DNA of 64,000 nucleotides, taken from NCBI RefSeq assembly GCF_026344005.1, contig NZ_JAPKNH010000001.1, positions 1 through 64,000 on the forward strand, given 5' to 3'. The translations under genes were made by a program, and so were the position numbers. Below are positions 1 to 64,000 of the stretch, in pieces. The notes beneath the pieces were generated by a model that did not search any database, had not been told where the DNA came from, and saw only the letters and a list, made by a program, of their open reading frames with translations. Within the stretch, counting starts at the first letter, position 1, and every line of letters begins with the position of its first letter. The DNA comes from Kaistia terrae (GTDB taxonomy: Bacteria > Pseudomonadota > Alphaproteobacteria > Rhizobiales > Kaistiaceae).

Positions 1-171
1 AACAACGGCCGGTGTGTCCCGCCGCAGGGCGAATGCCGTCCGCCGCTGATCCGCGACAACAACGGTCGGTGCGTACCGCCGCAGGGCGAGTGCCGTCCGC
101 CGCTGATCCGCGACAACAATGGCCGGTGTGTCCCGCCGCAGGGCGAGTGCCGTCGACCGATGATCCGTGAT
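1..171 (+). repeat. 57-bp tandem repeat, three copies
   Basis: Units at 1-57, 58-114 and 115-171 are nearly identical; the third diverges at its 3' end. Each encodes 19 residues with two cysteines. The array probably extends upstream of the window. The near identity, including synonymous sites, points to recent duplication. Confidence 0.9.
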
Positions 172-942
172 GACAACGGTCGTTGCGTGACGCCGCCGGG
201 AGTTCGTCCTTGCCCGCGTGGCCAGGAGCGGGCCGACAACGGACGCTGCCGCCCGATCGCTGCCGTGGAATGCGGCGATGGACAGATCCGCCGGGGCGGC
301 CGCTGCATCGATGCGCCGGTGCGGCCAAATCCCGACACGCCGAACTGCCGCCGTGGTCAGCGCCTTGTAGACGGTGTCTGCGTCGACGCGCGTCGTCCGC
401 CGGTGCAGGAGTGCGCCGAGGGGGCCGTCTTGCGTCGCGGCCGTTGTGTGCCGGTTCAGCCGGACAAGCCGGATCGTCCGGTGCGGCCGGCTCCGGTCGA
501 ATGCGGCGCGGATCAGCGCCTGCGCAATGGGCGCTGCGTCGACATCAACCGCAAGCCGCCACAGACGCAGGATTGCCCGGACGGGACGGTCTCGCGTCGG
601 GGCCGCTGCGTGCCGGTGAAGGCCGAGCAGCCGGATCGGGTTCGCCCGGCGCCGGTCGAGTGCGGGCCAAATCAGCGCCTGCGCAATGGGCGCTGTGTCG
701 ACGCGCAGCCCCAGCGCCAGCGGGATAACCAGCCGCAGCGGGATAACAACCGCCAGCAGCGGGATAACCCGCCGCAAAGGGATGCGCAGCCGGAACGGAA
801 GCGGCCGGACTGCCCCGAGGGGACCACTTTCCGGCGCGGCCAATGCGTGCAGAACCAGCCGCAGGGTGGCGGCGATAACCAGCGGCCGCTGAACCGCATG
901 CGCGAGCAGCTGGAAAAACTTCAGCAGCAACAGCAGCAATAG
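1..942 (+). CDS. Cys-rich repeat protein, 5' end outside window
   Basis: The reading frame is open from base 1, so the gene begins upstream; 313 residues and the TAG stop are visible. The first 57 residues are three copies of a 19-residue unit (NNGRCVPPQGECRPPLIRD-like). They are followed by looser modules of the form C-x2-G/D-x3-R-x-G-x-C-V, such as CAEGAVLRRGRCVPV and CGADQRLRNGRCVD. The tail is Arg/Gln/Asn-rich and ends in a short coiled-coil-like poly-Gln stretch. Paired cysteines in every module suggest an extracytoplasmic, disulfide-bonded protein, but the signal peptide cannot be seen. I do not recognise the family. The gene ends 20 bp before a strong hairpin terminator. Confidence 0.75.
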   Translation, partial: NNGRCVPPQGECRPPLIRDNNGRCVPPQGECRPPLIRDNNGRCVPPQGECRRPMIRDDNGRCVTPPGVRPCPRGQERADNGRCRPIAAVECGDGQIRRGGRCIDAPVRPNPDTPNCRRGQRLVDGVCVDARRPPVQECAEGAVLRRGRCVPVQPDKPDRPVRPAPVECGADQRLRNGRCVDINRKPPQTQDCPDGTVSRRGRCVPVKAEQPDRVRPAPVECGPNQRLRNGRCVDAQPQRQRDNQPQRDNNRQQRDNPPQRDAQPERKRPDCPEGTTFRRGQCVQNQPQGGGDNQRPLNRMREQLEKLQQQQQQ

Positions 943-962
943 GCTGGGGTTCGGACCTGAAG

Positions 963-991
963 AATGACGGCCGGCATCCGGCCGTCATTTT
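963..991. terminator. Hairpin terminator between convergent genes
   Basis: A perfect 12-bp stem (963-974 with 978-989) has a CAT loop and is followed by a short T run on the plus strand. It terminates the Cys-repeat gene. The TGA stop of mutY (985-987, minus strand) lies inside the right arm, so the two genes share the structure. Confidence 0.8.
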
Positions 992-2076
992 CGTTTGCAG
1001 GTCGCTCCCGGCGCGGCGGCCTCGATCGCCTTTTTCATCACGCTGGGCAGCGCCTCATGCGGCAGGTCTGCCGAACTTGCCCACCAGGCATCGCCCGGCG
1101 CCGGATGCGTATCCGGCAGGCGGGCATGCCAGATGTCGAGCGTCAGCCGGAAATGGGTGAAGACATGGATGACGGGCGCGGCGACGCGCTGCCAGTCGGC
1201 GGCGAGCGGCGCCGCTTCCGGTCCCTGTACCGTCTTTGCGCCCTGGATCCAGTCGGAGCCCGGCACCTCGGTCATGCCGCCGAGCAGGCCGCGTTCGGGC
1301 CGCTTGCGAAGCAAGATGGCGCCATCGGCGCGGATGGCGACGAAGGCAGCGCCGGCGCGCTCCGGCCTATCGGCCTTCTGCGCCTTGCGTGGATAGAGCT
1401 CTTCCGTGCCGCGCGCATGGGCGACGCAGGCTGTCTCCCAAGGGCAGAGCGAACAGGCGGGTCGCTTCGGCGTGCAGAGCGTGGCGCCGAGATCCATCAT
1501 CGCCTGTGCATAGTCGCCTGCGCGCTTCGATGGCGTCAGTTGCGCCTGCAGTGCGGATATTTCCTTTTTGGCCCCCGGCAGCGGAGTGTCGACGGCAAAA
1601 ATCCGCGACAACACGCGCTCGACATTGCCATCGACGACGGCGGCCGGCTCGTCATGGGCAATCGCGGCGATGGCGGCCGACGTATAGGCGCCGATGCCGG
1701 GCAGTTCGCGCAGGCCAGCCGATGTTTCGGGAAAGCGGCCGCCATGGTCGCGCAAAACCGTATCGGCGCAGGCCTTCAGGTTTCGGGCGCGCGAATAATA
1801 GCCGAGCCCGGCCCAGGCCTTCATGACATCCTCGGTCGGCGCGGCCGCAAGGTCGGCCACCGTCGGCCAGCGCGCGAGGAAGGCCTCGAAATAGGGCTTC
1901 ACCGTCGTCACATTGGTCTGCTGCAGCATGATTTCCGACAGCCAGACCCGATAGGGATCCGGCTTCACGCCGGCGCGGCGCTCGGCCGGCGGCGTCCGCC
2001 AAGGCAGGCGGCGGGCATGGCGGTCATACCAGGCGAGAAGGTCGGCGGGGCGGGGCGGGCTGACGGACGGAATCAT
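985..2076 (-). CDS. mutY: A/G-specific adenine glycosylase MutY
   Basis: MutY removes adenine mispaired with 8-oxoguanine in base excision repair. The 363-residue protein has the helix-hairpin-helix LPGIGAYTSAA with catalytic Asp149 in VVDGNVERV, Glu48 in WLSEIMLQQT, and the [4Fe-4S] ligands C201-x6-C208-x2-C211-x5-C217. A C-terminal NUDIX-like domain, which recognises 8-oxoG, follows. I chose the ATG at 2076 because the family homology starts there; the frame stays open 38 residues further upstream, inside the ABC-F gene. Only 7 bp separate it from the ABC-F stop, so the two are probably co-transcribed. In many alphaproteobacteria mutY sits next to the DUF721 gene, which here is 10 kb away. 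Confidence 0.95.
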   Translation of the reverse strand: MIPSVSPPRPADLLAWYDRHARRLPWRTPPAERRAGVKPDPYRVWLSEIMLQQTNVTTVKPYFEAFLARWPTVADLAAAPTEDVMKAWAGLGYYSRARNLKACADTVLRDHGGRFPETSAGLRELPGIGAYTSAAIAAIAHDEPAAVVDGNVERVLSRIFAVDTPLPGAKKEISALQAQLTPSKRAGDYAQAMMDLGATLCTPKRPACSLCPWETACVAHARGTEELYPRKAQKADRPERAGAAFVAIRADGAILLRKRPERGLLGGMTEVPGSDWIQGAKTVQGPEAAPLAADWQRVAAPVIHVFTHFRLTLDIWHARLPDTHPAPGDAWWASSADLPHEALPSVMKKAIEAAAPGATCKRK

Positions 2077-2083
2077 GCGCGGA

Positions 2084-3724
2084 TCATGGTTGAAACGCCG
2101 CCATCGCGCCAGCATCAGCGCTTTTGAGCGGGAAGGCGATCCGACGCTCGATCCCGACCGCGTCGAGAAAGTCCTCGTCATGGCTGGCAATCAGCAACGC
2201 GCCGTCGAAATCCCGCAGGGCCGCCTCTATCGCCGCGATCGAATCAAGGTCGAGATGGTTGGTCGGCTCGTCGAGGATGAGCAGGCCCGGTGGCGTCGTG
2301 CCGCCGAGCACGCAGGCGAGCCCCGCTCGCAGCATCTCGCCGCCCGAAAGCGCATGAACCGGCTTCAGTGCCGCCTGGTTGCGATAGAGAAAGCGCGCCA
2401 GCACGGCATGGGCATGGTTGAGGCTGGCATCCGGGTTGAGGCGGCGGAAATTTTCGACGATCGATAGCGACGGATCGAGGAAACCGACGCTCTGGTCGAG
2501 CATGGCGCTGGCAATCGGGCGCTGCACGGTTCCTCTGGTCGGCTCAATGTCGCCTGCTGCAAGCCGCAGCACTGTCGATTTTCCGGCGCCGTTCGCACCG
2601 ACCAGCGCGATCCGTTCCGGGCCGCTGATGGTCAGGCTGAATTCCTGGATCAAGGCCGGGCGGTCGGGATAGGCGAACTCGACTCCTTCGAAAGCAAGCA
2701 CGATCCGACCCGCCGGCAGGTTGGTCGACGGTAGGCGCAGCGCAAGAGTCTCGACGCGCTCGAATTCCGCCTCGGCGCCGGAAAGTGCCGTCGCTGCCTC
2801 CTGTCGTTGGCGCTCGGCGCGCTGGCCGATCGCCCCGGCCGTGCGTTCGCTTCGATCGCGTTTGGCGTCGAGCAGGATTTTCGGCTGGTCATTTTTCGCG
2901 CGGTTCTTCGCGCCGCGACCGTCGCGCTTCTGCTGGCGCTCGACACTGGCCTGGATTCGGCGCTCGGTCGCTTTCGCATCGTGCCGTGCGATCTCGAGAT
3001 CGCGCGCGGCGGTCTCCCGCTCGGCCGTCTTGCGCTCGGCATAGAGGTCGTAATTGCCGCCATAGATCCGCGCGCCGAGCGTCGAAAGCTCGACGATGCG
3101 GTCCATGTCGCGCAGCAGCGTTCGGTCATGGCTGACGACGATCGCGCCCTTCCTCCAGCCGGCAAGGATGCGCGCCACGGCAGAGCGTCCTTCGGCGTCG
3201 AGATTGTTGGTGGGCTCGTCGAGCAGGATCAGGTCCGGCTCGGCCAGCAACAAGGCCGCCAGCCCAAGCCGGGTGCGTTGACCGCCGCTCAGGCTGTCTA
3301 TGGCGCGGGCCAGATCCAGTCCGGCGAGATCGACGGCGGCAAGCGCTTCGGCGAGGCGCGCTTCCAGCGTCCAGTCGGCGTTCGAAAAATCCTCGGCCGT
3401 GCCGAGCCCGCGTTCCAATCGGTCGAGCCGTTCGAGATCGGCGGCTATGCCGAGCGCGTTGACGACGGCCTCGCCGGGCAAGGGTTGCACGACCTGCCGC
3501 AGCAGGCCGATCCGACCGGCGCGATCGACGGTTCCGCCAGAAGGCAGAGCTTCGCCGGTGATGATCTTCAGCAGGGTCGATTTGCCGACGCCGTTGCGGC
3601 CGACGAGGCCGGTGCGTTCTGGCCCGAAGGAAATGTCGATGTGATCGAGGAGAAGGCGGCCGTCGGGAGTTGCGAACGACACATCATGCAGGGCCACGAG
3701 CGACGTGGCGGAGCGAATAGACAT
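2084..3724 (-). CDS. ABC-F family ATPase (EttA/Uup-like)
   Basis: The protein (546 aa) carries two ABC ATPase domains and no membrane segments, the ABC-F layout. Domain 1 has GRNGVGKST, the LSGGQ signature and LILLDEP. Domain 2 has GANGAGKST, LSGGE and LLILDEP. Between them is a charged helical linker rich in Lys, Arg and Glu (about residues 220-310), which in this family contacts the ribosomal E-site region. ABC-F proteins are soluble translation factors or ribosome-protection proteins; I cannot tell which subtype this is. The start ATG has no clear Shine-Dalgarno sequence. It heads a two-gene unit with mutY. Confidence 0.9.
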   Translation of the reverse strand: MSIRSATSLVALHDVSFATPDGRLLLDHIDISFGPERTGLVGRNGVGKSTLLKIITGEALPSGGTVDRAGRIGLLRQVVQPLPGEAVVNALGIAADLERLDRLERGLGTAEDFSNADWTLEARLAEALAAVDLAGLDLARAIDSLSGGQRTRLGLAALLLAEPDLILLDEPTNNLDAEGRSAVARILAGWRKGAIVVSHDRTLLRDMDRIVELSTLGARIYGGNYDLYAERKTAERETAARDLEIARHDAKATERRIQASVERQQKRDGRGAKNRAKNDQPKILLDAKRDRSERTAGAIGQRAERQRQEAATALSGAEAEFERVETLALRLPSTNLPAGRIVLAFEGVEFAYPDRPALIQEFSLTISGPERIALVGANGAGKSTVLRLAAGDIEPTRGTVQRPIASAMLDQSVGFLDPSLSIVENFRRLNPDASLNHAHAVLARFLYRNQAALKPVHALSGGEMLRAGLACVLGGTTPPGLLILDEPTNHLDLDSIAAIEAALRDFDGALLIASHDEDFLDAVGIERRIAFPLKSADAGAMAAFQP

Positions 3725-3972
3725 GAGAAATACCAGGAAATGGAGCGGGGCGCGGATAGGCGCGCCAAAACAGGCGGGATACGGCGGTTACGCCGTCGCG
3801 GTGGCCTGCTGCTTCATTGTCCTGAACTCCTGTCCTGTCGGTTCGCGATACATAGTCAATTTGCGGGGGATCGCCAAGGGCGGATTGCATGGCCGCCAAG
3901 GTGAAGATGCAGGCGCATCTTGCCGCTTTGAAACGGCCTTCTATCTACCCTTGGAACCGTTGTGGGGTGATC

Positions 3973-4788
3973 ATGGCCAGCGACGTTGCACGTTTCGTCG
4001 GCGATATTCCCGAACACTACGATCTAGGTCTCGGTCCGGTTATTTTCGCAGGCCATGCGGAAGACCTCGCCCAGCGCGTCGAGGTCCATAATCCGACACT
4101 GCTGCTGGAAATCGCGGCGGGGACGGGCATTCTATCAAGGCAGCTTCGCGATCGATTGCCGGCCAGCGTGCGGATGACGGTAACGGATCTGAATGCGCCG
4201 ATGCTCGAAAGAGCGCAGACGAAATTCCGGCCCGGCGAGCAGGTCGAATTCCAGACCGCCGATGCCATGGTGCTGCCGTTCCGAGACAATTCCTTCGATG
4301 CGGTCGTCTGCCAGTTCGGCGTGATGTTTTTTCCGGACAAGGACCGCTGCAATCGCGAGGTTCTTCGCGTTCTGGAGCCCGGCGGTAGCTATCTCTTCAA
4401 CACCTGGGGCTCGCACGCCGACAATCCGTACGGCCGGATTGCGCATGAGACTGTCGCCAGTTTCTTCCCCGATGACCCGCCGCAGTTCTACAAGGTGCCG
4501 TTTTCCTGCCCCGACCCGGAGCCGATCCGCGCGTCGCTGGCGGAGGCAGGTTTCGTCGACATCGAGACCGTCTTCGTCGAGCGGCAAGGCGTGATATCCG
4601 ACGCACGCGCCTTTGCGCGCGGGCTGGTCTACGGCAATCCGGCCATCGCCGAGATCCGGGGGCGCGGCGGCGTTGATCCCGACAAGATTGTCGAACGGAT
4701 CGCGACAGCGCTTCGCCATGAGTTCGGCCCTGATCCCGGCCATGCGCGTCTCAAGGCGCTGGTGTTCGAGGCCCGGAAGCCGGACTAG
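3973..4788 (+). CDS. Class I SAM-dependent methyltransferase
   Basis: A 271-residue Rossmann methyltransferase. Motif I is LLLEIAAGTGILSRQL, motif II carries the acidic TVTDLNAPM, and the post-motifs DAMVLPFRDNSFDAVVCQFG and LEPGGSYLFNTWG are those of the UbiE/BioC-like Methyltransf_11/25 group. The substrate is not evident. The ATG at 3973 follows a GGGGTGA Shine-Dalgarno-like sequence; an in-frame ATG at 3889 lacks one. The stop codon overlaps that of the convergent LysR gene by 2 bp. Confidence 0.85.
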   Translation: MASDVARFVGDIPEHYDLGLGPVIFAGHAEDLAQRVEVHNPTLLLEIAAGTGILSRQLRDRLPASVRMTVTDLNAPMLERAQTKFRPGEQVEFQTADAMVLPFRDNSFDAVVCQFGVMFFPDKDRCNREVLRVLEPGGSYLFNTWGSHADNPYGRIAHETVASFFPDDPPQFYKVPFSCPDPEPIRASLAEAGFVDIETVFVERQGVISDARAFARGLVYGNPAIAEIRGRGGVDPDKIVERIATALRHEFGPDPGHARLKALVFEARKPD

Positions 4789-5708
4789 CCGGTCACGTCC
4801 CAGGGGGCGACGGGCAGGAATTTCTCCACCAGAGCATCGACCACCACCCGCAGCTTGAGCGGCAAGGGACGCTGTGCTGGCCAGAGCGCGTGGATCGGCA
4901 GGGCATCGCTGGAAACCTCCGGCAATACCGTTTCGAGCGTGCCGGCCCGCAGCGCCGTCGCCACCAGCCAGCCCGGCAGGCAGCCAATGCCATGGCCGGC
5001 AAGCACGGCATCGGCAACCGCGTCCGAACGGTCGAGCGCGAGCCGGGACGAGACGGGTATGGTCCGGACCTTGCCGGCATGGTCCGTCAGCCGCCAGCCT
5101 GATGGCAGGCCGCGCCGGCGTTCCGTGATGCAGGCATGTTGCGCCAGATCGTCGATCGTCCGCGGCCGGCCGGCCCGCGCCAGATAGGCGGGAGCGGCGC
5201 AAAGCTGCGTCGTCTGCGTGCCCAGCCGGCGTGCGATCAGGCCGGAGGCATCGTCGAGCGCGCCGATGCGGACGCCGAGATCGATGCCCTCGGCGGTCAG
5301 GTCGGCCACGCGGTTGGAGAAACCGATGTCGAGTTCCAGCCGGGGGTGCCGGGCGGAGAGGTCGAGCAGCAGCGGCAGGATCCATTGCCGGCCGAACAGC
5401 ACGGGGATCTCAATCCGCAGCAGCCCGGCGGGCTCGTCGGACCGCGCGGCGAGATTGGCCTCGGCTCCATCCAGTTCGGCCAGCGCCAGCAGGCAGCTTT
5501 CGCGGAAACGAACGCCTTCGTCGGTCAGGCTCAGGCTGCGGGTGGTGCGGTGAAACAGCCGCGTGCCGAGCCGTGCCTCCAGCCGTGCAATGCTCTTGCC
5601 GACGGCCGAGCGCGTCAGGCCAAGCCGTTCGGCGGCGGCGGTAAAGCTGCCGGCCTCGGCAGTTTCGACAAAGGCCACGATGCCTTCAAAGCGCGATGCG
5701 GAGAACAT
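4785..5708 (-). CDS. LysR-family transcriptional regulator
   Basis: The 307-residue protein has an N-terminal winged HTH (FTAAAERLGLTRSAVGKSIARLEARLGTRLF region at about 20-52) and a C-terminal periplasmic-binding-protein-like effector domain, the normal LysR architecture. It is transcribed divergently from the short-chain dehydrogenase gene 110 bp away, with an inverted repeat between them. By the usual LysR arrangement it would regulate that gene and itself. The effector is unknown. Confidence 0.9.
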   Translation of the reverse strand: MFSASRFEGIVAFVETAEAGSFTAAAERLGLTRSAVGKSIARLEARLGTRLFHRTTRSLSLTDEGVRFRESCLLALAELDGAEANLAARSDEPAGLLRIEIPVLFGRQWILPLLLDLSARHPRLELDIGFSNRVADLTAEGIDLGVRIGALDDASGLIARRLGTQTTQLCAAPAYLARAGRPRTIDDLAQHACITERRRGLPSGWRLTDHAGKVRTIPVSSRLALDRSDAVADAVLAGHGIGCLPGWLVATALRAGTLETVLPEVSSDALPIHALWPAQRPLPLKLRVVVDALVEKFLPVAPWDVTG

Positions 5709-5718
5709 GTCTCATCAT

Positions 5719-5737
5719 TCGGGAACTTCAATCCCGA
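5719..5737. promoter_or_regulatory. Candidate LysR operator
   Basis: TCGGGA (5719-5724) and TCCCGA (5732-5737) form a 6-bp inverted repeat with a 7-bp spacer, and the site contains the T-N11-A pattern typical of LysR boxes. It lies 11 bp upstream of the lysR start, in the divergent intergenic region. The assignment is inferred from position and symmetry only. Confidence 0.45.
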
Positions 5738-5818
5738 GTAAAGGGAATGCTAGCCTGCATACGATCGCGGGGTGCGCGAATAATCTGTCCGGATGCTTCG
5801 CTTCGAAAGGACAGCACC

Positions 5819-6535
5819 TTGGCATTTCAGGACAGGACGGTTGCGATCATTGGCGGCGGCTCCGGCTTCGGCCTTCGCGTCGCGCATGGCGTGATCGCCG
5901 GCGGTGGCTCCGTCGTCATCGGCGGGCGGTCGGAAACGCGGCTCGCGCAAGCGGCGGCGCAACTCGGCCCCTCGGCGCGCGCAAAGACCGTCGATCTGGA
6001 AGACCGGGCCTCGATCGCCGACTTTTTCGAGGCGGTGGGTTCGCTGGATCATCTCTTCGTTCCGGCCGCGACCTACAAGGTCGGGCCCATCACGGCGCTT
6101 TCTGACGAGGATGCCGAGAGCCCGTTCCGGACCAAGTTCTGGGGCCAATACCACGCGGTGAAGGCGGCCATCCCGCGGATTTCGCAGGATGGCTCGATCG
6201 TGTTGATGGCGGGTGCTGCCGGCGCGCGGCCGCTGAAGGGCGCTGCCGCCTATGCCGCCTGCAACAGCGCGATCGAATCGCTTGGACGCGCGCTGTCGCT
6301 GGAACTGGCGCCGGTTCGCATCAATACGGTGTCGCCGGGCACGATCGACGGCCATCTCTGGCGCAGCCGCCCGGCCGAGGTCTACGAGTCGGCCTTCGCC
6401 CACTATTCGACGCTCACCGCGCTGGGTCGTCCGGGTACCGAGGATGAGGTGGCTGAGACGGTGCTGTTCCTGATGCAGAGCAGCTACATCACCGGATCGA
6501 CGCTCTATCCCGACGGCGGCTACGCGCTGCGCTGA
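5819..6535 (+). CDS. Atypical short-chain dehydrogenase/reductase
   Basis: An SDR-fold protein (238 aa) with an N-terminal nucleotide-binding motif (GGGSGFG) and a C-terminal SDR ending (SPGTIDGH, ITGSTLYPDGGYALR). The catalytic region is unusual: YAACNSAIESL has Asn where the active-site Lys of Y-x3-K belongs, and no serine stands at the usual place upstream (LMAGAAGARPLKGAAAY). Either it uses a variant mechanism or it binds nucleotide without classical reductase activity. I chose the TTG at 5819 because AAAGGA precedes it by 8 bp and the fold begins at once; upstream ATGs would overlap the LysR promoter region. It is likely LysR-controlled. Confidence 0.8.
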   Translation: MAFQDRTVAIIGGGSGFGLRVAHGVIAGGGSVVIGGRSETRLAQAAAQLGPSARAKTVDLEDRASIADFFEAVGSLDHLFVPAATYKVGPITALSDEDAESPFRTKFWGQYHAVKAAIPRISQDGSIVLMAGAAGARPLKGAAAYAACNSAIESLGRALSLELAPVRINTVSPGTIDGHLWRSRPAEVYESAFAHYSTLTALGRPGTEDEVAETVLFLMQSSYITGSTLYPDGGYALR

Positions 6536-6586
6536 GCGGCTTCGCGGGGCTCGAAAAACGTTGGCGGCGGCTGATGTCATCCGGTG

Positions 6587-6624
6587 CTGTCACAATGCCG
6601 AAGTGGCTGTCACAAAACTGAAGC
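6587..6624 (+). promoter_or_regulatory. Possible Pho box upstream of ppk2
   Basis: CTGTCACAA occurs at 6587-6595 and again at 6607-6615. The second copy continues as CTGTCACAAAACTGAAGC, which matches the 18-bp PhoB consensus (two CTGTCA half-sites 11 bp apart) at 13 positions. It sits about 40 bp upstream of the polyphosphate kinase start. PhoB control would fit polyphosphate metabolism, but this is an inference. Confidence 0.45.
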
Positions 6625-6665
6625 ATGGACCTGTTCCTGTCGCCGCAAACAACAGGATATTGCCC

Positions 6666-7580
6666 ATGTCTGAACGCGATCTGGAACAGCTTGCCCGCAT
6701 CAAGGCGGAAATCGCCGATAGCTTCGACGAGGAACTGGAACTCCAGATGGAGGAGGACAGGCTCGACGAGCTGGTTGCCGAGGGCATGTCGGCCCCGGCC
6801 GAGTCGACGGTCGACCGGAAGATCTATTTCCGCGAGTTGTTCCGCCTGCAGCACGAACTCGTCCGGCTGCAGGATTGGGTCCAGCACAACAAGCTCAAGG
6901 TCGTCGTGCTGTTCGAGGGCCGGGACTCGGCCGGCAAGGGCGGCGCGATCAAGCGCGTCACCCAGCGGCTCAATCCGCGTGTCTGCCGGACTGTCGCCCT
7001 GCCTGCGCCGACCGAACGCGAGCGCAATCAATGGTATTTCCAGCGCTATGTTCCCCATCTGCCTACGGCCGGCGAGATCGTGCTGTTCGATCGCAGCTGG
7101 TACAACCGCGCCGGCGTCGAGCGGGTCATGGGCTTCTGCACCAAGGACGAACTCGACGAGTTCTTCCGTTCCGTGCCGGAATTCGAGCGCATGCTGGTTC
7201 GCTCGGGCATCATCCTGATCAAGTACTGGTTCTCGATCACCGACGAGGAACAGGAATTCCGCTTCAAGATGCGGATCCACGACCCGCTGAAGCAGTGGAA
7301 GCTCTCGCCGATGGACATGGAGAGCCGCGTCCATTGGGAGGACTACACGAAGGCCAAGGAAGAAATGCTGGCGCGCACGCATACGGCGGATGCGCCCTGG
7401 TGGGTGGTGCAGGCGGTCGACAAGAAGAAGGCCCGCCTCAACTGCATCGCGCACCTGCTGAACCAGATTCCCTATGGCGACGTCCCGAAGCCGGAAATCG
7501 AACTGCCGGGCCGCGTGCGCCACGACGATTATATCCGTCATCCGGTTCCGGCCGAACTCTACGTGCCGGAAATCTATTGA
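6666..7580 (+). CDS. ppk2: Polyphosphate kinase 2 (PPK2)
   Basis: PPK2 transfers phosphate between polyphosphate and nucleoside di- or monophosphates. The 304-residue protein carries Walker A GRDSAGKGG, the lid region with RNQWYFQRYVPHLP, and Walker B in LFDRSWYNRAGVERVMGF. All are diagnostic of one-domain class I PPK2 enzymes. The ATG at 6666 follows AGGATA by a normal distance; the frame is open 35 codons further upstream without a good ribosome site. No other phosphate gene is adjacent. Confidence 0.92.
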   Translation: MSERDLEQLARIKAEIADSFDEELELQMEEDRLDELVAEGMSAPAESTVDRKIYFRELFRLQHELVRLQDWVQHNKLKVVVLFEGRDSAGKGGAIKRVTQRLNPRVCRTVALPAPTERERNQWYFQRYVPHLPTAGEIVLFDRSWYNRAGVERVMGFCTKDELDEFFRSVPEFERMLVRSGIILIKYWFSITDEEQEFRFKMRIHDPLKQWKLSPMDMESRVHWEDYTKAKEEMLARTHTADAPWWVVQAVDKKKARLNCIAHLLNQIPYGDVPKPEIELPGRVRHDDYIRHPVPAELYVPEIY

Positions 7581-7589
7581 TCGCAGCGC

Positions 7590-7614
7590 ATGCCGGCGCC
7601 ACGGGCGCCGGCAT
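7590..7614. terminator. Hairpin downstream of ppk2
   Basis: ATGCCGGCGCC (7590-7600) and GGCGCCGGCAT (7604-7614) form a perfect 11-bp stem with a 3-nt loop, 10 bp after the ppk2 stop. There is no T run, so it may stabilise the 3' end rather than terminate by itself. Confidence 0.55.
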
Positions 7615-7620
7615 CGGACC

Positions 7621-7726
7621 CTAGAGCCGTTCATCGTTTCACGGAAACGCTGGACGGCTCTAATTCCTTGTTGGATCGCGTTTTCTTCACGCGAACCGGA
7701 GCCCACTTCGCTCGAAAACGCTCTAG
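7621..7726. repeat. Palindromic intergenic repeat of rhizobial type
   Basis: The element is bounded by CTAGAGC (7621-7627) and GCTCTAG (7720-7726). It contains nested hairpins: AGAGCCGT with ACGGCTCT (7623-7630, 7654-7661), CGTTTC with GAAACG (7635-7640, 7644-7649), and GCGTTTTC with GAAAACGC towards the right end. This style of element is scattered through Hyphomicrobiales genomes. Its right end supplies the TAG stop of smc. Confidence 0.75.
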
Positions 7727-10700
7727 ACGGCCTCGCGGAACTGCTCGGCCGTTTCGAGATCGACCGAGACCAACTGGCTGACGCCGCGCTCGCCCATCGT
7801 CACGCCGAACAGCCGGTTCATCCGCGCCATGGTGATCGGGTTGTGGGTGATGGTGACGAAGCGGGTGTCGGTCGTCCGCGCCATCTCGTCGAGCAGGTTG
7901 CAGAAGCGCTCCACATTGTGGTCGTCGAGCGGGGCATCGACCTCGTCGAGCACGCAGATTGGCGCGGGATTGGTCAGGAACACCGCGAAGATCAGCGCCA
8001 TCGCCGTCAGCGCCTGCTCGCCGCCGGAAAGCAGCGTCATCGTCTGCGGCTTCTTGCCGGGCGGGCTGGCCATGATTTCGAGGCCGGCTTCCAGCGGATC
8101 GTCGGATTCGGTCAGCTGCAGTTCGGCAGCGCCGCCGCCGAAGAGATGGGTGAACAGCCGCTGGAAATGAGCGTTCACGACATCGAAGGCGGCGAGCAGG
8201 CGCTCGCGGCCCTCGCGGTTCAAACTGGCGATGCCTTGGCGGAGACGGCGAATCGCTTCGATCAGGTCGTCGCGGTCCTTGATCAGCGCCTCGCGCCGCC
8301 CTGCCACTTCGACCGCCTCGTCATCGGCGCGCAGATTGACGCCGCCCAGCTTTTCGCGCTCCTGCCGGAGGCGGTCGAGACGAGTCTCCAACTGGCCCAG
8401 GTCCGGCATGGGAGCCGAGGGATCGATCTCGGCGAGCTTCACCACTTCATGCGGTTCGCAATCGAGGATCTCGAGGATGCGCGCCTCGATCTCTAGGCGA
8501 CGTTCCTGCACCGCCTTCAGCCGTTCCTCGCCGCGCCCGCGCTGTTCGCGTGCCTCGGAAAGGGCGGTCATCGCGTCCTGGGACGCCTTGTCGAAGCCGG
8601 CCAAGGCCTTCTCGCCTTCGCGCAGCGCGTCGGCGGCGTCGCGCTTGGCGGCTTCCGCCTTGGTGATTTCGGAAAGCAGCGCCCGCCGCTTCTGCTCGAT
8701 CGCGGCCGGAGCGTCAGCAAGTCCGGTGCGCTCGGTCTCGATCTCCTTGCGGCGGCCGGCGAGAATGCGGCCCTGGCTCTCGGCATTGATCGCGCGTTCC
8801 TGCCAGTTCTTCCGTTCTACCGCCATCGCCTCGAGACGGCGCCTGCGCACCTCCGTTTCCCGCGCAAGACCGTCGGCGGCGGCGCGGGCTTCGGAAAGCG
8901 CGCCACGTTCTTCGGCGACGGTGCCGCGCAGGATCATGACTTCCTGCTGGGCTGCGAGCGGATCGGCTGTTGCGGCGAGGGCGGCTTCCGCCCCCACGCG
9001 GTGAGCTTCGGCCTCTTCGACCGTCGAGGCGACGCGCTGGCGGGATTCCTCGACCGCCGTGCGGCGGCTGGTCAGGCGGCCGGCGTCGCGCTCAACCTGC
9101 GCCAGACGGCTTCGCGCTTCATCCAGCGTGCGCTGGGCGGCGCGGCCGGTTTCGCGGACCATGCGCTCCTGTTCCTGCGCGGTACGGGCGGCAAGGGCTG
9201 CCTGCGCCAGCACGGCCTGATGTCGTTCCACCTCGCCTCGCGCGCCGATCGCGGCTTCCTCCAGTTCAGCGAGGCGGTTGCGGTTGGCAAGCCGCATGGC
9301 GGCCGCCGTCGGCGCCTCGGCTGTCGCTACAAAACCATCCCAGCGCCAGAGGTCGCCTTCGCGCGAAACGAGAAGCTGGCCGGTCTTCAGCAGCTTTTGC
9401 AGAACCGGGCCGTCATCGCGGGAAACCAGGCCGGTCTGCGCCAGCGCACGGCTGAGCAGATCCGGCGCCTTGACCTTGGCGCCAAGCGGCTCAGCTCCGG
9501 CGGGAAGGGCGGGGTCGTCGCCCAGCGCGAAAACGCCGCGCCAGTGCGCCGCCATCGCCGAATCGTCGGAAGCATCGAGCGAATCGCCAAAGGCAGCGGC
9601 CAGTGCTGCCTCAAAACCCTTGGCGACAGAAAGCGTGTCGAGAAGCGGCGGGCGCTTACCGCCAGGTGCGCCCGAGCCGAGGATTTTGGCCAGAGTCCGC
9701 GCTTCGGTCTCGATGCCGGAAAGCGCACGCTCAGCCTCAGCCAGCGGTGCGCGCGTCGCGGTCTCGTTCTCGCGGGCCTGGGCGGATTGCCGCTCGGCAG
9801 CTTGTGCCTTGGCGTCGGCGGCCGAAACCGCCGCCTCGCCGACGGCGACAGCTTCCTGAGCCGGTGCGACGCCGGGTAGCTCCGCGATCTGGCGAACCAG
9901 CGTTGCAAGCTCGCGATCGACCTCGGCAAGCTGGCTTCGCGCACGCTCGGTGCGTTCGCCCGCCTCGCGATTCGTGCGCTCCAGTTCCGATTTTCGCGCC
10001 GCGATCACGGCATGCGTCGCGGTCGCTTCGGCCAGCTTGCGCTCGGTATCGGCCAGTTTGACCTCGGCCAATCTGCGCGCTTCGTTGGCCAGGGACTGCT
10101 TGTCGGCCGCGTCCTTGTCCTCGTTGCGAATTCCTTGCTCTTCGGCGTCGAGCCGCGTCAGGATTTCCGCGTTTTCGCGCACCATGCGCTCCTCGCGCAG
10201 AATGTCTTCGTTGAGCTGGGCGAGGCGGCGGTCGAGATCGACCAGCCGTTCCTTCATCCGCTTTTCGTCCGTGTCGAGCGCCTCGCGGGCAAGCGTGAGG
10301 CGTTGCAACGCGGCAGCGGATCCAGCCTCGGCTTCGCGCAGGCCCGGCAGGCCGCTGGCGGCGACAGCCTGGTCGCGCGCGGCCTTGGCCTGCGCCTCGC
10401 TACGCGTCACGACCGTTTCTCCGGCAGCCTGGAGAGCGGCTTCGGCCTCGCGCATCTGCAGCGCGGCGGCCAGCATGCGCAGATAAAGGACCGTCGCCTC
10501 CGTCTTGCGGATGTCGGCGGAGAGATTGCGGTAGCGATTCGCCTGCCGGGCCTGACGCTTCAGCGCTTCCAGCTGGTTTTCCAGCTCCGAGAGCACGTCT
10601 TCCAGCCGCTCAAGGTTCTGCTCGGCAGCGCGCAGGCGAAGCTCGGCCTCATTGCGGCGGGAATACAGGCCGGAAATGCCGGCGGCTTCTTCCAGTACGG

Positions 10701-11184
10701 CGCGGCGGGCCTGCGGCTTGGCCGAAATCAGTTCGCCGATCCGCCCCTGTCCCACCATGGCGGGCGAGCGGGCGCCGGTCGACGCGTCGGCAAACAGCAG
10801 CTGGACGTCGCGGGCGCGCACATCCTTGCCGTTGATCTTGTAGACCGAACCCGATTCGCGCTCGATCCGGCGCGTCACTTCGAGAATGTCGGCGTCATTG
10901 AAGGCGGCCGGCGCCATCCGGTCGTGATTGTCGACGACAAGCGTGACTTCGGCGGTGTTGCGGGCAGGGCGCTTGCCGCTGCCGGCGAAGATGACGTCGT
11001 CCATCCCGGACGCGCGCATGTTCTTGTACGAGCTCTCGCCCATCACCCAGCGCAGCGCTTCGACGAGGTTGGATTTTCCACAGCCATTCGGCCCGACGAC
11101 GCCGGTCAGCCCCGGCTCGATCAGGAAGTCAGTGCCTTCGACGAAGGATTTGAAGCCGTGGACGCGGAGCCGCGTGAATTTCAT
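7723..11184 (-). CDS. smc: Chromosome segregation protein SMC
   Basis: SMC dimers organise and segregate the chromosome, normally with ScpA and ScpB. The 1153-residue protein has Walker A GPNGCGKSN near residue 32, long coiled coils to about 500, a hinge around 510-630 (GKRPPLLDTLSVAKGFEAA), the returning coil, the signature LLSGGEQALTAMAL near 1050 and Walker B CVLDEVDAPLDD. Length and order match full SMC. The start ATG follows the dsbA-like gene by 160 bp with a terminator in between, so smc probably has its own promoter. The stop codon lies inside the palindromic repeat at its 3' end. Confidence 0.97.
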   Translation of the reverse strand: MKFTRLRVHGFKSFVEGTDFLIEPGLTGVVGPNGCGKSNLVEALRWVMGESSYKNMRASGMDDVIFAGSGKRPARNTAEVTLVVDNHDRMAPAAFNDADILEVTRRIERESGSVYKINGKDVRARDVQLLFADASTGARSPAMVGQGRIGELISAKPQARRAVLEEAAGISGLYSRRNEAELRLRAAEQNLERLEDVLSELENQLEALKRQARQANRYRNLSADIRKTEATVLYLRMLAAALQMREAEAALQAAGETVVTRSEAQAKAARDQAVAASGLPGLREAEAGSAAALQRLTLAREALDTDEKRMKERLVDLDRRLAQLNEDILREERMVRENAEILTRLDAEEQGIRNEDKDAADKQSLANEARRLAEVKLADTERKLAEATATHAVIAARKSELERTNREAGERTERARSQLAEVDRELATLVRQIAELPGVAPAQEAVAVGEAAVSAADAKAQAAERQSAQARENETATRAPLAEAERALSGIETEARTLAKILGSGAPGGKRPPLLDTLSVAKGFEAALAAAFGDSLDASDDSAMAAHWRGVFALGDDPALPAGAEPLGAKVKAPDLLSRALAQTGLVSRDDGPVLQKLLKTGQLLVSREGDLWRWDGFVATAEAPTAAAMRLANRNRLAELEEAAIGARGEVERHQAVLAQAALAARTAQEQERMVRETGRAAQRTLDEARSRLAQVERDAGRLTSRRTAVEESRQRVASTVEEAEAHRVGAEAALAATADPLAAQQEVMILRGTVAEERGALSEARAAADGLARETEVRRRRLEAMAVERKNWQERAINAESQGRILAGRRKEIETERTGLADAPAAIEQKRRALLSEITKAEAAKRDAADALREGEKALAGFDKASQDAMTALSEAREQRGRGEERLKAVQERRLEIEARILEILDCEPHEVVKLAEIDPSAPMPDLGQLETRLDRLRQEREKLGGVNLRADDEAVEVAGRREALIKDRDDLIEAIRRLRQGIASLNREGRERLLAAFDVVNAHFQRLFTHLFGGGAAELQLTESDDPLEAGLEIMASPPGKKPQTMTLLSGGEQALTAMALIFAVFLTNPAPICVLDEVDAPLDDHNVERFCNLLDEMARTTDTRFVTITHNPITMARMNRLFGVTMGERGVSQLVSVDLETAEQFREAV

Positions 11185-11237
11185 GACGCGGGACCGGACC
11201 TGGAGGGGAGGGACTGCAAGCGGAGAAACTGCATAGG

Positions 11238-11262
11238 AAAAACCCTCCCCTGGTGGGGAGGG
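11238..11262 (-). terminator. Intrinsic terminator after dsbA-like gene
   Basis: Read on the minus strand, GCCCTCCCC pairs with GGGGAGGG across an ACCA loop (11243-11250 with 11255-11262) and is followed by TTTTT. It separates the thiol-disulfide oxidoreductase gene from smc. Confidence 0.75.
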
Positions 11263-11346
11263 CCAATAGTCAGGACAAGCGAAAGACCGATCTCGCGAAA
11301 TCGCGGCTGCGGCTTCGCGGGTCGGGTTGCGATCCGGTGCTGCCGA

Positions 11347-11985
11347 TCAACCGGCCAGCAGCTTGTCCATTTCCTCGATCGAGAGAGCACCCGGATGCCT
11401 GGCCCCGTTGATGAAGAAGGTCGGGGTGGAATTGACGCCGAATTCGTTCGCGCCGCGATCCTTCACCGCATTCACGCCATCGAGCAGAGCCTGATTCTTC
11501 AGGGTGAGCTCGAACGTCTCCTGCGTGAAACCAACCTGCTTGGACAGCTCGAGCAGCGCCGGAACGGGGTTCTCGACGAAAGCCCACTTTTCCTGCTGGT
11601 CGAACAGCAGGTCGACCATCGGGAAGAAATTATTGTTGGGGGCCGAGTGCGCCAGCATGATCGCGGCGGTCGCCAGCGGATCGAGCGGGAAGTCGCGGAG
11701 AATGAAGTGAACCTTGCCCGTGTCGATGTACTTCTCTTTGAAGGGCTTCCAGGTCGTGTCGTGGAAATGCTTGCAGTGCGAGCAGGTCAGCGACATGTAC
11801 TCGACGACGGTGATGGGAGCCTTCGGGTCGCCCATCGTGTTGTCACCGAGCGGGCCGGGCTTCAGCAAGGCCGCGAGATCTACCGTGTCGGCGGCGTGGG
11901 CCGAGCGCGGCAGCATCGAAACGGCGCCGATGGCCAGCGAACCGGCCCCGACCTGACCGAGAAACTGTCTGCGATTGAACTTCAA
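11347..11985 (-). CDS. DsbA-family thiol:disulfide oxidoreductase, Tat-exported
   Basis: A 212-residue thioredoxin-fold protein with the active site C68-S-H-C71 and the cis-Pro loop NSTPTFFI. The N-terminus is a twin-arginine signal (RRQFLGQVGAGSLAIGAVS) ending near AHAAD, so it acts in the periplasm, forming or isomerising disulfides. The start is TTG at 11985 with AGGAGA 9 bp upstream. It lies between the DUF721 gene and smc, a conserved alphaproteobacterial order. Confidence 0.9.
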   Translation of the reverse strand: MKFNRRQFLGQVGAGSLAIGAVSMLPRSAHAADTVDLAALLKPGPLGDNTMGDPKAPITVVEYMSLTCSHCKHFHDTTWKPFKEKYIDTGKVHFILRDFPLDPLATAAIMLAHSAPNNNFFPMVDLLFDQQEKWAFVENPVPALLELSKQVGFTQETFELTLKNQALLDGVNAVKDRGANEFGVNSTPTFFINGARHPGALSIEEMDKLLAG

Positions 11986-12120
11986 GATCCTGCATCTCCT
12001 ATTGCCCCGGCGCTCAATGGCGTCCGGACAGCGGAATGAATGACACGCCTGACGCGAAACCTACCACATCAAATATGGCGTTTCTCAGTTTGTTGATCGC
12101 CCGGCCACAGCCTGCGGTCG

Positions 12121-12627
12121 TCACGGCCGCCTGGCGGAACCGTAGACGCCGCGACCCAGCCGAGCCAGCGCCTCCCGCAAGCCGTCGCTCTCCACGGAGG
12201 CTACGGTGTCGGCGACGATCGCCTCGTCGGCCCGTGAGAGAGGCGGCGGGGCTGTGACCGCCTTGCGCGGCGCCGAGACGACGCCCTGGACGATCTTCAG
12301 CTGCGACACGGCGCCGAAGCCGAGGAAGCCGTTGATCCGGTCCAGCATCACGCTGGTTTCATGCTGCAGATAGATGGCCATGCCCGAATCGACCCGGATG
12401 ACCAGCGTCGCGCCGGCCGGCGCCTTCGTCTGGTCTCGGCGTGGCCAGGTGATCTTTTCCGGCATCGTCGTCGTGGCATAGCGGGGACCGACGATGTCGG
12501 CCCAGGCCGAAATCAGGTCGGCGGTCGCGAATCCGCGCTTGGCGCAAATTGGCGCTATGACACTGCCGATCAGCGCTCCGATCGATCGGGCGCTGCGATT
12601 GCCCTTGGGGTTCGAATTGTCACTCAT
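12121..12627 (-). CDS. DUF721 / DciA-like protein
   Basis: The protein (168 aa) carries the DUF721 domain: an N-terminal helical part (RSIGALIGSVIAPICAKRGFATADLISAWADIVGP) and a KH-like strand-helix region (LVIRVDSGMAIYLQHETSVMLDRINGFLG). DUF721 includes DciA, which helps load the replicative helicase DnaB in bacteria lacking DnaC. The function is assigned by family only. The C-terminal 60 residues look flexible. It is the first gene of the DUF721-dsbA-smc run. Confidence 0.8.
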   Translation of the reverse strand: MSDNSNPKGNRSARSIGALIGSVIAPICAKRGFATADLISAWADIVGPRYATTTMPEKITWPRRDQTKAPAGATLVIRVDSGMAIYLQHETSVMLDRINGFLGFGAVSQLKIVQGVVSAPRKAVTAPPPLSRADEAIVADTVASVESDGLREALARLGRGVYGSARRP

Positions 12628-12762
12628 GGTTATCTTGTCGCACGATGGCGAGCCGCTGTGAACGTGCCGCCCGTCAGGGATTCGCTGATTCCGTCAAAAT
12701 GTCTCAGTAGCGATTTGATTAAGTCAAATGATATCAATGGGTTGCGATCGCCTTCCGGCTTC

Positions 12763-12791
12763 TTGACACGGGTTGGAGGCGTCACTATGGT
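12763..12791 (+). promoter_or_regulatory. Sigma-70-type promoter of the atp operon
   Basis: TTGACA (12763-12768) and TATGGT (12786-12791) are separated by 17 bp, about 65 bp upstream of the atpI start. The -35 is a perfect consensus and the spacing is optimal, as expected for a strongly expressed operon. Confidence 0.75.
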
Positions 12792-12855
12792 GCGCGCGGT
12801 TTCGGGGCGGAACAAGCTTTGTGAGGCTTTCTCGACACTTGGCAAGGATGACGCG

Positions 12856-13248
12856 ATGAGCGACACAGGTTCGCCGGGTGACGGAGAGAAGATCAGGCGG
12901 ATGGCCGAGGACGAAGCTGCGCTATCTGCAAGGTTGCGCGCGCTCGGTCAAAAGCTCGACAAGGTCCAGGAAGAAGCGAAAGCTGCTGAACGGGCCCAGC
13001 CGTCGAACGATGTCAATGCGCAGGGTATGCGTCTGGCGTTTCGTATCGTCGGCGAGTTCGTATCGGGCGTGTTGGTCGGTGCCGGTCTTGGCTGGCTGAT
13101 CGACTACTGGCTGGGTACGGCTCCTTGGGGGATGATCGTGCTCTTGCTGCTCGGTTTCGTCGCAGGCGTTCTGAACGTGTTGCGCGCGGTCGGCAAAGTG
13201 GCGCCGCCAGAGGCTCGGCAGGTATCGAGCCGTGGCAAGAAGCAGTAG
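12856..13248 (+). CDS. atpI: ATP synthase protein I
   Basis: A 130-residue small membrane protein at the head of the Fo operon. A charged N-terminal half (RLRALGQKLDKVQEEAKAAE) precedes two membrane segments (FVSGVLVGAGLGWLIDYW and MIVLLLLGFVAGVLNVL). AtpI helps assemble the c ring and, in some species, affects Mg2+ uptake. The ATG at 12856 has AAGGA 7 bp upstream. The frame is open far upstream across the promoter and the DUF721 region, which I reject as coding. Confidence 0.9.
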   Translation: MSDTGSPGDGEKIRRMAEDEAALSARLRALGQKLDKVQEEAKAAERAQPSNDVNAQGMRLAFRIVGEFVSGVLVGAGLGWLIDYWLGTAPWGMIVLLLLGFVAGVLNVLRAVGKVAPPEARQVSSRGKKQ

Positions 13249-13306
13249 TTACCAATAGGGTCGCGGCACAGGCTGCGGTCAGACTCAGGCGAAGAAGGCG
13301 GGCTCG

Positions 13307-14059
13307 GTGGCTAACGATCCGATCCATCAGTTTCACGTTAAGGAATACTTCCCGCTCGGCACGTTCGGCGGAATGGAATTCCATTTCACCAATTCTGCCT
13401 TCGCCATGGGTGCGACGGTTGCGATTGTGGTGGGTTTTCTGACCCTCGCTACTGCGAAGCGGAGCCTGATTCCGGGTCGTCTGCAGTCGGTCGCGGAACT
13501 CGCTTATGAGTTTGTCGCCGGAACGCTTCGGTCGAGCGCCGGCAAGGAGGGGATGCGGTTCTTCCCCCTCGTGTTCTCGCTGTTCATGTTCATCCTGGTG
13601 GCGAACTTCTTCGGAATGTTCCCCTATTTCATGACGGCTACCAGTCAGATCATCGTGACATTCGCCCTCGCCATGACGGTCATGTTGACCGTCGTCGTCT
13701 ATGGCTTCATGCGTCACGGCTTTGGTTTCCTCGGCCTTTTCGTGCCGAGCGGCGTTCCGATGGCGGTCGTTCCGCTGGTATCGGCGATCGAGGTCATCTC
13801 GTTCCTTTCCCGTCCGATCAGCCTTTCGGTTCGTCTCTTCGGCAACATGCTTGCCGGACATATCACGCTCAAGGTTTTTGCCGGCTTCGTCGCCAGCATG
13901 GCCTCGCTCGGCGCGCTTGGCGTCGGCGGAGCGATCCTGCCGCTGGTCATGACGGTCGGCCTGACGGCTCTCGAATTCCTGGTGGCGTTCCTCCAGGCCT
14001 ACATCTTCACGGTCCTTACCTGCATGTATCTGAACGACGCCCTCCATCCCGGGCATTGA
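13307..14059 (+). CDS. atpB: ATP synthase Fo subunit a
   Basis: Subunit a forms the stationary proton half-channels beside the c ring. The 250-residue protein has five to six membrane helices. The essential arginine is R176 in [14 protein letters not shown], and the last helix carries the conserved Glu/Gln pattern ([19 protein letters not shown]). It starts with GTG at 13307 behind GAAGAAGGCGGG. It follows atpI by 58 bp. Confidence 0.97.
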
Positions 14060-14123
14060 TCAGCAGGTCGGCGAAGGTACACACGTTCTTCCAACCCGAA
14101 ATTACGACTTCAAGGAGCATAAA

Positions 14124-14351
14124 ATGGAAGCGGAAGCTGCAAAGTTCATCGGTGCTGGTCTTGCCTGCTTCGGCATGGCCGGAACGGCTCTCGCCCTCGG
14201 TAACATCTTCTCGAGCTACCTGACGGGCGCACTGCGCAATCCGTCGGCTGCTGACGGCCAGTTCGGCCGCCTCATCCTCGGCTTCGCCGTGACTGAAGCG
14301 CTCGGCATCTTCTCGCTGCTCGTCGCTCTGCTCCTGCTCTTCGTGGTCTGA
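14124..14351 (+). CDS. atpE: ATP synthase Fo subunit c
   Basis: The 75-residue hairpin protein forms the rotating ring. The proton-carrying residue is E58 in FAVTEALGIF; the polar loop is RNPSAADGQ. A strong Shine-Dalgarno sequence (AAGGAG) 6 bp upstream fits the high copy number needed for this subunit. A UUCG-capped hairpin follows the stop. Confidence 0.97.
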   Translation: MEAEAAKFIGAGLACFGMAGTALALGNIFSSYLTGALRNPSAADGQFGRLILGFAVTEALGIFSLLVALLLLFVV

Positions 14352-14359
14352 TCCCGTCA

Positions 14360-14377
14360 GGCCGCCTTCGGGCGGCC
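14360..14377 (+). other. UUCG-capped hairpin after atpE
   Basis: GGCCGCC (14360-14366) and GGCGGCC (14371-14377) form a perfect 7-bp stem with a TTCG tetraloop, 8 bp after the atpE stop. There is no T run. In the middle of an operon such a hairpin more likely protects the 3' end of the atpE message, or attenuates readthrough, than stops all transcription. Confidence 0.65.
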
Positions 14378-14443
14378 GGGTGAAGCCTCATGCGGCGGCC
14401 TCGTGCCGTCGCATGTGTTTTATATTACGATCTGGGGTCTTCG

Positions 14444-15055
14444 ATGACTTGGTTCATCTCGCCTGCCCACGCCGAGGATGCCGCGCCCGCGTTGGCTCCT
14501 GCCGTCGTTTCGCCGGCGCCGACTGAGACACATACCGAGGTCGGGCACGAAGCAGGCGTGAAGGCACCTTTCCCGCCCTTCGACACGCAGAAGTACCCGT
14601 CGCAGATCTTTTGGTACGTAATCTGCTTCGGTCTGCTGTATCTCCTGATGAAGCGCTTCCTGGTGCCGCGTCTCAGCACCATCGTTGAGGGCCGCGCCAC
14701 GCGGATCGCCAACGATGTGGAAGAAGCGCAGCGCCTTCGTGTCGAGTCCGACAAGGCTCTCGGCACCTATGAGAAGGCTCTGGCCGACGCTCGTTCCTCC
14801 GCCCATGCCATTGCACAGGCCGGAACGGACGAGGCGAAGGCTGCTGCTGTGAAGCAGCGCGCCGATATCGAGTCCTCGCTGACCGCGAAGCTCGATGCCG
14901 CTGAAGCGCGGATTGGCGAGATCAAGGCGAAGGCACTCGGCGACGTCGGCTCGATTGCCGAAGAAGCCGCTGCGGCCGTTGTCACGGCTCTGTCGGGTAA
15001 TCAGCCGAGCGCGGATGAGGTGGCAGCTGCCGTCTCCGCCGTCTCGTCGAAGTAG
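14444..15055 (+). CDS. atpG: ATP synthase Fo subunit b'
   Basis: Subunit b' pairs with b to form the peripheral stalk in alphaproteobacteria and phototrophs. The 203-residue protein has an Ala/Pro-rich N-terminal extension, one membrane helix (IFWYVICFGLLYLLM, about 66-80) and a long charged coiled coil. The ATG at 14444 has GGGG about 8 bp upstream. The N-terminal stretch MTWFISPAHAED resembles a short signal-like segment, common in rhizobial b' subunits. Confidence 0.92.
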   Translation: MTWFISPAHAEDAAPALAPAVVSPAPTETHTEVGHEAGVKAPFPPFDTQKYPSQIFWYVICFGLLYLLMKRFLVPRLSTIVEGRATRIANDVEEAQRLRVESDKALGTYEKALADARSSAHAIAQAGTDEAKAAAVKQRADIESSLTAKLDAAEARIGEIKAKALGDVGSIAEEAAAAVVTALSGNQPSADEVAAAVSAVSSK

Positions 15056-15067
15056 GGGCACACGAGC

Positions 15068-15553
15068 ATGTCTATTGATGCTTCCTTTTTTGCCCTTGTC
15101 GGCCTGATCCTTTTCTTCGTGCTGCTGGCATTTGTCGGCGTACACACGAGCATCGGCAAGGCACTCGATAAGCGCTCCGAGAGCATTGCCAAGGACCTCG
15201 ACGACGCCAAGCGTCTCCGCGAGGAAGCGGCGGCTCTGCTCGCCGACTACCAGAAGCGGGCACAAGAGGCGGAAGCCGAGGCCCAGACCATCGTCGAGAA
15301 GGCACGCCGCGAAGCCGCGGCGCTGGCCGACGAGGCGAAGGTCCAGATGGAAGATTACGTCACGCGCCGCACCAAGATGGCCGAGGACAAGATCACCCAG
15401 GCCGAACATCAGGCTCTGCAGGAAGTGAAGGCGCTGTCTGCCGATGTCGCGATCGCAGCTGCGGAAAAGATCCTGGCGGCCAAGCTCAAGGGCACGGCCG
15501 GCGCTGATCTGGTTGCCTCGTCGATCGCCGACGTGAAGAACCGCCTCAACTAA
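15068..15553 (+). CDS. atpF: ATP synthase Fo subunit b
   Basis: A 161-residue stalk subunit with an N-terminal membrane helix ([19 protein letters not shown]) followed by a continuous Ala/Glu/Lys-rich coiled coil. It begins 12 bp after the b' gene and closes the Fo operon. Its stop lies inside the 3' end of the convergent rnhB gene (8-bp overlap). The F1 genes are not here, as is usual in this order where F1 forms a separate operon. Confidence 0.95.
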
Positions 15554-16262
15554 CGAGGAATTCCTCGTCGAAGCATTCAACGCCGTCGGCTCTGCCGGCG
15601 GCGTTTTCGTTTGTGAGGACAGCGCGGACGGGCGCGAAGCTCGTGCGGTGCAGCGGGCAGGCGCCGAGGCTCGTCAATGCAGCCATGTGCACGGCTGTCC
15701 CGTAGCCGACATGCCTCTCGAAGCCATAGTCGGGATAGTGAAGTGCCGCCCGCACCATCATCCGGTCGCGCGTCACCTTGGCGACGATCGAGGCAGCGGC
15801 GATGGATACCGAGCGTCCGTCGCCCTTGACGAAGGCCTCGCCCCGGCAGCCGAGGCCGGGCGGAACGTCGATGCCGTCGACGATGACATGATCCGCCACA
15901 TGGGGCAGGCCATTCACCGCTCGCGCCATCGCCCAGAGCGTTGCCTGACGGATGTTGGTCGTATCGATACGAAGCACGGACGCCGCGACGACGGAGACAT
16001 GGGCGGATGCCATGATCTGCTCGAATAGCGCTTCACGCGCCGCTGCAGACAGCTTCTTCGAATCGTTCAGTCCGTCCGGAATCTTCTTCGGATCGAGGAT
16101 CACGGCGGCCGCGACCACAGGGCCGGCAAGCGGCCCGCGTCCGACTTCGTCGACGCCGGCAATGGCCTTGTGGCCAGCCCGGCGCAGGCGCCGCTCGATG
16201 GCGTCCGTGGGGACGGGCGGTAGCTCGAACAGGAGCTGCGATTCGGTTGTGCGACGTGCCAT
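15546..16262 (-). CDS. rnhB: Ribonuclease HII
   Basis: RNase HII cuts RNA embedded in DNA during replication and repair. The 238-residue protein has the family hallmark [21 protein letters not shown] with the first catalytic acids, the [13 protein letters not shown] motif, a further acid in HVIVDGI, and the [24 protein letters not shown] block. The ATG at 16262 is preceded by GAGGAA; an upstream in-frame ATG has no support. Its last codons overlap the atpF stop and the atp terminator. Confidence 0.95.
15579..15610 (+). terminator. Terminator of the atp Fo operon, inside rnhB
   Basis: AACGCCGTCGGC (15579-15590) pairs with GCCGGCGGCGTT (15594-15605) across TCT, with one G-U pair, followed by TTCGTTT. 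It lies 25 bp after atpF but within the rnhB coding region on the other strand. The sequence therefore serves both as terminator and as codons for the RNase HII C-terminus. Confidence 0.75.
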
Positions 16263-16340
16263 CCGGGCAAGTTCCTCGACGCGGCAACCGAATGCAAGCA
16301 TGTGCCGCTGGCGCCGACGCCGCACTGTGTCAGGCAAACC

Positions 16341-16370
16341 AAAAAAAGGCGCCGGGTTGCCCCAGCGCCT
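16341..16370 (-). terminator. Intrinsic terminator of the 2OG-oxygenase gene
   Basis: On the minus strand AGGCGC pairs with GCGCCT, with an inner GGG/CCC pairing, followed by seven T residues. It lies 30 bp after the stop of the gene at 16401-17186 and before rnhB. Confidence 0.8.
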
Positions 16371-16400
16371 GGATCTCGAAGCGTGCCTGAACGCTGGCCA

Positions 16401-17186
16401 TCAGCCGGCCAGTTGGCGGAACTCGTTCTTCAGGAAGTTGCCGACCCGCTTGCCGCGGTTCCGCATTTTCTCGAAGGCGGTCTGGTCGACGAAGTAGGTG
16501 TGCAGGATGCTGTCGCGCGAGGTCGGCAGCACGCCGGTCGGGTCAACCGAATGCCAGGTGTTGTCGCCGACCGCGAACGCATAGCCATGGTTCGGGACGA
16601 AATCCATCTGCTTCACGCGAGTGAAGCCACCCTCGGGCTCTTTCGAGGAAAACACCGTCCCAACGCCGTTCAGCGCTTCATCGCGCGGCAGATAGAGCTG
16701 GACCGTGATGCCCTTCCAGCGCGTATCGGTGTGTTCGGGGATGCGGTAGCCGGACGTATCGCGGGTCAGCATCGGGATCGGGAAGAAATCGCTGGCCTTG
16801 TAGGCGGTGCCGAAGCGCCGCTTCAGGCCCGGCTCCAACCGCTCGACGAAGGCGTCACGGACGGGGACGGAGCAGAGCGCCGCGCCGATCATGTTCCAGA
16901 GTTCCTTGCGCCGCCCCTCAAGGTGACGCAGGTATTCCGGGAAAAGGTCGACCTTGACGCGGGTCGCGCTGCCGTCGTCGCGGATGTTGACATTGCCACG
17001 TCCTGCAAGGGCGCGGAAATGTCCGGCGGACGGCATCAGTTCCTGCATCTCGGCATAAATGTCGGCCGGGAAGATTCCGTCCAGGACGAGGTGATAGAAG
17101 GGATCGTCGTAGGCTTCGGCCGCGCGGATCGCCTGCGCGATGTGGCTGACCAGATAGTCGAGATCCGATTTGGTGGACTTGAGCAC
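16401..17186 (-). CDS. Putative 2OG-Fe(II) dioxygenase
   Basis: The 261-residue protein has the spacing of a 2-oxoglutarate/Fe(II) oxygenase double-stranded beta helix. H152 and D154 in PEHTDTRWKG give the HxD motif, H212 in DNTWHSVDP is the distal histidine, and R224 in SRDSIL is a candidate 2OG-binding arginine. The substrate is unknown; relatives hydroxylate proteins or small metabolites. The start is GTG at 17186. It is monocistronic, with its own promoter/operator-like region and terminator. The family assignment rests on these motifs only. Confidence 0.65.
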   Translation of the reverse strand: MLKSTKSDLDYLVSHIAQAIRAAEAYDDPFYHLVLDGIFPADIYAEMQELMPSAGHFRALAGRGNVNIRDDGSATRVKVDLFPEYLRHLEGRRKELWNMIGAALCSVPVRDAFVERLEPGLKRRFGTAYKASDFFPIPMLTRDTSGYRIPEHTDTRWKGITVQLYLPRDEALNGVGTVFSSKEPEGGFTRVKQMDFVPNHGYAFAVGDNTWHSVDPTGVLPTSRDSILHTYFVDQTAFEKMRNRGKRVGNFLKNEFRQLAG

Positions 17187-17204
17187 GGGCGCCCCGCTGC
17201 GATG

Positions 17205-17233
17205 GATATAATTGTGAGTATTTTACTCAGCAA
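17205..17233 (-). promoter_or_regulatory. Promoter with embedded palindromic operator
   Basis: On the minus strand TTGCTG (17233-17228) and TATATC (17210-17205) are 17 bp apart. Between them lies the perfect inverted repeat TGAGTA-TTT-TACTCA (17215-17229). A repressor bound there would block the promoter of the dioxygenase-like gene, whose start is about 20 bp downstream. Confidence 0.5.
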
Positions 17234-17289
17234 AGCGCCACGCCGCAATGGCATCGGGGGCGCAGGTATCTCCCGATACGCGACGGCGG

Positions 17290-18045
17290 CTATTTGACCT
17301 TCAACCGGATCATCACAGCGCGCCCACCGGCCTGCAGGTCGACCCGACGCACTTCAACACCGGCAACCGTCTCCATCAGATCGACAAGCTTGCGGAAGCC
17401 GTAATTGCGCGGATCGAAGTCGGGCATGCGCTTGAACAGGATTTGCCCCACAGGGCCGAGATGCGCCCAGCCGTCGTCGCCGGAGACGTCCTCGATAGCG
17501 GCGAAAATTTCATCGCGGGGCAGGCGAGGGGCCGTCTTGGTCGGCTCCTTCGCAGCCTTGGCTGCCGGACTGCCGTTCTTTTCCTGCCGCTCTTCCGCCA
17601 GCAGCAGGTCGCAATAGAAGAAGCGGTCGCAGGCGGCGACATAGGGCTTGGTCGATTTTTGCTCGCCAAAGCCATAGACGACGAGGCCGTCTTCACGGAT
17701 GCGGCTGGCAAGCGTCGTGAAATCGCTGTCGCTGGAGGCGATGCAGAAGCCGTCCAGGCCCTTTTCGTGCAGCATGTCCATCGCTTCGATGGCGAGTTTC
17801 ATGTCGGTCGCGTTCTTGCCGACAGCGGCCGGCGGAACGTGGACGGGGGTGAGTGCATGGGAGTGCAGCAGGGGCTGCCACTGGTTCATCGCGCTGGAGG
17901 CGAAGTGACCGTAGACGCGCCGGATGACGATGCGGCCGATGGTCGAGGCCTCGCGAATGATGATCGGCAGGAAGTCTGCCCGAACATTGTCGGCGTCGAT
18001 AAGCAAAGCGAGTTTTTGCGTTGCCCCGGGAACTTGATCCGCCAA
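17290..18045 (-). CDS. NYN-domain ribonuclease-like protein with C-terminal OST-HTH domain
   Basis: A 251-residue protein with an N-terminal NYN (PIN-like) nuclease domain. The acidic residues are in LALLIDADNV, KNATDMKLAIEAM and ASSDSDFTTLA. The C-terminal part (about 175-251, LPRDEIFAAIEDVSGDDGWAHLGPVGQ) looks like an OST-HTH/LOTUS domain, an RNA-binding fold. A Lys/Ala/Pro-rich linker joins them. The start is TTG at 18045 with GGAG 6 bp upstream. This architecture (LabA/DUF88 class) is widespread, but its RNA targets are unknown. It lies 112 bp downstream of the radical SAM gene. Confidence 0.85.
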   Translation of the reverse strand: MADQVPGATQKLALLIDADNVRADFLPIIIREASTIGRIVIRRVYGHFASSAMNQWQPLLHSHALTPVHVPPAAVGKNATDMKLAIEAMDMLHEKGLDGFCIASSDSDFTTLASRIREDGLVVYGFGEQKSTKPYVAACDRFFYCDLLLAEERQEKNGSPAAKAAKEPTKTAPRLPRDEIFAAIEDVSGDDGWAHLGPVGQILFKRMPDFDPRNYGFRKLVDLMETVAGVEVRRVDLQAGGRAVMIRLKVK

Positions 18046-18157
18046 TTCTCACTCCGATCGTCGCGATGGCGGCGGCTGTCGGACTTCGACGCAGAGCGCC
18101 TGTCACCAGCGCGCCAGATGCCCTCTTCTTAGCACAGAAGCCCTTCTCCGGCGCAGC

Positions 18158-19309
18158 CTAGAACAGGCTGAGCTGAGCGGGCTGATGCACAGGCGGGGAA
18201 AACAGGTCGGTGCGAAGCTTCAGATGACGCCGGTTGAGTTCGAGGCGCTGCGCCGCGATCTCGAAACGGCGACCGATCTGCCAGGCATAGGGGCCTTCGC
18301 CCTTCTGCCGCTTGCCGAACTCCGCGTCATAATCCTTGCCACCGCGCATGGAACGCAGCACCGAAAGAACGTGGCGGAAGCGGTCGGGATGGTGCCGCAG
18401 CAGCCATTCCTTGAAGATCTCGCTGACTTCGAGCGGCAGGCGCAGCAGCACATAACCGGCCTCCGTCGCGCCGGCGGCGGCAGCGGCGTCGAGGATGCGC
18501 TCGATCTCCGAATCATTCAGCGCCGGAATGACCGGAGCGACCAGAACCCCTACGGGAATGCCGGCGTCGGCCAGGCCGCGCACCGCGTCGAGCCGCCGCC
18601 CGGGCGTCGCCGCCCTCGGCTCCATCTCGCGCGCCAGCTTGCGGTCGAGCGTGGTAATCGAAAGCGCAACCTTGGCCAGGCCTCGCTCCGCCATGCGGCC
18701 GAGAATATCGATGTCGCGCAGCACCAGCGCCGACTTCGTGACGATGCCTACCGGATGGTTGAACCGCTCCAGCACTTCGAGGAGATCGCGCATCATGCGG
18801 TGCTGGCGTTCGATCGGCTGGTAGGGATCCGTATTGGTACCGATGGCGATCGTGCGCGGCTTGTAGTTTGGATCCGACAGCTCTTTCTCGAGCAGCTTGG
18901 CGGCGTCGGGCTTGTAGAAGAGCTTCGATTCGAAATCGAGCCCCGGCGACAGACCCATATAGGCGTGGGTCGGACGAGCGAAGCAGTACGAGCAGCCATG
19001 CTCGCAACCCCGATACGGATTGATCGAACGGTCGAAGGCGATATCCGGCGACTCGTTGCGCGTGATGATCGTCTTCGCCTTCTCCGGCATCACTTCCGTC
19101 TTGAACGGCGGCAATTCGTCCAGCGTCTGCCAGCCATCGTCGAACGGCATCGACTGGAAGCGCTCAAAGCGCCCAGAGCTGTTGCTCTGGGCGCCTCGTC
19201 CGCGTCGACGGTCAGGATCAATCGACGCGGCAAGAGCCTTATCCGCCGGCATGAGCAGCGGGTCGAGATGCGGCGGAAGGGAGCGAGCGAGCGACATGAA
19301 ACGACTCAT
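18158..19309 (-). CDS. Radical SAM protein, PA0069/SplB-like family
   Basis: The protein (383 aa) carries the radical SAM cluster motif C-x3-C-x2-C in RGCEHGCSYCFARPTHAYMGL, the sequence style of the PA0069 family related to spore photoproduct lyase. Downstream strands (IAIGTNTDPYQPIERQHRMMR) continue the TIM-barrel pattern. The physiological substrate is unknown. An ATG at 19309 is chosen; further starts at 19333 (TTG) and 19297 (ATG) are possible because none has a good ribosome site. A strong palindrome lies within its 5' coding region. Confidence 0.85.
   Translation of the reverse strand: MSRFMSLARSLPPHLDPLLMPADKALAASIDPDRRRGRGAQSNSSGRFERFQSMPFDDGWQTLDELPPFKTEVMPEKAKTIITRNESPDIAFDRSINPYRGCEHGCSYCFARPTHAYMGLSPGLDFESKLFYKPDAAKLLEKELSDPNYKPRTIAIGTNTDPYQPIERQHRMMRDLLEVLERFNHPVGIVTKSALVLRDIDILGRMAERGLAKVALSITTLDRKLAREMEPRAATPGRRLDAVRGLADAGIPVGVLVAPVIPALNDSEIERILDAAAAAGATEAGYVLLRLPLEVSEIFKEWLLRHHPDRFRHVLSVLRSMRGGKDYDAEFGKRQKGEGPYAWQIGRRFEIAAQRLELNRRHLKLRTDLFSPPVHQPAQLSLF
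19169..19194. repeat. Perfect palindrome inside the radical SAM gene
   Basis: GCGCCCAGAGC (19169-19179) and GCTCTGGGCGC (19184-19194) form an 11-bp stem with a 4-nt loop, about 40 codons into the gene. It encodes part of a low-complexity N-terminal region (GAQSNSSGR), before the conserved domain. Confidence 0.6.
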
Positions 19310-19409
19310 ACGCCCAAGTTGAGAACAAAACAAGAACGCTGCGCCTTGCGACGCAACGTCTCGGCGGATTCACCTCGCAGTTGCACAAAACTCGGCCTAA
19401 AGTCGCGGG

Positions 19410-20003
19410 ATGATCAGCGTCATTCTTCCAACCCACAATGACGAATTGGTGCTGGCGCACGCGCTGGCGGCGCTTGTGCCGGCGGCTGCCGACGGCATGG
19501 TGCGGGAAGTGATCGTCGTCGACTGTGGGTCGACTGACGGCACGATCGCCGTGGCCGATGCGGCAGGTTGCCGGATCCTGGACGGCACGGGCGTGCGTGG
19601 CACGGACCTCGCGGCGGGAGCGGCCAAGGCACGATCCGACTGGCTGTTGTTCCTGTCGCCTGAAGTCATGCTCGAGCCGGGCTGGCAGCGCGAGGCGCGC
19701 GAGTTCATCGACCGGCTGGCCATGGCAGGAGGGGGAAACGACAGGGCGGCCGCGTTCCGGCACGCGAACGCCGGTTTCGGCTGGCGCGCGCGATTCTCGG
19801 AAGTCAAGGCGTCGGTCCGCTCACGCCTGTTGGCATCGCCCTCCTTGAAGGAGGGGCTGCTCGTACCGGCCGCGCTCTATCGCGCCGTGGGTGGTCACCG
19901 CCCGAAGCTCGGCAATATTGAAGGTGATCTTGCCCGTCGTATCGGCCGCGGTCGGCTATCGTTCCTGCGCGCCCGTGCCGTATCGCGCGGCGTCGTCGCC
20001 TGA
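19410..20003 (+). CDS. Family 2-like glycosyltransferase, short
   Basis: A GT-A fold glycosyltransferase-like protein (197 aa) with the N-terminal family 2 signature (ISVILPTHNDE), the nucleotide-binding VIVVDCGSTDGT and a LLFLSPEVML strand in place of the usual DxD. The protein is shorter than typical GT2 enzymes (about 250 or more) and the canonical DxD is absent. Activity is therefore uncertain. The gene is divergent from the radical SAM gene and convergent with moaB, 6 bp away. Confidence 0.7.
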   Translation: MISVILPTHNDELVLAHALAALVPAAADGMVREVIVVDCGSTDGTIAVADAAGCRILDGTGVRGTDLAAGAAKARSDWLLFLSPEVMLEPGWQREAREFIDRLAMAGGGNDRAAAFRHANAGFGWRARFSEVKASVRSRLLASPSLKEGLLVPAALYRAVGGHRPKLGNIEGDLARRIGRGRLSFLRARAVSRGVVA

Positions 20004-20009
20004 GCCGCC

Positions 20010-20564
20010 TCAGGCCTTCAGCTTGCCGCGCTTCAGATGCTCGTCCAGGCGGGGCATGATCTCGACGAAATTGCAGGGCCGGCTGCGATAGTCGAATTGC
20101 ACGCGGAGGATGCTATCCCAGGCATCCTTGCAGGCGCCCGGCGAACCCGGAATCGCGAAAATAAAGGTCGAGTTGGCGACGCCCGCCGTGGCGCGTGACT
20201 GAATCGTCGACGTGCCGATCTTGTCGTAGCTGATGCGATGGAAGATCGCGGAAAATCCGTCCATGCGCTTCTCAAACAGCGGCTCGACCGCCTCCGGCGT
20301 CACGTCGCGGCCGGTGAAGCCGGTGCCACCGGTGCTGATGATGACGTCAATCTCGGGATCGTCGATCCAGCAGGAGACGATGGTGCGGATCTCCTCGACG
20401 TCGTCAGGGACGATAGCGCGTTCGGACAGGATATGGCCGGCGGCCCCGATGCGGTCGGCGAGTGTCTTGCCGGACTGGTCGTTTTCCAGCGATCGCGTAT
20501 CCGAGACCGTCAGGACGGCAAAGCGGACGGGAATGAAGGGAAGGCTTTCGTCGGTGGTGGCCAT
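20010..20564 (-). CDS. moaB: Molybdenum cofactor biosynthesis protein MoaB
   Basis: MoaB/MogA-fold proteins adenylylate molybdopterin. The protein (184 aa) has the MPT-binding signature DVIISTGGTGFTGRDVTPEAV and the terminal FAIPGSPGACKDAWD. Length and motifs fit MoaB rather than MogA, though the two are close. It lies 69 bp downstream of ispE and may be co-transcribed with it. No other moa genes are in the window. Confidence 0.9.
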   Translation of the reverse strand: MATTDESLPFIPVRFAVLTVSDTRSLENDQSGKTLADRIGAAGHILSERAIVPDDVEEIRTIVSCWIDDPEIDVIISTGGTGFTGRDVTPEAVEPLFEKRMDGFSAIFHRISYDKIGTSTIQSRATAGVANSTFIFAIPGSPGACKDAWDSILRVQFDYRSRPCNFVEIMPRLDEHLKRGKLKA

Positions 20565-20633
20565 GGCCGAATCCTCATCATTCGCGCTGAAGCCAGACAG
20601 ACATAACGCTCGGCGCGAGGCGAGGAAAGGGTG

Positions 20634-21542
20634 TCAGGCGCCCTCGGCCGTGGTGGCGACGACCCACCATTCGGGATGCTGGGCGGCAATGCGTTCTGCG
20701 GCGAGTTTTGCCATGGTGGCGTCTGCGAAAAGGCCGAACACGGTTGCGCCGGAGCCTGACATGCGCGCCAACAGGCAGCCAGTGGTCGCGTTCAGCGCCG
20801 CGAGTGCATCCGCGATCACGGGCAGCGCTCCGACGGCCCCGGCTTCAAGGTCGTTACGGGTCTGAATCAGCCACTCGGCCAGGGCGGCGGCATCAGCGAA
20901 GGCAAGCGGGAACTCGGGCAGGGGCAGGTTGTCTGCATGCTCGAGCCGCTTGAAAACGCTGGGCGTCGAGACGGCTACACCGGGGTTGACCAGCACCATC
21001 GGCAGCGTCGGGAAGTGGCGCAACGGTTCGATCCGTTCGCCAATGCCGGTCGCTCGCAAGGGGGTCGAGCGCAGGCACATTGGGACGTCGGCACCGAGGC
21101 GCGTCGCCATGGCCAACCGTGTGTCGGCGCCGGCGGAGGGCAGGGGGGCGATTGTGTCCAGTAAGCGGAGCGTCGCGGCTGCATCGGCGGATCCGCCGCC
21201 AATGCCGGAAGCGACAGGCAGGCGTTTGATCAGGCGAAGCGCCAGGCCGTCGATCCGGCCGCCCGCCGCCGCGTGAGCGCGGGCCGCGCGCAGCACGAGA
21301 TTGTCGGAACCGCTATCTAACCCGGCCGCGAACGGCCCGACGATATCGAGTGTCGGCTCGGTGGTGTCGGGAGCCGCGATGGCCTCGATCGTGTCGCCAA
21401 TGGCGGCGAACACAACAAGGCTGTCGAGCCGATGATATCCATCGGCGCGACGACCGGTGATGTGCAGCGCAAGGTTGATCTTCGCCGGAGCGAAGGCCGA
21501 CCCGAGCAAGATGCCCGGATCCGCCCCGGACCCCGAGGTCAT
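20634..21542 (-). CDS. ispE: 4-diphosphocytidyl-2-C-methyl-D-erythritol kinase
   Basis: IspE phosphorylates CDP-methylerythritol in the MEP isoprenoid pathway. The 302-residue GHMP kinase has the substrate motif FAPAKINLALHITGRRADGYHRLDSL, the ATP-binding LPVASGIGGGSADAAA and the C-terminal LARMSGSGATVFGLF. Its ATG overlaps the stop of the TPR gene (ATGA), indicating translational coupling. With the polyprenyl synthase two genes upstream it forms a small isoprenoid cluster. Confidence 0.96.
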   Translation of the reverse strand: MTSGSGADPGILLGSAFAPAKINLALHITGRRADGYHRLDSLVVFAAIGDTIEAIAAPDTTEPTLDIVGPFAAGLDSGSDNLVLRAARAHAAAGGRIDGLALRLIKRLPVASGIGGGSADAAATLRLLDTIAPLPSAGADTRLAMATRLGADVPMCLRSTPLRATGIGERIEPLRHFPTLPMVLVNPGVAVSTPSVFKRLEHADNLPLPEFPLAFADAAALAEWLIQTRNDLEAGAVGALPVIADALAALNATTGCLLARMSGSGATVFGLFADATMAKLAAERIAAQHPEWWVVATTAEGA

Positions 21543-23542
21543 TGCGCCGTGTCGAACTGCGGAATGTCGATGACCAGGCCCGGAACGATGACGTTCGGGT
21601 TGGGCAGCTTGTCACGATTCGCTTCGATCAGGCGGCTGTAGAGCTCTCCGTCGCCATAGATCTCAAGCGCGATCTTCCAAAGACTATCGCCTGTGGTGAT
21701 CGTGAAATGGCTGACATCCTTGGCGCCCGACTCGGCTGCCTTGGCAGCGCTGCCGGGCTTGGTCTCGTTCGGCTGGGTGGAGTCCACTTTCACCGGCGCG
21801 GATTTTTCCTCCGCTTCGACTTTGTCGAGGCCCTTGGCGAGCTTGGCAAGGATGCGTTCCTTATCGGCCGGCTCGGGATTGAGATCGCGGGCGTGGGCCC
21901 ACTGGAACGTTGCCTCGAGCTTGCGTCCGACTTTCCAGTAGGCGTCGCCGAGGTGGTCGTTGATCGTCGCGTCATCGGCCTTCAGCGAGATGGCGCGCTC
22001 GAGATGGCCGACTGCCTCTTCGTACTTTTCCTGCTTGTAGTAAGCCCAGCCGAGGCTATCGACGATGTAGCCGTCGTTCGAGCGGAGCTCGACGGCCTTC
22101 TTGATCATGTCGGTGGCGCGTTCGAGATTGAGCCCGCGGTCAATCCAGCTATAGCCGAGATAGTTCAAGACCTGCGGCTCATCCGGCGCAATCTCCAGCG
22201 CCTTCAGGAAATCGACCTCGGCCTTCGACCATTGCTGGGCGCGCTCATAGGCGATGCCACGGAAATAGTAGATCAGCCAGTTGCGCGGATTGTCTTCGGT
22301 GATCGCGTCGATCGCCTTGGTGTAGAGCTTGGCGGATTCGGCGTAACGCTTGCCGGTGCGAGCGATCGTGGCGAGCGTCGTCAGGGCGTCGATATCGCGC
22401 GGATTGCTGGCGATCAGTCGCTTGAGGCGCTTGACGGCTTCGTCCGACTTGCCGGCGGCATCCAGACTCAGCGCGACCTGGAGGTCGGCATTGCGACGTA
22501 GCGGCGAAGCCTTGGGAACCTTGTCGAAAATCGGGATCGAGCGTTCGAAGCGCTGCGCGTTCTGCGTCAGGTCGCCGAGCGCCATGATCACCAGATCGTT
22601 CGTCGGCTGCAGGTAGTTTGCCAGCCGCAAATAGATGGTGGCGAGATCGGCGCCGCCGTTTTCGCCGCCGAGCGCCGAACCCAGCCCGTAGAGTACTTCG
22701 CCGGCGCCCTCCTGGGCGTTGCGGACGAGCGGCGCGGGCTTCTTGCCGGCGTTGACTTCTTTCTGAAGCGCGGCGACCAGGGGGTGGCCGACGCTGTTCT
22801 GCGTGAAGCGGTCGAGCGCCTGCTTCGCTTCGTCGATCTTGCCAGCTCTTGCCATCATCCGGGCGTAGGCCTCGGTGATGCGCAGCGAGCCGCCTTCGGC
22901 CTCATAGGCAGCGGTGATAGCCTTCAACGCCGCATCGGTGCGACCTGCATTTTCGTTGATCAGCGCGGCATTGAAGTTCTTGAACACCGAATACCATTCG
23001 GGGCCCTGCATCGTTTCGACGATCTTGAGGGCCGCGTCGGTCTGGCCCTGTCCTTGCGCTGCCCAGGCGGACAGCAGCCCTGACGAGATGTTGGCGAGGG
23101 GCCCACGGTCGCTCTTGCCGAGATGCTTGCTGGCATCGACGAAATTCTTGGTCTTCAGCGCCTTCACGCCCAGAACCAATTGGCCCATTCGCATGTCGGG
23201 ATTTAGCTCGACAAGCTGCTCCGCCAGCGGAATGGCGCGATCGATGTGGCCGTTGGCGAGCAGCAGCGTGAACGTGCGCTCGATCAGAATCGGATTTTCC
23301 GGATCCTGGCTCAACGCTTCTTCGAACAGAGCCGTGGCCGAATCATAGTCCTGCGCGTTGACCGCGCTCAGGGCAGCCAGATAGCTGCCGGACAATGTCG
23401 GCATGGCGTCGTCGAGCAATTCATTGATCGACGTTTCGCCTGGGGTTGTCGCACCGGCGAGCAGGCTGGTGCTGGCGAGAAGGGCCAGACAGATCGCGGC
23501 CGTGCGAAGCGGTCGGGCGTAGGGAGCAAGCGTGCGGCGCAT
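21539..23542 (-). CDS. Exported TPR-repeat protein with C-terminal LysM-like domain
   Basis: A 667-residue protein that begins with a signal-like segment (TAAICLALLASTSLLAGA). About ten tetratricopeptide repeats follow, for example NWLIYYFRGIAYERAQQWSKAEVDFLKALEIAPDE and the next copies. The last 60 residues (FTITTGDSLWKIALEIYGD, IVPGLVIDIP) resemble a LysM peptidoglycan-binding module. Periplasmic scaffolding near the cell wall is a reasonable inference. I chose the ATG at 23542 because AGGA precedes it and the signal starts there; the frame is open to 23683. It is translationally coupled to ispE. Confidence 0.8.
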   Translation of the reverse strand: MRRTLAPYARPLRTAAICLALLASTSLLAGATTPGETSINELLDDAMPTLSGSYLAALSAVNAQDYDSATALFEEALSQDPENPILIERTFTLLLANGHIDRAIPLAEQLVELNPDMRMGQLVLGVKALKTKNFVDASKHLGKSDRGPLANISSGLLSAWAAQGQGQTDAALKIVETMQGPEWYSVFKNFNAALINENAGRTDAALKAITAAYEAEGGSLRITEAYARMMARAGKIDEAKQALDRFTQNSVGHPLVAALQKEVNAGKKPAPLVRNAQEGAGEVLYGLGSALGGENGGADLATIYLRLANYLQPTNDLVIMALGDLTQNAQRFERSIPIFDKVPKASPLRRNADLQVALSLDAAGKSDEAVKRLKRLIASNPRDIDALTTLATIARTGKRYAESAKLYTKAIDAITEDNPRNWLIYYFRGIAYERAQQWSKAEVDFLKALEIAPDEPQVLNYLGYSWIDRGLNLERATDMIKKAVELRSNDGYIVDSLGWAYYKQEKYEEAVGHLERAISLKADDATINDHLGDAYWKVGRKLEATFQWAHARDLNPEPADKERILAKLAKGLDKVEAEEKSAPVKVDSTQPNETKPGSAAKAAESGAKDVSHFTITTGDSLWKIALEIYGDGELYSRLIEANRDKLPNPNVIVPGLVIDIPQFDTAQ

Positions 23543-23688
23543 CGAAATCCTGTCTGATACCGAGTGTTGGTATAGAACCTCGATCCCGAGGCTGAACAAA
23601 GAGGATGGCGCTTTTAGGACCACCCGGCAAGCGAAGGCGCAGGGAGAGCCGACAGCGTAGCCGCCGCGCACCCTCTGCGCCACATCTG

Positions 23689-24708
23689 TCAGTGCGCGCG
23701 CTCGATGCAGAAGTCGATGACTTCCAGCAGGGCTGCTTTCCAGGCCGTGTTCGGGAAGGTCGCCAACGCGTCGCGGGCCACCGAGCCAAAATGACGCGCC
23801 CGTTCGATCGTCTCATCGATCGTGTCGTGCGAGCGAAGCAGCGCGATCGCCTTTTCGAGGTCTCCTTCGTTGATCTCGCCCTTTTCGAGCGTGCGCTGCC
23901 AGAAGGCGCGCTCGGCTTCGGAGCCGCGCCGGTAAGCGAGCACGACGGGGAGCGTGATCTTGCCTTCGTGAAAATCGTCGCCGACATTCTTGCCGAGATC
24001 GGCGGAATTGCCGCCGTAATCGAGCGCGTCGTCGATCAGCTGGAAGGCGAGGCCGAGATTGGTGCCATAGGAACGGAACGCAGCGCGGGCGTCGCGCCCC
24101 TTGTCGGCGATGATCGGGCCGACTTCGGCCGCGGCCGAGAACAGCGCCGCCGTCTTGGCCTTGATCACGGCGAGATACTCATCCTCGGTGGTCGCCATGT
24201 TCTTGGCGGCCGAGAGCTGCATAACTTCACCTTCGGCGATCACCGTGGCGGCAGTCGACAGCACGTCGAGCGCATCCATAGAGCCGACTTCCACCATCAT
24301 GCGGAAGGCCTGGCCGAGCAGGAAATCGCCGACGAGGACGCTGGCCTGGTTGCCCCAGACCATGCGCGCCGTCTGCTTGCCGCGCCGGAGCTCGCTCTCA
24401 TCCACCACGTCGTCATGCAGCAACGTCGCCGTATGCATGAACTCGACGCTGGCCGCCAGCTTCACATGCCCGTCGCCGTGATAGCCGGACATCCGCGCCG
24501 CGGCGAGCGTCAGCATCGGGCGCAGGCGTTTGCCGCCAGACGATATGAGATGCTGGGCGACCTCGGGGATCATCTCCACATCAGATCCGGCTTTCGACAG
24601 GATGATCTGGTTCACCAGATCCATGTCAGCCGATACTAGCGCGACGAGAGGCTCGATCCGGGCTGCGCCCTTCTTCTTGCTCTCGTCGAGCGGAACTACC
24701 AATCCCAC
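23689..24708 (-). CDS. ispB: Polyprenyl (octaprenyl-type) diphosphate synthase
   Basis: The enzyme extends farnesyl or geranylgeranyl diphosphate to the long side chain of ubiquinone. The 339-residue protein has the first Asp-rich motif LLHDDVVDES and the second QLIDDALDYGG, with the GGKRLRP and AEGEVMQL blocks. Product chain length cannot be read from sequence here. The start is GTG at 24708 with GGAG 8 bp upstream; the ATG further out at 24819 has no support. It is followed by the TPR gene and ispE. Confidence 0.93.
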   Translation of the reverse strand: MGLVVPLDESKKKGAARIEPLVALVSADMDLVNQIILSKAGSDVEMIPEVAQHLISSGGKRLRPMLTLAAARMSGYHGDGHVKLAASVEFMHTATLLHDDVVDESELRRGKQTARMVWGNQASVLVGDFLLGQAFRMMVEVGSMDALDVLSTAATVIAEGEVMQLSAAKNMATTEDEYLAVIKAKTAALFSAAAEVGPIIADKGRDARAAFRSYGTNLGLAFQLIDDALDYGGNSADLGKNVGDDFHEGKITLPVVLAYRRGSEAERAFWQRTLEKGEINEGDLEKAIALLRSHDTIDETIERARHFGSVARDALATFPNTAWKAALLEVIDFCIERAH

Positions 24709-24931
24709 GGGCAACGCTCCCGGTTCGCCTCTGTTTCGCCGGGGACAATAGGGGGGGAGAGAGATCGGAACAAGTGACACGATGGCTCGGGGATGCAACC
24801 AAGTTGCCGAGCGGGGCATTTATGCTGCATTGCGAGACAATCGAGGTCGCAGCACGCCTCATTGCCGCCGCGCCCGGCCGGCCTTAGGCTCGGCAGGGTG
24901 GGACATTGCCGACAACAGCCCTTGAGGGGAC

Positions 24932-25162
24932 ATGGAAGAACTCATCCGTACCAACGACATCGTCATGATTTCCTTCGTCGAGGCCCTTTTGAAGGATGCC
25001 GGCATTGAACATCTGGTGGTCGATCAGAACATGAGCGTCATGGAGGGCTCGCTTGGCGTGCTGCCCCGCCGTGTCCTAGTCCTGACCGAACAACTGGAAG
25101 AAGCCAGGACATTGCTGGTGGATGCAGGCGTCGGCGGCGAACTTCGGCCGGAGGCGCTCTAG
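24932..25162 (+). CDS. DUF2007 putative signal-transducing protein
   Basis: The 76-residue protein matches the DUF2007 pattern: EELIRTNDIVMISFVEALLKDAGIEHLVVD and PRRVLVLTEQLEEARTLLVDAG. This ferredoxin-like small domain has an unproven role. AGGGG lies just upstream of the ATG. It is followed after 4 bp by the methyltransferase gene, and the three-gene order with the S49 peptidase recurs in related genomes. Confidence 0.85.
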   Translation: MEELIRTNDIVMISFVEALLKDAGIEHLVVDQNMSVMEGSLGVLPRRVLVLTEQLEEARTLLVDAGVGGELRPEAL

Positions 25163-25166
25163 CATC

Positions 25167-25997
25167 ATGCTGGACACAGCGTTCGAGACAACGACGGATG
25201 CCTTCCTAGGCGGATTGGTGGAAGCCGTCCAGCCGGCGCGAGGGCATCATCGCTCGGGTCTCGATGCCATCATCTTGGCGGCAGCGCTGGGGCGTGGCGT
25301 TCGTGGCCGTGTTGTCGATATGGGCGCGGGAGCCGGCGTCGCGGGATTTTCGCTCGCCGCGCGCGCCAGAGCGGCGCATGTGGTGCTGGTAGAGCGCGAA
25401 GTTGAGCTTGTCGCCTGCGCCCGCGAGGCGCTCGCTCGACCTGGCAATGCGGATTTCGCGGACAGGGTCGATGTCGTTTGCGCGGATCTCCTGGCCGGGG
25501 AGGCTCGCAAGGCGGCAGGGTTGCTGCCGGGAAGCTTCGACCACGCGTTGATGAACCCGCCTTTTCACGACCGCGGCAGCGTCCGCGCCTCGCCGGATGA
25601 TTTTCGGGCCCGCGCCCATGTGCTGGGCGATGGTGGTCTGGACGACTGGTTCCGCGCCGCCGCGGCACTCATCCGGCCACAGGGGACGCTCGCCGCGATT
25701 CTTCCGGCCGACAGGCTGCCGGCTGTTCTTACCGCCTGCGACGGTCGATTCGGCGGGTTGGCGGTCTTGCCGCTCCATCCCCGGGCCGAGGAGCCCGCCA
25801 CGCGGGTTTTGGTGCGGGGCGTCAAGGGAAGCCGCGCCACGATGCGGCTCTTGCCGGGCCTGATCCTGCATGGCATGGCGGGCTCCGCCTTTCTGCCCGG
25901 TCTGGTCGCTATTCTGCGCGATGGCGCGTCGCTTGCCGATATTCACCCCGTCTGGTCCGACCCGCTCTGGGGCGAGGCCGCAATCAATCCCACCTGA
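25167..25997 (+). CDS. tRNA1(Val) A37 N6-methyltransferase family (TrmN6-like)
   Basis: An N6-adenine-type methyltransferase (276 aa) with motif I VVDMGAGAGVAGFSLA, the acidic LVEREVELV and the catalytic NPPF in FDHALMNPPFHD. This matches the TrmN6/YfiC group that methylates a tRNA adenosine, though rhizobial members have not all been tested. The ATG at 25167 is chosen because the preceding stop is 4 bp away; a longer frame overlaps DUF2007. Confidence 0.85.
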   Translation: MLDTAFETTTDAFLGGLVEAVQPARGHHRSGLDAIILAAALGRGVRGRVVDMGAGAGVAGFSLAARARAAHVVLVEREVELVACAREALARPGNADFADRVDVVCADLLAGEARKAAGLLPGSFDHALMNPPFHDRGSVRASPDDFRARAHVLGDGGLDDWFRAAAALIRPQGTLAAILPADRLPAVLTACDGRFGGLAVLPLHPRAEEPATRVLVRGVKGSRATMRLLPGLILHGMAGSAFLPGLVAILRDGASLADIHPVWSDPLWGEAAINPT

Positions 25998-26009
25998 AGG
26001 TTAGTCGCC

Positions 26010-26882
26010 GTGTTCCAGGATCTCAAAGCAACGATTTTGAAGCGGCTGCCGGCTCGTTTCCGCAAGGAAGAGGTCGTGGTGCCTGTCGTGCGTCTTGCCG
26101 GGGTGATCGGCGCCGTCTCGCAGTTTCGCGCCGGCATGACGCTGTCGAGCGTCGCACCGCAGCTGGAGCGGGCCTTTGCCATGAAGCAGGCGCCGGTCGT
26201 AGCGATCCTGATTAATTCGCCGGGCGGGTCGCCGGTGCAGTCGCACCTGATCTTCAAGCGGATCCGGGCTCTCGCCGAGGAGAACAAGAAGGACGTGATC
26301 GTCGCCGTCGAGGATGTCGCGGCCTCGGGCGGGTATCTGATCGCGCTGGCTGGCGACGTTATCATCGTCGACCAAAGCTCGGTCGTCGGTTCGATCGGCG
26401 TTGTCTCGGCCGGCTTCGGTTTCGAGAAGCTGATCGAAAAGATCGGCATCGAGCGTCGCGTCTATACGGCGGGAGAGAGCAAGGCGATGCTCGATCCGTT
26501 CAAGCCCGAGAAGGAAGCCGATATCCAGCACCTGAAGTCGCTGCAACGCGACGTGCATGACATGTTCATCGACCTGGTGCGGGCGCGCCGTGGCGAGCGG
26601 CTCTCCGATGATCCGACGCTTTTCTCCGGCGCATTCTGGTCCGGCACACGAGGACTGGAGCTGGGCTTGGTCGACCGAGTCGGCGACCTGCGTTCCTATT
26701 TGCGCGGTCGGCTCGGTGACAAGATGCGCATGGTTTTGGTTGCGCCGAAGCGCGGCGTCTTGGCGCGGTTCGGCGGTGGTGGCGCGGGAGGCCTTGCCTC
26801 CGCCGCTATTGCGTCCAATATGGTGGACAGTGCGGTCTCCACGCTGGAGGAACGCGCGCATTGGAGTCGCTTCGGGCTCTAG
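26010..26882 (+). CDS. S49 (SohB/SppA-type) signal peptide peptidase
   Basis: A 290-residue peptidase of the ClpP-like S49 fold. The nucleophile is S106 in DVAASGGYLIALAGD and the general base is K158 in GESKAMLDPF; the LINSPGGSPVQS oxyanion segment is present. S49 enzymes degrade cleaved signal peptides or membrane protein fragments. No N-terminal membrane helix is evident, so this form may be cytoplasmic. The start is GTG at 26010 behind AAGG. It is co-directional with the two genes upstream. Confidence 0.9.
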   Translation: MFQDLKATILKRLPARFRKEEVVVPVVRLAGVIGAVSQFRAGMTLSSVAPQLERAFAMKQAPVVAILINSPGGSPVQSHLIFKRIRALAEENKKDVIVAVEDVAASGGYLIALAGDVIIVDQSSVVGSIGVVSAGFGFEKLIEKIGIERRVYTAGESKAMLDPFKPEKEADIQHLKSLQRDVHDMFIDLVRARRGERLSDDPTLFSGAFWSGTRGLELGLVDRVGDLRSYLRGRLGDKMRMVLVAPKRGVLARFGGGGAGGLASAAIASNMVDSAVSTLEERAHWSRFGL

Positions 26883-26960
26883 TCGCGGGCCGGGTTTTCC
26901 CGGCGGTTCTCCGGCACGTCGATCGAGCGAGCCTTGGGCTCGAGAGGGAAGGAATGGATG

Positions 26961-27146
26961 ATGCCGCAGGTATTGATGTTCGCGCTTCTGGGCACTTTGG
27001 GCGTGGTCGCCGCCCGGACCTTCATGAAGACGCGCGAGCGCGTCGCGGTTCGGGTTCGGGAAGCCGAGCGCGCCATGGCAAATCGGCCGATGGCGACTCT
27101 GGTTCAGGATCCCGCGACCGGCATCTATCGCCCGCGCGACCTCTGA
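26961..27146 (+). CDS. Small single-span membrane protein, uncharacterised
   Basis: The 61-residue protein begins with one hydrophobic segment (MPQVLMFALLGTLGVVAA). A basic stretch and a cytoplasmic tail with the sequence LVQDPATGIYRPRD follow. The ATG at 26961 has GGAAGGA 7 bp upstream; the ATG directly before it is also possible. It follows the peptidase gene by 78 bp. I do not recognise a named family, but the position before glyQ/glyS is typical of rhizobial relatives. Confidence 0.65.
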   Translation: MPQVLMFALLGTLGVVAARTFMKTRERVAVRVREAERAMANRPMATLVQDPATGIYRPRDL

Positions 27147-27167
27147 CGGCTTCTGCCTTCCTGGTAG

Positions 27168-27187
27168 CGGGCGCGATTTCGCGCCCG
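27168..27187. terminator. Hairpin between convergent genes
   Basis: GGGCGCGA (27169-27176) and TCGCGCCC (27179-27186), with a flanking C-G pair, make a stem with almost no loop. It lies between the small membrane protein gene and the minus-strand secreted protein gene. No T run follows on either strand. Confidence 0.5.
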
Positions 27188-27189
27188 AC

Positions 27190-27558
27190 CTAGTCGACCT
27201 GGCGCATCGCGCTCCGGTGAATGGCGCATTGCCGTTCTGCCGCACGACGGACGTTGCGGTGAATTCCCTCGCAGCTTGATGGGGCCCGATAGTTCGGGTC
27301 GCTGTCATTCGGGCAAATGCAGGACATGGCCTGGGAAATGCAGCTGCCGGGCATGTTGGCGTAGCCAAATTCCCCGCAGCCAATCGACCGCATACCACCA
27401 TCGCCACTGCCACCACCACCATTCGGGCCACCGGGAACGGTCGAGGACGGCGTGCGTGACGGCGCTGCCTGCTGAGCGACAGCCGGGGCGATGTCTGCAA
27501 TGAAAAGAGATGCGACGGCGAAGGCCGCCAGCGAAATGGAAATGCGCTTGGTCATCAT
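27190..27558 (-). CDS. Small secreted six-cysteine protein with GYAN motif
   Basis: The 122-residue precursor has a signal peptide (ISISLAAFAVASLFIADIAPAVAQQ). The mature part has a Pro/Gly/Ser-rich stretch and then a compact region with six cysteines (61, 73, 80, 82, 96, 111). C61-GEFGYANMPGS-C73 closely matches a segment of the next gene upstream. I know of no function for it. The start is one of two adjacent ATGs behind AGAGGAG. Codon use is normal for the window. Confidence 0.75.
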   Translation of the reverse strand: MMTKRISISLAAFAVASLFIADIAPAVAQQAAPSRTPSSTVPGGPNGGGGSGDGGMRSIGCGEFGYANMPGSCISQAMSCICPNDSDPNYRAPSSCEGIHRNVRRAAERQCAIHRSAMRQVD

Positions 27559-27772
27559 GGTGCTCCTCTGAGCTTGCCATCGATGACGACGCGATATCCG
27601 GACCGACATCGTGTCGGCCGCGCGCTTCATGCGTTCCCGTTCGGGATCCTGCGTCGGGATCGAAGTCCCGGCCGACGGCAGGTGCACCATCTGCCATTCC
27701 CTTACGGAGCTCTATGACCGGGGTCACATTTACGCGACCCCGGAAATTTCAGGCTTCAAGCTCAGTTCCGCC

Positions 27773-28285
27773 CTATTGGATCAGGCCTACCGGCGGCGGA
27801 TTGCAATACCAGGGCGTGTTTGCGTAGCCATATTGAGAACAATCGTAGTTCGGCATGCTGCTGCTACTGCCGCCTCCAGTGCTGCTGAACAGGTTGAGCA
27901 ATGGCGTGCGGACGGGCGGTGTCGGCGGGGTTGGACCGCCGCCGCCGCCGCCACCACCTCCGCCTCCGCCGCCCCCGCCACCACCTCCGCCGCCGCCGCT
28001 AGGAGGCCAGGAGCCGTGACCGTGGTCATGGCTGTGCCCATGCTCATGGCTGCCATTATTCGCCGACATACCATTTCCGGCGCCCCAGCCGCCATGTTCG
28101 GAGCCTCTACCGCCGCCATAACCTAGACCGCCACTGGAGCCCATGCCGCCGGGCCTGGAGAGGCCGCCCCCGCCGTAGCTTTTCGATGTGCTCCTTGAGG
28201 GGCCGTCATTCGCAAAAGCCGGCAGCACGGCGAGGGAAAAGACGGCAGCAAGAGCAAGCGAGACATATTTGGTTTGGTTCTGCAT
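27773..28285 (-). CDS. Secreted Gly/His-rich protein with GYAN motif
   Basis: A 170-residue protein with a signal peptide (SLALAAVFSLAVLPAFAND). The mature part has Gly/Ser repeats, a His-rich cluster (SHEHGHSHDHGHGSW) that could bind metal ions, an uninterrupted run of 21 glycines, and the C-terminal CSQYGYANTPWYC. That end matches the motif of the neighbouring gene. AAGGAG stands 9 bp before the ATG at 28285. It and the downstream gene are probably diverged duplicates. The function is unknown. Confidence 0.75.
   Translation of the reverse strand: MQNQTKYVSLALAAVFSLAVLPAFANDGPSRSTSKSYGGGGLSRPGGMGSSGGLGYGGGRGSEHGGWGAGNGMSANNGSHEHGHSHDHGHGSWPPSGGGGGGGGGGGGGGGGGGGGGPTPPTPPVRTPLLNLFSSTGGGSSSSMPNYDCSQYGYANTPWYCNPPPVGLIQ
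27935..27997 (-). repeat. Poly-glycine codon tract
   Basis: Twenty-one consecutive GGN codons (GGC, GGT, GGA and GGG mixed) encode the poly-Gly stretch. The mixed codons argue against a pure trinucleotide slippage tract, but length variation between strains is plausible. Confidence 0.9.
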
Positions 28286-28515
28286 GATGGTGTGCTCCTT
28301 GAGCCCATGCCATCGGCAGCGACGTGCAACTCGAGAGACCTCACAGTCGCTCGCGCCTCGCATTTAACCTTGCAGTTCTTTTATTCGGGACAGGTAGCCC
28401 CAGCCGAGGGCATCCCACAAGGTTCGCGCTTTCGCGTCGGAGATTCAATCATCCCGAGTGTCAAAACGCTGTTACGTGGCGTGAACGAATTGCCACCTTT
28501 TGGAGAGGTTTGTTG

Positions 28516-28544
28516 CTGCCCTCCCCCTGGGCGGGGGAGGGCAG
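28516..28544. terminator. Hairpin downstream of glyS
   Basis: CTGCCCTCCCCC (28516-28527) and GGGGGAGGGCAG (28533-28544) form a perfect 12-bp stem with a 5-nt loop, 15 bp after the glyS stop on the minus strand. There is no clear T run. It resembles the CCCTCCCC hairpin at 11243-11262. Confidence 0.6.
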
Positions 28545-28558
28545 GTCGTTCCAAAAGA

Positions 28559-30769
28559 TCAGCCGCTGACCTTGGAGAAATCGGCAACGGCCAGCGTGGC
28601 GCTGCGGATGGCGTTCAGCAGGCGAAGGCGATTTGTCCGAACATCCGCCTCTTCCGCATTGACCAGCACCTTCTCGAAGAAGGCATCGACCGGAACCCGC
28701 AGACGGGCGAGGGCGGCGATGGCGCCTTCGAAGTCTTCTCGGGCAACCGCTGCCTCGGCTTCTGCGCGGGCGCTGGCGATCGCCACATGCAGCGTGCGCT
28801 CTTCCGAAAGCTTGAGGTACGAGGCATCGACAATACCGTCGAAGCTGTCGCCCTTCTTTTCCTCGGCCTTCAGGATGTTGGCCGCACGGCGGTAGCCGGC
28901 GAGCAGGTTCTTGCCATCCTCGGTATCGAGGAATTTGCCCAGCGCCTCGACGCGACGGGCGATCAACTGCACGTCGTCCTGATTGCCGAGTGCGAAAACC
29001 GCATCGACGAGATCGTGACGGGCACCCTGATCGCGCAGCTGGACCTTGAGGCGATCGGCGAAGAAGGCGATCAGGTCGGCGATGATCTCGGGCGTCTTGG
29101 CGTCGAGATCGCGGCGCAACCGGCGGCCAAAGCTCTCCAGTGCGATATCGAGATCCTGTTCGCCATCGACGTCTTCGGTCGAAACCTTGCTCTGCGCGAT
29201 CTCGTAGACCGTCAGCGCGTCGGCTTCCGTCTGGTCGTTGTAGCCTTCGATAGCCTTGGCGAGCGCCGTGTTCAGCGGCAGCTTGGCATCGATCGACAGC
29301 GCAACGCGGATGACGCCCAGGGCTGCGCGACGCAGCGCATAGGGGTCCTTGCTGCCGGTCGGCTTTTCGTCGATCGCCCAGAAGCCGGTGAGCGTGTCGA
29401 GCTTGTCGGCCAAAGCCACGGCGATGGCGACCGGATCGGTCGGCACGCGGTCGCCCGGTCCCTGCGGCTTGTAGTGATCCTCGATCGCGGCGGCGACCGA
29501 AGCATCCTCGCCCTGCGCGAGCGCGTAGTAGCGGCCCATCAGTCCCTGGACTTCCGGGAACTCGCCGACGACCTCGGTGACGAGATCGGTCTTGGCGAGC
29601 AGTGCTGCGCGCTTGGCCTTCTCGACATCGGCGCCGACCAGCGGTGCGATGGCGGCAGCCAGCTTCTGTAGGCGCAGGATGCGTTCCGACTGGGTGCCAA
29701 GCTTCTCGTGGAAGACGATCTGATCGAACTTCGGCAGCCGGTCTTCGAGGCGGGTTTTCAGGTCCGTGTCATAGAAGAACTTGGCGTCCGACAGGCGGGC
29801 GCGGATGACGCGGCCATTGCCGGCCGTGATCGCCTCGCCGCCGTCGATCGCCTCGATGTTCGAGATCAGCACGAAGCGGTTCGCGAGCTCAGTCGTGCCC
29901 GGCTTGCGGACGACGAAGCACTTCTGGTTGGCGCGGATGGTGGCGCGGATCACTTCCGGCGGGATCGAGAGGAATTCTTCCTCGAAGGTTCCAACCAGCA
30001 CGACCGGCCATTCGACCAGGCCGGATACTTCTTCCAGCAGGCCTTCGTCCTCGACCAGCTCCAGCCCGAGCGCGAACACGCGGTCGCGCGCGTCATGCAG
30101 GATGACGTCCTTGCGGCGGTCGGCATCGAGGATGACGGAGGCGTTGTCGAGCTTGTCGATATAGTCGTCGAAGCGCTTCACCCGGATCGCGCTCGGCGCG
30201 ATGAAGCGGTGGCCGTGGGTGATGTTGCTCGAACGGATGCCATCGACTTCGAAATCGATGACCTCAGGCTCTTCCGTCTCGGGACCGAAAGTGCAGACGA
30301 TGCCCTGTAGCGGGCGCACCCATTGCAGCTTGCCGGTACCCCAATGCATCGACTTCGGCCAGGGGAACGAGCGGATGATGGCGGGGATCGCGGTGGCGAT
30401 CACGTCCTTGGTGTCGCTGCCCGGCTTGTGGATATGGGCAACGTAGAAATCGCCCTTCTTGGGGTCCGAATGAATATGCGCCTGGTCAAGCGAGGTCAGC
30501 CCCGCGCCGCGCAAAAATCCCTGGATGGCGGCGTCGGGTGCGCCGACCTTCGGTCCCTTGCGATCCTCATGGGTCGCGGCCGAATGCGTCGGGATGCCGG
30601 TGACGGTCAAGGCAAGGCGGCGCGGCGTCGAGAACGCCTTGGCGCCCTCGTAATGCAGGCCGGCCTCGACCAGCGCGTCGGTGACGAGCTTCTTCAGGTC
30701 TTCCGCCGCCTTGCGCTGCATGCGGGCGGGGATTTCCTCGGAGAAGAGTTCAAGCAGAAGATCGGGCAT
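28559..30769 (-). CDS. glyS: Glycyl-tRNA synthetase beta subunit
   Basis: The beta chain of the bacterial alpha2-beta2 glycyl-tRNA synthetase binds the tRNA. The 736-residue protein begins with the family-typical [21 protein letters not shown] and contains the HD-like region and the C-terminal anticodon-binding helices ([17 protein letters not shown]). The ATG abuts the glyQ stop (TAAATG), consistent with equimolar expression. Two small secreted-protein genes follow on the same strand. Confidence 0.97.
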
Positions 30770-31678
30770 TTATTCTTTTCCCCCGGCTGCGGTTTCCAGC
30801 CAGTCTGCACCGCAGGCCTTGGCCAGTTCGCGGACGCGCAGGATGTAGCTCTGGCGTTCGGTGACCGAGATCACGCCCCGCGCGTCGAGCAGGTTGAAGG
30901 CGTGGCCTGCCTTGAGGCACTGGTCATAGGCGGGCATGGTCATACCGCCGGCGGCGAGTAGCGCCAGGCATTCCCGCTCGCAGTCCGCGAAGCGGCGAAA
31001 CAGCGTATCCGTGTCGGCGAATTCGAAATTGTGCCGCGAATATTCCTGCTCGGCCTGCTTGAAGACGTCGCCATAGGTGACCTTGTCGTCGCCTTCGCGG
31101 CCGTTGAAGTTCAGGTCATAGACGTTGTCGACGCCCTGCACATACATGGCCAGGCGCTCGAGGCCGTAGGTCAGCTCGCCCGAGACCGGATTGCACTCGA
31201 TGCCGGCGACCTGCTGGAAATAGGTGAACTGCGACACTTCCATGCCGTCGCACCAGCATTCCCAGCCGAGGCCCCAGGCGCCGAGCGTCGGGTTTTCCCA
31301 ATCGTCCTCGACAAAGCGCACGTCATGCAGCGCCATGTTGATGCCGATGGCGCGCAGCGAGTCGAGATAGAGCTCCTGCAGGTTCGGCGGGTTCGGCTTC
31401 AGGATGACCTGGAACTGATAATAGTGCTGCATCCGGTTCGGGTTCTCGCCATAGCGACCGTCCTTCGGCCGGCGGGACGGCTGCACATAGGCGGCTTTCC
31501 ACGGCTTCGGACCGAGCGACCGCAGCATGGTCGAGGGATGCGAGGTACCTGCGCCGACTTCCATGTCGTAGGGCTGCAGGATCGCGCAGCCATAATCGGC
31601 CCAGAAGCGCTGCAGCGTCAGGATCAGGCCCTGGAAGGACCGGTCGGGGCGCATGTGGGGAGGAAGCGTGTCGAACAC
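30770..31678 (-). CDS. glyQ: Glycyl-tRNA synthetase alpha subunit
   Basis: The alpha chain carries the class II aminoacylation site. The 302-residue protein has the conserved block [31 protein letters not shown] (motif 1/2 region) and [22 protein letters not shown] (motif 3). The start is most likely GTG at 31678, since AAGG precedes it by 7 bp. The ATG at 31654 has pyrimidines upstream and the outermost ATG at 31717 is unsupported. Confidence 0.95.
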
Positions 31679-31923
31679 CGGCAAACCTTGAGAAAATCGA
31701 ACGCGCGCATGATGCAACGCGAAGGCGGCGCACCCTAATCGCCCGGCGCCTGCCCGGTCAAGGAAGGGCAGGCCGCACAGAAGGTGGGTAGGTGGTGGGA
31801 AGGGGCGGACGCATGGATCTTTCCGACCGGCCGCCGCGTTCCAACCTTATCGAACCCGCCTCGACTTCCTATGATTGGGAAGGTGATTTTCATCCCGGCC
31901 GAAACACCTGCAGGAGAATTCGC

Positions 31924-32913
31924 ATGCCCGGCTTCAAGGCCGTCCTGATCCAGAAGGACGAGAACGGAACCCAGTCCGTCGGCTTTGCCGCGCTGGCCGA
32001 CTCGGACCTGATGGAAGGCGACGTCACCGTTCGCATCGAGCGATCGACGGTCAATTACAAGGACGGGTTGGCGATCACCGGCCGGGCGCCGGTTGTGCGC
32101 CGCTTCCCGATGGTGCCAGGCGTCGACGGGGTCGGCATCGTCGAGCAATCGGCAGCGCCGGGCTTCAAGCCGGGTGACCGGGTTTTGCTGAACGGGTGGG
32201 GCGTTGGCGAACTGCATCTCGGCGCCTGGGCGGAACGCGCGCGCTGGAAGGGCGACTGGTTGATTTCGTTGCCGTCGGGCTTTTCGCCCGACGAAGGCAT
32301 GGCGATCGGCACCGCCGGCTACACGGCGATGATGGCTGTGATGGCGCTCGAGCGTCACGGCATCCACCCGTCCTCGGGACCGATCCTCGTCACGGGCGCC
32401 GCCGGCGGCGTTGGCTCAGTCGCTGTCGCCCTTCTGGCCGGCCTTGGCTACCACGTCGTCGCCTCGACCGGCAGGCCGGAAGAGGAGGACTATCTGAAGG
32501 GTATCGGCGCCAGCGAGATCATCGAACGCTCGGAGTTGGACGGTCCCGGCAAGCCGCTTGCTCGCGAGCGCTGGATCGGAGCGATCGATGTCGTCGGCGG
32601 CCAGACGCTCGCCAATCTCCTCTCGCAGATCCGATATGACGGCGCGGTGGCGGCTTGCGGACTGGCCGGAGGCCTGGCGTTTCCGGCAACGGTCGCGCCG
32701 TTCATCCTGCGCGGCGTGACGCTTTACGGCATCGATTCCGTCTACGTGCCGAAGCCGATCCGCATTGCGGCCTGGGAACGGCTGGACCGGGATCTTGACC
32801 GGGCGAAGCTCGCCGCGATGACGAAGCGAATCCCGTTCGACGACGTGCTCGACGCAGCGAGGCAGATCGTCGAGGGCAAGGTGCGGGGTCGGCTGGTGGT
32901 CGAGATCGGGTAG
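31924..32913 (+). CDS. MDR-family oxidoreductase (AcuI/YhdH-like)
   Basis: A medium-chain dehydrogenase/reductase (329 aa) without zinc ligands. It has the quinone-oxidoreductase-like N-terminus (VNYKDGLAITGRAPVVRRFPMVPGVDGVG) and the NADPH-binding ILVTGAAGGVGSVAVALLAGLG. Sequence style and length match acryloyl-CoA reductase AcuI/YhdH, which protects against toxic acryloyl-CoA; the exact substrate is inferred. AGGAGA stands before the ATG at 31924. An upstream frame extension to 31792 is not supported. Confidence 0.85.
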   Translation: MPGFKAVLIQKDENGTQSVGFAALADSDLMEGDVTVRIERSTVNYKDGLAITGRAPVVRRFPMVPGVDGVGIVEQSAAPGFKPGDRVLLNGWGVGELHLGAWAERARWKGDWLISLPSGFSPDEGMAIGTAGYTAMMAVMALERHGIHPSSGPILVTGAAGGVGSVAVALLAGLGYHVVASTGRPEEEDYLKGIGASEIIERSELDGPGKPLARERWIGAIDVVGGQTLANLLSQIRYDGAVAACGLAGGLAFPATVAPFILRGVTLYGIDSVYVPKPIRIAAWERLDRDLDRAKLAAMTKRIPFDDVLDAARQIVEGKVRGRLVVEIG

Positions 32914-32967
32914 GCGAGGTGCGGTCGGGCCGTCTGGGACTAGACTCTCGATTGCCCCACGCTCACC

Positions 32968-33105
32968 GTCATCCCTCGCAAGCAGGGATCCACCTTTAGA
33001 CCCGTTGTGGCCGGCAAGTTCTCCTGGCCATGATCCACGTGTGAAATGGAAGTCTGGGGGGGGAAAGACCTCGGCTGCATGGATCCCTGCTTTCGCAGGG
33101 ATGAC
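32968..33105. repeat. Inverted pair of REP-like palindromes
   Basis: A copy at 32968-32992 (GTCATCCC...GGGATCCA, slightly degenerate) and an inverted copy at 33080-33105 frame 87 bp of non-coding sequence. Each is itself a hairpin. The same 26-bp element recurs at 50273-50298, 50631-50656 and 53620-53645. The pair fills most of the gap between the reductase gene and the sleB-like gene. Confidence 0.85.
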
Positions 33106-33172
33106 GCTGGAGGTATGGCTGGCCCGATGGCTTTCCGGCGCGCGGCCCTGTCAGGACCGACGCCTCTCCGCC

Positions 33173-34504
33173 TCAGATCCAGCCGCCGCCATAGGTCTTG
33201 TAGAAAATGTGGTGGCCGACCTTCTGCATCTTCTTCATCGTCCGGGCCCAGCGCGGCTTCACGTAATTGGCGTGATAATGCGTCGAGGAACCGACATCGG
33301 CGTTCCACCAATTGTCTTCGTTAAGCACGCGCTTCGCCAGCATCTGCGCCCGCGTCCAGGATGTGGCGTCGGTGATGCGGTCGGGGATGCCGTCGCAGGC
33401 AAACGAGAACTGGCAGGCGTTGCGCATGTTCTTGTTCTGGTAAACGACGCCGCAGACCGTGTTCGGATAGGCCGGGTTCTTCAGGCGGTTGATGACGACC
33501 TGGGCGACAGCCAGTTCGCCCTTCATCGATTCCCCGCGCGCCTCGAAGTAGATCGCCGTCGCAAGGCACTTCTGCTCGGTGGCAGAACGCGCATTGTTCG
33601 GGATCTTGTTCATCACCCAGGCATGATCCGGCTTGCCGTCCTTGCCGATCGCCATCGGCCGGTTCAGGAGCGCCGTGAAGGGCGCGCTGAGCGCCTTGTC
33701 CTGATCGGGATTGGCGTAGGCCGAGATAACGGCACTGCCGGTCGGGGCGGAGAGGGCCGCTGCGCTATCCGGCTCGTTCGCTTTGCCACGGCCATTGCTC
33801 AACAAATTGCGGCGCGGCAGCGGCGCGATCGAAGCGAGCGCGACGACCGGCTTCGCGACTTCCGCAGCCTTCGAGGCATCGAGGCTTGTGGCGCTGGACG
33901 CGTATTGCAGCGGTTGGTCGGGCTTGGCGACATCGTGCGCCATCAGGAACGCCGTCTTCGGAAGAGCGTTGGCGTTGCTGAACACGCTGTCGAGATCGGC
34001 TGTCTTGAGAACACCGGCCTTGAAGCGGGCAGCGGCCGTCTTGACCGGCTCGGGCTTGCGCTGCGCGACGGTGATGTTCTGCTTGATGCTGCGATTGACA
34101 ACCGGCGGCGTGAAGTCAGGCGCCGATACCGGCCCTCGCGCCGCGACGTCGAGCGTGGGTTCGATCAGGATGCCGTCGCTGATGGCGTTGCCGGCCACCA
34201 GCCGCGCGCTGGGCGGCGGGGAAAGGAAGGTCGGCTGATAGGCTTCGCCGGACGGCGTGGGCTTCAGCCGCGCCAGCCAGCGCTGCGAAACCGGAAGATC
34301 CTTGCCATAGAGGCTGGCAACGTCCTGCAACGCCACGGTGGTGGAGGAAAGCGCGAGAACGCCGCTCGCCAAAATGCCGGAAAGCAGCGCGAGACGACGG
34401 ACGGACAGACGCGGCCGACGGCGCTTCAGCACGAACTGCGCATCGCTGCCCGAATGGGCGCGGGGGGACATTCCTGACGTCGGACGCCGATTGGATCCAG
34501 CCAT
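33173..34504 (-). CDS. SleB-type cell wall hydrolase, membrane-anchored
   Basis: The 443-residue protein has an N-terminal basic region, one membrane segment (LALLSGILASGVLALSSTTVAL) and a long low-complexity middle. Its C-terminal hydrolase_2/SleB domain has the catalytic glutamate in LATAIYFEARGES. Rhizobial members of this family are lytic transglycosylase-like enzymes that remodel peptidoglycan. I chose the ATG at 34504; no start has an ideal ribosome site. Confidence 0.85.
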   Translation of the reverse strand: MAGSNRRPTSGMSPRAHSGSDAQFVLKRRRPRLSVRRLALLSGILASGVLALSSTTVALQDVASLYGKDLPVSQRWLARLKPTPSGEAYQPTFLSPPPSARLVAGNAISDGILIEPTLDVAARGPVSAPDFTPPVVNRSIKQNITVAQRKPEPVKTAAARFKAGVLKTADLDSVFSNANALPKTAFLMAHDVAKPDQPLQYASSATSLDASKAAEVAKPVVALASIAPLPRRNLLSNGRGKANEPDSAAALSAPTGSAVISAYANPDQDKALSAPFTALLNRPMAIGKDGKPDHAWVMNKIPNNARSATEQKCLATAIYFEARGESMKGELAVAQVVINRLKNPAYPNTVCGVVYQNKNMRNACQFSFACDGIPDRITDATSWTRAQMLAKRVLNEDNWWNADVGSSTHYHANYVKPRWARTMKKMQKVGHHIFYKTYGGGWI

Positions 34505-34597
34505 GAGGTACGCAACTCCACGCGCACGGAACAAAACTGACCAGTGTGGTTCGCTGGTCACTTGGCTGGAATCTGCGGCATTAACCTTGAAACTCGG

Positions 34598-37318
34598 TTA
34601 ACGAGCCGTTGGGTCGGTGACGGGAGTTCGAAGCGGGAAGGAAAAATCGGCTCGGTCTCTGTTTTGCAAGGCGGCCTGAGCGGCCGCGAGGCGGGCGACA
34701 GGCACCCGGAACGGGGAACACGAGACGTAATCAAGGTTAATTTCGGCGAAAAAGTGGATCGAGGCGGGGTCGCCGCCGTGCTCGCCGCACACACCGAGCT
34801 TCAAATCCGGCCGCGTCGCCCGCCCGCGATCGCAAGCGATCCGGATCAATTCGCCGACACCCTCGCGGTCGATCGAGGCGAAAGGATCGTGCGGGAGAAT
34901 GCCCTTGGCGAGATAGGTGTTCAGGTAAGTCGCCGCGTCGTCACGCGAAATTCCAAAAGTCGTCTGCGTGAGATCATTGGTGCCGAACGAAAAGAACGTC
35001 GCGCTCTTCGCCAGTTCGCCGGCGGCAAGCGCTGCGCGCGGCAGCTCGATCATCGTGCCCAACTGATAGCTCGGCGCCCGGCCGTGAATCTTGCGAACGA
35101 GCGATTCTGCCGCACGTATGTGGCTGTTGACCAGATCGAGTTCCGACTTGCTGGCGATCAGCGGCACCATGATTTCGAGATCGACCGGCGTCCCCGTCTG
35201 GTCGGCGACGTCGAGCGCCGCCTCCAGGATGGCGCGCGCCTGCATCTCGACGATCTCGGGGAAGGAGATGGCCAGCCGCACACCGCGATGACCGAGCATT
35301 GGGTTCGCTTCTGAAAGAGCGTGGGTGCTGGCTCGGATCTTCGCCGGCGAAATCCCCATCACGGAAGCAAGTTCGGCGATCTCCGCTTCGCCCTTTGGCA
35401 GGAATTCATGCAGCGGCGGATCGAGCAGGCGGATCGTCACCGGCAGGCCCGACATGATCTCGAACAGCGACGCGAAATCGCTGCGCTGCATCGGAAGCAG
35501 TTTAGCCAGTGCCTCGGCGCGGGTGGAGCGGGTCTCGGCCAAGATCATCTCGCGCACGGCGACGATGCGGCGTGCGTCAAAGAACATGTGCTCGGTGCGG
35601 CAAAGGCCGATGCCTTCGGCGCCAAAGCCGCGCGCGGCGCGCGCATCGGACGGCGTGTCGACATTGGTGCGGATCTTCAGGACGCGGAACGTGTCGGCCC
35701 ATTCCATCAACTCGGCGAAGGCGCCGGAAAGTTCCGGCTCGCGCAGCGGCACCGCGCCCAGCAGCACCTGGCCGGTGCCGCCATCGATGGTGATGGTGTC
35801 GCCACGATGGATCGTGCGGCCGCCGGCCGACATCGTGCCGGCGTGGAAATCGACGCGGATGGTGCCGGCGCCGGAAACGCAGGGCTTGCCCATGCCGCGC
35901 GCCACCACCGCCGCGTGGCTGGTCATGCCGCCGCGCGTCGTCAGGATGCCACGTGCCGCATGCATGCCGTGCACGTCTTCCGGGCTGGTCTCTACCCGTA
36001 CCAGGATTACCTTGCGGCCCTGGGTGCGGGCGATCTCGGCCTCTTCCGAGGTGAACACGACCGTGCCGCTGGCAGCACCCGGCGATGCCGGAAGCCCGCG
36101 GGCAAAAATGTCGCCGCCCGATTCGGGATCGATGGTCGGGTGCAGGAGCTGTTCGAGCGTGCGCGGCTCGATCCGGGCGACGGCTTCGGCGCGCGTGATC
36201 AACCCTTCATGCGCCATGTCGACGGCAGTCTTGAGCGCGGCGTGGATGGTGCGCTTGGCGGGGCGAGCCTGCAGCATCCAGAGCCGGCCGCGCTCCACCG
36301 TGAATTCAAGGTCCAGCACGTCGCGATGGTGCTTTTCGAGCGCGTCGCAGACGGCGCGAAACTCCGCGAACACCGCCGGCATGGCGGTTTCCATCGATGG
36401 CAGTTCGGAGCCGGTTTCGCAGCGCGCGAATTCGGTCAGGTCCTGCGGCGTGCGCATGCCGGAGACGACATCCTCGCCCTGTGCGTTGGGCAAGTATTCG
36501 CCCCACAGGATCTTCTCGCCCGTCGAGGGGTGGCGGGTGAAGGCGACACCCGTCGCCGAGGTCTCGCCGAGATTGCCGAACACCATGGCTTGGACGGTAA
36601 CGGCGGTGCCGCCACCATCGGGCAAGCTATTGATGCGTCGGTAGGCTTTGGCGCGCGGGTTGTTCCACGAGCGGATGACGGCCGAGATCGCACCCCAGAG
36701 CTGTTCGTGCGGCGTCTGGGGGAAGGGGGCTTCCAGTTCTTCAGCGACCAGCGCCTTGAACAGGTCGCATACCGCCTGCCAATCGCCGGCATCCAGATCG
36801 GTATCGAGTGTGAAGCCGCGCTCGAGCTTGTAGTCCTCAAGCCTCTCCTCGAACACGGAATGATCGAGGCCAAGCACGACGTCGCCATACATCTGGATGA
36901 AACGGCGATAGCTGTCGAAGGCAAAGCGGCGATCGTCCGAGACCTGCGCCAGCCCTTCGACCGTCTCGTCGTTGAGGCCGAGATTGAGGACGGTGTCCAT
37001 CATGCCGGGCATCGACACGGCGGCGCCGGAACGCACGGAAACGAGTAGCGGGTGCTCTGCGTCGCCAAATTGATGGCCGGCGACCTTGGCTATGCCGTCG
37101 AGGGCGGCGGCAACCTGGCGTTCGAGTTCGGCCGGAAAGGCGCCCTCGGTCGCGAGAAAATGGCGGCAGATTTCGGTCGAGATGGTGAAGCCCGGCGGCA
37201 CGGGCAGGCCGAGCGCACTCATCTCGGCGAGGCCGGCACCCTTGGCGCCAAGGATCTCCTTCAGCGCGCCGTCGCCCTCGGCGCGGCCTCCCCCAAAGGT
37301 GTAGACCCATTTCGTCAT
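34598..37318 (-). CDS. ppdK: Pyruvate, phosphate dikinase
   Basis: PPDK interconverts pyruvate, ATP and phosphate with PEP, AMP and pyrophosphate, and can serve gluconeogenesis. The 906-residue protein shows the N-terminal ATP-grasp domain (KEILGAKGAGLAEMSALGLPVPPGFTIST), the phosphohistidine loop TRGGMTSHAAVVARGMGKPC and the C-terminal PEP/pyruvate barrel ending in LGVCGEHGGDP. The length fits the bacterial enzyme. AGGAG stands 9 bp before the ATG at 37318. It is monocistronic. Confidence 0.97.
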   Translation of the reverse strand: MTKWVYTFGGGRAEGDGALKEILGAKGAGLAEMSALGLPVPPGFTISTEICRHFLATEGAFPAELERQVAAALDGIAKVAGHQFGDAEHPLLVSVRSGAAVSMPGMMDTVLNLGLNDETVEGLAQVSDDRRFAFDSYRRFIQMYGDVVLGLDHSVFEERLEDYKLERGFTLDTDLDAGDWQAVCDLFKALVAEELEAPFPQTPHEQLWGAISAVIRSWNNPRAKAYRRINSLPDGGGTAVTVQAMVFGNLGETSATGVAFTRHPSTGEKILWGEYLPNAQGEDVVSGMRTPQDLTEFARCETGSELPSMETAMPAVFAEFRAVCDALEKHHRDVLDLEFTVERGRLWMLQARPAKRTIHAALKTAVDMAHEGLITRAEAVARIEPRTLEQLLHPTIDPESGGDIFARGLPASPGAASGTVVFTSEEAEIARTQGRKVILVRVETSPEDVHGMHAARGILTTRGGMTSHAAVVARGMGKPCVSGAGTIRVDFHAGTMSAGGRTIHRGDTITIDGGTGQVLLGAVPLREPELSGAFAELMEWADTFRVLKIRTNVDTPSDARAARGFGAEGIGLCRTEHMFFDARRIVAVREMILAETRSTRAEALAKLLPMQRSDFASLFEIMSGLPVTIRLLDPPLHEFLPKGEAEIAELASVMGISPAKIRASTHALSEANPMLGHRGVRLAISFPEIVEMQARAILEAALDVADQTGTPVDLEIMVPLIASKSELDLVNSHIRAAESLVRKIHGRAPSYQLGTMIELPRAALAAGELAKSATFFSFGTNDLTQTTFGISRDDAATYLNTYLAKGILPHDPFASIDREGVGELIRIACDRGRATRPDLKLGVCGEHGGDPASIHFFAEINLDYVSCSPFRVPVARLAAAQAALQNRDRADFSFPLRTPVTDPTAR

Positions 37319-37511
37319 GACGCACGCTCCTGCGACAGGCGGCATCGACCGTCGCACCTCTAGCTAGATCAAGCTCTTAGTGCGCTGCAACACGAAAATA
37401 TTGGAATATCGACAAGCATGGGTGGTGCGTCGATTGGCGCGCACCCGATGGCGAGCGCGTGCCAATCCATCCAAGGGATGCGGGAGAGTACAGGGAGCCC
37501 CCCGCCGCCCC

Positions 37512-38033
37512 TTATCGCGCAACGTCGAGGTCGAGCGAGAAGGGGTGGCCCTCGAACGCGTCGCGACCGCGGCCGATCGCCTCGATGGCGCTGACCATGC
37601 GGCCACGACGACCAAGGACTTCATCGGCAAACCGAACCAGCCGCAGGTTCGGCGTCGCGGAAGGCGAGCCGGCGCGGATCAACTGGGCGATCTCGGCCTC
37701 GTCGCGTTCGGGACGTAGTGCGCAGACCGTGATGAAGGCGGCGGCGGTCGAGCGGCTGATACCGGCGAAGCAGTGGATGACGATCGGCTTCTCCGGCTTC
37801 CAGGCTTCAACGAAATCGAGCAGGGCGGTGACATGCTCTTGCGCCGGCGGCGTCATGCCTTCCATCGGCTCCAGGATGTCGTTGAAGGCGAGGAAGAGGT
37901 GGCGATCCTCGGGAATGGCGACGGGGCGTTCGACCGGCGTGCCGGCATTGATCAGGGTCACGAGATGGCTGGCGCCGGTCTGGGCGACGGTGGCGCCGAT
38001 ACGGGTGAGCGAGCAGACATGAATACGGGACAT
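37512..38033 (-). CDS. Tyrosine/dual-specificity phosphatase-like protein
   Basis: A 173-residue phosphatase with the P-loop H-C88-FAGISR94-ST (CX5R) and an upstream NDI acid-loop candidate. The fold resembles small bacterial dual-specificity phosphatases. The substrate is unknown. AAGGAG lies 7 bp before the ATG. It is on the same strand as the HD and ygfZ genes but 108 bp away. Confidence 0.8.
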   Translation of the reverse strand: MSRIHVCSLTRIGATVAQTGASHLVTLINAGTPVERPVAIPEDRHLFLAFNDILEPMEGMTPPAQEHVTALLDFVEAWKPEKPIVIHCFAGISRSTAAAFITVCALRPERDEAEIAQLIRAGSPSATPNLRLVRFADEVLGRRGRMVSAIEAIGRGRDAFEGHPFSLDLDVAR

Positions 38034-38141
38034 CGTTGTTCTCCTTGCACCGTCTCGGTGTGTGTTTCGTCGGTGCGGGCGACAGGCCCATCAGGCCGTG
38101 CTGGCATATCGGATGGTATGTAGTGGCTCACGTCCGCCGGG

Positions 38142-38765
38142 TCACGCCGAAACGGTCTCGCCCGCGAGCGCATCGGCGAGCGCTGTGAAGCGTTCGAGAA
38201 ACTTGCGCTGCGCCTCGGCCGTCGGCCAGGGATCGAGCGGCAGTTGTTCCTTGTGCACGCCGCGCGGTCGGCCGAAGAATTTGGCCGCTTCGGTCGCGGT
38301 GAAGCCGGCGAGCTCCGTCGCTTCAAAATAGGCGGCCACCCGGTCCGCCGCCTTGATCGCATCGGTAAGCGCGATCGGACGGTCTGCGGGCAGGCCGAAG
38401 CGCAGATGGATCGCTGCCTGTAGCCTCGCCTCGACCACCTTGTATTCGCCGCCGACCAACGCCTTGAACGGCGAGATCATGTCGCCGACGACATATTCCG
38501 GAGCGTCATGCAGCAGGGCTGCCAGCCGTCCGGCAGCCGAGAGCGTCGGATCGGCAATACCCGCTATCTGCTCGACCAGCACGGAATGCTGCGCTACCGA
38601 AAAGGCATGCGCGCCGCTGGTCTGGCCGTTCCACCGAGCGACGCGGGCAAGCCCATGCGCGATGTCGCTGATCTCGATGTCGAATGGCGACGGGTCGGCG
38701 AGGTCGAGCCGGCGACCGGAGAGCATGCGCTGCCAGACGCGCGGCGGGGCCGACCTGGCGCTCAT
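38142..38765 (-). CDS. HD-domain phosphohydrolase (YfbR-like)
   Basis: The 207-residue protein has the HD pattern: a histidine in FSVAQHSVLV, the pair LLHDAPEYVVGD, and a distal aspartate in IKAADRVAAYF. YfbR-type enzymes are 5'-deoxynucleotidases. The extension and sequence differ enough that this is a family-level call. Its start overlaps the ygfZ stop by 4 bp (ATGA). Confidence 0.82.
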   Translation of the reverse strand: MSARSAPPRVWQRMLSGRRLDLADPSPFDIEISDIAHGLARVARWNGQTSGAHAFSVAQHSVLVEQIAGIADPTLSAAGRLAALLHDAPEYVVGDMISPFKALVGGEYKVVEARLQAAIHLRFGLPADRPIALTDAIKAADRVAAYFEATELAGFTATEAAKFFGRPRGVHKEQLPLDPWPTAEAQRKFLERFTALADALAGETVSA

Positions 38766-39643
38766 GCGTCGTCCCCGGCATCTTTCGGCCAGTCGAATTT
38801 CGCGAAGGACGGCAGCGTGATGGTGAGCGGGACGCCACCTGCCGTCACCGGCGTGCCCTGGTCGAGCGCGCGCTTGGCCCGGTCGAGCCGGATCAGCCCA
38901 ATGCCGGCGCTTCCTGCCGTGCCGCCCACGGTGCCGAGCGGCTTGCCGTCGGCCTCGATCGGCGTGCCGACCGCGGGCAGGGCGCTTTCACCGGCAATGG
39001 CGACGGCGCGACGACGGGCCGTGCCACGATGCTCCATGCGCGAGACGATCTCCTGGCCGACATAGCAGCCCTTGCGGAAATCGAGCCCGCCGAGATCGTC
39101 CATGTCGACATCATGGGGAAACGCGTCGCCGAACGGGAAGTCCCGTCCGCCTTCGGGCACCGTCAGGCCTGTGCGCCAGGCGTGATAATCCGCCTCGGTC
39201 GCTGCCTCATAGCCCGAGGTGTCCAGCGGCGAATCGACCGGTACGATCGCGCGAAATCCGAGCGCGGCCAGGCGCGGATCGCGCGCGACAGCGCCCGAGA
39301 GATTCGGAACGGTCTCGCTGCCCCAGAAGGCGACGATCTGATCGCTCTCGCTTCGATTGGCGATCTCGACCTTGGCGCGCAGCCGATAGAGCGTCATCCG
39401 CTTCTGGAAGTCGGCCACCAGCCCGCGCGGCAGATCAAAAAGAAAGCCGCCTTCCGTTGCCAGCACGATGAAGTCGAACAGGATCTTGCCCTGCGGCGAC
39501 AGCAGCGCGCCAAATCCCGCACCGCTCGAAACCACGCGACCCATGTCGGTCGTGATGATATTCTGCAGGAACGTCTCGGCCTCCGGGCCGCCGATGAAGA
39601 TGGAGCCTCGGTCGGCAAGGCTGGCATATGACCCATTACTCAT
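38762..39643 (-). CDS. ygfZ: Folate-binding Fe-S maturation protein YgfZ
   Basis: YgfZ binds tetrahydrofolate and supports a subset of Fe-S enzymes. The protein (293 aa) has the GcvT-like fold and the signature DFRKGCYVGQEIVSRM with its conserved cysteine. ATGs at 39658, 39649 and 39643 are all possible; I chose the last, with GGGAA 8 bp upstream. It is translationally coupled to the HD gene. Confidence 0.88.
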   Translation of the reverse strand: MSNGSYASLADRGSIFIGGPEAETFLQNIITTDMGRVVSSGAGFGALLSPQGKILFDFIVLATEGGFLFDLPRGLVADFQKRMTLYRLRAKVEIANRSESDQIVAFWGSETVPNLSGAVARDPRLAALGFRAIVPVDSPLDTSGYEAATEADYHAWRTGLTVPEGGRDFPFGDAFPHDVDMDDLGGLDFRKGCYVGQEIVSRMEHRGTARRRAVAIAGESALPAVGTPIEADGKPLGTVGGTAGSAGIGLIRLDRAKRALDQGTPVTAGGVPLTITLPSFAKFDWPKDAGDDA

Positions 39644-39759
39644 AGACATGGTTCCCATGCATAGGACGCGCTTGTGAAGTTCGTCCGCCTTCCTTAATCC
39701 GAAGCCAGCATTCCGTCTTCATGCTTCGACGGATTGTGCGGACATTGGGGAGGGCGGCC

Positions 39760-41094
39760 ATGTCGGATACCTACGAGTTTCTCTTTCGGAACGGAACGGT
39801 CGTCAATCAGGACGGCACCGGGACGCTCGACATCGCGGTTCGGGACGGTCGGATCGCCGCCATTGGCGATGTCGATCCGCGCCGCGCCGGCAAGGTGATC
39901 GATTGTACTAGCCTGCATATATTGCCTGGAGTCGTCGATACCCAGGTTCATTTTCGCGAGCCGGGCGCCGAGCAGAAGGAAGATCTCGAAACCGGATCGC
40001 GCGGCGCTGTTCTGGGCGGCGTGACCGGCGTCTTCGAGATGCCGAACACCAACCCGACGACGACGACCGCCGCAGCGCTGGCCGACAAGGTTTCGCGCGC
40101 CCATCACCGCATGCATTGCGATTTTGCCTTCTGGGTCGGCGGCACGCGCGAAAATGTCGACGACATTCCGGAACTGGAGCGTCTGCCGGGTGCCGCAGGC
40201 ATCAAGGTGTTCATCGGCTCCTCGACCGGCAATCTGCTTGTGGCCGACGATGACGGCATTGCCGCCATCCTCTCCAAGACCCGTCGCCGTGCTGCCTTCC
40301 ATTCCGAAGACGAGATGCGCCTCGAATCGCGAAAGTCGTTTCGCGTCGAGGGAGATCCGTCGTCGCATCCGATCTGGCGCGATGAAATCGCTGCCATGCA
40401 GGCGACGGAGCGGCTCGTGGCGATTGCCCGTCGTACCGGCGCGCGCATCCACGTTCTTCACATCTCGACCGCCGAAGAGATCGACTTCCTGGCGCTGCAC
40501 AAGGATGTCGCCACCGCCGAGGCGACGCCGCATCACCTGACGCTGTCGTCCGATGACTATGCAAAGCTCGGAACGCTCTTGCAGATGAACCCGCCGATCC
40601 GCGATGCCCGCCATCGCACGGGTGTCTGGAAGGGTGTCTCGCAGGGCGTCATCGATGTGCTCGGCTCCGACCACGCGCCGCATACGCTGGAAGAAAAGGC
40701 CAAGCCCTATCCGGCCTCGCCCTCCGGCATGACTGGCGTGCAGACGCTGGTGCCGATCATGCTGGATCACGTCAACAACGGTCGCCTGACGCTGGAGCGC
40801 CTCGTCGATTTGACCTCGGCGGGTCCCGCCCGGATCTTCGGCATGGCGCGCAAGGGCCGTATCGCCGTGGGCTATGACGCGGACCTCACCATCGTCGACA
40901 TGAAGCGGCGCGAGACGATCACCAACAAATGGATCGCATCGCGCGCCGGCTGGACCCCCTATGACGGCAAGCGCGTCATCGGCTGGCCGGTCGGAACAGT
41001 TGTGCGCGGTCGCCGCGTGATGTGGGAAGGCGAGATCACCGAACCTTCGACCGGCGAAGCGATCCAGTTCCTCGAGACGCTGCGTCCGGTCTGA
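39760..41094 (+). CDS. pyrC: Dihydroorotase, class I
   Basis: The enzyme closes the dihydroorotate ring in pyrimidine synthesis. The 444-residue amidohydrolase has the metal-binding VDTQVHFREPG, FEMPNTNP, the catalytic-loop NPPIRDARHRTGVWKG and the GSDHAPHTLEEK ligand motif. Residue K in GIKVFIGSSTG is in the place of the bridging carbamylated lysine. Its relatives include allantoinase, but NPPIR favours dihydroorotase. The ATG at 39760 lies behind GGGGAGGG. It stands alone; pyrB is not in the window. Confidence 0.9.
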   Translation: MSDTYEFLFRNGTVVNQDGTGTLDIAVRDGRIAAIGDVDPRRAGKVIDCTSLHILPGVVDTQVHFREPGAEQKEDLETGSRGAVLGGVTGVFEMPNTNPTTTTAAALADKVSRAHHRMHCDFAFWVGGTRENVDDIPELERLPGAAGIKVFIGSSTGNLLVADDDGIAAILSKTRRRAAFHSEDEMRLESRKSFRVEGDPSSHPIWRDEIAAMQATERLVAIARRTGARIHVLHISTAEEIDFLALHKDVATAEATPHHLTLSSDDYAKLGTLLQMNPPIRDARHRTGVWKGVSQGVIDVLGSDHAPHTLEEKAKPYPASPSGMTGVQTLVPIMLDHVNNGRLTLERLVDLTSAGPARIFGMARKGRIAVGYDADLTIVDMKRRETITNKWIASRAGWTPYDGKRVIGWPVGTVVRGRRVMWEGEITEPSTGEAIQFLETLRPV

Positions 41095-41110
41095 TAGATC
41101 GCAAGGCATC

Positions 41111-41154
41111 ATCGGGCGGTAGCTCCCTGCCAACTCGCGGCGCTTCCGCCCGAT
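41111..41154. terminator. Long-loop hairpin between convergent genes
   Basis: ATCGGGCGG (41111-41119) and CCGCCCGAT (41146-41154) form a 9-bp stem about 20 bp after the dihydroorotase stop. No T run follows, so termination is uncertain. Confidence 0.4.
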
Positions 41155-41230
41155 CTCCATGTCCTGTTTTCAAGCCCGGAGCCATGGTCCGCGAGTTTCG
41201 ACGCTCGCGCCTTGGAACCCGACTTCCGGA

Positions 41231-41641
41231 TCAGATCGCCTCGATCACCACGGATTCCGCCGAACGCCTGGCGGGGCCGTGGTTGACGGCTTCAATATTG
41301 TTTCCGGCAGGGTCGATCAGAAAAGCGGCGTAGTAGTTCGGGTGATAGTCGCGCGGGCCGGGGGCGCCATTATCGCGTCCGCCTGCCGCGAGCCCCGCCG
41401 CGTGGAACGCGTCCACAGTCGACGGATCCTTGGCCTGGAAGGCGATATGGCAACGTCCGGTCGTCTGCGTGCCTTGGCTGACCATGAAGTCGTCGGCGTA
41501 GAGGAAGCTCTCTCCGTAGACGACAGGAATGCCCAGCGTTCCAAAAACCGCCTCGTAAAAGCGGCGGTTCGCCTCGTAGTCGCTGACGACAAACTGAATG
41601 TGATCGATGAGCCGTCCGCGATGGAACTGCATATTGTCCAT
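41231..41641 (-). CDS. VOC-family (glyoxalase/dioxygenase fold) protein
   Basis: A 136-residue single vicinal-oxygen-chelate domain (DHIQFVVSDYEANRRFYEAVFG ... GRCHIAFQA ... FLIDPAGNNIEAVNHG). The His/Glu metal-ligand pattern is partly kept (DHIQF, HIAF, NIEA). The substrate is unknown. GGAGGG lies 8 bp before the ATG at 41641. Confidence 0.85.
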   Translation of the reverse strand: MDNMQFHRGRLIDHIQFVVSDYEANRRFYEAVFGTLGIPVVYGESFLYADDFMVSQGTQTTGRCHIAFQAKDPSTVDAFHAAGLAAGGRDNGAPGPRDYHPNYYAAFLIDPAGNNIEAVNHGPARRSAESVVIEAI

Positions 41642-41714
41642 GATGTTCCCTCCGTTATGAAGAGAACAAAGCATGAACCGATGTGGTGGTCAATCGGGCA
41701 GCAGCAGGGTCCGT

Positions 41715-42398
41715 TCAGTCGCCGGCTTCGAAGTGGGTCCAGGTGCCGTCCGGCGCGATGCCGACGCGATAGAACATGTAGGCGCCGAAGTTCTTCATCT
41801 CTTCAAAGTCGGATGAGGTCAGAATGCGGAACAGTTCGACCATCTGCGGCGGCGTCAGCGCGTTGATCGGGTAGCGCGCGAAATAGGGCCAGACATAGGA
41901 TTCCTGCGGCGTGCCGATATCGACATGCACATAGCCGGCATCCAGCACCTCGCTCAGGATCGCAAGGATCTCACGGCCTTCGGGATCGCCTGACAGCGAC
42001 TTCAGAAAGGCGATCGGATCCTGGTCCTGATCCTCGTCAGCGCCGAGGTTCGGCGGTGACTTGTTGGCATCGATGATCGGCTTCAGTTGCGTGATGTCGC
42101 CGGTCTTGGCGGCTTCAAGCAGCTTTTCGCGCAACTGTCTGACAGGTTCGGGCAGCTTCGAGACGTCATACTCGATGACGGGCAGGGGCTCGTCGGGCGA
42201 GATCTTGGCGGCGGGCTTGACGTTCGCGGGCTGTACGTCGGCGGAATCGTCGGCGCCGTCGTCTTCGGGGTCCGGTGGAATCGTGATGCTCATTGTCGGC
42301 ACGGATTTCGTCTCGCCGGCGACGAGCGCATGCGACGGGCTCGTCCCGATCATCATCATCGCGATAGCGATTGCCGCGATTGTCCAGCGATCGAGCAT
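41715..42398 (-). CDS. Conserved exported protein, uncharacterised
   Basis: The 227-residue protein begins with a signal segment (WTIAAIAIAMMMIGTSPSHALVAG) and an acidic linker. A C-terminal domain follows with the sequence GYVHVDIGTPQESYVWPYFARYPINALTPPQMVELFRI, which has the look of a conserved rhizobial periplasmic family. I cannot assign a function. GGAG precedes the ATG. It is 73 bp downstream of the small 82-residue gene's terminator region. Confidence 0.75.
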   Translation of the reverse strand: MLDRWTIAAIAIAMMMIGTSPSHALVAGETKSVPTMSITIPPDPEDDGADDSADVQPANVKPAAKISPDEPLPVIEYDVSKLPEPVRQLREKLLEAAKTGDITQLKPIIDANKSPPNLGADEDQDQDPIAFLKSLSGDPEGREILAILSEVLDAGYVHVDIGTPQESYVWPYFARYPINALTPPQMVELFRILTSSDFEEMKNFGAYMFYRVGIAPDGTWTHFEAGD

Positions 42399-42506
42399 GC
42401 CTGTCTCCTACCTGCGTTTGTCAGTCATACCCGACAGGCCGGAAACGGCCAAGCCACGGTGTCCTGCGATCCGGCGTCTGAAGTCCGGCGTGCGCCAGAC
42501 ATGATA

Positions 42507-42537
42507 AAGCCCCGCCGGCGTCACCGCCGCGGGGCTT
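42507..42537 (-). terminator. Hairpin terminator after the 82-residue gene
   Basis: AAGCCCCG (42507-42514) pairs with CGGGGCTT (42530-42537), with an inner GGCG/CGCC pairing. On the minus strand the stem is followed by TATC, so the T tract is weak. It lies 30 bp after the stop at 42567. Confidence 0.6.
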
Positions 42538-42566
42538 CGGCTTGAAATGACGTTGCCGCCAGTCTG

Positions 42567-42815
42567 CTATTGAATCGTACGCTGCAGCGTGAATTCGCCG
42601 CGACGGACGCGGTCCGGCAGCGAAACGGCGAGATCCGCGACGGCATCCTCGCCATAGGTGTCGATCAGGTCCGACAGAGCAGCGAACAGCGCAGCGTGCG
42701 CGAGAATGTCCGGCTCGATGCCTTCGGCGATCGCCTCATCCCAGGCTTCCGTCAGATAGGCGAGGGCCGCACGCTTCTGTTCGGCAATCTCGATCTCGTC
42801 GGGATCGTGTTCCAT
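42567..42815 (-). CDS. Small conserved helical protein
   Basis: An acidic, helical 82-residue protein (MEHDPDEIEIAEQKRAALAYLTEAWDEAI ... LAHAALFAALSDLIDTYGEDAVADLAVSLPDRVRRGEFT). The sequence reads like a conserved protein of the order rather than a random frame. No domain or function is recognised. The start at 42815 is preferred over 42839 because the latter has no ribosome site. Confidence 0.65.
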   Translation of the reverse strand: MEHDPDEIEIAEQKRAALAYLTEAWDEAIAEGIEPDILAHAALFAALSDLIDTYGEDAVADLAVSLPDRVRRGEFTLQRTIQ

Positions 42816-42963
42816 GGGGTCGCCTGCTTTCCGCATCATGAATGGGCAGAAATCGAATCGCCCTCATCCGCAGGGTAGCACGAGCGGCGGGAACCGGGCC
42901 GAGATCCTGAAGGGGAGGTTAAGATGTCGATAACAATTCGCTGCGACTGGTTAACACAGGTGA

Positions 42964-43392
42964 TCAGCGACCGTAGCGCGCCGTGATGTCGCGGGTCAGC
43001 TTCGTTCCTTCCGCCATGTAGCGGTCGACTGCCGTAAGAGCCGCCGGGGTGCAGCTTCGATATATTGTCGCGAAACTTGAATAGCCGCGGTTGAACTGCG
43101 AGACGATCCGCGCCCGGCGCTCGGGCGTCGGGTCTTCGGCGGTGAGGATCTGGTCCATCTGGTCGCGCCAGACACTGGGCTCCTCCGCGCCGCAAAGCGG
43201 CCGGAGATAGTGTAGCGCGCCGAGAATTTCCGAAAGTCGCTGGAGTTGCTGTTCGTAGGGTGGATCGGCGGCGCCTGTGCCGGCACCGGCGCCAGCAGTT
43301 GCCTGGGCAAGAGCCGCGAGAGGCGAGGCAGCCAGCAGCAGCGCCAGCGAGATCCCCGCCATCCGTCCAGAAATGCGTCTTGGCTTGGTCAC
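42964..43392 (-). CDS. TIGR02301-family exported protein
   Basis: The 142-residue protein has a signal peptide (GISLALLLAASPLAALAQA) and the conserved core LGALHYLRPLCGAEEPSVWRDQMDQIL ... FNRGYSSFATIYRSCTPAA with two cysteines. This matches the rhizobial TIGR02301 family of unknown function. The start is GTG at 43392 with AGGA just upstream. Presence of this family supports a Hyphomicrobiales host. Confidence 0.8.
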   Translation of the reverse strand: MTKPRRISGRMAGISLALLLAASPLAALAQATAGAGAGTGAADPPYEQQLQRLSEILGALHYLRPLCGAEEPSVWRDQMDQILTAEDPTPERRARIVSQFNRGYSSFATIYRSCTPAALTAVDRYMAEGTKLTRDITARYGR

Positions 43393-43501
43393 GCCGATCC
43401 TGCTTGCCGTTTTGCCCGTTCGACCGGGAGATCGGACGGGATCATGATTTGCCCGGCGTCGCGCCGCAAGGTGAACCGGCGTCGCGGCGACGAATACGCG
43501 G

Positions 43502-44005
43502 TCAAGTCGGCGCAGAGAGCGCGACGATGCGCTTCAACCCTGGCGTTGTTTTCACAGAGTCGATGCCGTCCAGGGTGAACCAGCCGAAGGCGTCCGCATC
43601 GGAGGATGCGACCGGCGTGCCTGTCGCTTCCGCCGTGAAGACGATGATGACGAAATGACCGCGCACCGTGCCGTCTTCTGCCCGATCGATCGCATCCAGT
43701 GTTTCGACGAGGCGAGGGGACGCGATGACGAGCCCTGTTTCTTCCATCAGTTCGCGGGCTGCCGCTTCGGCCAAGGTTTCGCCGCGTTCGACCCGACCGC
43801 CGGGCAGGGACCAGGCGCCGCGCCAGGGATCATGCCCGCGCTGGATCAGCAAGACCTTGTCATCGCGCCAGACGGCTACGCTGACGCCGAGAACCGGCCC
43901 TGCCGGATCAGGCTGTGCGGGCAAGGCGGTCATGGCGGGCAAGGCGGTCATGGGGGGCAAGGCGGTCATGGGGGGCAAGAGGGTCGCGGTGGGCAAGCGT
44001 GTCAT
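43502..44005 (-). CDS. NUDIX hydrolase with repeat-encoded N-terminus
   Basis: A NUDIX protein with the box [24 protein letters not shown] (G-x5-E-x7-REUxEE). NUDIX enzymes cleave nucleoside diphosphate derivatives; the substrate is unknown. The coordinates given are the maximal frame (167 aa). In-frame ATGs at 44005, 43969, 43951 and 43933 are equally possible: the last three sit in an 18-bp tandem repeat and none has a Shine-Dalgarno sequence. The domain proper begins after the repeat ([16 protein letters not shown]). Reinitiation after the overlapping upstream gene is likely. Confidence 0.85.
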
Positions 44006-44387
44006 GCGGTTCGTTCGAAGCGGGAGATTGCATCGCCGGTCCCGAATGCGCGATGGCGTCGCGCGCCTCGGCGATGACGGGTCGGATCTCTTTCATGGCC
44101 AGGGAAGCGATTGGCCAGAGCAGGTCGAGCTTTCCGGTTCGCACCGCCTCGCGGACGGCGTCCTGCGCCGCGGCGGCCTTCCGGTCAAGCAGCGTCGCCA
44201 GTCGATCGAGCCGCACGCGGTCGCTATGACCGGCGGCGGTCGCGAGCACATGCCTCTGGTGTTCCGGCCTCCAGGCCAGAACGCCGTCGACGAGGTCGAG
44301 CCGGTGCGGCAATGTCTCGAGAAGCAGCGCCAGATCCTCGGCGTGATTCAGATAATTGCTTTCCGGCGGCGCCGGCCCGAACTGCAT
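43908..44387 (-). CDS. Uncharacterised protein with repeat-encoded C-terminus
   Basis: The 159-residue protein has a helical body ([42 protein letters not shown]) and a C-terminal tail of HDRLAP-like hexapeptides. The tail is encoded by the same 18-bp array that encodes the N-terminus of the NUDIX gene in another frame. The two genes overlap by up to 98 bp. I know no family for the body. The ATG at 44387 has GGGAG upstream. Confidence 0.65.
43920..44009. repeat. 18-bp tandem repeat, five copies, in a gene overlap
   Basis: Units at 43920, 43938, 43956, 43974 and 43992 share GGCAAGGCGGTCATGGGG-like sequence; the last two are degenerate. Because 18 is a multiple of 3, copy changes keep both reading frames. 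One minus-strand frame gives MTALPP hexapeptides (NUDIX N-terminus), the other HDRLAP (C-terminus of the upstream protein). Confidence 0.9.
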
Positions 44388-44526
44388 GCGTGTCTCCCAG
44401 GATGCGATAGCGGCACGCGACATCGCAAATACGCGGCGAGAAAATGATACGATGCTGATCGTTAGCGGTGCTTCCTTACGAAGTCTTTACCAAAGCGCCG
44501 CGGCGGCCTGAGTTGGAGAAATTTGG

Positions 44527-45270
44527 ATGTGTGGACGCTACGCCCTCGCGGTGCAGCCGGAGGATGTCGAAGCCGAATTCTCGATGATCCGCATCGAGTG
44601 GTTTCCTCCGCGCTACAACATTGCGCCGACGCAGCCGATCCTGATCGTGCGCGGCGAAAGAGGGCAGCGGCGGCCGGCGCTGGTGCGGTGGGGGCTGATC
44701 CCGTCATGGACCAAAGACATGGCCGCCATGCCGCTCCTGTTCAATGCCCGCTCGGAAACGGCGGCCGAAAAGCCGGCCTTTCGCGGTGCCTATCGCCATC
44801 GGCGGTGCCTGATTCCGGCGACGGGCTTTTATGAATGGCGCAAGGACGCCAACGGCCGGAAGCAGCCCTTCTATCTGCAGCCAGCCAGCGGCGGCGTCAT
44901 CGCCTTTGCCGGGCTCTGGGACGAGTGGGCTGACGACAAGGGCAACATCATCGATACGGCGACGATCCTGACGACCGCCGCCAATCGCGAGCTGGCGCCG
45001 ATCCATGAGCGGATGCCGGTGGTGGTCCGCCGGGAGCAATATGATCTTTGGCTCGGTCTCGACGCCGAAAGAGACGCGAATGCCGGGCAGGTGCTGTTGC
45101 CGCCACCGGATGGCACCTTCGAGCCGATCCCGATCGGCGCCGGCGTCAACAGCTTTCGCAATGATGATCCGGCAATCCAGGCGCGCGCGGTCCTGGACGT
45201 CGTGCCGGAGGCTTCCAGTAAGAAGAAGTCGGAAAAGCCAGTCGATAGCGGGCAGCTCAAACTATTCTGA
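44527..45270 (+). CDS. SRAP-domain protein (HMCES/YedK family)
   Basis: SRAP proteins crosslink to abasic sites in single-stranded DNA through Cys2 and shield them. The 247-residue protein has the expected MCGRYAL start, NARSETAAEKPAF, the active-site Glu in GFYEWRKD and the His in HERMPVVV. GGAG lies before the ATG, and processing of Met would expose Cys2. It is on its own, divergent from the NUDIX pair. Confidence 0.95.
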   Translation: MCGRYALAVQPEDVEAEFSMIRIEWFPPRYNIAPTQPILIVRGERGQRRPALVRWGLIPSWTKDMAAMPLLFNARSETAAEKPAFRGAYRHRRCLIPATGFYEWRKDANGRKQPFYLQPASGGVIAFAGLWDEWADDKGNIIDTATILTTAANRELAPIHERMPVVVRREQYDLWLGLDAERDANAGQVLLPPPDGTFEPIPIGAGVNSFRNDDPAIQARAVLDVVPEASSKKKSEKPVDSGQLKLF

Positions 45271-45376
45271 CCACGACAAGAGGCGGGCGGCCGGGTTTCT
45301 AGCGTGACGACGAGGGCGTCGTCGCCTAAAGCTTCCCGGAAGTCCCGCCGCATCCCGTCTGCCCGAAAGCCTGCCA

Positions 45377-45997
45377 ATGACCGAAATTCTCCAGCCTGCC
45401 ATCGAGGGCTTTCTTCTTGGCGGGAGTTTGATCGTCGCCATCGGGGCGCAGAACGCTTTTGTGCTTCGGCAGGGTTTGGCGCGACGTCATGTCTTTCCGA
45501 TCGCGACCTTCTGCTTCCTGGCGGATGCTCTGCTGATCGCGGCCGGCGTCGGCGGCCTGGGCTCGCTGGTTCAGGCGATGCCGCGCCTTCTGTTCATCGT
45601 GACGCTGGCCGGGGCGGCGTTCCTGACCGTCTACGGTGCGATGGCGATCCGGCGCGCCTCCCAGATCGAGGGGCTCTCGGTAGTCGGCGCGGCGGAATCA
45701 CGGCTCGGACCGGCGTTGGCAACGGTCGCTGCGCTCACCTTCCTCAATCCGCATGTCTATCTCGACACCGTCGTGCTGCTCGGTTCGCTGTCGGCGCGGC
45801 ATGCGGGGGAGGCGCGGCTCGCCTTCGGGCTCGGCGCGATGATGGCGTCCTGCGTCTGGTTCTATGCGCTGGGCTATGGCGCCCGGCTGCTGGCGCCGCT
45901 GTTTGCCCGGCCTATCGCCTGGCAGATCCTCGACATCGTGATCGGCCTGGTGATGTTTTCGATCGCCGCGTCGCTGCTTTGGCAGGCGTTTGGGTAA
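45377..45997 (+). CDS. LysE/ArgO-family amino acid exporter
   Basis: A 206-residue membrane protein with six hydrophobic segments and the family N-terminus FLLGGSLIVAIGAQNAFVLRQGL plus the LTFLNPHVYLDTVVLLGSLS block. Members export lysine or arginine. No regulator of the LysG/ArgP type is adjacent. The start has a weak ribosome site. Confidence 0.9.
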   Translation: MTEILQPAIEGFLLGGSLIVAIGAQNAFVLRQGLARRHVFPIATFCFLADALLIAAGVGGLGSLVQAMPRLLFIVTLAGAAFLTVYGAMAIRRASQIEGLSVVGAAESRLGPALATVAALTFLNPHVYLDTVVLLGSLSARHAGEARLAFGLGAMMASCVWFYALGYGARLLAPLFARPIAWQILDIVIGLVMFSIAASLLWQAFG

Positions 45998-46170
45998 CGC
46001 CGGCCAGCTCGCCATATCCCGTCGTGGTATCGCGCGGCCGCCCGGCAACAGGCAAGGCAGCCACTATCGAGCGATCCGGCCACACCGGAGTCGCAAAGAC
46101 CACGCCACAGCGTTGCCGCTGTTGATTTTCGAAAAGATTCGGCGAGACAACCTTCAGGTCGTCTCGGAGA

Positions 46171-46356
46171 TCAATCCCGATCGCTGGGTGTCAGAGCAGC
46201 ATGCATCTGGTCAGACTTCTGCTGTTCCAGCTTCTTTTTCTGCAGGATCGCCGCGACGATCTCGGGGTTGCCGAGTTCGCCATACTTGGCCTGCAGGTCT
46301 TGATCCATCTCGCGTTGAGCTTTGGATCGGAAGGGGGGGTGCTTCAAAGTGGTCAT
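46171..46356 (-). CDS. Small conserved-looking protein, unknown
   Basis: The 61-residue sequence (MTTLKHPPFRSKAQREMDQDLQAKYGELGNPEIVAAILQKKK ...) is charged and helical and looks like a real small protein. An in-frame extension to 46443 or beyond is possible but unlike protein sequence. No Shine-Dalgarno sequence decides the start. It lies between the exporter and DUF1499 genes on the opposite strand. Confidence 0.5.
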   Translation of the reverse strand: MTTLKHPPFRSKAQREMDQDLQAKYGELGNPEIVAAILQKKKLEQQKSDQMHAALTPSDRD

Positions 46357-46592
46357 GACAGTCTCGAAATCCTGAGCGTTTCCGCCGGATGCCGTACCGA
46401 TCTTTGCCGGCTGGCACCCGAGGATGCGCGTATGAAATTCCATTATGGCGGATTCGTGGTTTATAAAATGGTTAAAGAGCCACGCCTGAGGACAATGATT
46501 GTTAAAGGAGTTTGCAGGATAGGAATGCCCGCTGGCTGCGCTAGACTTGTCGTCCCAAGTTCCCGGAAGCAGCGTGGCTGCGGAGAGACAGC

Positions 46593-47411
46593 ATGACCGC
46601 GCGCCCTTTCGAGCGTCAGGCCAGGACCGCTCGGTGGTCATTGCGCCTCGCGCTGCTCCCGATCCCCCTCCTGATCGTCGCCGCGGTTATGCATCGCTAT
46701 GGGCAGATCGACACCGCGCCGCTCTTCATCGTGATCGCCATTGCCTGGGCGCTCGCCCTGGCGGCGTTGGTGCTGGGTGGGCTGGCGATGCACGCCATCT
46801 GGAAGGACGGGCTGCTCGGCTTCGCGCCGGCTCTGACCGGTTCGCTGCTGGCCATCGCCACGCTCGCCATGCCGGGGCTCGTGGTGGAAGAGATGATCCG
46901 TCTACCGCGCCTCGCCGATATTTCAACCGATACGATCGATTCGCCGGTCCTCGGCCTTGTGGCGCCGAACGCGCTGGCCGCCCGAGATCCACTCGATAAC
47001 ACCGAGCAGGCCGCGGCCTATCCCGATATCCTGCCGCGCCACTATCCGCTGTCGCCGGAACGGGTTTTTGACGCGGCAATGGCGCTGGTCGTTTCGCGGG
47101 GATGGGTGGTCGGGTCTGTGACGTCGCCGGACCTGGAAAACACCGATGCGTCCATCGAGGCCGTCGCCAGGACGCTGGTCCTTGCCTTGCCGGTCGATGT
47201 CGCGATCCGCATCCTGGCCGATGATGACGGCTCGCTGGTCGACATGCGCTCGGCATCGCGGATCGGTGCGCATGACCTGGGCGATAATGCCCGCCGAATC
47301 CGCTCGTTTTTCCGTGATCTGGACGCGGCGCTGCAGGGCGTTACCGAGCCGGCGGAAGCTGACGAATCCGACCTGCCGCCCTTGCCGCCGGCTTCACCCC
47401 GACCGCGCTGA
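46593..47411 (+). CDS. DUF1499 membrane protein
   Basis: The 272-residue protein has three N-terminal membrane helices (about 17-33, 45-66, 76-95). A DUF1499 domain follows (PLSPERVFDAAMALVVSRGW ... DVAIRILADDDGSLVDMRSASRIGAHDLGDNARRIRSFF). The function of DUF1499 is unknown. GGAGAGA stands before the ATG. Its stop touches the stop of the convergent MBL gene. Confidence 0.85.
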   Translation: MTARPFERQARTARWSLRLALLPIPLLIVAAVMHRYGQIDTAPLFIVIAIAWALALAALVLGGLAMHAIWKDGLLGFAPALTGSLLAIATLAMPGLVVEEMIRLPRLADISTDTIDSPVLGLVAPNALAARDPLDNTEQAAAYPDILPRHYPLSPERVFDAAMALVVSRGWVVGSVTSPDLENTDASIEAVARTLVLALPVDVAIRILADDDGSLVDMRSASRIGAHDLGDNARRIRSFFRDLDAALQGVTEPAEADESDLPPLPPASPRPR

Positions 47412-48326
47412 TCACACCGGCTCGAAGATGCCGTCCAATGTGACGCCATTTGGCGCGCGTAGCCTTTCCCGCGCGACCAGATCTTCCAGATGCGCAAGCA
47501 CGGAGAGCGCGGCGGCGCCATGCAGCGCCTTTGGCGTTTCGCGGTAGATGGCGGCGACGACCTCGGCGATCGTCCGGTCGCCACGACCGATGCGGTGGAC
47601 GATAGCCACCTCGCGCATGCGCCGATGCGCCTTCAACCCGCGAACGAAGGCGGGTGCGTCCTCGACCGGACCGCCATGGCCGGGCAGGTAGATCGTCTCG
47701 GGCCGCTCGGCCAGCCGGTCGAGCGAGGCCATATAGTCGGCCATCGAACCATCGGGCGGCGCGACGATGGTTGTCGCCCATTTCATCACATGGTCACCGG
47801 AGAACAGCAGGGGCGTGCCCTCCAATGCGAAGGCCAGATGGTTCGCCGCGTGACCGGGGGTGGCGATCGCCGTCAGCGCCCAATCGCCGCCATCGATCCG
47901 CTCGCCATCGACCAGCGCCCGGTCGGGCACGAAATCCATGTCGCCGCTGGCATCCATCCGGTTGGTTTCGCCTGTTGCCAGCGGTCTCGCCAGCCGGTGC
48001 GGGCCTTCGCCAAGCAGGGTCGCGCCGGTTCGCGCCTTGAGGCGTGCCGCGCCCGGCGAGTGGTCGCGATGCGTGTGGGTGATGATGATGTGGCGGATCC
48101 GCTCGCCTTCGGTGGCGCGCAGCAGCGCTTCGATATGGGCTGGATCGTCCGGGCCGGGATCAATGATCGCCACGTCGCCGTGCCCGACAATGTAGCTGTT
48201 GGTGCCATGAAAGGTGAACGGTCCGCCATTGGGAACCGTCATGCGGCGGACCTGATCGCCAATCGGGACGGCGCAGCCATAGGCGGGATCGTAGTCGCGT
48301 TCGAAGGATATGGAAGCCATACGCAT
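47412..48326 (-). CDS. Metallo-beta-lactamase-fold hydrolase (LACTB2-like)
   Basis: A 304-residue MBL hydrolase with HTHRDHS (HxHxDH), the later ligands in TPGHAANHLAF and FSGDHVM, and a C-terminal winged-helix-like extension typical of the LACTB2/glyoxalase II-like group. The substrate could be an RNA or a thioester; this cannot be settled from sequence. It converges with the DUF1499 gene. Confidence 0.87.
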   Translation of the reverse strand: MRMASISFERDYDPAYGCAVPIGDQVRRMTVPNGGPFTFHGTNSYIVGHGDVAIIDPGPDDPAHIEALLRATEGERIRHIIITHTHRDHSPGAARLKARTGATLLGEGPHRLARPLATGETNRMDASGDMDFVPDRALVDGERIDGGDWALTAIATPGHAANHLAFALEGTPLLFSGDHVMKWATTIVAPPDGSMADYMASLDRLAERPETIYLPGHGGPVEDAPAFVRGLKAHRRMREVAIVHRIGRGDRTIAEVVAAIYRETPKALHGAAALSVLAHLEDLVARERLRAPNGVTLDGIFEPV

Positions 48327-48385
48327 GAGCTAGCGGCATAGGCGAGACGGTTCAAGCACCTGGCTCGAATTCCAACCCCGGATGC

Positions 48386-48413
48386 GAAAACGCCCCGGCA
48401 AAGGCCGGGGCGT
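48386..48413 (-). terminator. Intrinsic terminator of wrbA
   Basis: On the minus strand ACGCCCCGGC pairs with GCCGGGGCGT (48404-48413 with 48390-48399) across a 4-nt loop, followed by TTTT. It lies 47 bp after the wrbA stop. Confidence 0.85.
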
Positions 48414-48459
48414 CTCCAAGCGCCACGCCGGAAGGCGGACGCGGCAGCTTTGGTGCAGC

Positions 48460-49077
48460 TTATGCCGGCTGCAGGACCTTGCCGGCAACCTTGGCGGCGA
48501 TGGCGGCGACATGGGCGCCCTGGTACCGGGCAGCCTCGAGCTCGATAGCCGAAGGCTGGCGGCTGCCGTCACCATCGGTGATGGTCGAGGCACCGTAGGG
48601 CGAGCCGCCCTTCACTTCTTCGACGCCCGTCTGGCCCTGGAAGGCGTAGGGCAGGCCGACATAGGCCAGGCCGTGATGCAGGAAGGTCGGGATGAAGCCG
48701 AGGATGGTCGACTCCTGGCCGCCATGCTGGGTCGCCGACGAAGTGAACATCGAGCCGACCTTGCCGACGAGCTGACCCTTGGCCCACAGACCGCCGGTCT
48801 GGTCCCAGAAATTGCGCATCTGCGAGGCGACCGTGCCGAAGCGGGTGCCGGCGCCGACGATGATCGCATCGTAGTCCGCCAGATCGGCCGGGGTGGCGAT
48901 CGGAGCTGCCTGGTCCATCTTGTAATACGATGCCTTGGCGACTTCATCGGATACCAGCTCGGGCACACGCTTGATGTCGACCTTGGCGCCGGTGGAGCGG
49001 GCGCCTTCCGCGACGGCTTCCGCCATCTGCTCGATGTGGCCATAAGCGGAATAATAGAGAACGAGAACCTTGGTCAT
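48460..49077 (-). CDS. wrbA: NAD(P)H:quinone oxidoreductase WrbA
   Basis: A flavodoxin-fold quinone reductase of 205 residues that protects against redox cycling. It shows the FMN-binding [47 protein letters not shown] and the [17 protein letters not shown] signature of WrbA. GAAGG lies before the ATG at 49077. It is monocistronic with its own terminator. Confidence 0.95.
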
Positions 49078-49262
49078 TGGGTAGCCTTCCTTCATTTGCA
49101 CCGCAGCATATTTCGGCTGCCCATGCATTTTTTGAAAGACGACTCCTGGTGAACAGTCTGTCTATGCACGGATATGCGTTGACGTGCTGCTAGCAAGCCC
49201 TTGCGGCAGAGGTTGCTTCGCCTATGCTTCGGCATCTTTCGTGTGTCGATAGTGGAGGGGAC

Positions 49263-50186
49263 ATGCTCGATAAGGATTTCGTGGTCTATGACGACCGCTT
49301 CAAGCGCCTGGCGATGGGGAACGTGCACGTCGAAAAGCTGGCGGAGGGTTGCCGCTGGGCTGAGGGACCCGCTTACTTTCCGGCCGGCAAGTATCTGATC
49401 TGGTCGGATATTCCGAACGATCGGCTGATGCGCTACGACGAGACCGATGGTTCCGTCTCGGTTTTTGCCACGCCTTGCAACAACCAGAATGGCCACACGG
49501 TCGATCTCGAGGGGCGTCTCGTCGCCTGCGAGCATCTCGGCCGCGCCGTCACCCGCATCGAGCATGACGGCTCGCGAAAAGTTCTTGCCGATCGTTTCGA
49601 AGGCAAGAAGCTGAACGCGCCCAACGACGTCGTCGTCAAGTCGGACGGCTCGATCTGGTTCACCGATCCGAGCTACGGCATCGACGGCGAATATGAGGGC
49701 GACAAGGCCGAGTCCGAGATTGGCGCCTGCAACGTCTATCGTATTGACCCGGCCACCGGCGCTGTCACGGCCGTCATCACCGATATGGTGCGCCCGAATG
49801 GCATCGCCTTCTCGCCGGATGAGTCGATTCTTTACGTGGCCGACACCGGCGCCACGCACAAGGCCGATTGCTCGCCCGATATTCGCGCCTATCCGGTCGC
49901 GGCCGACGGCAAGTCTGTCGGCTCGGGCCGCACCTTCGCCACCAGCGACATCGGCCTGTTCGATGGTTTCCGGGTCGACATCAGCGGCAACATCTGGAGC
50001 TCTTGTGGCGACGGCGTGAACTGCTATGCGCCGGACGGCGTCCTAATCGGCAAGATCAGGATTCCGGAAGTGGTGGCCAATGTCGAGTTCGGCGCCCGCA
50101 AGCGCAACCGCCTCTACATCTGCGGCACGACGAGCCTCTATGCCGTCTACCTCAACACCCAGGCGGCGAAGCGGCCGAAGGCGTAG
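49263..50186 (+). CDS. SMP-30/gluconolactonase family hydrolase
   Basis: A six-bladed beta-propeller lactonase (307 aa). The metal-binding pattern includes EGCRWAEGPAYFP, LNAPNDVVVKSDGSIWFTDP and VRPNGIAFSPDESILYVADTG. Members hydrolyse sugar lactones. The substrate is unknown. GGAGGGG stands before the ATG at 49263. Confidence 0.9.
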   Translation: MLDKDFVVYDDRFKRLAMGNVHVEKLAEGCRWAEGPAYFPAGKYLIWSDIPNDRLMRYDETDGSVSVFATPCNNQNGHTVDLEGRLVACEHLGRAVTRIEHDGSRKVLADRFEGKKLNAPNDVVVKSDGSIWFTDPSYGIDGEYEGDKAESEIGACNVYRIDPATGAVTAVITDMVRPNGIAFSPDESILYVADTGATHKADCSPDIRAYPVAADGKSVGSGRTFATSDIGLFDGFRVDISGNIWSSCGDGVNCYAPDGVLIGKIRIPEVVANVEFGARKRNRLYICGTTSLYAVYLNTQAAKRPKA

Positions 50187-50205
50187 GTCTTTCTGGATTT
50201 AACGC

Positions 50206-50231
50206 GGATCCCGGGTACGCCCGGGATCCGG
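50206..50231. repeat. REP-like palindrome, GGATCCCGGG type
   Basis: CGGATCCCGGG (50206-50216) and CCCGGGATCCG (50221-50231) form an 11-bp stem with a TACG loop, 20 bp after the lactonase stop. It is a variant of the family repeated at 53693-53719. Confidence 0.8.
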
Positions 50232-50272
50232 TTGTCCTGCTTCCGCATAGACGGTCGGCAACCCGGCTGAGT

Positions 50273-50298
50273 GGATCCCTGCTTTCGCAGGGATGACG
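50273..50298. repeat. REP-like palindrome, left of GIY-YIG gene
   Basis: TGGATCCCTGCTTTCGCAGGGATGAC-type copy (written in two halves: TGGATCCCTGC and GCAGGGATGAC around TTTC). It ends 13 bp from the stop codon of the nuclease gene. Confidence 0.9.
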
Positions 50299-50311
50299 GT
50301 AGAGCGAGTTG

Positions 50312-50599
50312 TTACAACGCGATCGTGTCGTACAGGTCGAGCCAGTTCGGATTATTCCGCTCGATCAATTCGATCTTCCAGGACCGCTTCCAAAGCTTCA
50401 TCTGCTTTTCGCGACCGATTGCCGATTCCATCGTGTCATGGATCTCGCGGTAGATCAGCGTCTTGACGCCGTAGCGTTTGGTGAACCCATCAAACAGGCC
50501 CTCTCGATGTTGCCAGACGCGTTGCGGTAGATTGCTCGTCACTCCAATATAGAGGGTGCCATTGTATGAACTTGCGAGAATGTAGACGCAGGGAGTCAT
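50312..50599 (-). CDS. GIY-YIG nuclease-domain protein
   Basis: A 95-residue single-domain GIY-YIG protein of the UPF0213/YhbQ type. It carries VYILASSYNGTLYIGVT (the GIY and YIG strands), the catalytic Arg in PQRVWQHR and the Glu in ESAIGREKQ. Small stand-alone members are widespread and their function is unclear. The ATG at 50599 has no Shine-Dalgarno sequence. The frame continues upstream to an ATG that lies inside the flanking palindrome. Inverted REP-like copies flank the gene on both sides. Confidence 0.88.
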   Translation of the reverse strand: MTPCVYILASSYNGTLYIGVTSNLPQRVWQHREGLFDGFTKRYGVKTLIYREIHDTMESAIGREKQMKLWKRSWKIELIERNNPNWLDLYDTIAL

Positions 50600-50630
50600 G
50601 CAATTAAGGATTGCAGAATTACCCTCAGTC

Positions 50631-50656
50631 GTCATCCCTGCGAAAGCAGGGATCCA
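50631..50656. repeat. REP-like palindrome, right of GIY-YIG gene
   Basis: GTCATCCCTGC and GCAGGGATCCA around GAAA; the exact inverse of the copy at 50273-50298. It lies 31 bp upstream of the nuclease start. Confidence 0.9.
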
Positions 50657-50745
50657 TCCAGCCGAAGCATAGGGAAGTCTGGTGCTGGCGCCCTAATGTG
50701 AGAGGAGCGCCGCAAAGTTCCGCGACGTGGCGAAAGTCGGCATTC

Positions 50746-51171
50746 TCAATGCCTGTCGTGCAGGCACGAACCGTGGTCGCCCAGCACCTCGATGACCCGG
50801 CATTCGGCGACGCGGCCGTGTTCGCCTTCATCGACCATGCGCTGCACTTCGGAGCGGAGCGCGGTCAGCCTGGCGATCTTCTCGTCGATCTCGGCCAGAT
50901 GGCTGCGCGCAATCACATCGACATCGGCGCAGGAACGGTCCGGCTGGTCGGAGAGCGTCAGCAACTGTCGGATCGCCTCGACTTCAAACCCCAGTTCCCT
51001 TGCGTGCCGAATGAAGCGCAGCCGCTGTACCGCAGCAGCGTCATAGCTGCGCCGATTGCTGTCGGTGCGCGCCGGCGAGGGCAGCAGACCGACCTCTTCA
51101 TAATAGCGGATGGTGGGAACCTTGATGCCGGTCTCGCGAGAAACCGTGCCGATCGGAACCGTCCGGCTCAT
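50746..51171 (-). CDS. MerR-family heavy-metal regulator (CadR/PbrR/ZntR-like)
   Basis: A 141-residue MerR activator with the N-terminal winged HTH (IGTVSRETGIKVPTIRYYEEVGLLP), the dimerisation helix and metal-binding cysteines C81, C124 and C136 with nearby histidines. Three cysteines in these places fit the Cd/Pb/Zn sensors better than the copper sensor CueR. It is divergent from the P-type ATPase gene and should twist that gene's over-long promoter spacer when metal is bound. Confidence 0.9.
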   Translation of the reverse strand: MSRTVPIGTVSRETGIKVPTIRYYEEVGLLPSPARTDSNRRSYDAAAVQRLRFIRHARELGFEVEAIRQLLTLSDQPDRSCADVDVIARSHLAEIDEKIARLTALRSEVQRMVDEGEHGRVAECRVIEVLGDHGSCLHDRH

Positions 51172-51183
51172 GAAAATTACCTC

Positions 51184-51214
51184 TTGATCCTCTAGTTGCT
51201 AGAGCATGTAGGCT
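51184..51214 (+). promoter_or_regulatory. MerR-type operator and promoter of the metal ATPase
   Basis: TTGATC (51184-51189) and TAGGCT (51209-51214) are separated by 19 bp. The spacer contains the perfect dyad CTCTAG-TTG-CTAGAG (51190-51204). A 19-bp spacer with a central dyad is the hallmark of MerR-family promoters, and the dyad resembles known CadR/PbrR sites. Confidence 0.85.
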
Positions 51215-51269
51215 CATTCTCGAAACACGCAAGAGCCTTGCGCCACGAGGCTGAAATCGAGAGCAGATC

Positions 51270-53558
51270 ATGGGTATTCAAGACCGCTATCGCATCACCG
51301 GCATGGATTGCGCTTCGTGCGCGCAGAAGATCGACACCGCCGTGCGTCGCATTGCCGGCGTCGAGGATGTCTCCGTTTCCGTGTCGGCCGGCACGATGAC
51401 CGTACAGCGCGGCGATGCGGCAGATCCGGCCGATCCGATCCAGACGATTGTGACGAAGCTTGGTTATGGCATCGCTCCGCTCGTGGGCCGCTCAGCCCCG
51501 TCCGAGCCGGCGCATCCACACAATGACCAGGGTGATGGCCATCACGATCACGATGCGTCTTGTGGCGGCCATTCCCATGATCACGGCTCTCATGATCATG
51601 ACCACGCCCCTGGTCATGAACTCGCGACGCCGGCTGTTCCGGCCAAGGCGGCGCCACCTCTCGATCTGCATGGCCATGATGCCGGCGAGGATGACGGCGC
51701 CTGGTGGCAGTCGAAGAAGGCGCGCCTGACGCTGACGGCGGGCGCGGCGATCGTCGTCGCCTTCATCGTCGCGCAGTTCTTCCCGGACGTTCGCCAGATT
51801 GCTTTCGCGGTCGCCATGCTGGTCGGACTGGTGCCGATCGCCCGCCGCGCCTTCATGGCGGCGCGCTATGGCACGCCGTTTTCCATCGAGATGTTGATGA
51901 CGATCGCTGCCGTCGGCGCTGTGCTGATCGGTGCGGGCGAGGAAGCGGCGATGGTCGTCTTCCTGTTCCTGATCGGCGAACTGCTGGAAGGCGTTGCCGC
52001 CCGCCGGGCGCGCTCCAGCATTCGGGGCCTTGCCACCTTGCTTCCGGAGACCGCCCGCGTCGAGGAAGCCGGCGGCACGCGTGAAATTCCGGCGGCCGAG
52101 CTCACGCTCGGCTCGATCATCCAGATCCGTCCTGGCGATCGTATCGCCGCCGATGGCCTGATCATCGAGGGCGAGAGCGCCATCGATGAAGCGCCGGTAA
52201 CGGGCGAAAGCGTGCCGAAGCGCAAGGGCGTCGGCGATACCGTCTTCGCCGGCACGATCAACGCCGATGGTGTCATCCGCGTCGAAGTAACGGCGGTTGC
52301 CTCCGACAACACGATTGCCCGCATCGTCCGGCTGGTCGAGGAGGCGCAGGAATCTAAGGCACCGACCGAGCGCTTTATCGATCGCTTCTCGCGCTGGTAC
52401 ACCCCGGCCGTGCTGGTCGTTGGCGCGCTGGTGGCGGTCGGTCCGCCGCTGGTCGTCGGCGCTAGCTGGAGCGAATGGATCTACAAGGGCCTCGCCATTC
52501 TGCTGATCGGCTGCCCCTGCGCGCTGGTGATCTCGACGCCGGCGGCCATCGCTGCCGGGCTTGCGGCCGGTGCGCGCCAGGGCCTATTGATGAAGGGCGG
52601 CGCCGTGCTGGAAACGCTCGCCAGCATCAACCGCGTCGCGTTTGACAAGACAGGAACGCTGACGCTCGGCCGCCCCGTCGTCAGTGATATCATCGGCTAT
52701 GGTCGCTCGGAGGTCGAGGTGATTGCCCTCGCGGCCTCGCTTGAAACCGGCTCCAACCATCCGCTCGCCCGCGCCATTTTAGGCAAGGCGACCGACATGG
52801 CAGCGCCGACAATCGCCGCCGAGGCGATCGCCGCGGTCGCTGGCAAGGGCATGACCGGCAAGGTCGGCGCCGATGCGCTGCTGCTGGGTTCGGCCGCCGC
52901 TGCCGCCGAGCAGACGACGCTGACCGCCGAGCAGGACAGCGCCATCGCCGCGCTCAGCGGCGAGGGCAAGAGCGTATCGGTGCTGCTGGTCAACGGCGCC
53001 ATCGTCGGCATCGTCGCTATGCGCGACGGCCCGCGCGCCGACGCGAAGCAGGGACTGGCGGCCCTGGCGGCGCTTGATGTCTCGCCGATCATGCTGACTG
53101 GCGACAACGCGCGCGCGGCCAAGGCGGTTGGCGGCGATCTCGGCATCGAAGTTCGGGCCGAACTGTTGCCGCAGGATAAGCAACGCATCATCCGCGAGCT
53201 TCAGGCGGGCGGCGCCAAGGTTGCCAAGGTCGGCGATGGCATCAACGACGCGCCGGCGCTGGCCGCCGCCGATGTCGGTATCGCCATGGGCGGTGGCACC
53301 GACGTGGCGCTGGAAACGGCCGATGCGGCGATCCTCAACAACAATGTCGGCGACGTCGCCCGGTTGATCCGGCTGGCGCGGCGGACGATGACGAACATCC
53401 ACCAGAATATCGTCATCGCGCTCGGCTTGAAGGCGGTCTTCCTGGTGACGACGATTGTCGGCATCACCGGTCTTTGGCCGGCCATCCTCGCCGATACCGG
53501 CGCGACGGTGCTGGTGACGATCAACGCGCTGACGTTGCTGGTGGTGAAGAAGGCGTAG
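51270..53558 (+). CDS. P1B-type heavy-metal ATPase (Zn/Cd/Pb class)
   Basis: The exporter has 762 residues. In order: one HMA domain with GMDCASC (residues 11-17), a His/Asp-rich linker (about 84-140), the membrane domain with CPC in IGCPCALV, the phosphorylation loop DKTGTLTLG, a GSNHPLA nucleotide-site HP motif, GDGINDAPAL, and the last helix with ADTGATVLVTINAL. GMDC rather than GMTC and the terminal Lys/Asp pair place it in the Zn/Cd/Pb subgroup. It exports these ions from the cytoplasm and is under MerR control. Confidence 0.95.
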   Translation: MGIQDRYRITGMDCASCAQKIDTAVRRIAGVEDVSVSVSAGTMTVQRGDAADPADPIQTIVTKLGYGIAPLVGRSAPSEPAHPHNDQGDGHHDHDASCGGHSHDHGSHDHDHAPGHELATPAVPAKAAPPLDLHGHDAGEDDGAWWQSKKARLTLTAGAAIVVAFIVAQFFPDVRQIAFAVAMLVGLVPIARRAFMAARYGTPFSIEMLMTIAAVGAVLIGAGEEAAMVVFLFLIGELLEGVAARRARSSIRGLATLLPETARVEEAGGTREIPAAELTLGSIIQIRPGDRIAADGLIIEGESAIDEAPVTGESVPKRKGVGDTVFAGTINADGVIRVEVTAVASDNTIARIVRLVEEAQESKAPTERFIDRFSRWYTPAVLVVGALVAVGPPLVVGASWSEWIYKGLAILLIGCPCALVISTPAAIAAGLAAGARQGLLMKGGAVLETLASINRVAFDKTGTLTLGRPVVSDIIGYGRSEVEVIALAASLETGSNHPLARAILGKATDMAAPTIAAEAIAAVAGKGMTGKVGADALLLGSAAAAAEQTTLTAEQDSAIAALSGEGKSVSVLLVNGAIVGIVAMRDGPRADAKQGLAALAALDVSPIMLTGDNARAAKAVGGDLGIEVRAELLPQDKQRIIRELQAGGAKVAKVGDGINDAPALAAADVGIAMGGGTDVALETADAAILNNNVGDVARLIRLARRTMTNIHQNIVIALGLKAVFLVTTIVGITGLWPAILADTGATVLVTINALTLLVVKKA

Positions 53559-53619
53559 GGCGCGTCTCCTGGAAGCCAAATCGGGCTATCCATGGTCTCC
53601 CGCTACCCAGGAAAATCCC

Positions 53620-53719
53620 GTCATCCCTGCGAAAGCAGGGATCCATTCAGCTGGGTTCGCGGCGGCGCGAGCCTCCCTGACTCTCGGCTGAATGGATCCC
53701 GGGTCAAGCCCGGGATGAC
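53620..53719. repeat. Composite inverted REP-like element
   Basis: One 26-bp palindrome at 53620-53645 and a GGATCCCGGG-type palindrome at 53693-53719 face each other. They are further paired by ATCCATTCAGC (53641-53651) with GCTGAATGGAT (53687-53697). The whole 100 bp can fold as one structure and fills the gap between the ATPase and protease genes. Confidence 0.88.
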
Positions 53720-53749
53720 GGAGAGAAAGGCTTGTTTTCAACGAGATAG

Positions 53750-55282
53750 CTACTGCAGCGCGGCACTGGCTGTTGCCTCGGAGACTGCCAAAAGCGCCGC
53801 CGCCGCATCGACGAGTCCCGCGCCAAAAATGTCGTCGCGGCCGGGCTTGCCGAGGTCGCGGGCCGATCGGGTCAGGATGGAGCGAACCGCATCGGGCGAA
53901 AGCTGCGGTGCGCGCTGGAGGAGGAGGGCTGCGACACCGGTTACCTGCGCCGCCGCGAAAGAGGTGCCGGAGAACTGGGCATAGGTCGCGCCGGGGGCTG
54001 CCGTCAGAATGTCGACGCCGGGGGCCGAAAGCGCGACATAGGCGCCGCGATTGGCCGATTTATAGATGGCGTCGGCCGGGTCGGTCGCCGTCACCGCGAT
54101 GACCGCGGGGTGCGCGGCCGGGTAAGCGGGCGCGGCTTTTGGGCCGCCATTGCCGGCCGCCGCGATCAGGACCATGCCTTTTTCACGGGCGGCGGTGAGG
54201 CCGGCGGCCAAGAGCACGTCGCTGGGACCAGCAAAACTCAGATTGACGATGCGCGCCCCCGCGCTCGCCGCTTTGTCGAGGCTTTTCAATATGTCGAGCG
54301 TCGAGCCTCGTGCAGCGCTCCCCTCGGGTCCGAGGAAGCTGTCGAAGGCCAGAATCCTCACTTTTGGCGATACGCTGGTCAGGCGCTGGTGCGCGGCGAT
54401 GACACCGGCGATCGCCGTGCCGTGCGGGCCAACGGTCGTCGTGCGGCTGGCCGGGTCGAGGGTGCCGGCCAGTTCGGGGTGGCTGCCGTCAACGCCGGAA
54501 TCGATCACCGCGACCAGCACCGCGCTGCCATCGGCAAGCGCATGCGCCTCATCCAGACGCATCTTGGCGGGGGCATATTGCACAGCGGCGAGGTCGCCAG
54601 CGGCGGCCTTCGTCTCATCGGTCTGCAAGGCGTACAGGTGGTTCAACTCGCTGGAAATCAATGATTTTTCGGCACGCAGCGCGCGCAAGGTTGCGACCGA
54701 ATTGCCGCCCTTGGCGACACGCGCACGGACGACGGTCGTGCCGGTCAGCGCCAGTTCGGCCGTCTCCAGCCGGGTCAGGCGGTAACGCTTCAGGATGGTG
54801 TCGGTGATCTCTGGAGATGGCGCCGCGAACAGTACTTCGCCTTCGACATAGGTGCCGGCAACCGCTTGCGGGATCGGTGGAGTCCGCTTTGGCGCGGGCG
54901 TTTTTGCCTTTATTGTCTTGGGCTTGGTGACACGCTGCTGGGCGGCTTTCGGCTTGCTGGTCTTCGTCTTAGTTGCCGCTTGCGGCCGGGGGCGGCGGGT
55001 TTCCGGGCGCTCGTAGCCGGGCGGCGGCGCGACCTCGCGCTCGCCCGCCGGATAGACCATTGTCGGGATGAACTGGATGACCGGGCCGAAATCCGGGCGG
55101 CGCGGTCGGTCGGGGCGGTCCTGACCCGGTTGCTTGGGTCGTCTCTGCCGTCGCCAGTCTTCCTCGTCGTTCGCGGCGCTTTGCGCGACAAGAATACGTT
55201 CTGCTGCAAGGACTTGCGGGATGGGTGCTGCGGCCAGCGTCGCCAGGGCGAGCGCCAAAAGTCCGATCCGATGCATGCTCAT
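53750..55282 (-). CDS. Secreted subtilisin-like (S8) serine protease
   Basis: The 510-residue protein has a signal peptide (residues 1-27, ending VLAAE) and a basic Pro/Lys/Arg-rich linker (45-135). A propeptide-like segment precedes the catalytic domain, with D261 (VAVIDSGVDGSHPE), H287 (GPHGTAIAGVI), oxyanion N378 (AAAGNGG) and S441 (FSGTSFAAAQ). It is the third gene after an ECF sigma and anti-sigma pair. This suggests induction by that sigma factor, or a role in releasing it. Confidence 0.92.
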   Translation of the reverse strand: MSMHRIGLLALALATLAAAPIPQVLAAERILVAQSAANDEEDWRRQRRPKQPGQDRPDRPRRPDFGPVIQFIPTMVYPAGEREVAPPPGYERPETRRPRPQAATKTKTSKPKAAQQRVTKPKTIKAKTPAPKRTPPIPQAVAGTYVEGEVLFAAPSPEITDTILKRYRLTRLETAELALTGTTVVRARVAKGGNSVATLRALRAEKSLISSELNHLYALQTDETKAAAGDLAAVQYAPAKMRLDEAHALADGSAVLVAVIDSGVDGSHPELAGTLDPASRTTTVGPHGTAIAGVIAAHQRLTSVSPKVRILAFDSFLGPEGSAARGSTLDILKSLDKAASAGARIVNLSFAGPSDVLLAAGLTAAREKGMVLIAAAGNGGPKAAPAYPAAHPAVIAVTATDPADAIYKSANRGAYVALSAPGVDILTAAPGATYAQFSGTSFAAAQVTGVAALLLQRAPQLSPDAVRSILTRSARDLGKPGRDDIFGAGLVDAAAALLAVSEATASAALQ

Positions 55283-55339
55283 GGCAGCCTCCCGAGGGGC
55301 AGTCGCAGGAATGGCAGATGGGCTGTTGTGAACCGATGC

Positions 55340-56020
55340 CTACGGAGCCGCTATGACCAGCTTCACGATGTCTTTCGCGGCGGCGAGCTTTTCGATGACC
55401 GCCTTGCGGTCGGCCTCGCTCATGCTTGCCTCGCCGATCCTGAGCTTGAACAGGCCGCCGGCGCGGGGGCCGTCGATGATGGACCCGCCTACCGAGGCGA
55501 TGGTTTGCTCGATCTGGGCCGCTTTTGCCTCCGGCTGGAAGGCGATCAGCAGGACGGCGCCGGCGGGGTTAACAGCCCCCGGTCCGGAGGCGGTTTGGTA
55601 GCCTTCCGTTAACCCACGGTCGGCCACCAGCCCACCGAGCGCGCCGCCAAGCACGAGCATGACGAGGGCGGCGGCGGCAGCGGACAATCCGAGCTGCGAC
55701 GGGGATAGAGCGGCGATCTGCTCCCCAAGCCTGCCGAACAGGCCGGCGAGGAAGGACGGACGGGTGGAAGGCGCGGTTTTGCCGATCTCGGCGAACAGCT
55801 TTTCGGCCATGCGCGACGAGGGCAGGGGCAAGGCTTCGGCGCTCTCGATCGCCGCGATCCGCTCGCCTTCGATCCGTTTCAGATGCGCGCGCAAGAGCGG
55901 GTCGGCAGCGAGCGCCGCCTCGACCTCGATTGCCTCTTCGGCTGAAAGTTTGCCGGTGGCGTACCAGGGTAGCAGTGCCTCGATGCGTCCGGGCTCGTCC
56001 GTGTCTGGCTTCGTCATCAT
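55340..56020 (-). CDS. Anti-sigma factor, single-span membrane protein
   Basis: The 226-residue protein has an N-terminal helical domain typical of ZAS-like anti-sigma factors (EALLPWYATGKLSAEEAIEVEAALAADPLLRAHLKRIEGER). One membrane span (LSAAAAALVMLVLGGALGGL, about residues 117-136) and a periplasmic domain follow. It has no HxxxCxxC zinc motif. The ATG at 56020 overlaps the sigma stop (ATGA), giving translational coupling; upstream GTG 56026 is an alternative. It should hold the partner sigma inactive at the membrane. Confidence 0.85.
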   Translation of the reverse strand: MMTKPDTDEPGRIEALLPWYATGKLSAEEAIEVEAALAADPLLRAHLKRIEGERIAAIESAEALPLPSSRMAEKLFAEIGKTAPSTRPSFLAGLFGRLGEQIAALSPSQLGLSAAAAALVMLVLGGALGGLVADRGLTEGYQTASGPGAVNPAGAVLLIAFQPEAKAAQIEQTIASVGGSIIDGPRAGGLFKLRIGEASMSEADRKAVIEKLAAAKDIVKLVIAAP

Positions 56021-56577
56021 GGCCACCCTCTATCCAGTCCGGCTTCCCGGCAGAGTTCCGAAAGCCGCTTGCGGGCATGGAACACGCGGGTCTTCACCGT
56101 ATTTTCCGGTATGCCGACAATGCGGCTGACGTCCTCGATCGACTGTTCCTGGTAGTAGACGAGGTCGATCACCTCGCGGTGCTCGCGCGAAAGCCTGTCG
56201 ATGCAGGCCCGCAGGACACCGGCCTTGTCGGACTTTTGCAGCGTGACTTCCGGCGTATCGTCCTGGTCCTCGATCGTCTCGGCGAATTCGTCGTCGAGCG
56301 GGGCTTCGGTGCGCCGCCGCAGTGCCGAATAGGCCTTGAAGCGGGCGATCGACAAAAGCCAGGTGGTGACGCTGGCGCGGCCCTCGAACCGGGCCGCCTG
56401 ACGCCAGACGTCGAGAAAGACCTCGGTGACGATGTCTTCCGCGATATCCTCGCGCCGGACGAGCCGCAAGACGAACCGATGGACGCGCATGTTATGCGCG
56501 GTGAACAAAGCCCGCATCGCGGCCTGGTCGCCCTTGGCGATCCGGGCCAGGTGCTGTTCGTCTTGGCTGCCGAGCAT
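56017..56577 (-). CDS. ECF-family RNA polymerase sigma factor
   Basis: An ECF sigma factor (186 aa) with region 2 (ALFTAHNMRVHRFVLRLVRREDIAEDIVTEVFLDVWRQA ... WLLSIARFKA) and region 4 (LSREHREVIDLVYYQEQSIEDVSRIVGIPENTVKTRVFHARKRL). It is the first gene of the sigma, anti-sigma, S8 protease operon. The ATG at 56577 begins the conserved protein; the frame is open further upstream but unlike coding sequence. Confidence 0.92.
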   Translation of the reverse strand: MLGSQDEQHLARIAKGDQAAMRALFTAHNMRVHRFVLRLVRREDIAEDIVTEVFLDVWRQAARFEGRASVTTWLLSIARFKAYSALRRRTEAPLDDEFAETIEDQDDTPEVTLQKSDKAGVLRACIDRLSREHREVIDLVYYQEQSIEDVSRIVGIPENTVKTRVFHARKRLSELCREAGLDRGWP

Positions 56578-56602
56578 TGGAGGCCCCGTCCATCCCGCCA
56601 TC

Positions 56603-56639
56603 TGACCGGGGAGGGTGGCGGGTTGCCGCGCCCCGGTCA
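56603..56639. other. Inverted repeat in the sigma factor leader
   Basis: TGACCGGGG (56603-56611) and CCCCGGTCA (56631-56639) form a 9-bp stem with a 19-nt loop, starting 26 bp before the sigma start codon. It could be a leader hairpin or a protein-binding site. The same 137-bp gap must hold the operon promoter. Confidence 0.5.
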
Positions 56640-56714
56640 ACTCTCGTGGCGGTTGCCAGGCGGAGGCGGGATTGGCGCCCGTCGCCGCCTGGCTTGATCC
56701 GAGCATCGCTGCGA

Positions 56715-57089
56715 TCACTCGCAGACCACGACCCGCTTCCAGACCCGGCCGACGCCGGGGACGAAGACACGCTTGCGGACCTTGTAGCATTCCTGGCTGG
56801 CGCCGACGAAAGCGGGGATGCCGATGTAGATGCCGCCGCCCCAGCGCGGGCCGCCCCAGCCGCCATGACCACCATGGCCGCCGTGCCCACCATGTCCGCC
56901 GTGGCCGCCGCCGTGACCGCCGCCATGGCCACCACCATGCCCGCCATGGCCGCCGCTGAAGCCGCCAGGTCCGCCGAAGCCGGGGCCGGCATTGGCGCTG
57001 CTCGTCGTGGCGAGCGAGGCGACGGAGAACGTTGCGATTGCCAGCGCTGCGACGGTGGCGGTGGTGCGGATCGTCTTGAGAATGGTCAT
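56715..57089 (-). CDS. Small secreted Gly/His-rich protein
   Basis: The 124-residue precursor has a signal peptide (TIRTTATVAALAIATFSVASLATTSSANA). A mature half of GGHGGGHGG repeats with about a dozen histidines follows, and a C-terminal block (QECYKVRKRVFVPGVGRVWKRVVVC) with two cysteines. The His repeats could bind metals. The ATG at 57089 has AGGGAG upstream. It is transcribed towards the sigma operon, which could include it by readthrough. The function is unknown. Confidence 0.78.
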   Translation of the reverse strand: MTILKTIRTTATVAALAIATFSVASLATTSSANAGPGFGGPGGFSGGHGGHGGGHGGGHGGGHGGHGGHGGHGGHGGWGGPRWGGGIYIGIPAFVGASQECYKVRKRVFVPGVGRVWKRVVVCE

Positions 57090-57386
57090 CTTGTTTCTCC
57101 CTCTGGAACCTTTGGGACTGCCCTTTGCGGCCCCGATGACCATTGGTCGCGGCGAGACGGGAAAAGGTTCACGCGGTTCGACGATTTTTTCGGAGTTTTT
57201 TTGAATCCACCCGAAAACCGCAATTTCGCTGCGATTTTCCGCTTCGTTCGGCGTTGGGGCTTGACCGGGTCGCCCGTATCTTCAACGTGGGCGTCCACTC
57301 TTCATCGAGAGCGGCGACATGGCGCCTCGCGCCGCCGACCGCCGCTTCCGAGCAAAACCGACAATCGAGATTCACAGGTCTTCTGG

Positions 57387-58535
57387 ATGTCTTCTTCCGA
57401 AACGATTGCAGCCTCGGCTCCCGGCGCTGGCGAACAACTCTCGACGCGAGTTGCCTTTTTCATCGCCGGTTTCGGCATGGCCGCCTGGGCGCCGCTGGTG
57501 CCCTTCGCCAAGGCGCGCGCCGGGCTGGACGATGGCATGTTGGGATTGCTGCTGCTCTGCCTCGGGGCCGGCTCGCTCGTTTCCATGCCGCTGTCGGGCG
57601 CTCTCGCGGCCCGCTTCGGCTGCCGTCGCATGATCGTTGCCGGCGCGACGATGCTGTGCATCGCGCTGCCTTTGCTCGCCAGCGTTTCCAGCTTCGGCCT
57701 GCTAATCCCGGCGCTGCTCTTGTTCGGCGCGGGCGTCGGCCTGGTCGATTGCGTCGTCAATATCCAGGCGGTGATCGTCGAGCGCGCCAGCGGCCGCACG
57801 ATGATGTCCGGCTTCCATGGGCTGTTCAGCGTCGGCGGCATAGCGGGGGCGGGCGGCGTCAGCGCCATGCTGGCCCTCGGTGCCTCGCCCTTCGCGGCGG
57901 CTCTGGTCGTTGTCGCGGTGGTCGCGGCGGCGCTGGCCTTCGCCGCGCCGAACCTGCTGCCCTATGCCAGCCAGGGCAGCGGTCCGGCCTTTGCCGTGCC
58001 GCATGGCATCGTGCTGTTCATCGGTGCGCTGTGCTTCATCGTCTTCCTGACGGAAGGCGCGGTGCTCGACTGGAGCGCCGTGTTCCTCAGCTCCGTGCGC
58101 GGCGTCGATCCGAGCCATGCCGGGCTTGCCTACACGGCCTTCGCCATCACCATGACCATCGGTCGCTTGACGGGCGACCGGATCGTCCGCGTCGTCGGGC
58201 AAAATCGCATTGTCGTCTTCGGCGGCCTTTGCGCGGCGATCGGCCTCGCCATCGCGACGCTGGTGCCGTTCTGGGAGGCGTCATTGCTGGGATATGCGCT
58301 CGTGGGCGCCGGCTGCTCCAACGTCGTTCCTGTGCTCTACAGCGCGATTGGGCGGCAGAAGGTGATGCCGGAGCATATCGCGATCCCGGCCGTCACCACG
58401 CTTGGCTACGCCGGCATTCTGGTGGGCCCGGCGGCGATCGGATTCGTCGCGCAGGTCACCAGCCTGTCGGTGGCATTCCTCATTGTGGCTGTGTTGCTGG
58501 TCGGCGTTGCCGCCAGCAGCCGCTGGCTGCGCTAA
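57387..58535 (+). CDS. MFS transporter
   Basis: A 382-residue permease with about twelve hydrophobic segments and the GMAAWAPLVPFAKARAGLDD and GALAARFGCRR loop of the major facilitator superfamily. It resembles the YbjJ/FucP-like sugar or drug permease branch; the substrate is not assigned. The ATG at 57387 is chosen because family homology starts there. The frame is open 270 codons upstream but that part is not protein-like. Confidence 0.85.
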   Translation: MSSSETIAASAPGAGEQLSTRVAFFIAGFGMAAWAPLVPFAKARAGLDDGMLGLLLLCLGAGSLVSMPLSGALAARFGCRRMIVAGATMLCIALPLLASVSSFGLLIPALLLFGAGVGLVDCVVNIQAVIVERASGRTMMSGFHGLFSVGGIAGAGGVSAMLALGASPFAAALVVVAVVAAALAFAAPNLLPYASQGSGPAFAVPHGIVLFIGALCFIVFLTEGAVLDWSAVFLSSVRGVDPSHAGLAYTAFAITMTIGRLTGDRIVRVVGQNRIVVFGGLCAAIGLAIATLVPFWEASLLGYALVGAGCSNVVPVLYSAIGRQKVMPEHIAIPAVTTLGYAGILVGPAAIGFVAQVTSLSVAFLIVAVLLVGVAASSRWLR

Positions 58536-58540
58536 AGCGT

Positions 58541-58573
58541 CTTCAAGCGAAACGGGTATCGGTTCGCTTGAAG
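58541..58573. repeat. Palindromic intergenic repeat
   Basis: CTTCAAGCGAA (58541-58551) and TTCGCTTGAAG (58563-58573) form an 11-bp stem around ACGGGTATCGG. This hairpin type recurs between genes in related genomes. It lies between the MFS gene and the convergent small gene. Confidence 0.75.
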
Positions 58574-58577
58574 AAAA

Positions 58578-58859
58578 TCAGCCGATCAGCTCTTCGTCGA
58601 CGTTGAGCACGGCGGCGATGGCGGCGCGTTCCTCGGGCATCAGGTCGCTGCCGCGTTCGGCCAGCATGATGATGATCAGGTCGACGCCGGACTGTTCCGA
58701 GAGTTCCCAGCAGGTCAGGCTGCGCCAGTGGCGTAGCGCCGCGAGGGCGGACGTGCCATTGGCAACGTCTGTCATGACCCCATCCGGCAGATAGCCATAC
58801 GAAACGCGTCCGATTGTATGGGACGGGCTTAAGGCTGCGTTATGCGAGTGAGTTGGCAT
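58578..58859 (-). CDS. Small protein with a degenerate HTH-like region
   Basis: A 93-residue protein with the C-terminal segment LRHWRSLTCWELSEQSGVDLIIIMLAERGSDLMPEERAAIAAVLNVDEELI. Its helices resemble an XRE-type HTH, but the usual signature is weak. AGGAGG stands before the ATG at 58859. It stands alone. A DNA-binding role is only suggested. Confidence 0.6.
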   Translation of the reverse strand: MPTHSHNAALSPSHTIGRVSYGYLPDGVMTDVANGTSALAALRHWRSLTCWELSEQSGVDLIIIMLAERGSDLMPEERAAIAAVLNVDEELIG

Positions 58860-59005
58860 GGAAAAGCACCTCCTGCCTTTCCCAATGCGTGATCCGGGCT
58901 TTGGATCCATCCATCGTTAAGATCTTGTTTACCACGATGCGAAGCGGTGCTTTCTGGCCAGGCCTCATGGCGCATGGCCAGCAAGCGGGGCGGGCGGCCG
59001 AAGCG

Positions 59006-59443
59006 CTATCCCGCCCAATTCAGCGTGATGGCGGCGAGCACGAGATAGCGCCCCACCTTGGCTGTCGTCACCAGGGCCAGGAACACCGGCATCGGCTCGC
59101 GCAGGACGCCGGCGATGACCGTCAGCGGGTCGCCCACGATCGGCATCCAGCTTAGCAGCAGCGACCACTTGCCATAGCGGCGATACCAGCCTTCCGCCCG
59201 CGCCAGCCCGTCCGGACCGACGGGAAACCAGCGCCGGGATTGGAATTGCGCGATCCCGCGTCCCAGATACCAGTTGATCACCGAGCCCAGCACATTGCCG
59301 ATGCTAGCCACCAGCACCAGCCAGAAGGGCGAATAATCCGCCAGGAGAAGGCCGACCAGCGCGGCCTCCGATTGCATCGGCAGGATGGTCGCGGCGGCGA
59401 GGGCGGCCAGGAAAAGACCGGCATAGACGGCGAGATCCGTCAT
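59006..59443 (-). CDS. YqaA/DedA-type membrane protein
   Basis: The 145-residue protein has three to four membrane segments and the family pattern AATILPMQSEAALVGLL, GNVLGSVINWYLGRG and RYGKWSLLLSWMPIVGDPLTVIAGVLR. Members belong to the SNARE-associated/VTT group, linked to lipid flipping. The start at 59443 is uncertain; the frame extends to 59500. Confidence 0.82.
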   Translation of the reverse strand: MTDLAVYAGLFLAALAAATILPMQSEAALVGLLLADYSPFWLVLVASIGNVLGSVINWYLGRGIAQFQSRRWFPVGPDGLARAEGWYRRYGKWSLLLSWMPIVGDPLTVIAGVLREPMPVFLALVTTAKVGRYLVLAAITLNWAG

Positions 59444-59892
59444 GCGGCGCGCCGATCGGTGCCGGGCCATGAGGGCAGGATCGGCAGCGGGGCGATCCAT
59501 GCATTCGATCCGAAAAACTTGGGCGCTAAAGTTTTCGTTTTGTATTCTTCAGAGTAAGTATGGTTGGCTTCCAATATATCCTCATTGGCGAAAATGCCGT
59601 GTGCTGGATGCTCTCGGTGGACTTTGGCCGAGAAAGCTCTGTTTGGGCAGAAATCCCGGCTTCTCATTTTCGCCACAAAATGGACGGATTTCCTTACATT
59701 TCTGCCGTATTTATCGACGCATTCCTTCCTAGGGTGCCGCTCCCGGCAACGAATCTGCCGTTTTGGCGTTGTCGATCCGGGTTCCGCGTCGGTCATGTCG
59801 ATTCAAGCTGAGGCTGTGTCCAATGCACAACAGTAATCTGGATTGACTGTGATATACGTCGCTTAACATATTCGAAATGGAGTTCCCCCCAA
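59444..59892. other. AT-richer intergenic region upstream of the omp array
   Basis: About 450 bp without a convincing gene. The composition is clearly less GC-rich than the surroundings. An 83-codon frame at 59560-59811 reads like no protein. A small hairpin AAAACTT/AAGTTTT lies at 59514-59535 and the promoter of the first omp gene is at the right end. I see no tRNA or other named RNA in it. Confidence 0.7.
59843..59872 (+). promoter_or_regulatory. Candidate promoter of the first omp gene
   Basis: TTGACT (59843-59848) and CATATT (59867-59872) are 18 bp apart, about 20 bp before the start codon. The -35 is close to consensus; the -10 is weaker. The leader continues with ATGGAGTTCCCC, shared by all four omp genes. 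Confidence 0.5.
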
Positions 59893-60555
59893 ATGAACGC
59901 TCTTCGCCTTGCTACCCTGATCTCGGCTTCGGCCCTCGCCCTCGGCGTTACCGCTGCCCAGGCTGCTGATCTCACCTACGAGCCCGCTCCCGCTCCGATC
60001 GTCGAAGCTGCCCCGGCTGCCTTCAACTGGACCGGCTTCTACCTCGGCGTCCACGCTGGCGCAGCGCTGCTCGATGGCGACTACAATGACGTCGACTTCG
60101 GCGGCTTCAGCGGTGACAACACCGGCTTCATCGGTGGCGTCCAGGCTGGTTACAACTGGCAGTTCGACAACATCGTCATCGGCGCCCAGACCGACTTCGC
60201 CTACACCTCGGCCAAGATCTCGGACGACGCGTTCGGCGCCGAGAACAAGCTTGAGTGGCTCGGCAGCACGACCGCTCGCGTCGGTTATGCCTTCGACAAC
60301 TTCCTCGTCTACGGCAAGGGCGGTGTCGCTTACGGCCAGTCCAAGATCGACGACGCTGTCCTGTCCGTGAACGACTCGCAGTGGCACGTTGGTTGGACCG
60401 CTGGCGTCGGCGCTGAATACGCCTTCACCCAGAACATCACCGGCCTGCTCGAGTACAACTACGTTGACCTCGGCTCGCAGGATTACTTTAACGACGCCGT
60501 CAGCGCAGACCTGACGACCAACGTCATCAAGGCCGGCCTGAACTACAAGTTCTAA
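59893..60555 (+). CDS. Outer-membrane beta-barrel protein, paralogue 1
   Basis: A 220-residue precursor with a signal peptide (LATLISASALALGVTAAQA, then ADLTYEP) and an eight-strand-type beta-barrel of the Omp25/Omp31/OmpA-like OMP_b-brl group. It contains NWTGFYLGVHAGAA, GGVQAGYNWQFDNIVIGAQTDFAYTSAK and ends in GLNYKF; the terminal Phe is the BAM assembly signal. It starts with ATG, unlike the next three. A terminator follows within 50 bp, so it is probably monocistronic. Confidence 0.9.
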   Translation: MNALRLATLISASALALGVTAAQAADLTYEPAPAPIVEAAPAAFNWTGFYLGVHAGAALLDGDYNDVDFGGFSGDNTGFIGGVQAGYNWQFDNIVIGAQTDFAYTSAKISDDAFGAENKLEWLGSTTARVGYAFDNFLVYGKGGVAYGQSKIDDAVLSVNDSQWHVGWTAGVGAEYAFTQNITGLLEYNYVDLGSQDYFNDAVSADLTTNVIKAGLNYKF

Positions 60556-60579
60556 TCGGCTCTAGAGCACGAGTTGGAG

Positions 60580-60607
60580 AAGGCGGCCCATTGGGTCGCC
60601 TTTTTCG
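60580..60607 (+). terminator. Terminator of omp paralogue 1
   Basis: A GGCG-GCCC-AT-TGGGT-CGCC stem followed by TTTTTCGTTT. The same cassette end follows each of the four omp genes, with small changes. Confidence 0.85.
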
Positions 60608-60745
60608 TTTGGGACTTTGACGGAAACGGCGGAGCTCGGCGGTTTGCCGCGCCGATGTTCGGGCGCGGTGTGTGTCGTAGGGGCAACGGTATTCCAGCAG
60701 GGCTTCTGCTAGGGTCTTTGCAACAATAGATATGGAGTTCCCCCC

Positions 60746-61393
60746 GTGAACCTTCGTCTTTTCGCATTGGCTTCCGCTTCGGTCCTGGCGCTCGGCGTTG
60801 TCGGCGCCCAGGCAGCCGACCTGACCTACGAGCCCGCTCCCGTCGTCGAGGCGGCGCCGGCCGTCTTCAACTGGACCGGCTTCTATCTCGGCGTCCATGC
60901 CGGCGCTGCGCTGGTTGATGGCGACTACAGCTTTGACGGCTTCGGCTTCAGCGATGACAACACCGGCTTCATCGGTGGCGTCCAGGCCGGCTACAACTGG
61001 CAGTTCGACAACATCGTCATCGGTGCGCAGACGGACTTCGCCTACACCTCGGCCAAGCTTTCGGACGACGCGATCCCCGCCGAGAACAAGCTTGAGTGGC
61101 TCGGCAGCACGACGGCTCGCATCGGCTACGCCTTCGACAACTTCCTCGTCTACGGCAAGGGCGGTGTCGCTTACGGCCAGTCCAAGATCGACGATATCGA
61201 CTTCGCCAACGACTCGCAGTGGCATGTCGGTTGGACCGCTGGCGTCGGCGCTGAATACGCCTTCACCCAGAACCTCACCGGCCTTCTCGAGTACAACTAC
61301 GTCGACCTCGGCTCGCAGGATTACTTCGATGATTTCGTCAGCGCAGACCTGACGACCAACGTCATCAAGGCCGGCCTGAACTACAAGTTCTAA
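60746..61393 (+). CDS. Outer-membrane beta-barrel protein, paralogue 2
   Basis: The 215-residue paralogue begins with GTG behind the shared GGAGTTCCCCC leader. Signal peptide LFALASASVLALGVVGAQA and barrel strands correspond to paralogue 1. The main differences are in the surface-loop segments after GDY (SFDGFGFSDDN) and near the C-terminus (DFANDSQ). Long stretches in the middle of the gene are nearly identical to the neighbours at DNA level. Confidence 0.9.
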   Translation: MNLRLFALASASVLALGVVGAQAADLTYEPAPVVEAAPAVFNWTGFYLGVHAGAALVDGDYSFDGFGFSDDNTGFIGGVQAGYNWQFDNIVIGAQTDFAYTSAKLSDDAIPAENKLEWLGSTTARIGYAFDNFLVYGKGGVAYGQSKIDDIDFANDSQWHVGWTAGVGAEYAFTQNLTGLLEYNYVDLGSQDYFDDFVSADLTTNVIKAGLNYKF

Positions 61394-61417
61394 TCGGCTT
61401 CGAAGTACGGTTTGGAG

Positions 61418-61444
61418 AAGGCGGCCCGTCGGGTCGCCTTTTTC
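61418..61444 (+). terminator. Terminator of omp paralogue 2
   Basis: AAGGCGGCCC-GTC-GGGTCGCCTT stem followed by TTTCG, matching the other omp terminators. Confidence 0.85.
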
Positions 61445-61593
61445 GTTTCGGGCTCCGACGAAGAGGGGGGCTGAGGTTTTGCCGTCCCGATGAGCGGACG
61501 CTCCGATTCAGACTTCGGGTGTGTCGTTCGAGCCACGGTATTTCATCCGGACGTCTGCTAAGAGTCCCATAGCATTTGATATGGAGTTCCCCC

Positions 61594-62250
61594 GTGAACA
61601 TTCGTCTTTTCGCACTGGCTTCCGCTTCGGTCCTGGCTCTCGGCGTCGTCGGCGCCCAGGCAGCTGACCTGACCTACGAACCCGCTCCCGTCGTCGAGGC
61701 AGCACCGGCTGCCTTCAACTGGACCGGCTTCTACCTCGGCGTGCACGCCGGCGCCGCGCTGTTCGATGGCGACTACAACTACGGCGGCTACCAGCCGAGC
61801 GACGACAACACCGGCTTCATCGGTGGCGTCCAGGCTGGCTACAACTGGCAGTTCGACAACATCGTTATCGGCGCCCAGACCGACTTCGCCTACACCTCGG
61901 CCAAGATCTCGGACGACTTTGTCGGCGCCGAGAACAAGCTGAACTGGCTCGGCAGCACGACCGCTCGCGTCGGTTATGCGTTCGACAACCTGCTCGTCTA
62001 CGGCAAGGGCGGTGTCGCTTACGGTCAGTCGAAGATCGAGACCGTCGGCTTCGGCGACGATTCGCAGTGGCATGTCGGCTGGACCGCTGGCGTCGGCGCT
62101 GAATACGCCTTCACCCAGAACATCACCGGCCTGCTCGAGTACAACTACGTCGACCTCGGCTCGCAGGATTACAGCTTCGCAGGCAATAACGCTGCCAGCG
62201 CGGACCTGACGACCAACGTCATCAAGGCCGGCCTGAACTACAAGTTCTAA
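61594..62250 (+). CDS. Outer-membrane beta-barrel protein, paralogue 3
   Basis: A 218-residue precursor starting with GTG at 61594, GGAG 8 bp upstream. The signal peptide and the first strands are almost identical to paralogue 2. Variable segments are NYGGYQPSDDN and SFAGNNAASAD. A candidate ATG 6 codons upstream is ruled out because the Shine-Dalgarno sequence lies after it. Confidence 0.9.
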   Translation: MNIRLFALASASVLALGVVGAQAADLTYEPAPVVEAAPAAFNWTGFYLGVHAGAALFDGDYNYGGYQPSDDNTGFIGGVQAGYNWQFDNIVIGAQTDFAYTSAKISDDFVGAENKLNWLGSTTARVGYAFDNLLVYGKGGVAYGQSKIETVGFGDDSQWHVGWTAGVGAEYAFTQNITGLLEYNYVDLGSQDYSFAGNNAASADLTTNVIKAGLNYKF

Positions 62251-62274
62251 TCGGCTCCAAGGCACGATTTGGAA

Positions 62275-62303
62275 AAGGCGGCCCATCGGGCCGCCTTTTT
62301 TCG
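62275..62303 (+). terminator. Terminator of omp paralogue 3
   Basis: AAGGCGGCCC-ATC-GGGCCGCCTT, a perfect 10-bp stem, then TTTTCG. Confidence 0.9.
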
Positions 62304-62458
62304 TTTTGGGCCTCCGGCGGTGACGGCGGACCTCCGCGGCTCCGCCGTGCTGACGAGCGCTCAGTCTCTCCGTTCGCGCTATTGGTGTGTCCCCTGAGCA
62401 ACGGTATTTCCGTCGGACCTCTGCTAGAACTGCCTTAGCAATTCATATGGAGTTCCCC

Positions 62459-63139
62459 GTGAACATTCGTCTTTTCGCACTGGCTTCCGCTTCGGTCCTG
62501 GCGCTCGGCGTCGTCGGCGCCCAGGCTGCTGATCTGACCTATGAGGCTGCTCCCGTCGCTGCGGCTCCGGCTGCCTTCAACTGGACCGGCTTCTACCTCG
62601 GCGTGCATGCCGGCGCAGCGATCACCGATTTCGAGTTCAGCTCGCCGCAGAACCTCGGCCCGGACTTCAGCGACAACAACACCGGCTTCCTCGGTGGCGT
62701 CCAGGCTGGCTACAACTGGCAGTTCGACAACATCGTCGTCGGCCTCCAGACCGACTTCGCCTACACCTCGGCAAAGGTATCGCTCGGCGACATCGGCGCG
62801 GGCGAAGTCGAGCAGAAGCTCGAATGGCTCGGTAGCACGACGGCTCGCATCGGCTATGCCTTCGATAACCTGCTTGTCTACGGCAAGGGCGGTGTCGCTT
62901 ACGGCCAGTCCAAGTTTGAACTCCCCGTCGGCGGTGGCCTCTCGCTGCAGGATTCGCAGTGGCACACCGGTTGGACGGCTGGCGTCGGCGCCGAATACGC
63001 CTTCACCCAGAACCTCACTGGCCTGATCGAGTATAACTACGTCGACCTCGGCTCGCAGGACTACAACTTCCTGTTTGCCAATGCCGACGTCGACCTGACC
63101 AGCAACGTCATCAAGGCCGGCCTGAACTACAAGTTCTGA
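62459..63139 (+). CDS. Outer-membrane beta-barrel protein, paralogue 4
   Basis: The 226-residue precursor starts with GTG at 62459. It is the most divergent copy: longer loops (FEFSSPQNLGPDFSDNN, VSLGDIGAGEVEQ, FELPVGGGLSLQDSQ) but the same strands and GLNYKF end. Here the shared leader has lost a C, so the leader ATG at 62447 falls in frame (MEFPVNIRLF). Initiation at GTG is still favoured by analogy with copies 2 and 3. Confidence 0.9.
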   Translation: MNIRLFALASASVLALGVVGAQAADLTYEAAPVAAAPAAFNWTGFYLGVHAGAAITDFEFSSPQNLGPDFSDNNTGFLGGVQAGYNWQFDNIVVGLQTDFAYTSAKVSLGDIGAGEVEQKLEWLGSTTARIGYAFDNLLVYGKGGVAYGQSKFELPVGGGLSLQDSQWHTGWTAGVGAEYAFTQNLTGLIEYNYVDLGSQDYNFLFANADVDLTSNVIKAGLNYKF

Positions 63140-63163
63140 TCGGCTCTGCAGTACGATTTGGAA

Positions 63164-63191
63164 AAGGCGGCCCAGTGGGCCGCCTTTTTCG
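63164..63191 (+). terminator. Terminator of omp paralogue 4
   Basis: AAGGCGGCCC-AGT-GGGCCGCCTT, a perfect stem, then TTTCG. It ends the array. Confidence 0.9.
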
Positions 63192-63228
63192 TTTGTTGGA
63201 CCCGGCTGGGAGTCCGAGAAGCCTGGTT

Positions 63229-63257
63229 TCCGCCGGCAGGCCAGGCCCGCCGGCGGA
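63229..63257. terminator. Hairpin after the small peptide gene
   Basis: TCCGCCGGC (63229-63237) and GCCGGCGGA (63249-63257) form a 9-bp stem just after the minus-strand stop at 63266. It has no T run, so it could act as a 3' stabiliser. Confidence 0.5.
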
Positions 63258-63265
63258 GGTAAGGT

Positions 63266-63370
63266 TCAGGTTGGCGGGACCGGGATGCCGCTGATGGTCA
63301 GCGTTGCTGCGGCAGCCTGCTGCAGCAAGGCGGCCTTCACGAGTGCCGGCTTCTCATAGGTCTTCTTCAT
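63266..63370 (-). CDS. 34-residue RiPP-precursor-like peptide
   Basis: The peptide begins MKKTYEKPALVK and ends TISGIPVPPT. The N-terminal Y-x-x-P-x-L is the leader motif recognised by RRE domains in lasso-peptide and related RiPP systems, and similar MKKTY-x-KP-x-LVK peptides in alphaproteobacteria are annotated as putative RiPP precursors. GGGGAA stands 6 bp before the ATG at 63370. The candidate core has no Asp or Glu, so it cannot form a classical lasso ring. No modification enzyme is in the window; the next gene is a GntR regulator. The frame is open upstream to 63535, but that part has no ribosome site. Confidence 0.6.
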   Translation of the reverse strand: MKKTYEKPALVKAALLQQAAAATLTISGIPVPPT

Positions 63371-63585
63371 CGTATTCCCCGTATGATTGCGTATGACGCA
63401 GCGTATTGTGGCATTGGCCCAACCTTGCCGTCGAGGGTACCGGCGCAACACACCCAGGCTATCCACGGTTGCTCCAGGGGAGATCGAAGGCGGAAACGCG
63501 TTGTCCTTGACCGGCGCCGAGCCCTTGCCTGCCAACGGATGCCGGATTTTGCGTGAAAAGGTTGCTCGCCAAGCCGTGCAACAGT

Positions 63586-63609
63586 ATCCCTCTTGTCGAC
63601 AAGAGGGAT
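63586..63609. promoter_or_regulatory. Perfect 24-bp palindrome before gntR gene
   Basis: Half-sites ATCCCTCTTGTC and GACAAGAGGGAT meet without a spacer. The centre TTGTCGACAA fits the T-x-GT-x3-AC-x-A operator pattern of FadR/FCD-type GntR proteins. It ends 6 bp before the start codon and overlaps the ribosome site, so autorepression is likely. Confidence 0.75.
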
Positions 63610-63615
63610 GTTGAG

Positions 63616-64000
63616 ATGACGAAAAAGCCAGAGGTCAGCCGATCCACGGAGCGCAAGCGCGGTTCGGGCGTGAAAATGGTTTACGATCTGCTGCGCGACG
63701 AGATCCTTGATCTCGTCCTTTCTCCCGGCAGTCCGATCGATGAGGTCCAGCTCGCGGAACGGTTCAACATGTCCCGGACCCCGATCCGGGAGGCCCTGGT
63801 GCGGCTCGCGGGGGAGGGGCTGATCCAAACCCTTCCCAATCGCTCGACCATGGTGTCGAACATCGATTATCTCAACGTCTCGCCCTATTTCGACGCCATG
63901 GTATTGATGTACCGCGCAACGACGAGGTTGGCGGCGGAGAACCATCGCGAGTCGGATCTGGCGGCGATCCGCGGCCACCAGGCGGCGTTCGCGGCGGCGG
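63616..64000 (+). CDS. GntR-family transcriptional regulator, 3' end outside window
   Basis: The first 128 residues are visible. A basic N-terminus is followed by the winged HTH (VYDLLRDEILDLVLSPGSPIDEVQLAERFNMSRTPIREALVRLAGEGLIQTLPNRSTMV), typical of the FadR/FCD branch. An effector domain begins (YFDAMVLMYRATTRLAAENH) and runs off the window. FCD-type members sense small organic acids or similar ligands. It is divergent from the small peptide gene, 245 bp away. Confidence 0.88.
   Translation, partial: MTKKPEVSRSTERKRGSGVKMVYDLLRDEILDLVLSPGSPIDEVQLAERFNMSRTPIREALVRLAGEGLIQTLPNRSTMVSNIDYLNVSPYFDAMVLMYRATTRLAAENHRESDLAAIRGHQAAFAAA

Follow-up and report, generated by a model that had tools for sequence, protein, structure and literature searches.

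A 34-residue reading frame near the end of a 64,000-nucleotide stretch of Kaistia terrae DNA (the window; positions 1-64000 of contig C1, which is 1.13 Mb long in a genome of 5.59 Mb) is probably the precursor gene of a linear phosphorylated RiPP. Judged from sequence, it would be one of several scattered precursors that are matured in trans by a single lasso-like cassette without a cyclase. The genome contains five precursor genes with a shared leader and variable, Ser-containing cores, together with RRE, B2 peptidase, kinase and nucleotidyltransferase genes with their catalytic motifs and without a cyclase, and precursors and cassette occur together across related genomes (Table 1).

The earlier note on this DNA had read the frame as a RiPP-type precursor with a YxxPxL leader and a ribosome site, and this reading of the gene stands. 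The frame is intact, follows a ribosome-binding sequence, has paralogues in the genome, and is the sole match to the full family leader pattern among the 537 ORFs of 20-90 aa in the window, an illustrative count, the pattern having been derived from the family itself; the loose YxxPxL motif close to an M occurs in 2 of the 537. The peptide, whose N-terminal start is MKKTYEKPALVK, carries all the anchor residues Tyr, Pro, Leu, Lys and Ala as well as the Ser, which is located at core position 6, position 5 being commoner in relatives. Near the end of the leader it has QQAAAA instead of the I-A-A of most relatives in the genus. No Asp or Glu is present in the core ATLTISGIPVPPT after the predicted cut; the acidic residue of a lasso ring is lacking, as had been noted, and the peptide is not a lasso precursor. 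The window peptide had no match in the plasmid collection, and tRNA and Rfam scans of the whole window found nothing.

Table 1. Positions of the window features and of the remote cassette on contig C1
Feature	Position	Strand	Remarks
Precursor peptide gene	63266-63370	minus	ATG at 63370, TGA ending at 63266; 34 aa + stop
Window-peptide leader	residues 1-21		YEKPAL at residues 5-10 (-17 to -12); predicted cut after Ala21
Window-peptide core	residues 22-34		ATLTISGIPVPPT; candidate phospho-acceptor Ser27
Ribosome-binding region	63371-63390	minus	GGGGAA at 63375-63380, 4 nt 5' of the ATG
GntR-family regulator gene start	63553-64000	plus	likely ATG at 63616; PF00392, 63.6 bits; divergent from the peptide gene
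Radical SAM gene	18158-19333	minus	PA0069 family; NF033668, 577 bits; 44 kb from the peptide
Putative HprK-like kinase	C1:496572-497675	minus	start uncertain
B2 leader peptidase	C1:497579-498010	minus	NF033537, 52.8 bits (cut-off 33); PF13471, 46 bits (cut-off 26)
Discrete RRE/PqqD	C1:498007-498300	minus	PF05402, 38.5 bits, above cut-off
Linked precursor	C1:498440-498553	plus	member of the five-member family of this genome
NTP_transf_5 nucleotidyltransferase	C1:498644-499750	plus	PF14907, 94 bits, above the curated cut-off

Used alone as a query, the window peptide finds its best paralogue in the same genome at E 6e-7, plus two weaker matches, and a fifth precursor was found next to the B2 gene. 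A profile of the five recovers them at E 1e-19 to 9e-14 (4e-17 for the window peptide), with the next match at E 0.12; these five built the profile, and the informative part is the gap and not the E-value. The five genes occupy five sites (C1:63 kb in the window, C1:498 kb, and the contigs C23, C32 and C35) and share the leader [KR]-[KR]-x-Y-E-[KR]-P-x-[LI]-x-K...A, followed by variable, Ser-containing tails with predicted cores of 9-13 aa. All of 50 precursors of the genus have the Tyr, the Pro and the Ala at Tyr+16, and 48 have the Lys at Tyr+7. Ser is found in all 50 cores, at core position 5 in 32 of them, and in 49 of 50 rows of a mixed set, which overlaps in part with the genus set. Positions -2 and -1 are occupied by AA, TA or VA in 99 of the 102 rows aligned (two alignments have rows in common, which were counted twice). 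In the genus precursors, pN/pS is 0.50 for the leader (all pairs) and 1.13 for the core (208 equal-length pairs), values from saturated paralogue comparisons of which only the leader-core contrast counts. A want of homologues with a conserved leader and a variable core had been named beforehand as one finding that would refute the RiPP reading; such homologues are abundant, and the reading is not refuted.

A cut after the invariant Ala places Tyr, Pro and Leu at -17, -14 and -12. The same register, Y(-17), P(-14) and L(-12), is described for BsfA, whose kinase acts on an internal core Ser, faster with the help of its RRE (PMC10368454). The conserved residues of the leader coincide with the RRE-binding anchors at the BsfA register. 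An RBS-like sequence precedes 46 of the 50 genus precursors. The motif CGTCAAC lies upstream of 10 of the 21 precursors located outside multi-copy arrays and the cassette (0.2 expected), which could reflect co-regulation or, equally well, common ancestry of the copies; upstream of the window precursor there is only the similar GCGTCATACG. NCBIfam searches with 52 precursors gave no match better than E 0.016: 19 of them matched lasso_cyano, with E-values of 0.016 and above, and there were two single stray matches besides. A Mesorhizobium precursor had no match in plasmid or phage collections. Several Mesorhizobium cores end in a collagen-like S-G-P-x-G-P-x-G tail (L209, L230, L238 and L251).

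A search of the genome with PF13471, the lasso B2 family, gave a single match at C1:497.6 kb, on the same contig as the window peptide and ~434 kb from it. The match belongs to a cassette spanning C1:496572-499750 (locus L013, C1:488000-507900), and a Crp-type regulator gene comes next after the NTP_transf_5 gene. The description of the window peptide as an orphan is right locally, no maturation gene being nearby, but wrong for the genome, which has four sister precursors and this cassette of RRE, B2, kinase and nucleotidyltransferase. With these genes, a product class can be proposed for the peptide. The recommended search past position 64000 did yield an RRE/PqqD gene, at C1:498 kb; on the side of the asparagine synthetases it met three PF00733 matches, none of them a lasso cyclase.

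The cassette kinase scores below the curated cut-offs, with 25.3 against 200 bits for TIGR04352 and 12.7 against 33.3 bits for PF07475. His134, Gly154, Gly156, Lys157, Asp174 and Asp175 are invariant in all 33 aligned relatives, a motif that resembles the one given for lasso-peptide kinases in the portions of the two reports consulted (PMC10368454, PMC9266682). Compared with solved structures, the kinase profile matches HPr kinases at E 5e-5. The predicted model has a mean pLDDT of 91.9, and the 50 Foldseek matches listed for it are all PEPCK, with TM to the query of 0.41-0.52 and no HPr kinase among them. Such a PEPCK-like fold is consistent with a PEPCK/HprK superfamily. Given the motif, the sub-cut-off profile matches and the HPr kinase matches in the PDB, we regard the enzyme as a putative HprK-like kinase. 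One ABC query model found no exporter in the 20 kb around the cassette of this genome, and in most Mesorhizobium loci the ABC matches lie several kb beyond the cassette. A Mesorhizobium B2 used as query had no match in the plasmid collection. A supposedly lost Asp in B2, at residue 12 after the His, was dropped as a candidate feature; the lasso B2 controls likewise have no Asp there.

With these enzymes, a four-step route can be proposed. The discrete RRE would bind YEKPAL at -17 to -12 and present the precursor to the HprK-like kinase, which would phosphorylate the conserved core Ser (Ser27 in the window peptide). The NTP_transf_5 enzyme may extend the phosphate with a hexose or a nucleotide, and the B2 Cys/His peptidase would cut after the invariant Ala21 to give a linear 13-residue core. 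We infer every one of these chemical steps, like the action in trans and any biological role, from gene content and conservation.

The three PF00733 matches are the only ones in the genome (22-27 bits) and correspond to MnmA, NAD+ synthase and argininosuccinate synthase; the genome thus has no recognisable lasso cyclase. Nothing above 29 bits was found with PF00733 in the relatives G017, G018, G022 and G024, and in G006, G027 and G014 a long match is located on another contig (199, 187 and 375 bits, respectively), where a cyclase in trans is possible. Among the features of lasso systems, a discrete RRE and a B2 protein are present here, but the cyclase and the Asp/Glu acceptor at core positions 7-9 are both absent; as neither of these two defining features is found, the product is not a lasso peptide. 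A lasso precursor served by a cyclase acting in trans would share the leader motif, B2, discrete RRE, kinase and nucleotidyltransferase with phosphorylated lasso clusters, as far as these are described in PMC9266682. Such an assignment is barely conceivable, however, and we reject it for this genome, where no PF00733 match is a lasso cyclase; in addition, only 9 of 52 aligned cores have an Asp or Glu at positions 7-9, and the wider B2 family, described below, separates from lasso systems both by its flanks and in its tree.

Scanning the contig collection with cyclase-free B2 sequences, we kept the best 80 of 91 relatives, 64 of which are labelled Mesorhizobium; the rest include two Kaistia, two Ancylobacter, Hoeflea, Aquibium, an Ancalomicrobiaceae MAG, Candidatus Sedimenticola and a MAG labelled Phycisphaera. 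A cyclase flanks none of these 80 cassette loci (one cyclase model; up to 10 kb a side, some flanks cut by contig ends). By the first classification, all four enzymes are present in 78 of the 80 loci. By best match per locus, RRE, B2 and kinase are present in 98 of 98 loci and the transferase in 97, the 98 loci being 18 + 80 from two sets, some from the same genome (L183 = G017, L184 = G014), and not 98 genomes. A tree of 34 B2 proteins has a branch (99/100) with the 22 from cyclase-free loci on one side, and 12 others, 11 from cyclase-bearing loci and one from the unclassified L158, lie on the opposite, long-branched side. In five Mesorhizobium genomes there are two B2 genes, spaced 12-29 kb apart, and in the three genomes inspected on both sides the second gene (G159, G229 and G248; loci L147-L150, L170 and L171) belongs to a true lasso cluster with the leader EYETPSL. 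A lasso cluster and a cyclase-free cassette at such a distance make RRE discrimination testable in a natural setting, as in the LPP/paeninodin pairs of Bacillota.

Precursors and cassette occur in the same genomes. In the family sample of 28 genomes, precursors were found in 7 and B2 in 9. In the genus sample of 14, both occur in the same six genomes and in none of the other eight (Fisher 1/3003), the six having 5, 11, 9, 15, 6 and 6 precursor copies. In the order sample of 397 genomes, the precursor profile matched 15 and B2 26, with an overlap of 14 (the best <=20 and best <=10 candidates per genome were scored in the order-level searches, and the best <=26 in one Mesorhizobium search). Of these 26 B2 genomes, 17 were classed as having a cyclase-free cassette and 14 of the 17 have precursor matches. 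The remaining nine, of which eight have a cyclase and one is unclassified, have no precursor match. The three cassettes without a profile match are those of G102, G182 and G298; linked precursor-like frames are present in G102 and G298, and there is none within the 12 kb examined in G182. G183 has a weak match, at E 1.9e-4, for which no small ORF was recovered, and the match in G384 (E 5.5e-4, partial, inside a 288-aa frame) we think false, though it is kept in the 15.

The pattern is most extensive in Mesorhizobium, a genus known for legume symbionts. Among its 146 genomes, a cyclase-free B2 is present in 97, in one copy each, and precursors in 101. All 97 cassette-bearing genomes have precursors (3-27 each, median 8, total 875), compared with 4 of the 49 without B2, which have 1-2 (one only at E 2.8e-5); here as in the other samples, regular-expression frames without leader context were not taken as precursors. 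The Fisher value is 2e-33, and like the other co-occurrence p-values it ignores shared ancestry, genomes of one clade not being independent. The four cassette-less genomes with 1-2 precursor matches are G422, G423, G515 and G531, and their precursors are possibly relics after cassette loss. The peptides might instead be short unmodified proteins, for instance regulators or peptides of the envelope, with an N-terminal motif in common and only an indirect link to the cassette, such as clade co-inheritance. The peptides have no known product, the contexts of the precursors are varied, some being next to phage-like genes, and the tests ignore phylogeny, all of which would suit that explanation; we consider it improbable nonetheless. 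Most of the precursor genes are unlinked to the cassette, yet they accompany it in 97 of 97 and in 6 of 6 genomes and are nearly absent elsewhere, in two genera of different families, and the residues that are conserved match the RRE-binding anchors at the register reported for BsfA. Co-occurrence would not of itself prove that the cassette of this genome acts on the window peptide.

The physical separation of most precursors from the enzymes is consistent with action in trans. In 13 of 14 single-contig Mesorhizobium genomes represented among the matches listed, the precursors listed lie 0.65-3.1 Mb from B2, and in the fourteenth, G448, a precursor among the matches listed lies ~1 kb from it. 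In G024, the linked precursor is broken (L064, 10500-10850), the enzyme genes of the cassette are intact, and a remote array of six precursors has been preserved as well, which is what a cassette acting in trans on distant genes would lead one to expect. Such an array site consists of an FGGY kinase gene, the precursors and an adenine-deaminase-like gene (names by eye) and is kept in all six cassette-bearing genus genomes, with 1, 5, 6, 5, 4 and 4 copies. In the cassette-less G020, the two flanking genes are ~350 bp apart and no precursor was found between them. Five other cassette-free genus genomes have the deaminase, with no FGGY match within 1.5 kb, and two gave no deaminase match.

Decay of a precursor, as seen in G024, raises the question of whether the window gene is itself a relic, a once-functional copy that is no longer expressed or recognised. 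Its QQAAAA departs from most relatives in the genus and it lacks the upstream CGTCAAC, yet the frame, the RBS, all the anchors and the Ser are preserved, the profile, itself built in part from this peptide, recovers it at E 4e-17, and two more genomes of the genus have precursors next to similar flanking genes. We therefore hold a relic to be unlikely, if the least so of the alternatives, and continue to favour a functional precursor matured in trans.

On one side of the window precursor is the last gene in a row of four similar outer-membrane beta-barrel genes, and on the other is the divergent GntR gene, 3' of which a DapA-like gene lies beyond the window. The adjacency to GntR that had been pointed out earlier is real and probably incidental, the regulator gene probably being no part of the precursor system. 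A perfect 24-bp palindrome (63586-63609) is located directly before the likely GntR start, more than 200 bp from the peptide start, and is possibly the GntR operator. Control of the peptide by this regulator, or a joint function with it and the DapA-like gene, is recommended by genome G018 of the same genus, where a precursor adjoins GntR-like (59% identity) and DapA-like (79%) genes. That arrangement is nevertheless highly improbable as an explanation, in view of the position of the palindrome and of the other four precursors of this genome, near which there is no GntR relative at E 1e-20; with the window GntR protein as query, G018 supplied the only other GntR-flanked precursor among the loci compared.

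A Pfam scan at E 1e-5 of 58 of the 59 predicted genes in the window and three other ORFs gave no PqqD, B2, HprK-like, Asn-synthase or YcaO match, and no ATP-grasp match beyond the ATP-binding domain of pyruvate phosphate dikinase. The statement that the window holds no maturation enzyme is borne out for these families and needs amending for one radical SAM gene 44 kb from the peptide, thought irrelevant, which is the sole gene noticed in the window from a superfamily that includes RiPP maturases. This gene was rejected as a maturase: it belongs to the PA0069 family, whose function is unproven, and shows no sign of a link to the peptide. The four tandem beta-barrel genes (59893-63139) carry PF13505 in all three that were scanned, and two adjacent copies are 82% identical across ~530 bp.

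Several known systems resemble the one described here, with differences in enzymes and layout. The HPr-rel-A system, in which the TIGR04352 kinase has a PqqD-family partner, also uses an HprK-related kinase; however, the cassette kinase reaches 25.3 bits, under the 200-bit TIGR04352 cut-off, and B2 is present here. In prochlorosin-type lanthipeptide systems, one enzyme set acts on many shared-leader precursors, some of them unlinked. The one-to-many layout is the same in our case, but with lasso-like enzymes and with phosphorylation as the predicted chemistry. With regard to RiPPs in general, a conserved leader, a variable core and dedicated enzymes are seen here in the pN/pS contrast and the co-occurrence with the cassette, and the modification is a predicted one.

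The closest known system is that of the Linear Polyphosphorylated Peptides (LPPs) of Bacillota (PMC13381572, Nat Commun 2026). In the sections of that paper used here, LPP clusters have a discrete RRE, an HprK-like kinase, an NTP transferase, no macrolactam cyclase, a YxxPx leader and variable C-termini, all as in the present system, and they often lie near a lasso cluster, as does the cassette in several Mesorhizobium genomes. The kinase LppK phosphorylates a core Ser (Ser3) and the LPP product is linear (PMC13381572). According to the same sections, LPPs use a SipW-like signal peptidase, LppS, instead of the lasso-type B2 Cys/His peptidase; an MsbA-like exporter, for which we found no counterpart in the cassette; one to three precursor frames per cluster instead of precursors scattered genome-wide; and a core of 45 aa in the tested case instead of the predicted 9-13 aa of this genome. 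They are also described as restricted to Bacillota, in contrast to the Alphaproteobacteria here (PMC13381572). The set of RRE, HprK kinase and NTP transferase without a cyclase is present, and one ABC query model found no MsbA-like exporter in the cluster. With no exporter found and B2 standing in the place of the SpI peptidase, the system appears LPP-like in logic and is not filed as an LPP. For the third step of the route, the available accounts report that PsmN adds a hexose to phospho-Ser (PMC9266682) and that LppN had no activity in its test host (PMC13381572).

The phosphorylated lasso peptides paeninodin, pseudomycoidin and Bsf, as far as described in the reports consulted, share with our system the RRE (B1), B2, an HprK-like kinase, often a nucleotidyltransferase, the YxxPxL register and Ser phosphorylation, the last only predicted here (PMC9266682, PMC10368454). 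In contrast to them, the system described here has no cyclase, no ring acceptor in the window peptide and no ABC exporter in the cassette, its B2 lies on a separate branch, and most of its precursors are outside the cluster. In the open-licence literature, searched by titles and abstract openings, we found no paper on scattered precursors, or on a B2 cassette without a cyclase, in Mesorhizobium or Kaistia.

A broader proposal, for and against which we see equal weight, is that these genes form a distinct alphaproteobacterial RiPP family, common in Mesorhizobium, in which one cyclase-free RRE-B2-HprK-NTase cassette processes 3-27 scattered precursors to short linear phosphopeptides, perhaps glyco- or nucleotidyl-phosphopeptides, each expressed from its own site. 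The cassette would then be in effect a general peptide-processing channel, perhaps for signalling, and not a single-product cluster. Should the mechanism prove right, an uncharacterised family of small phosphopeptides would be made by 97 of the 146 Mesorhizobium genomes examined, and cyclase-free phosphopeptide RiPPs would extend beyond Bacillota with a different leader peptidase. The precursors are easily missed because most of the located ones are far from the enzymes, none of the 52 scanned has an NCBIfam match better than E 0.016 and the cassette has no cyclase; cluster-based RiPP mining, which seeks precursors beside enzymes, would miss many of them.

Two further arrangements were observed among the precursor loci. 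Some scattered precursors lie beside phage-like genes (L078, 4189-5058; L010, 9393-10282), including an endolysin (phrog_7, E 3e-59), phrog_6034 proteins and an integrase-like fragment (by eye), and prophages may carry or scatter precursors. In G298, six tandem precursor-like frames lie directly 5' of the RRE gene (L156, 6735-8113), each with [IV]T[AS] followed by a short Ser-containing core, a clustered form of the same system.
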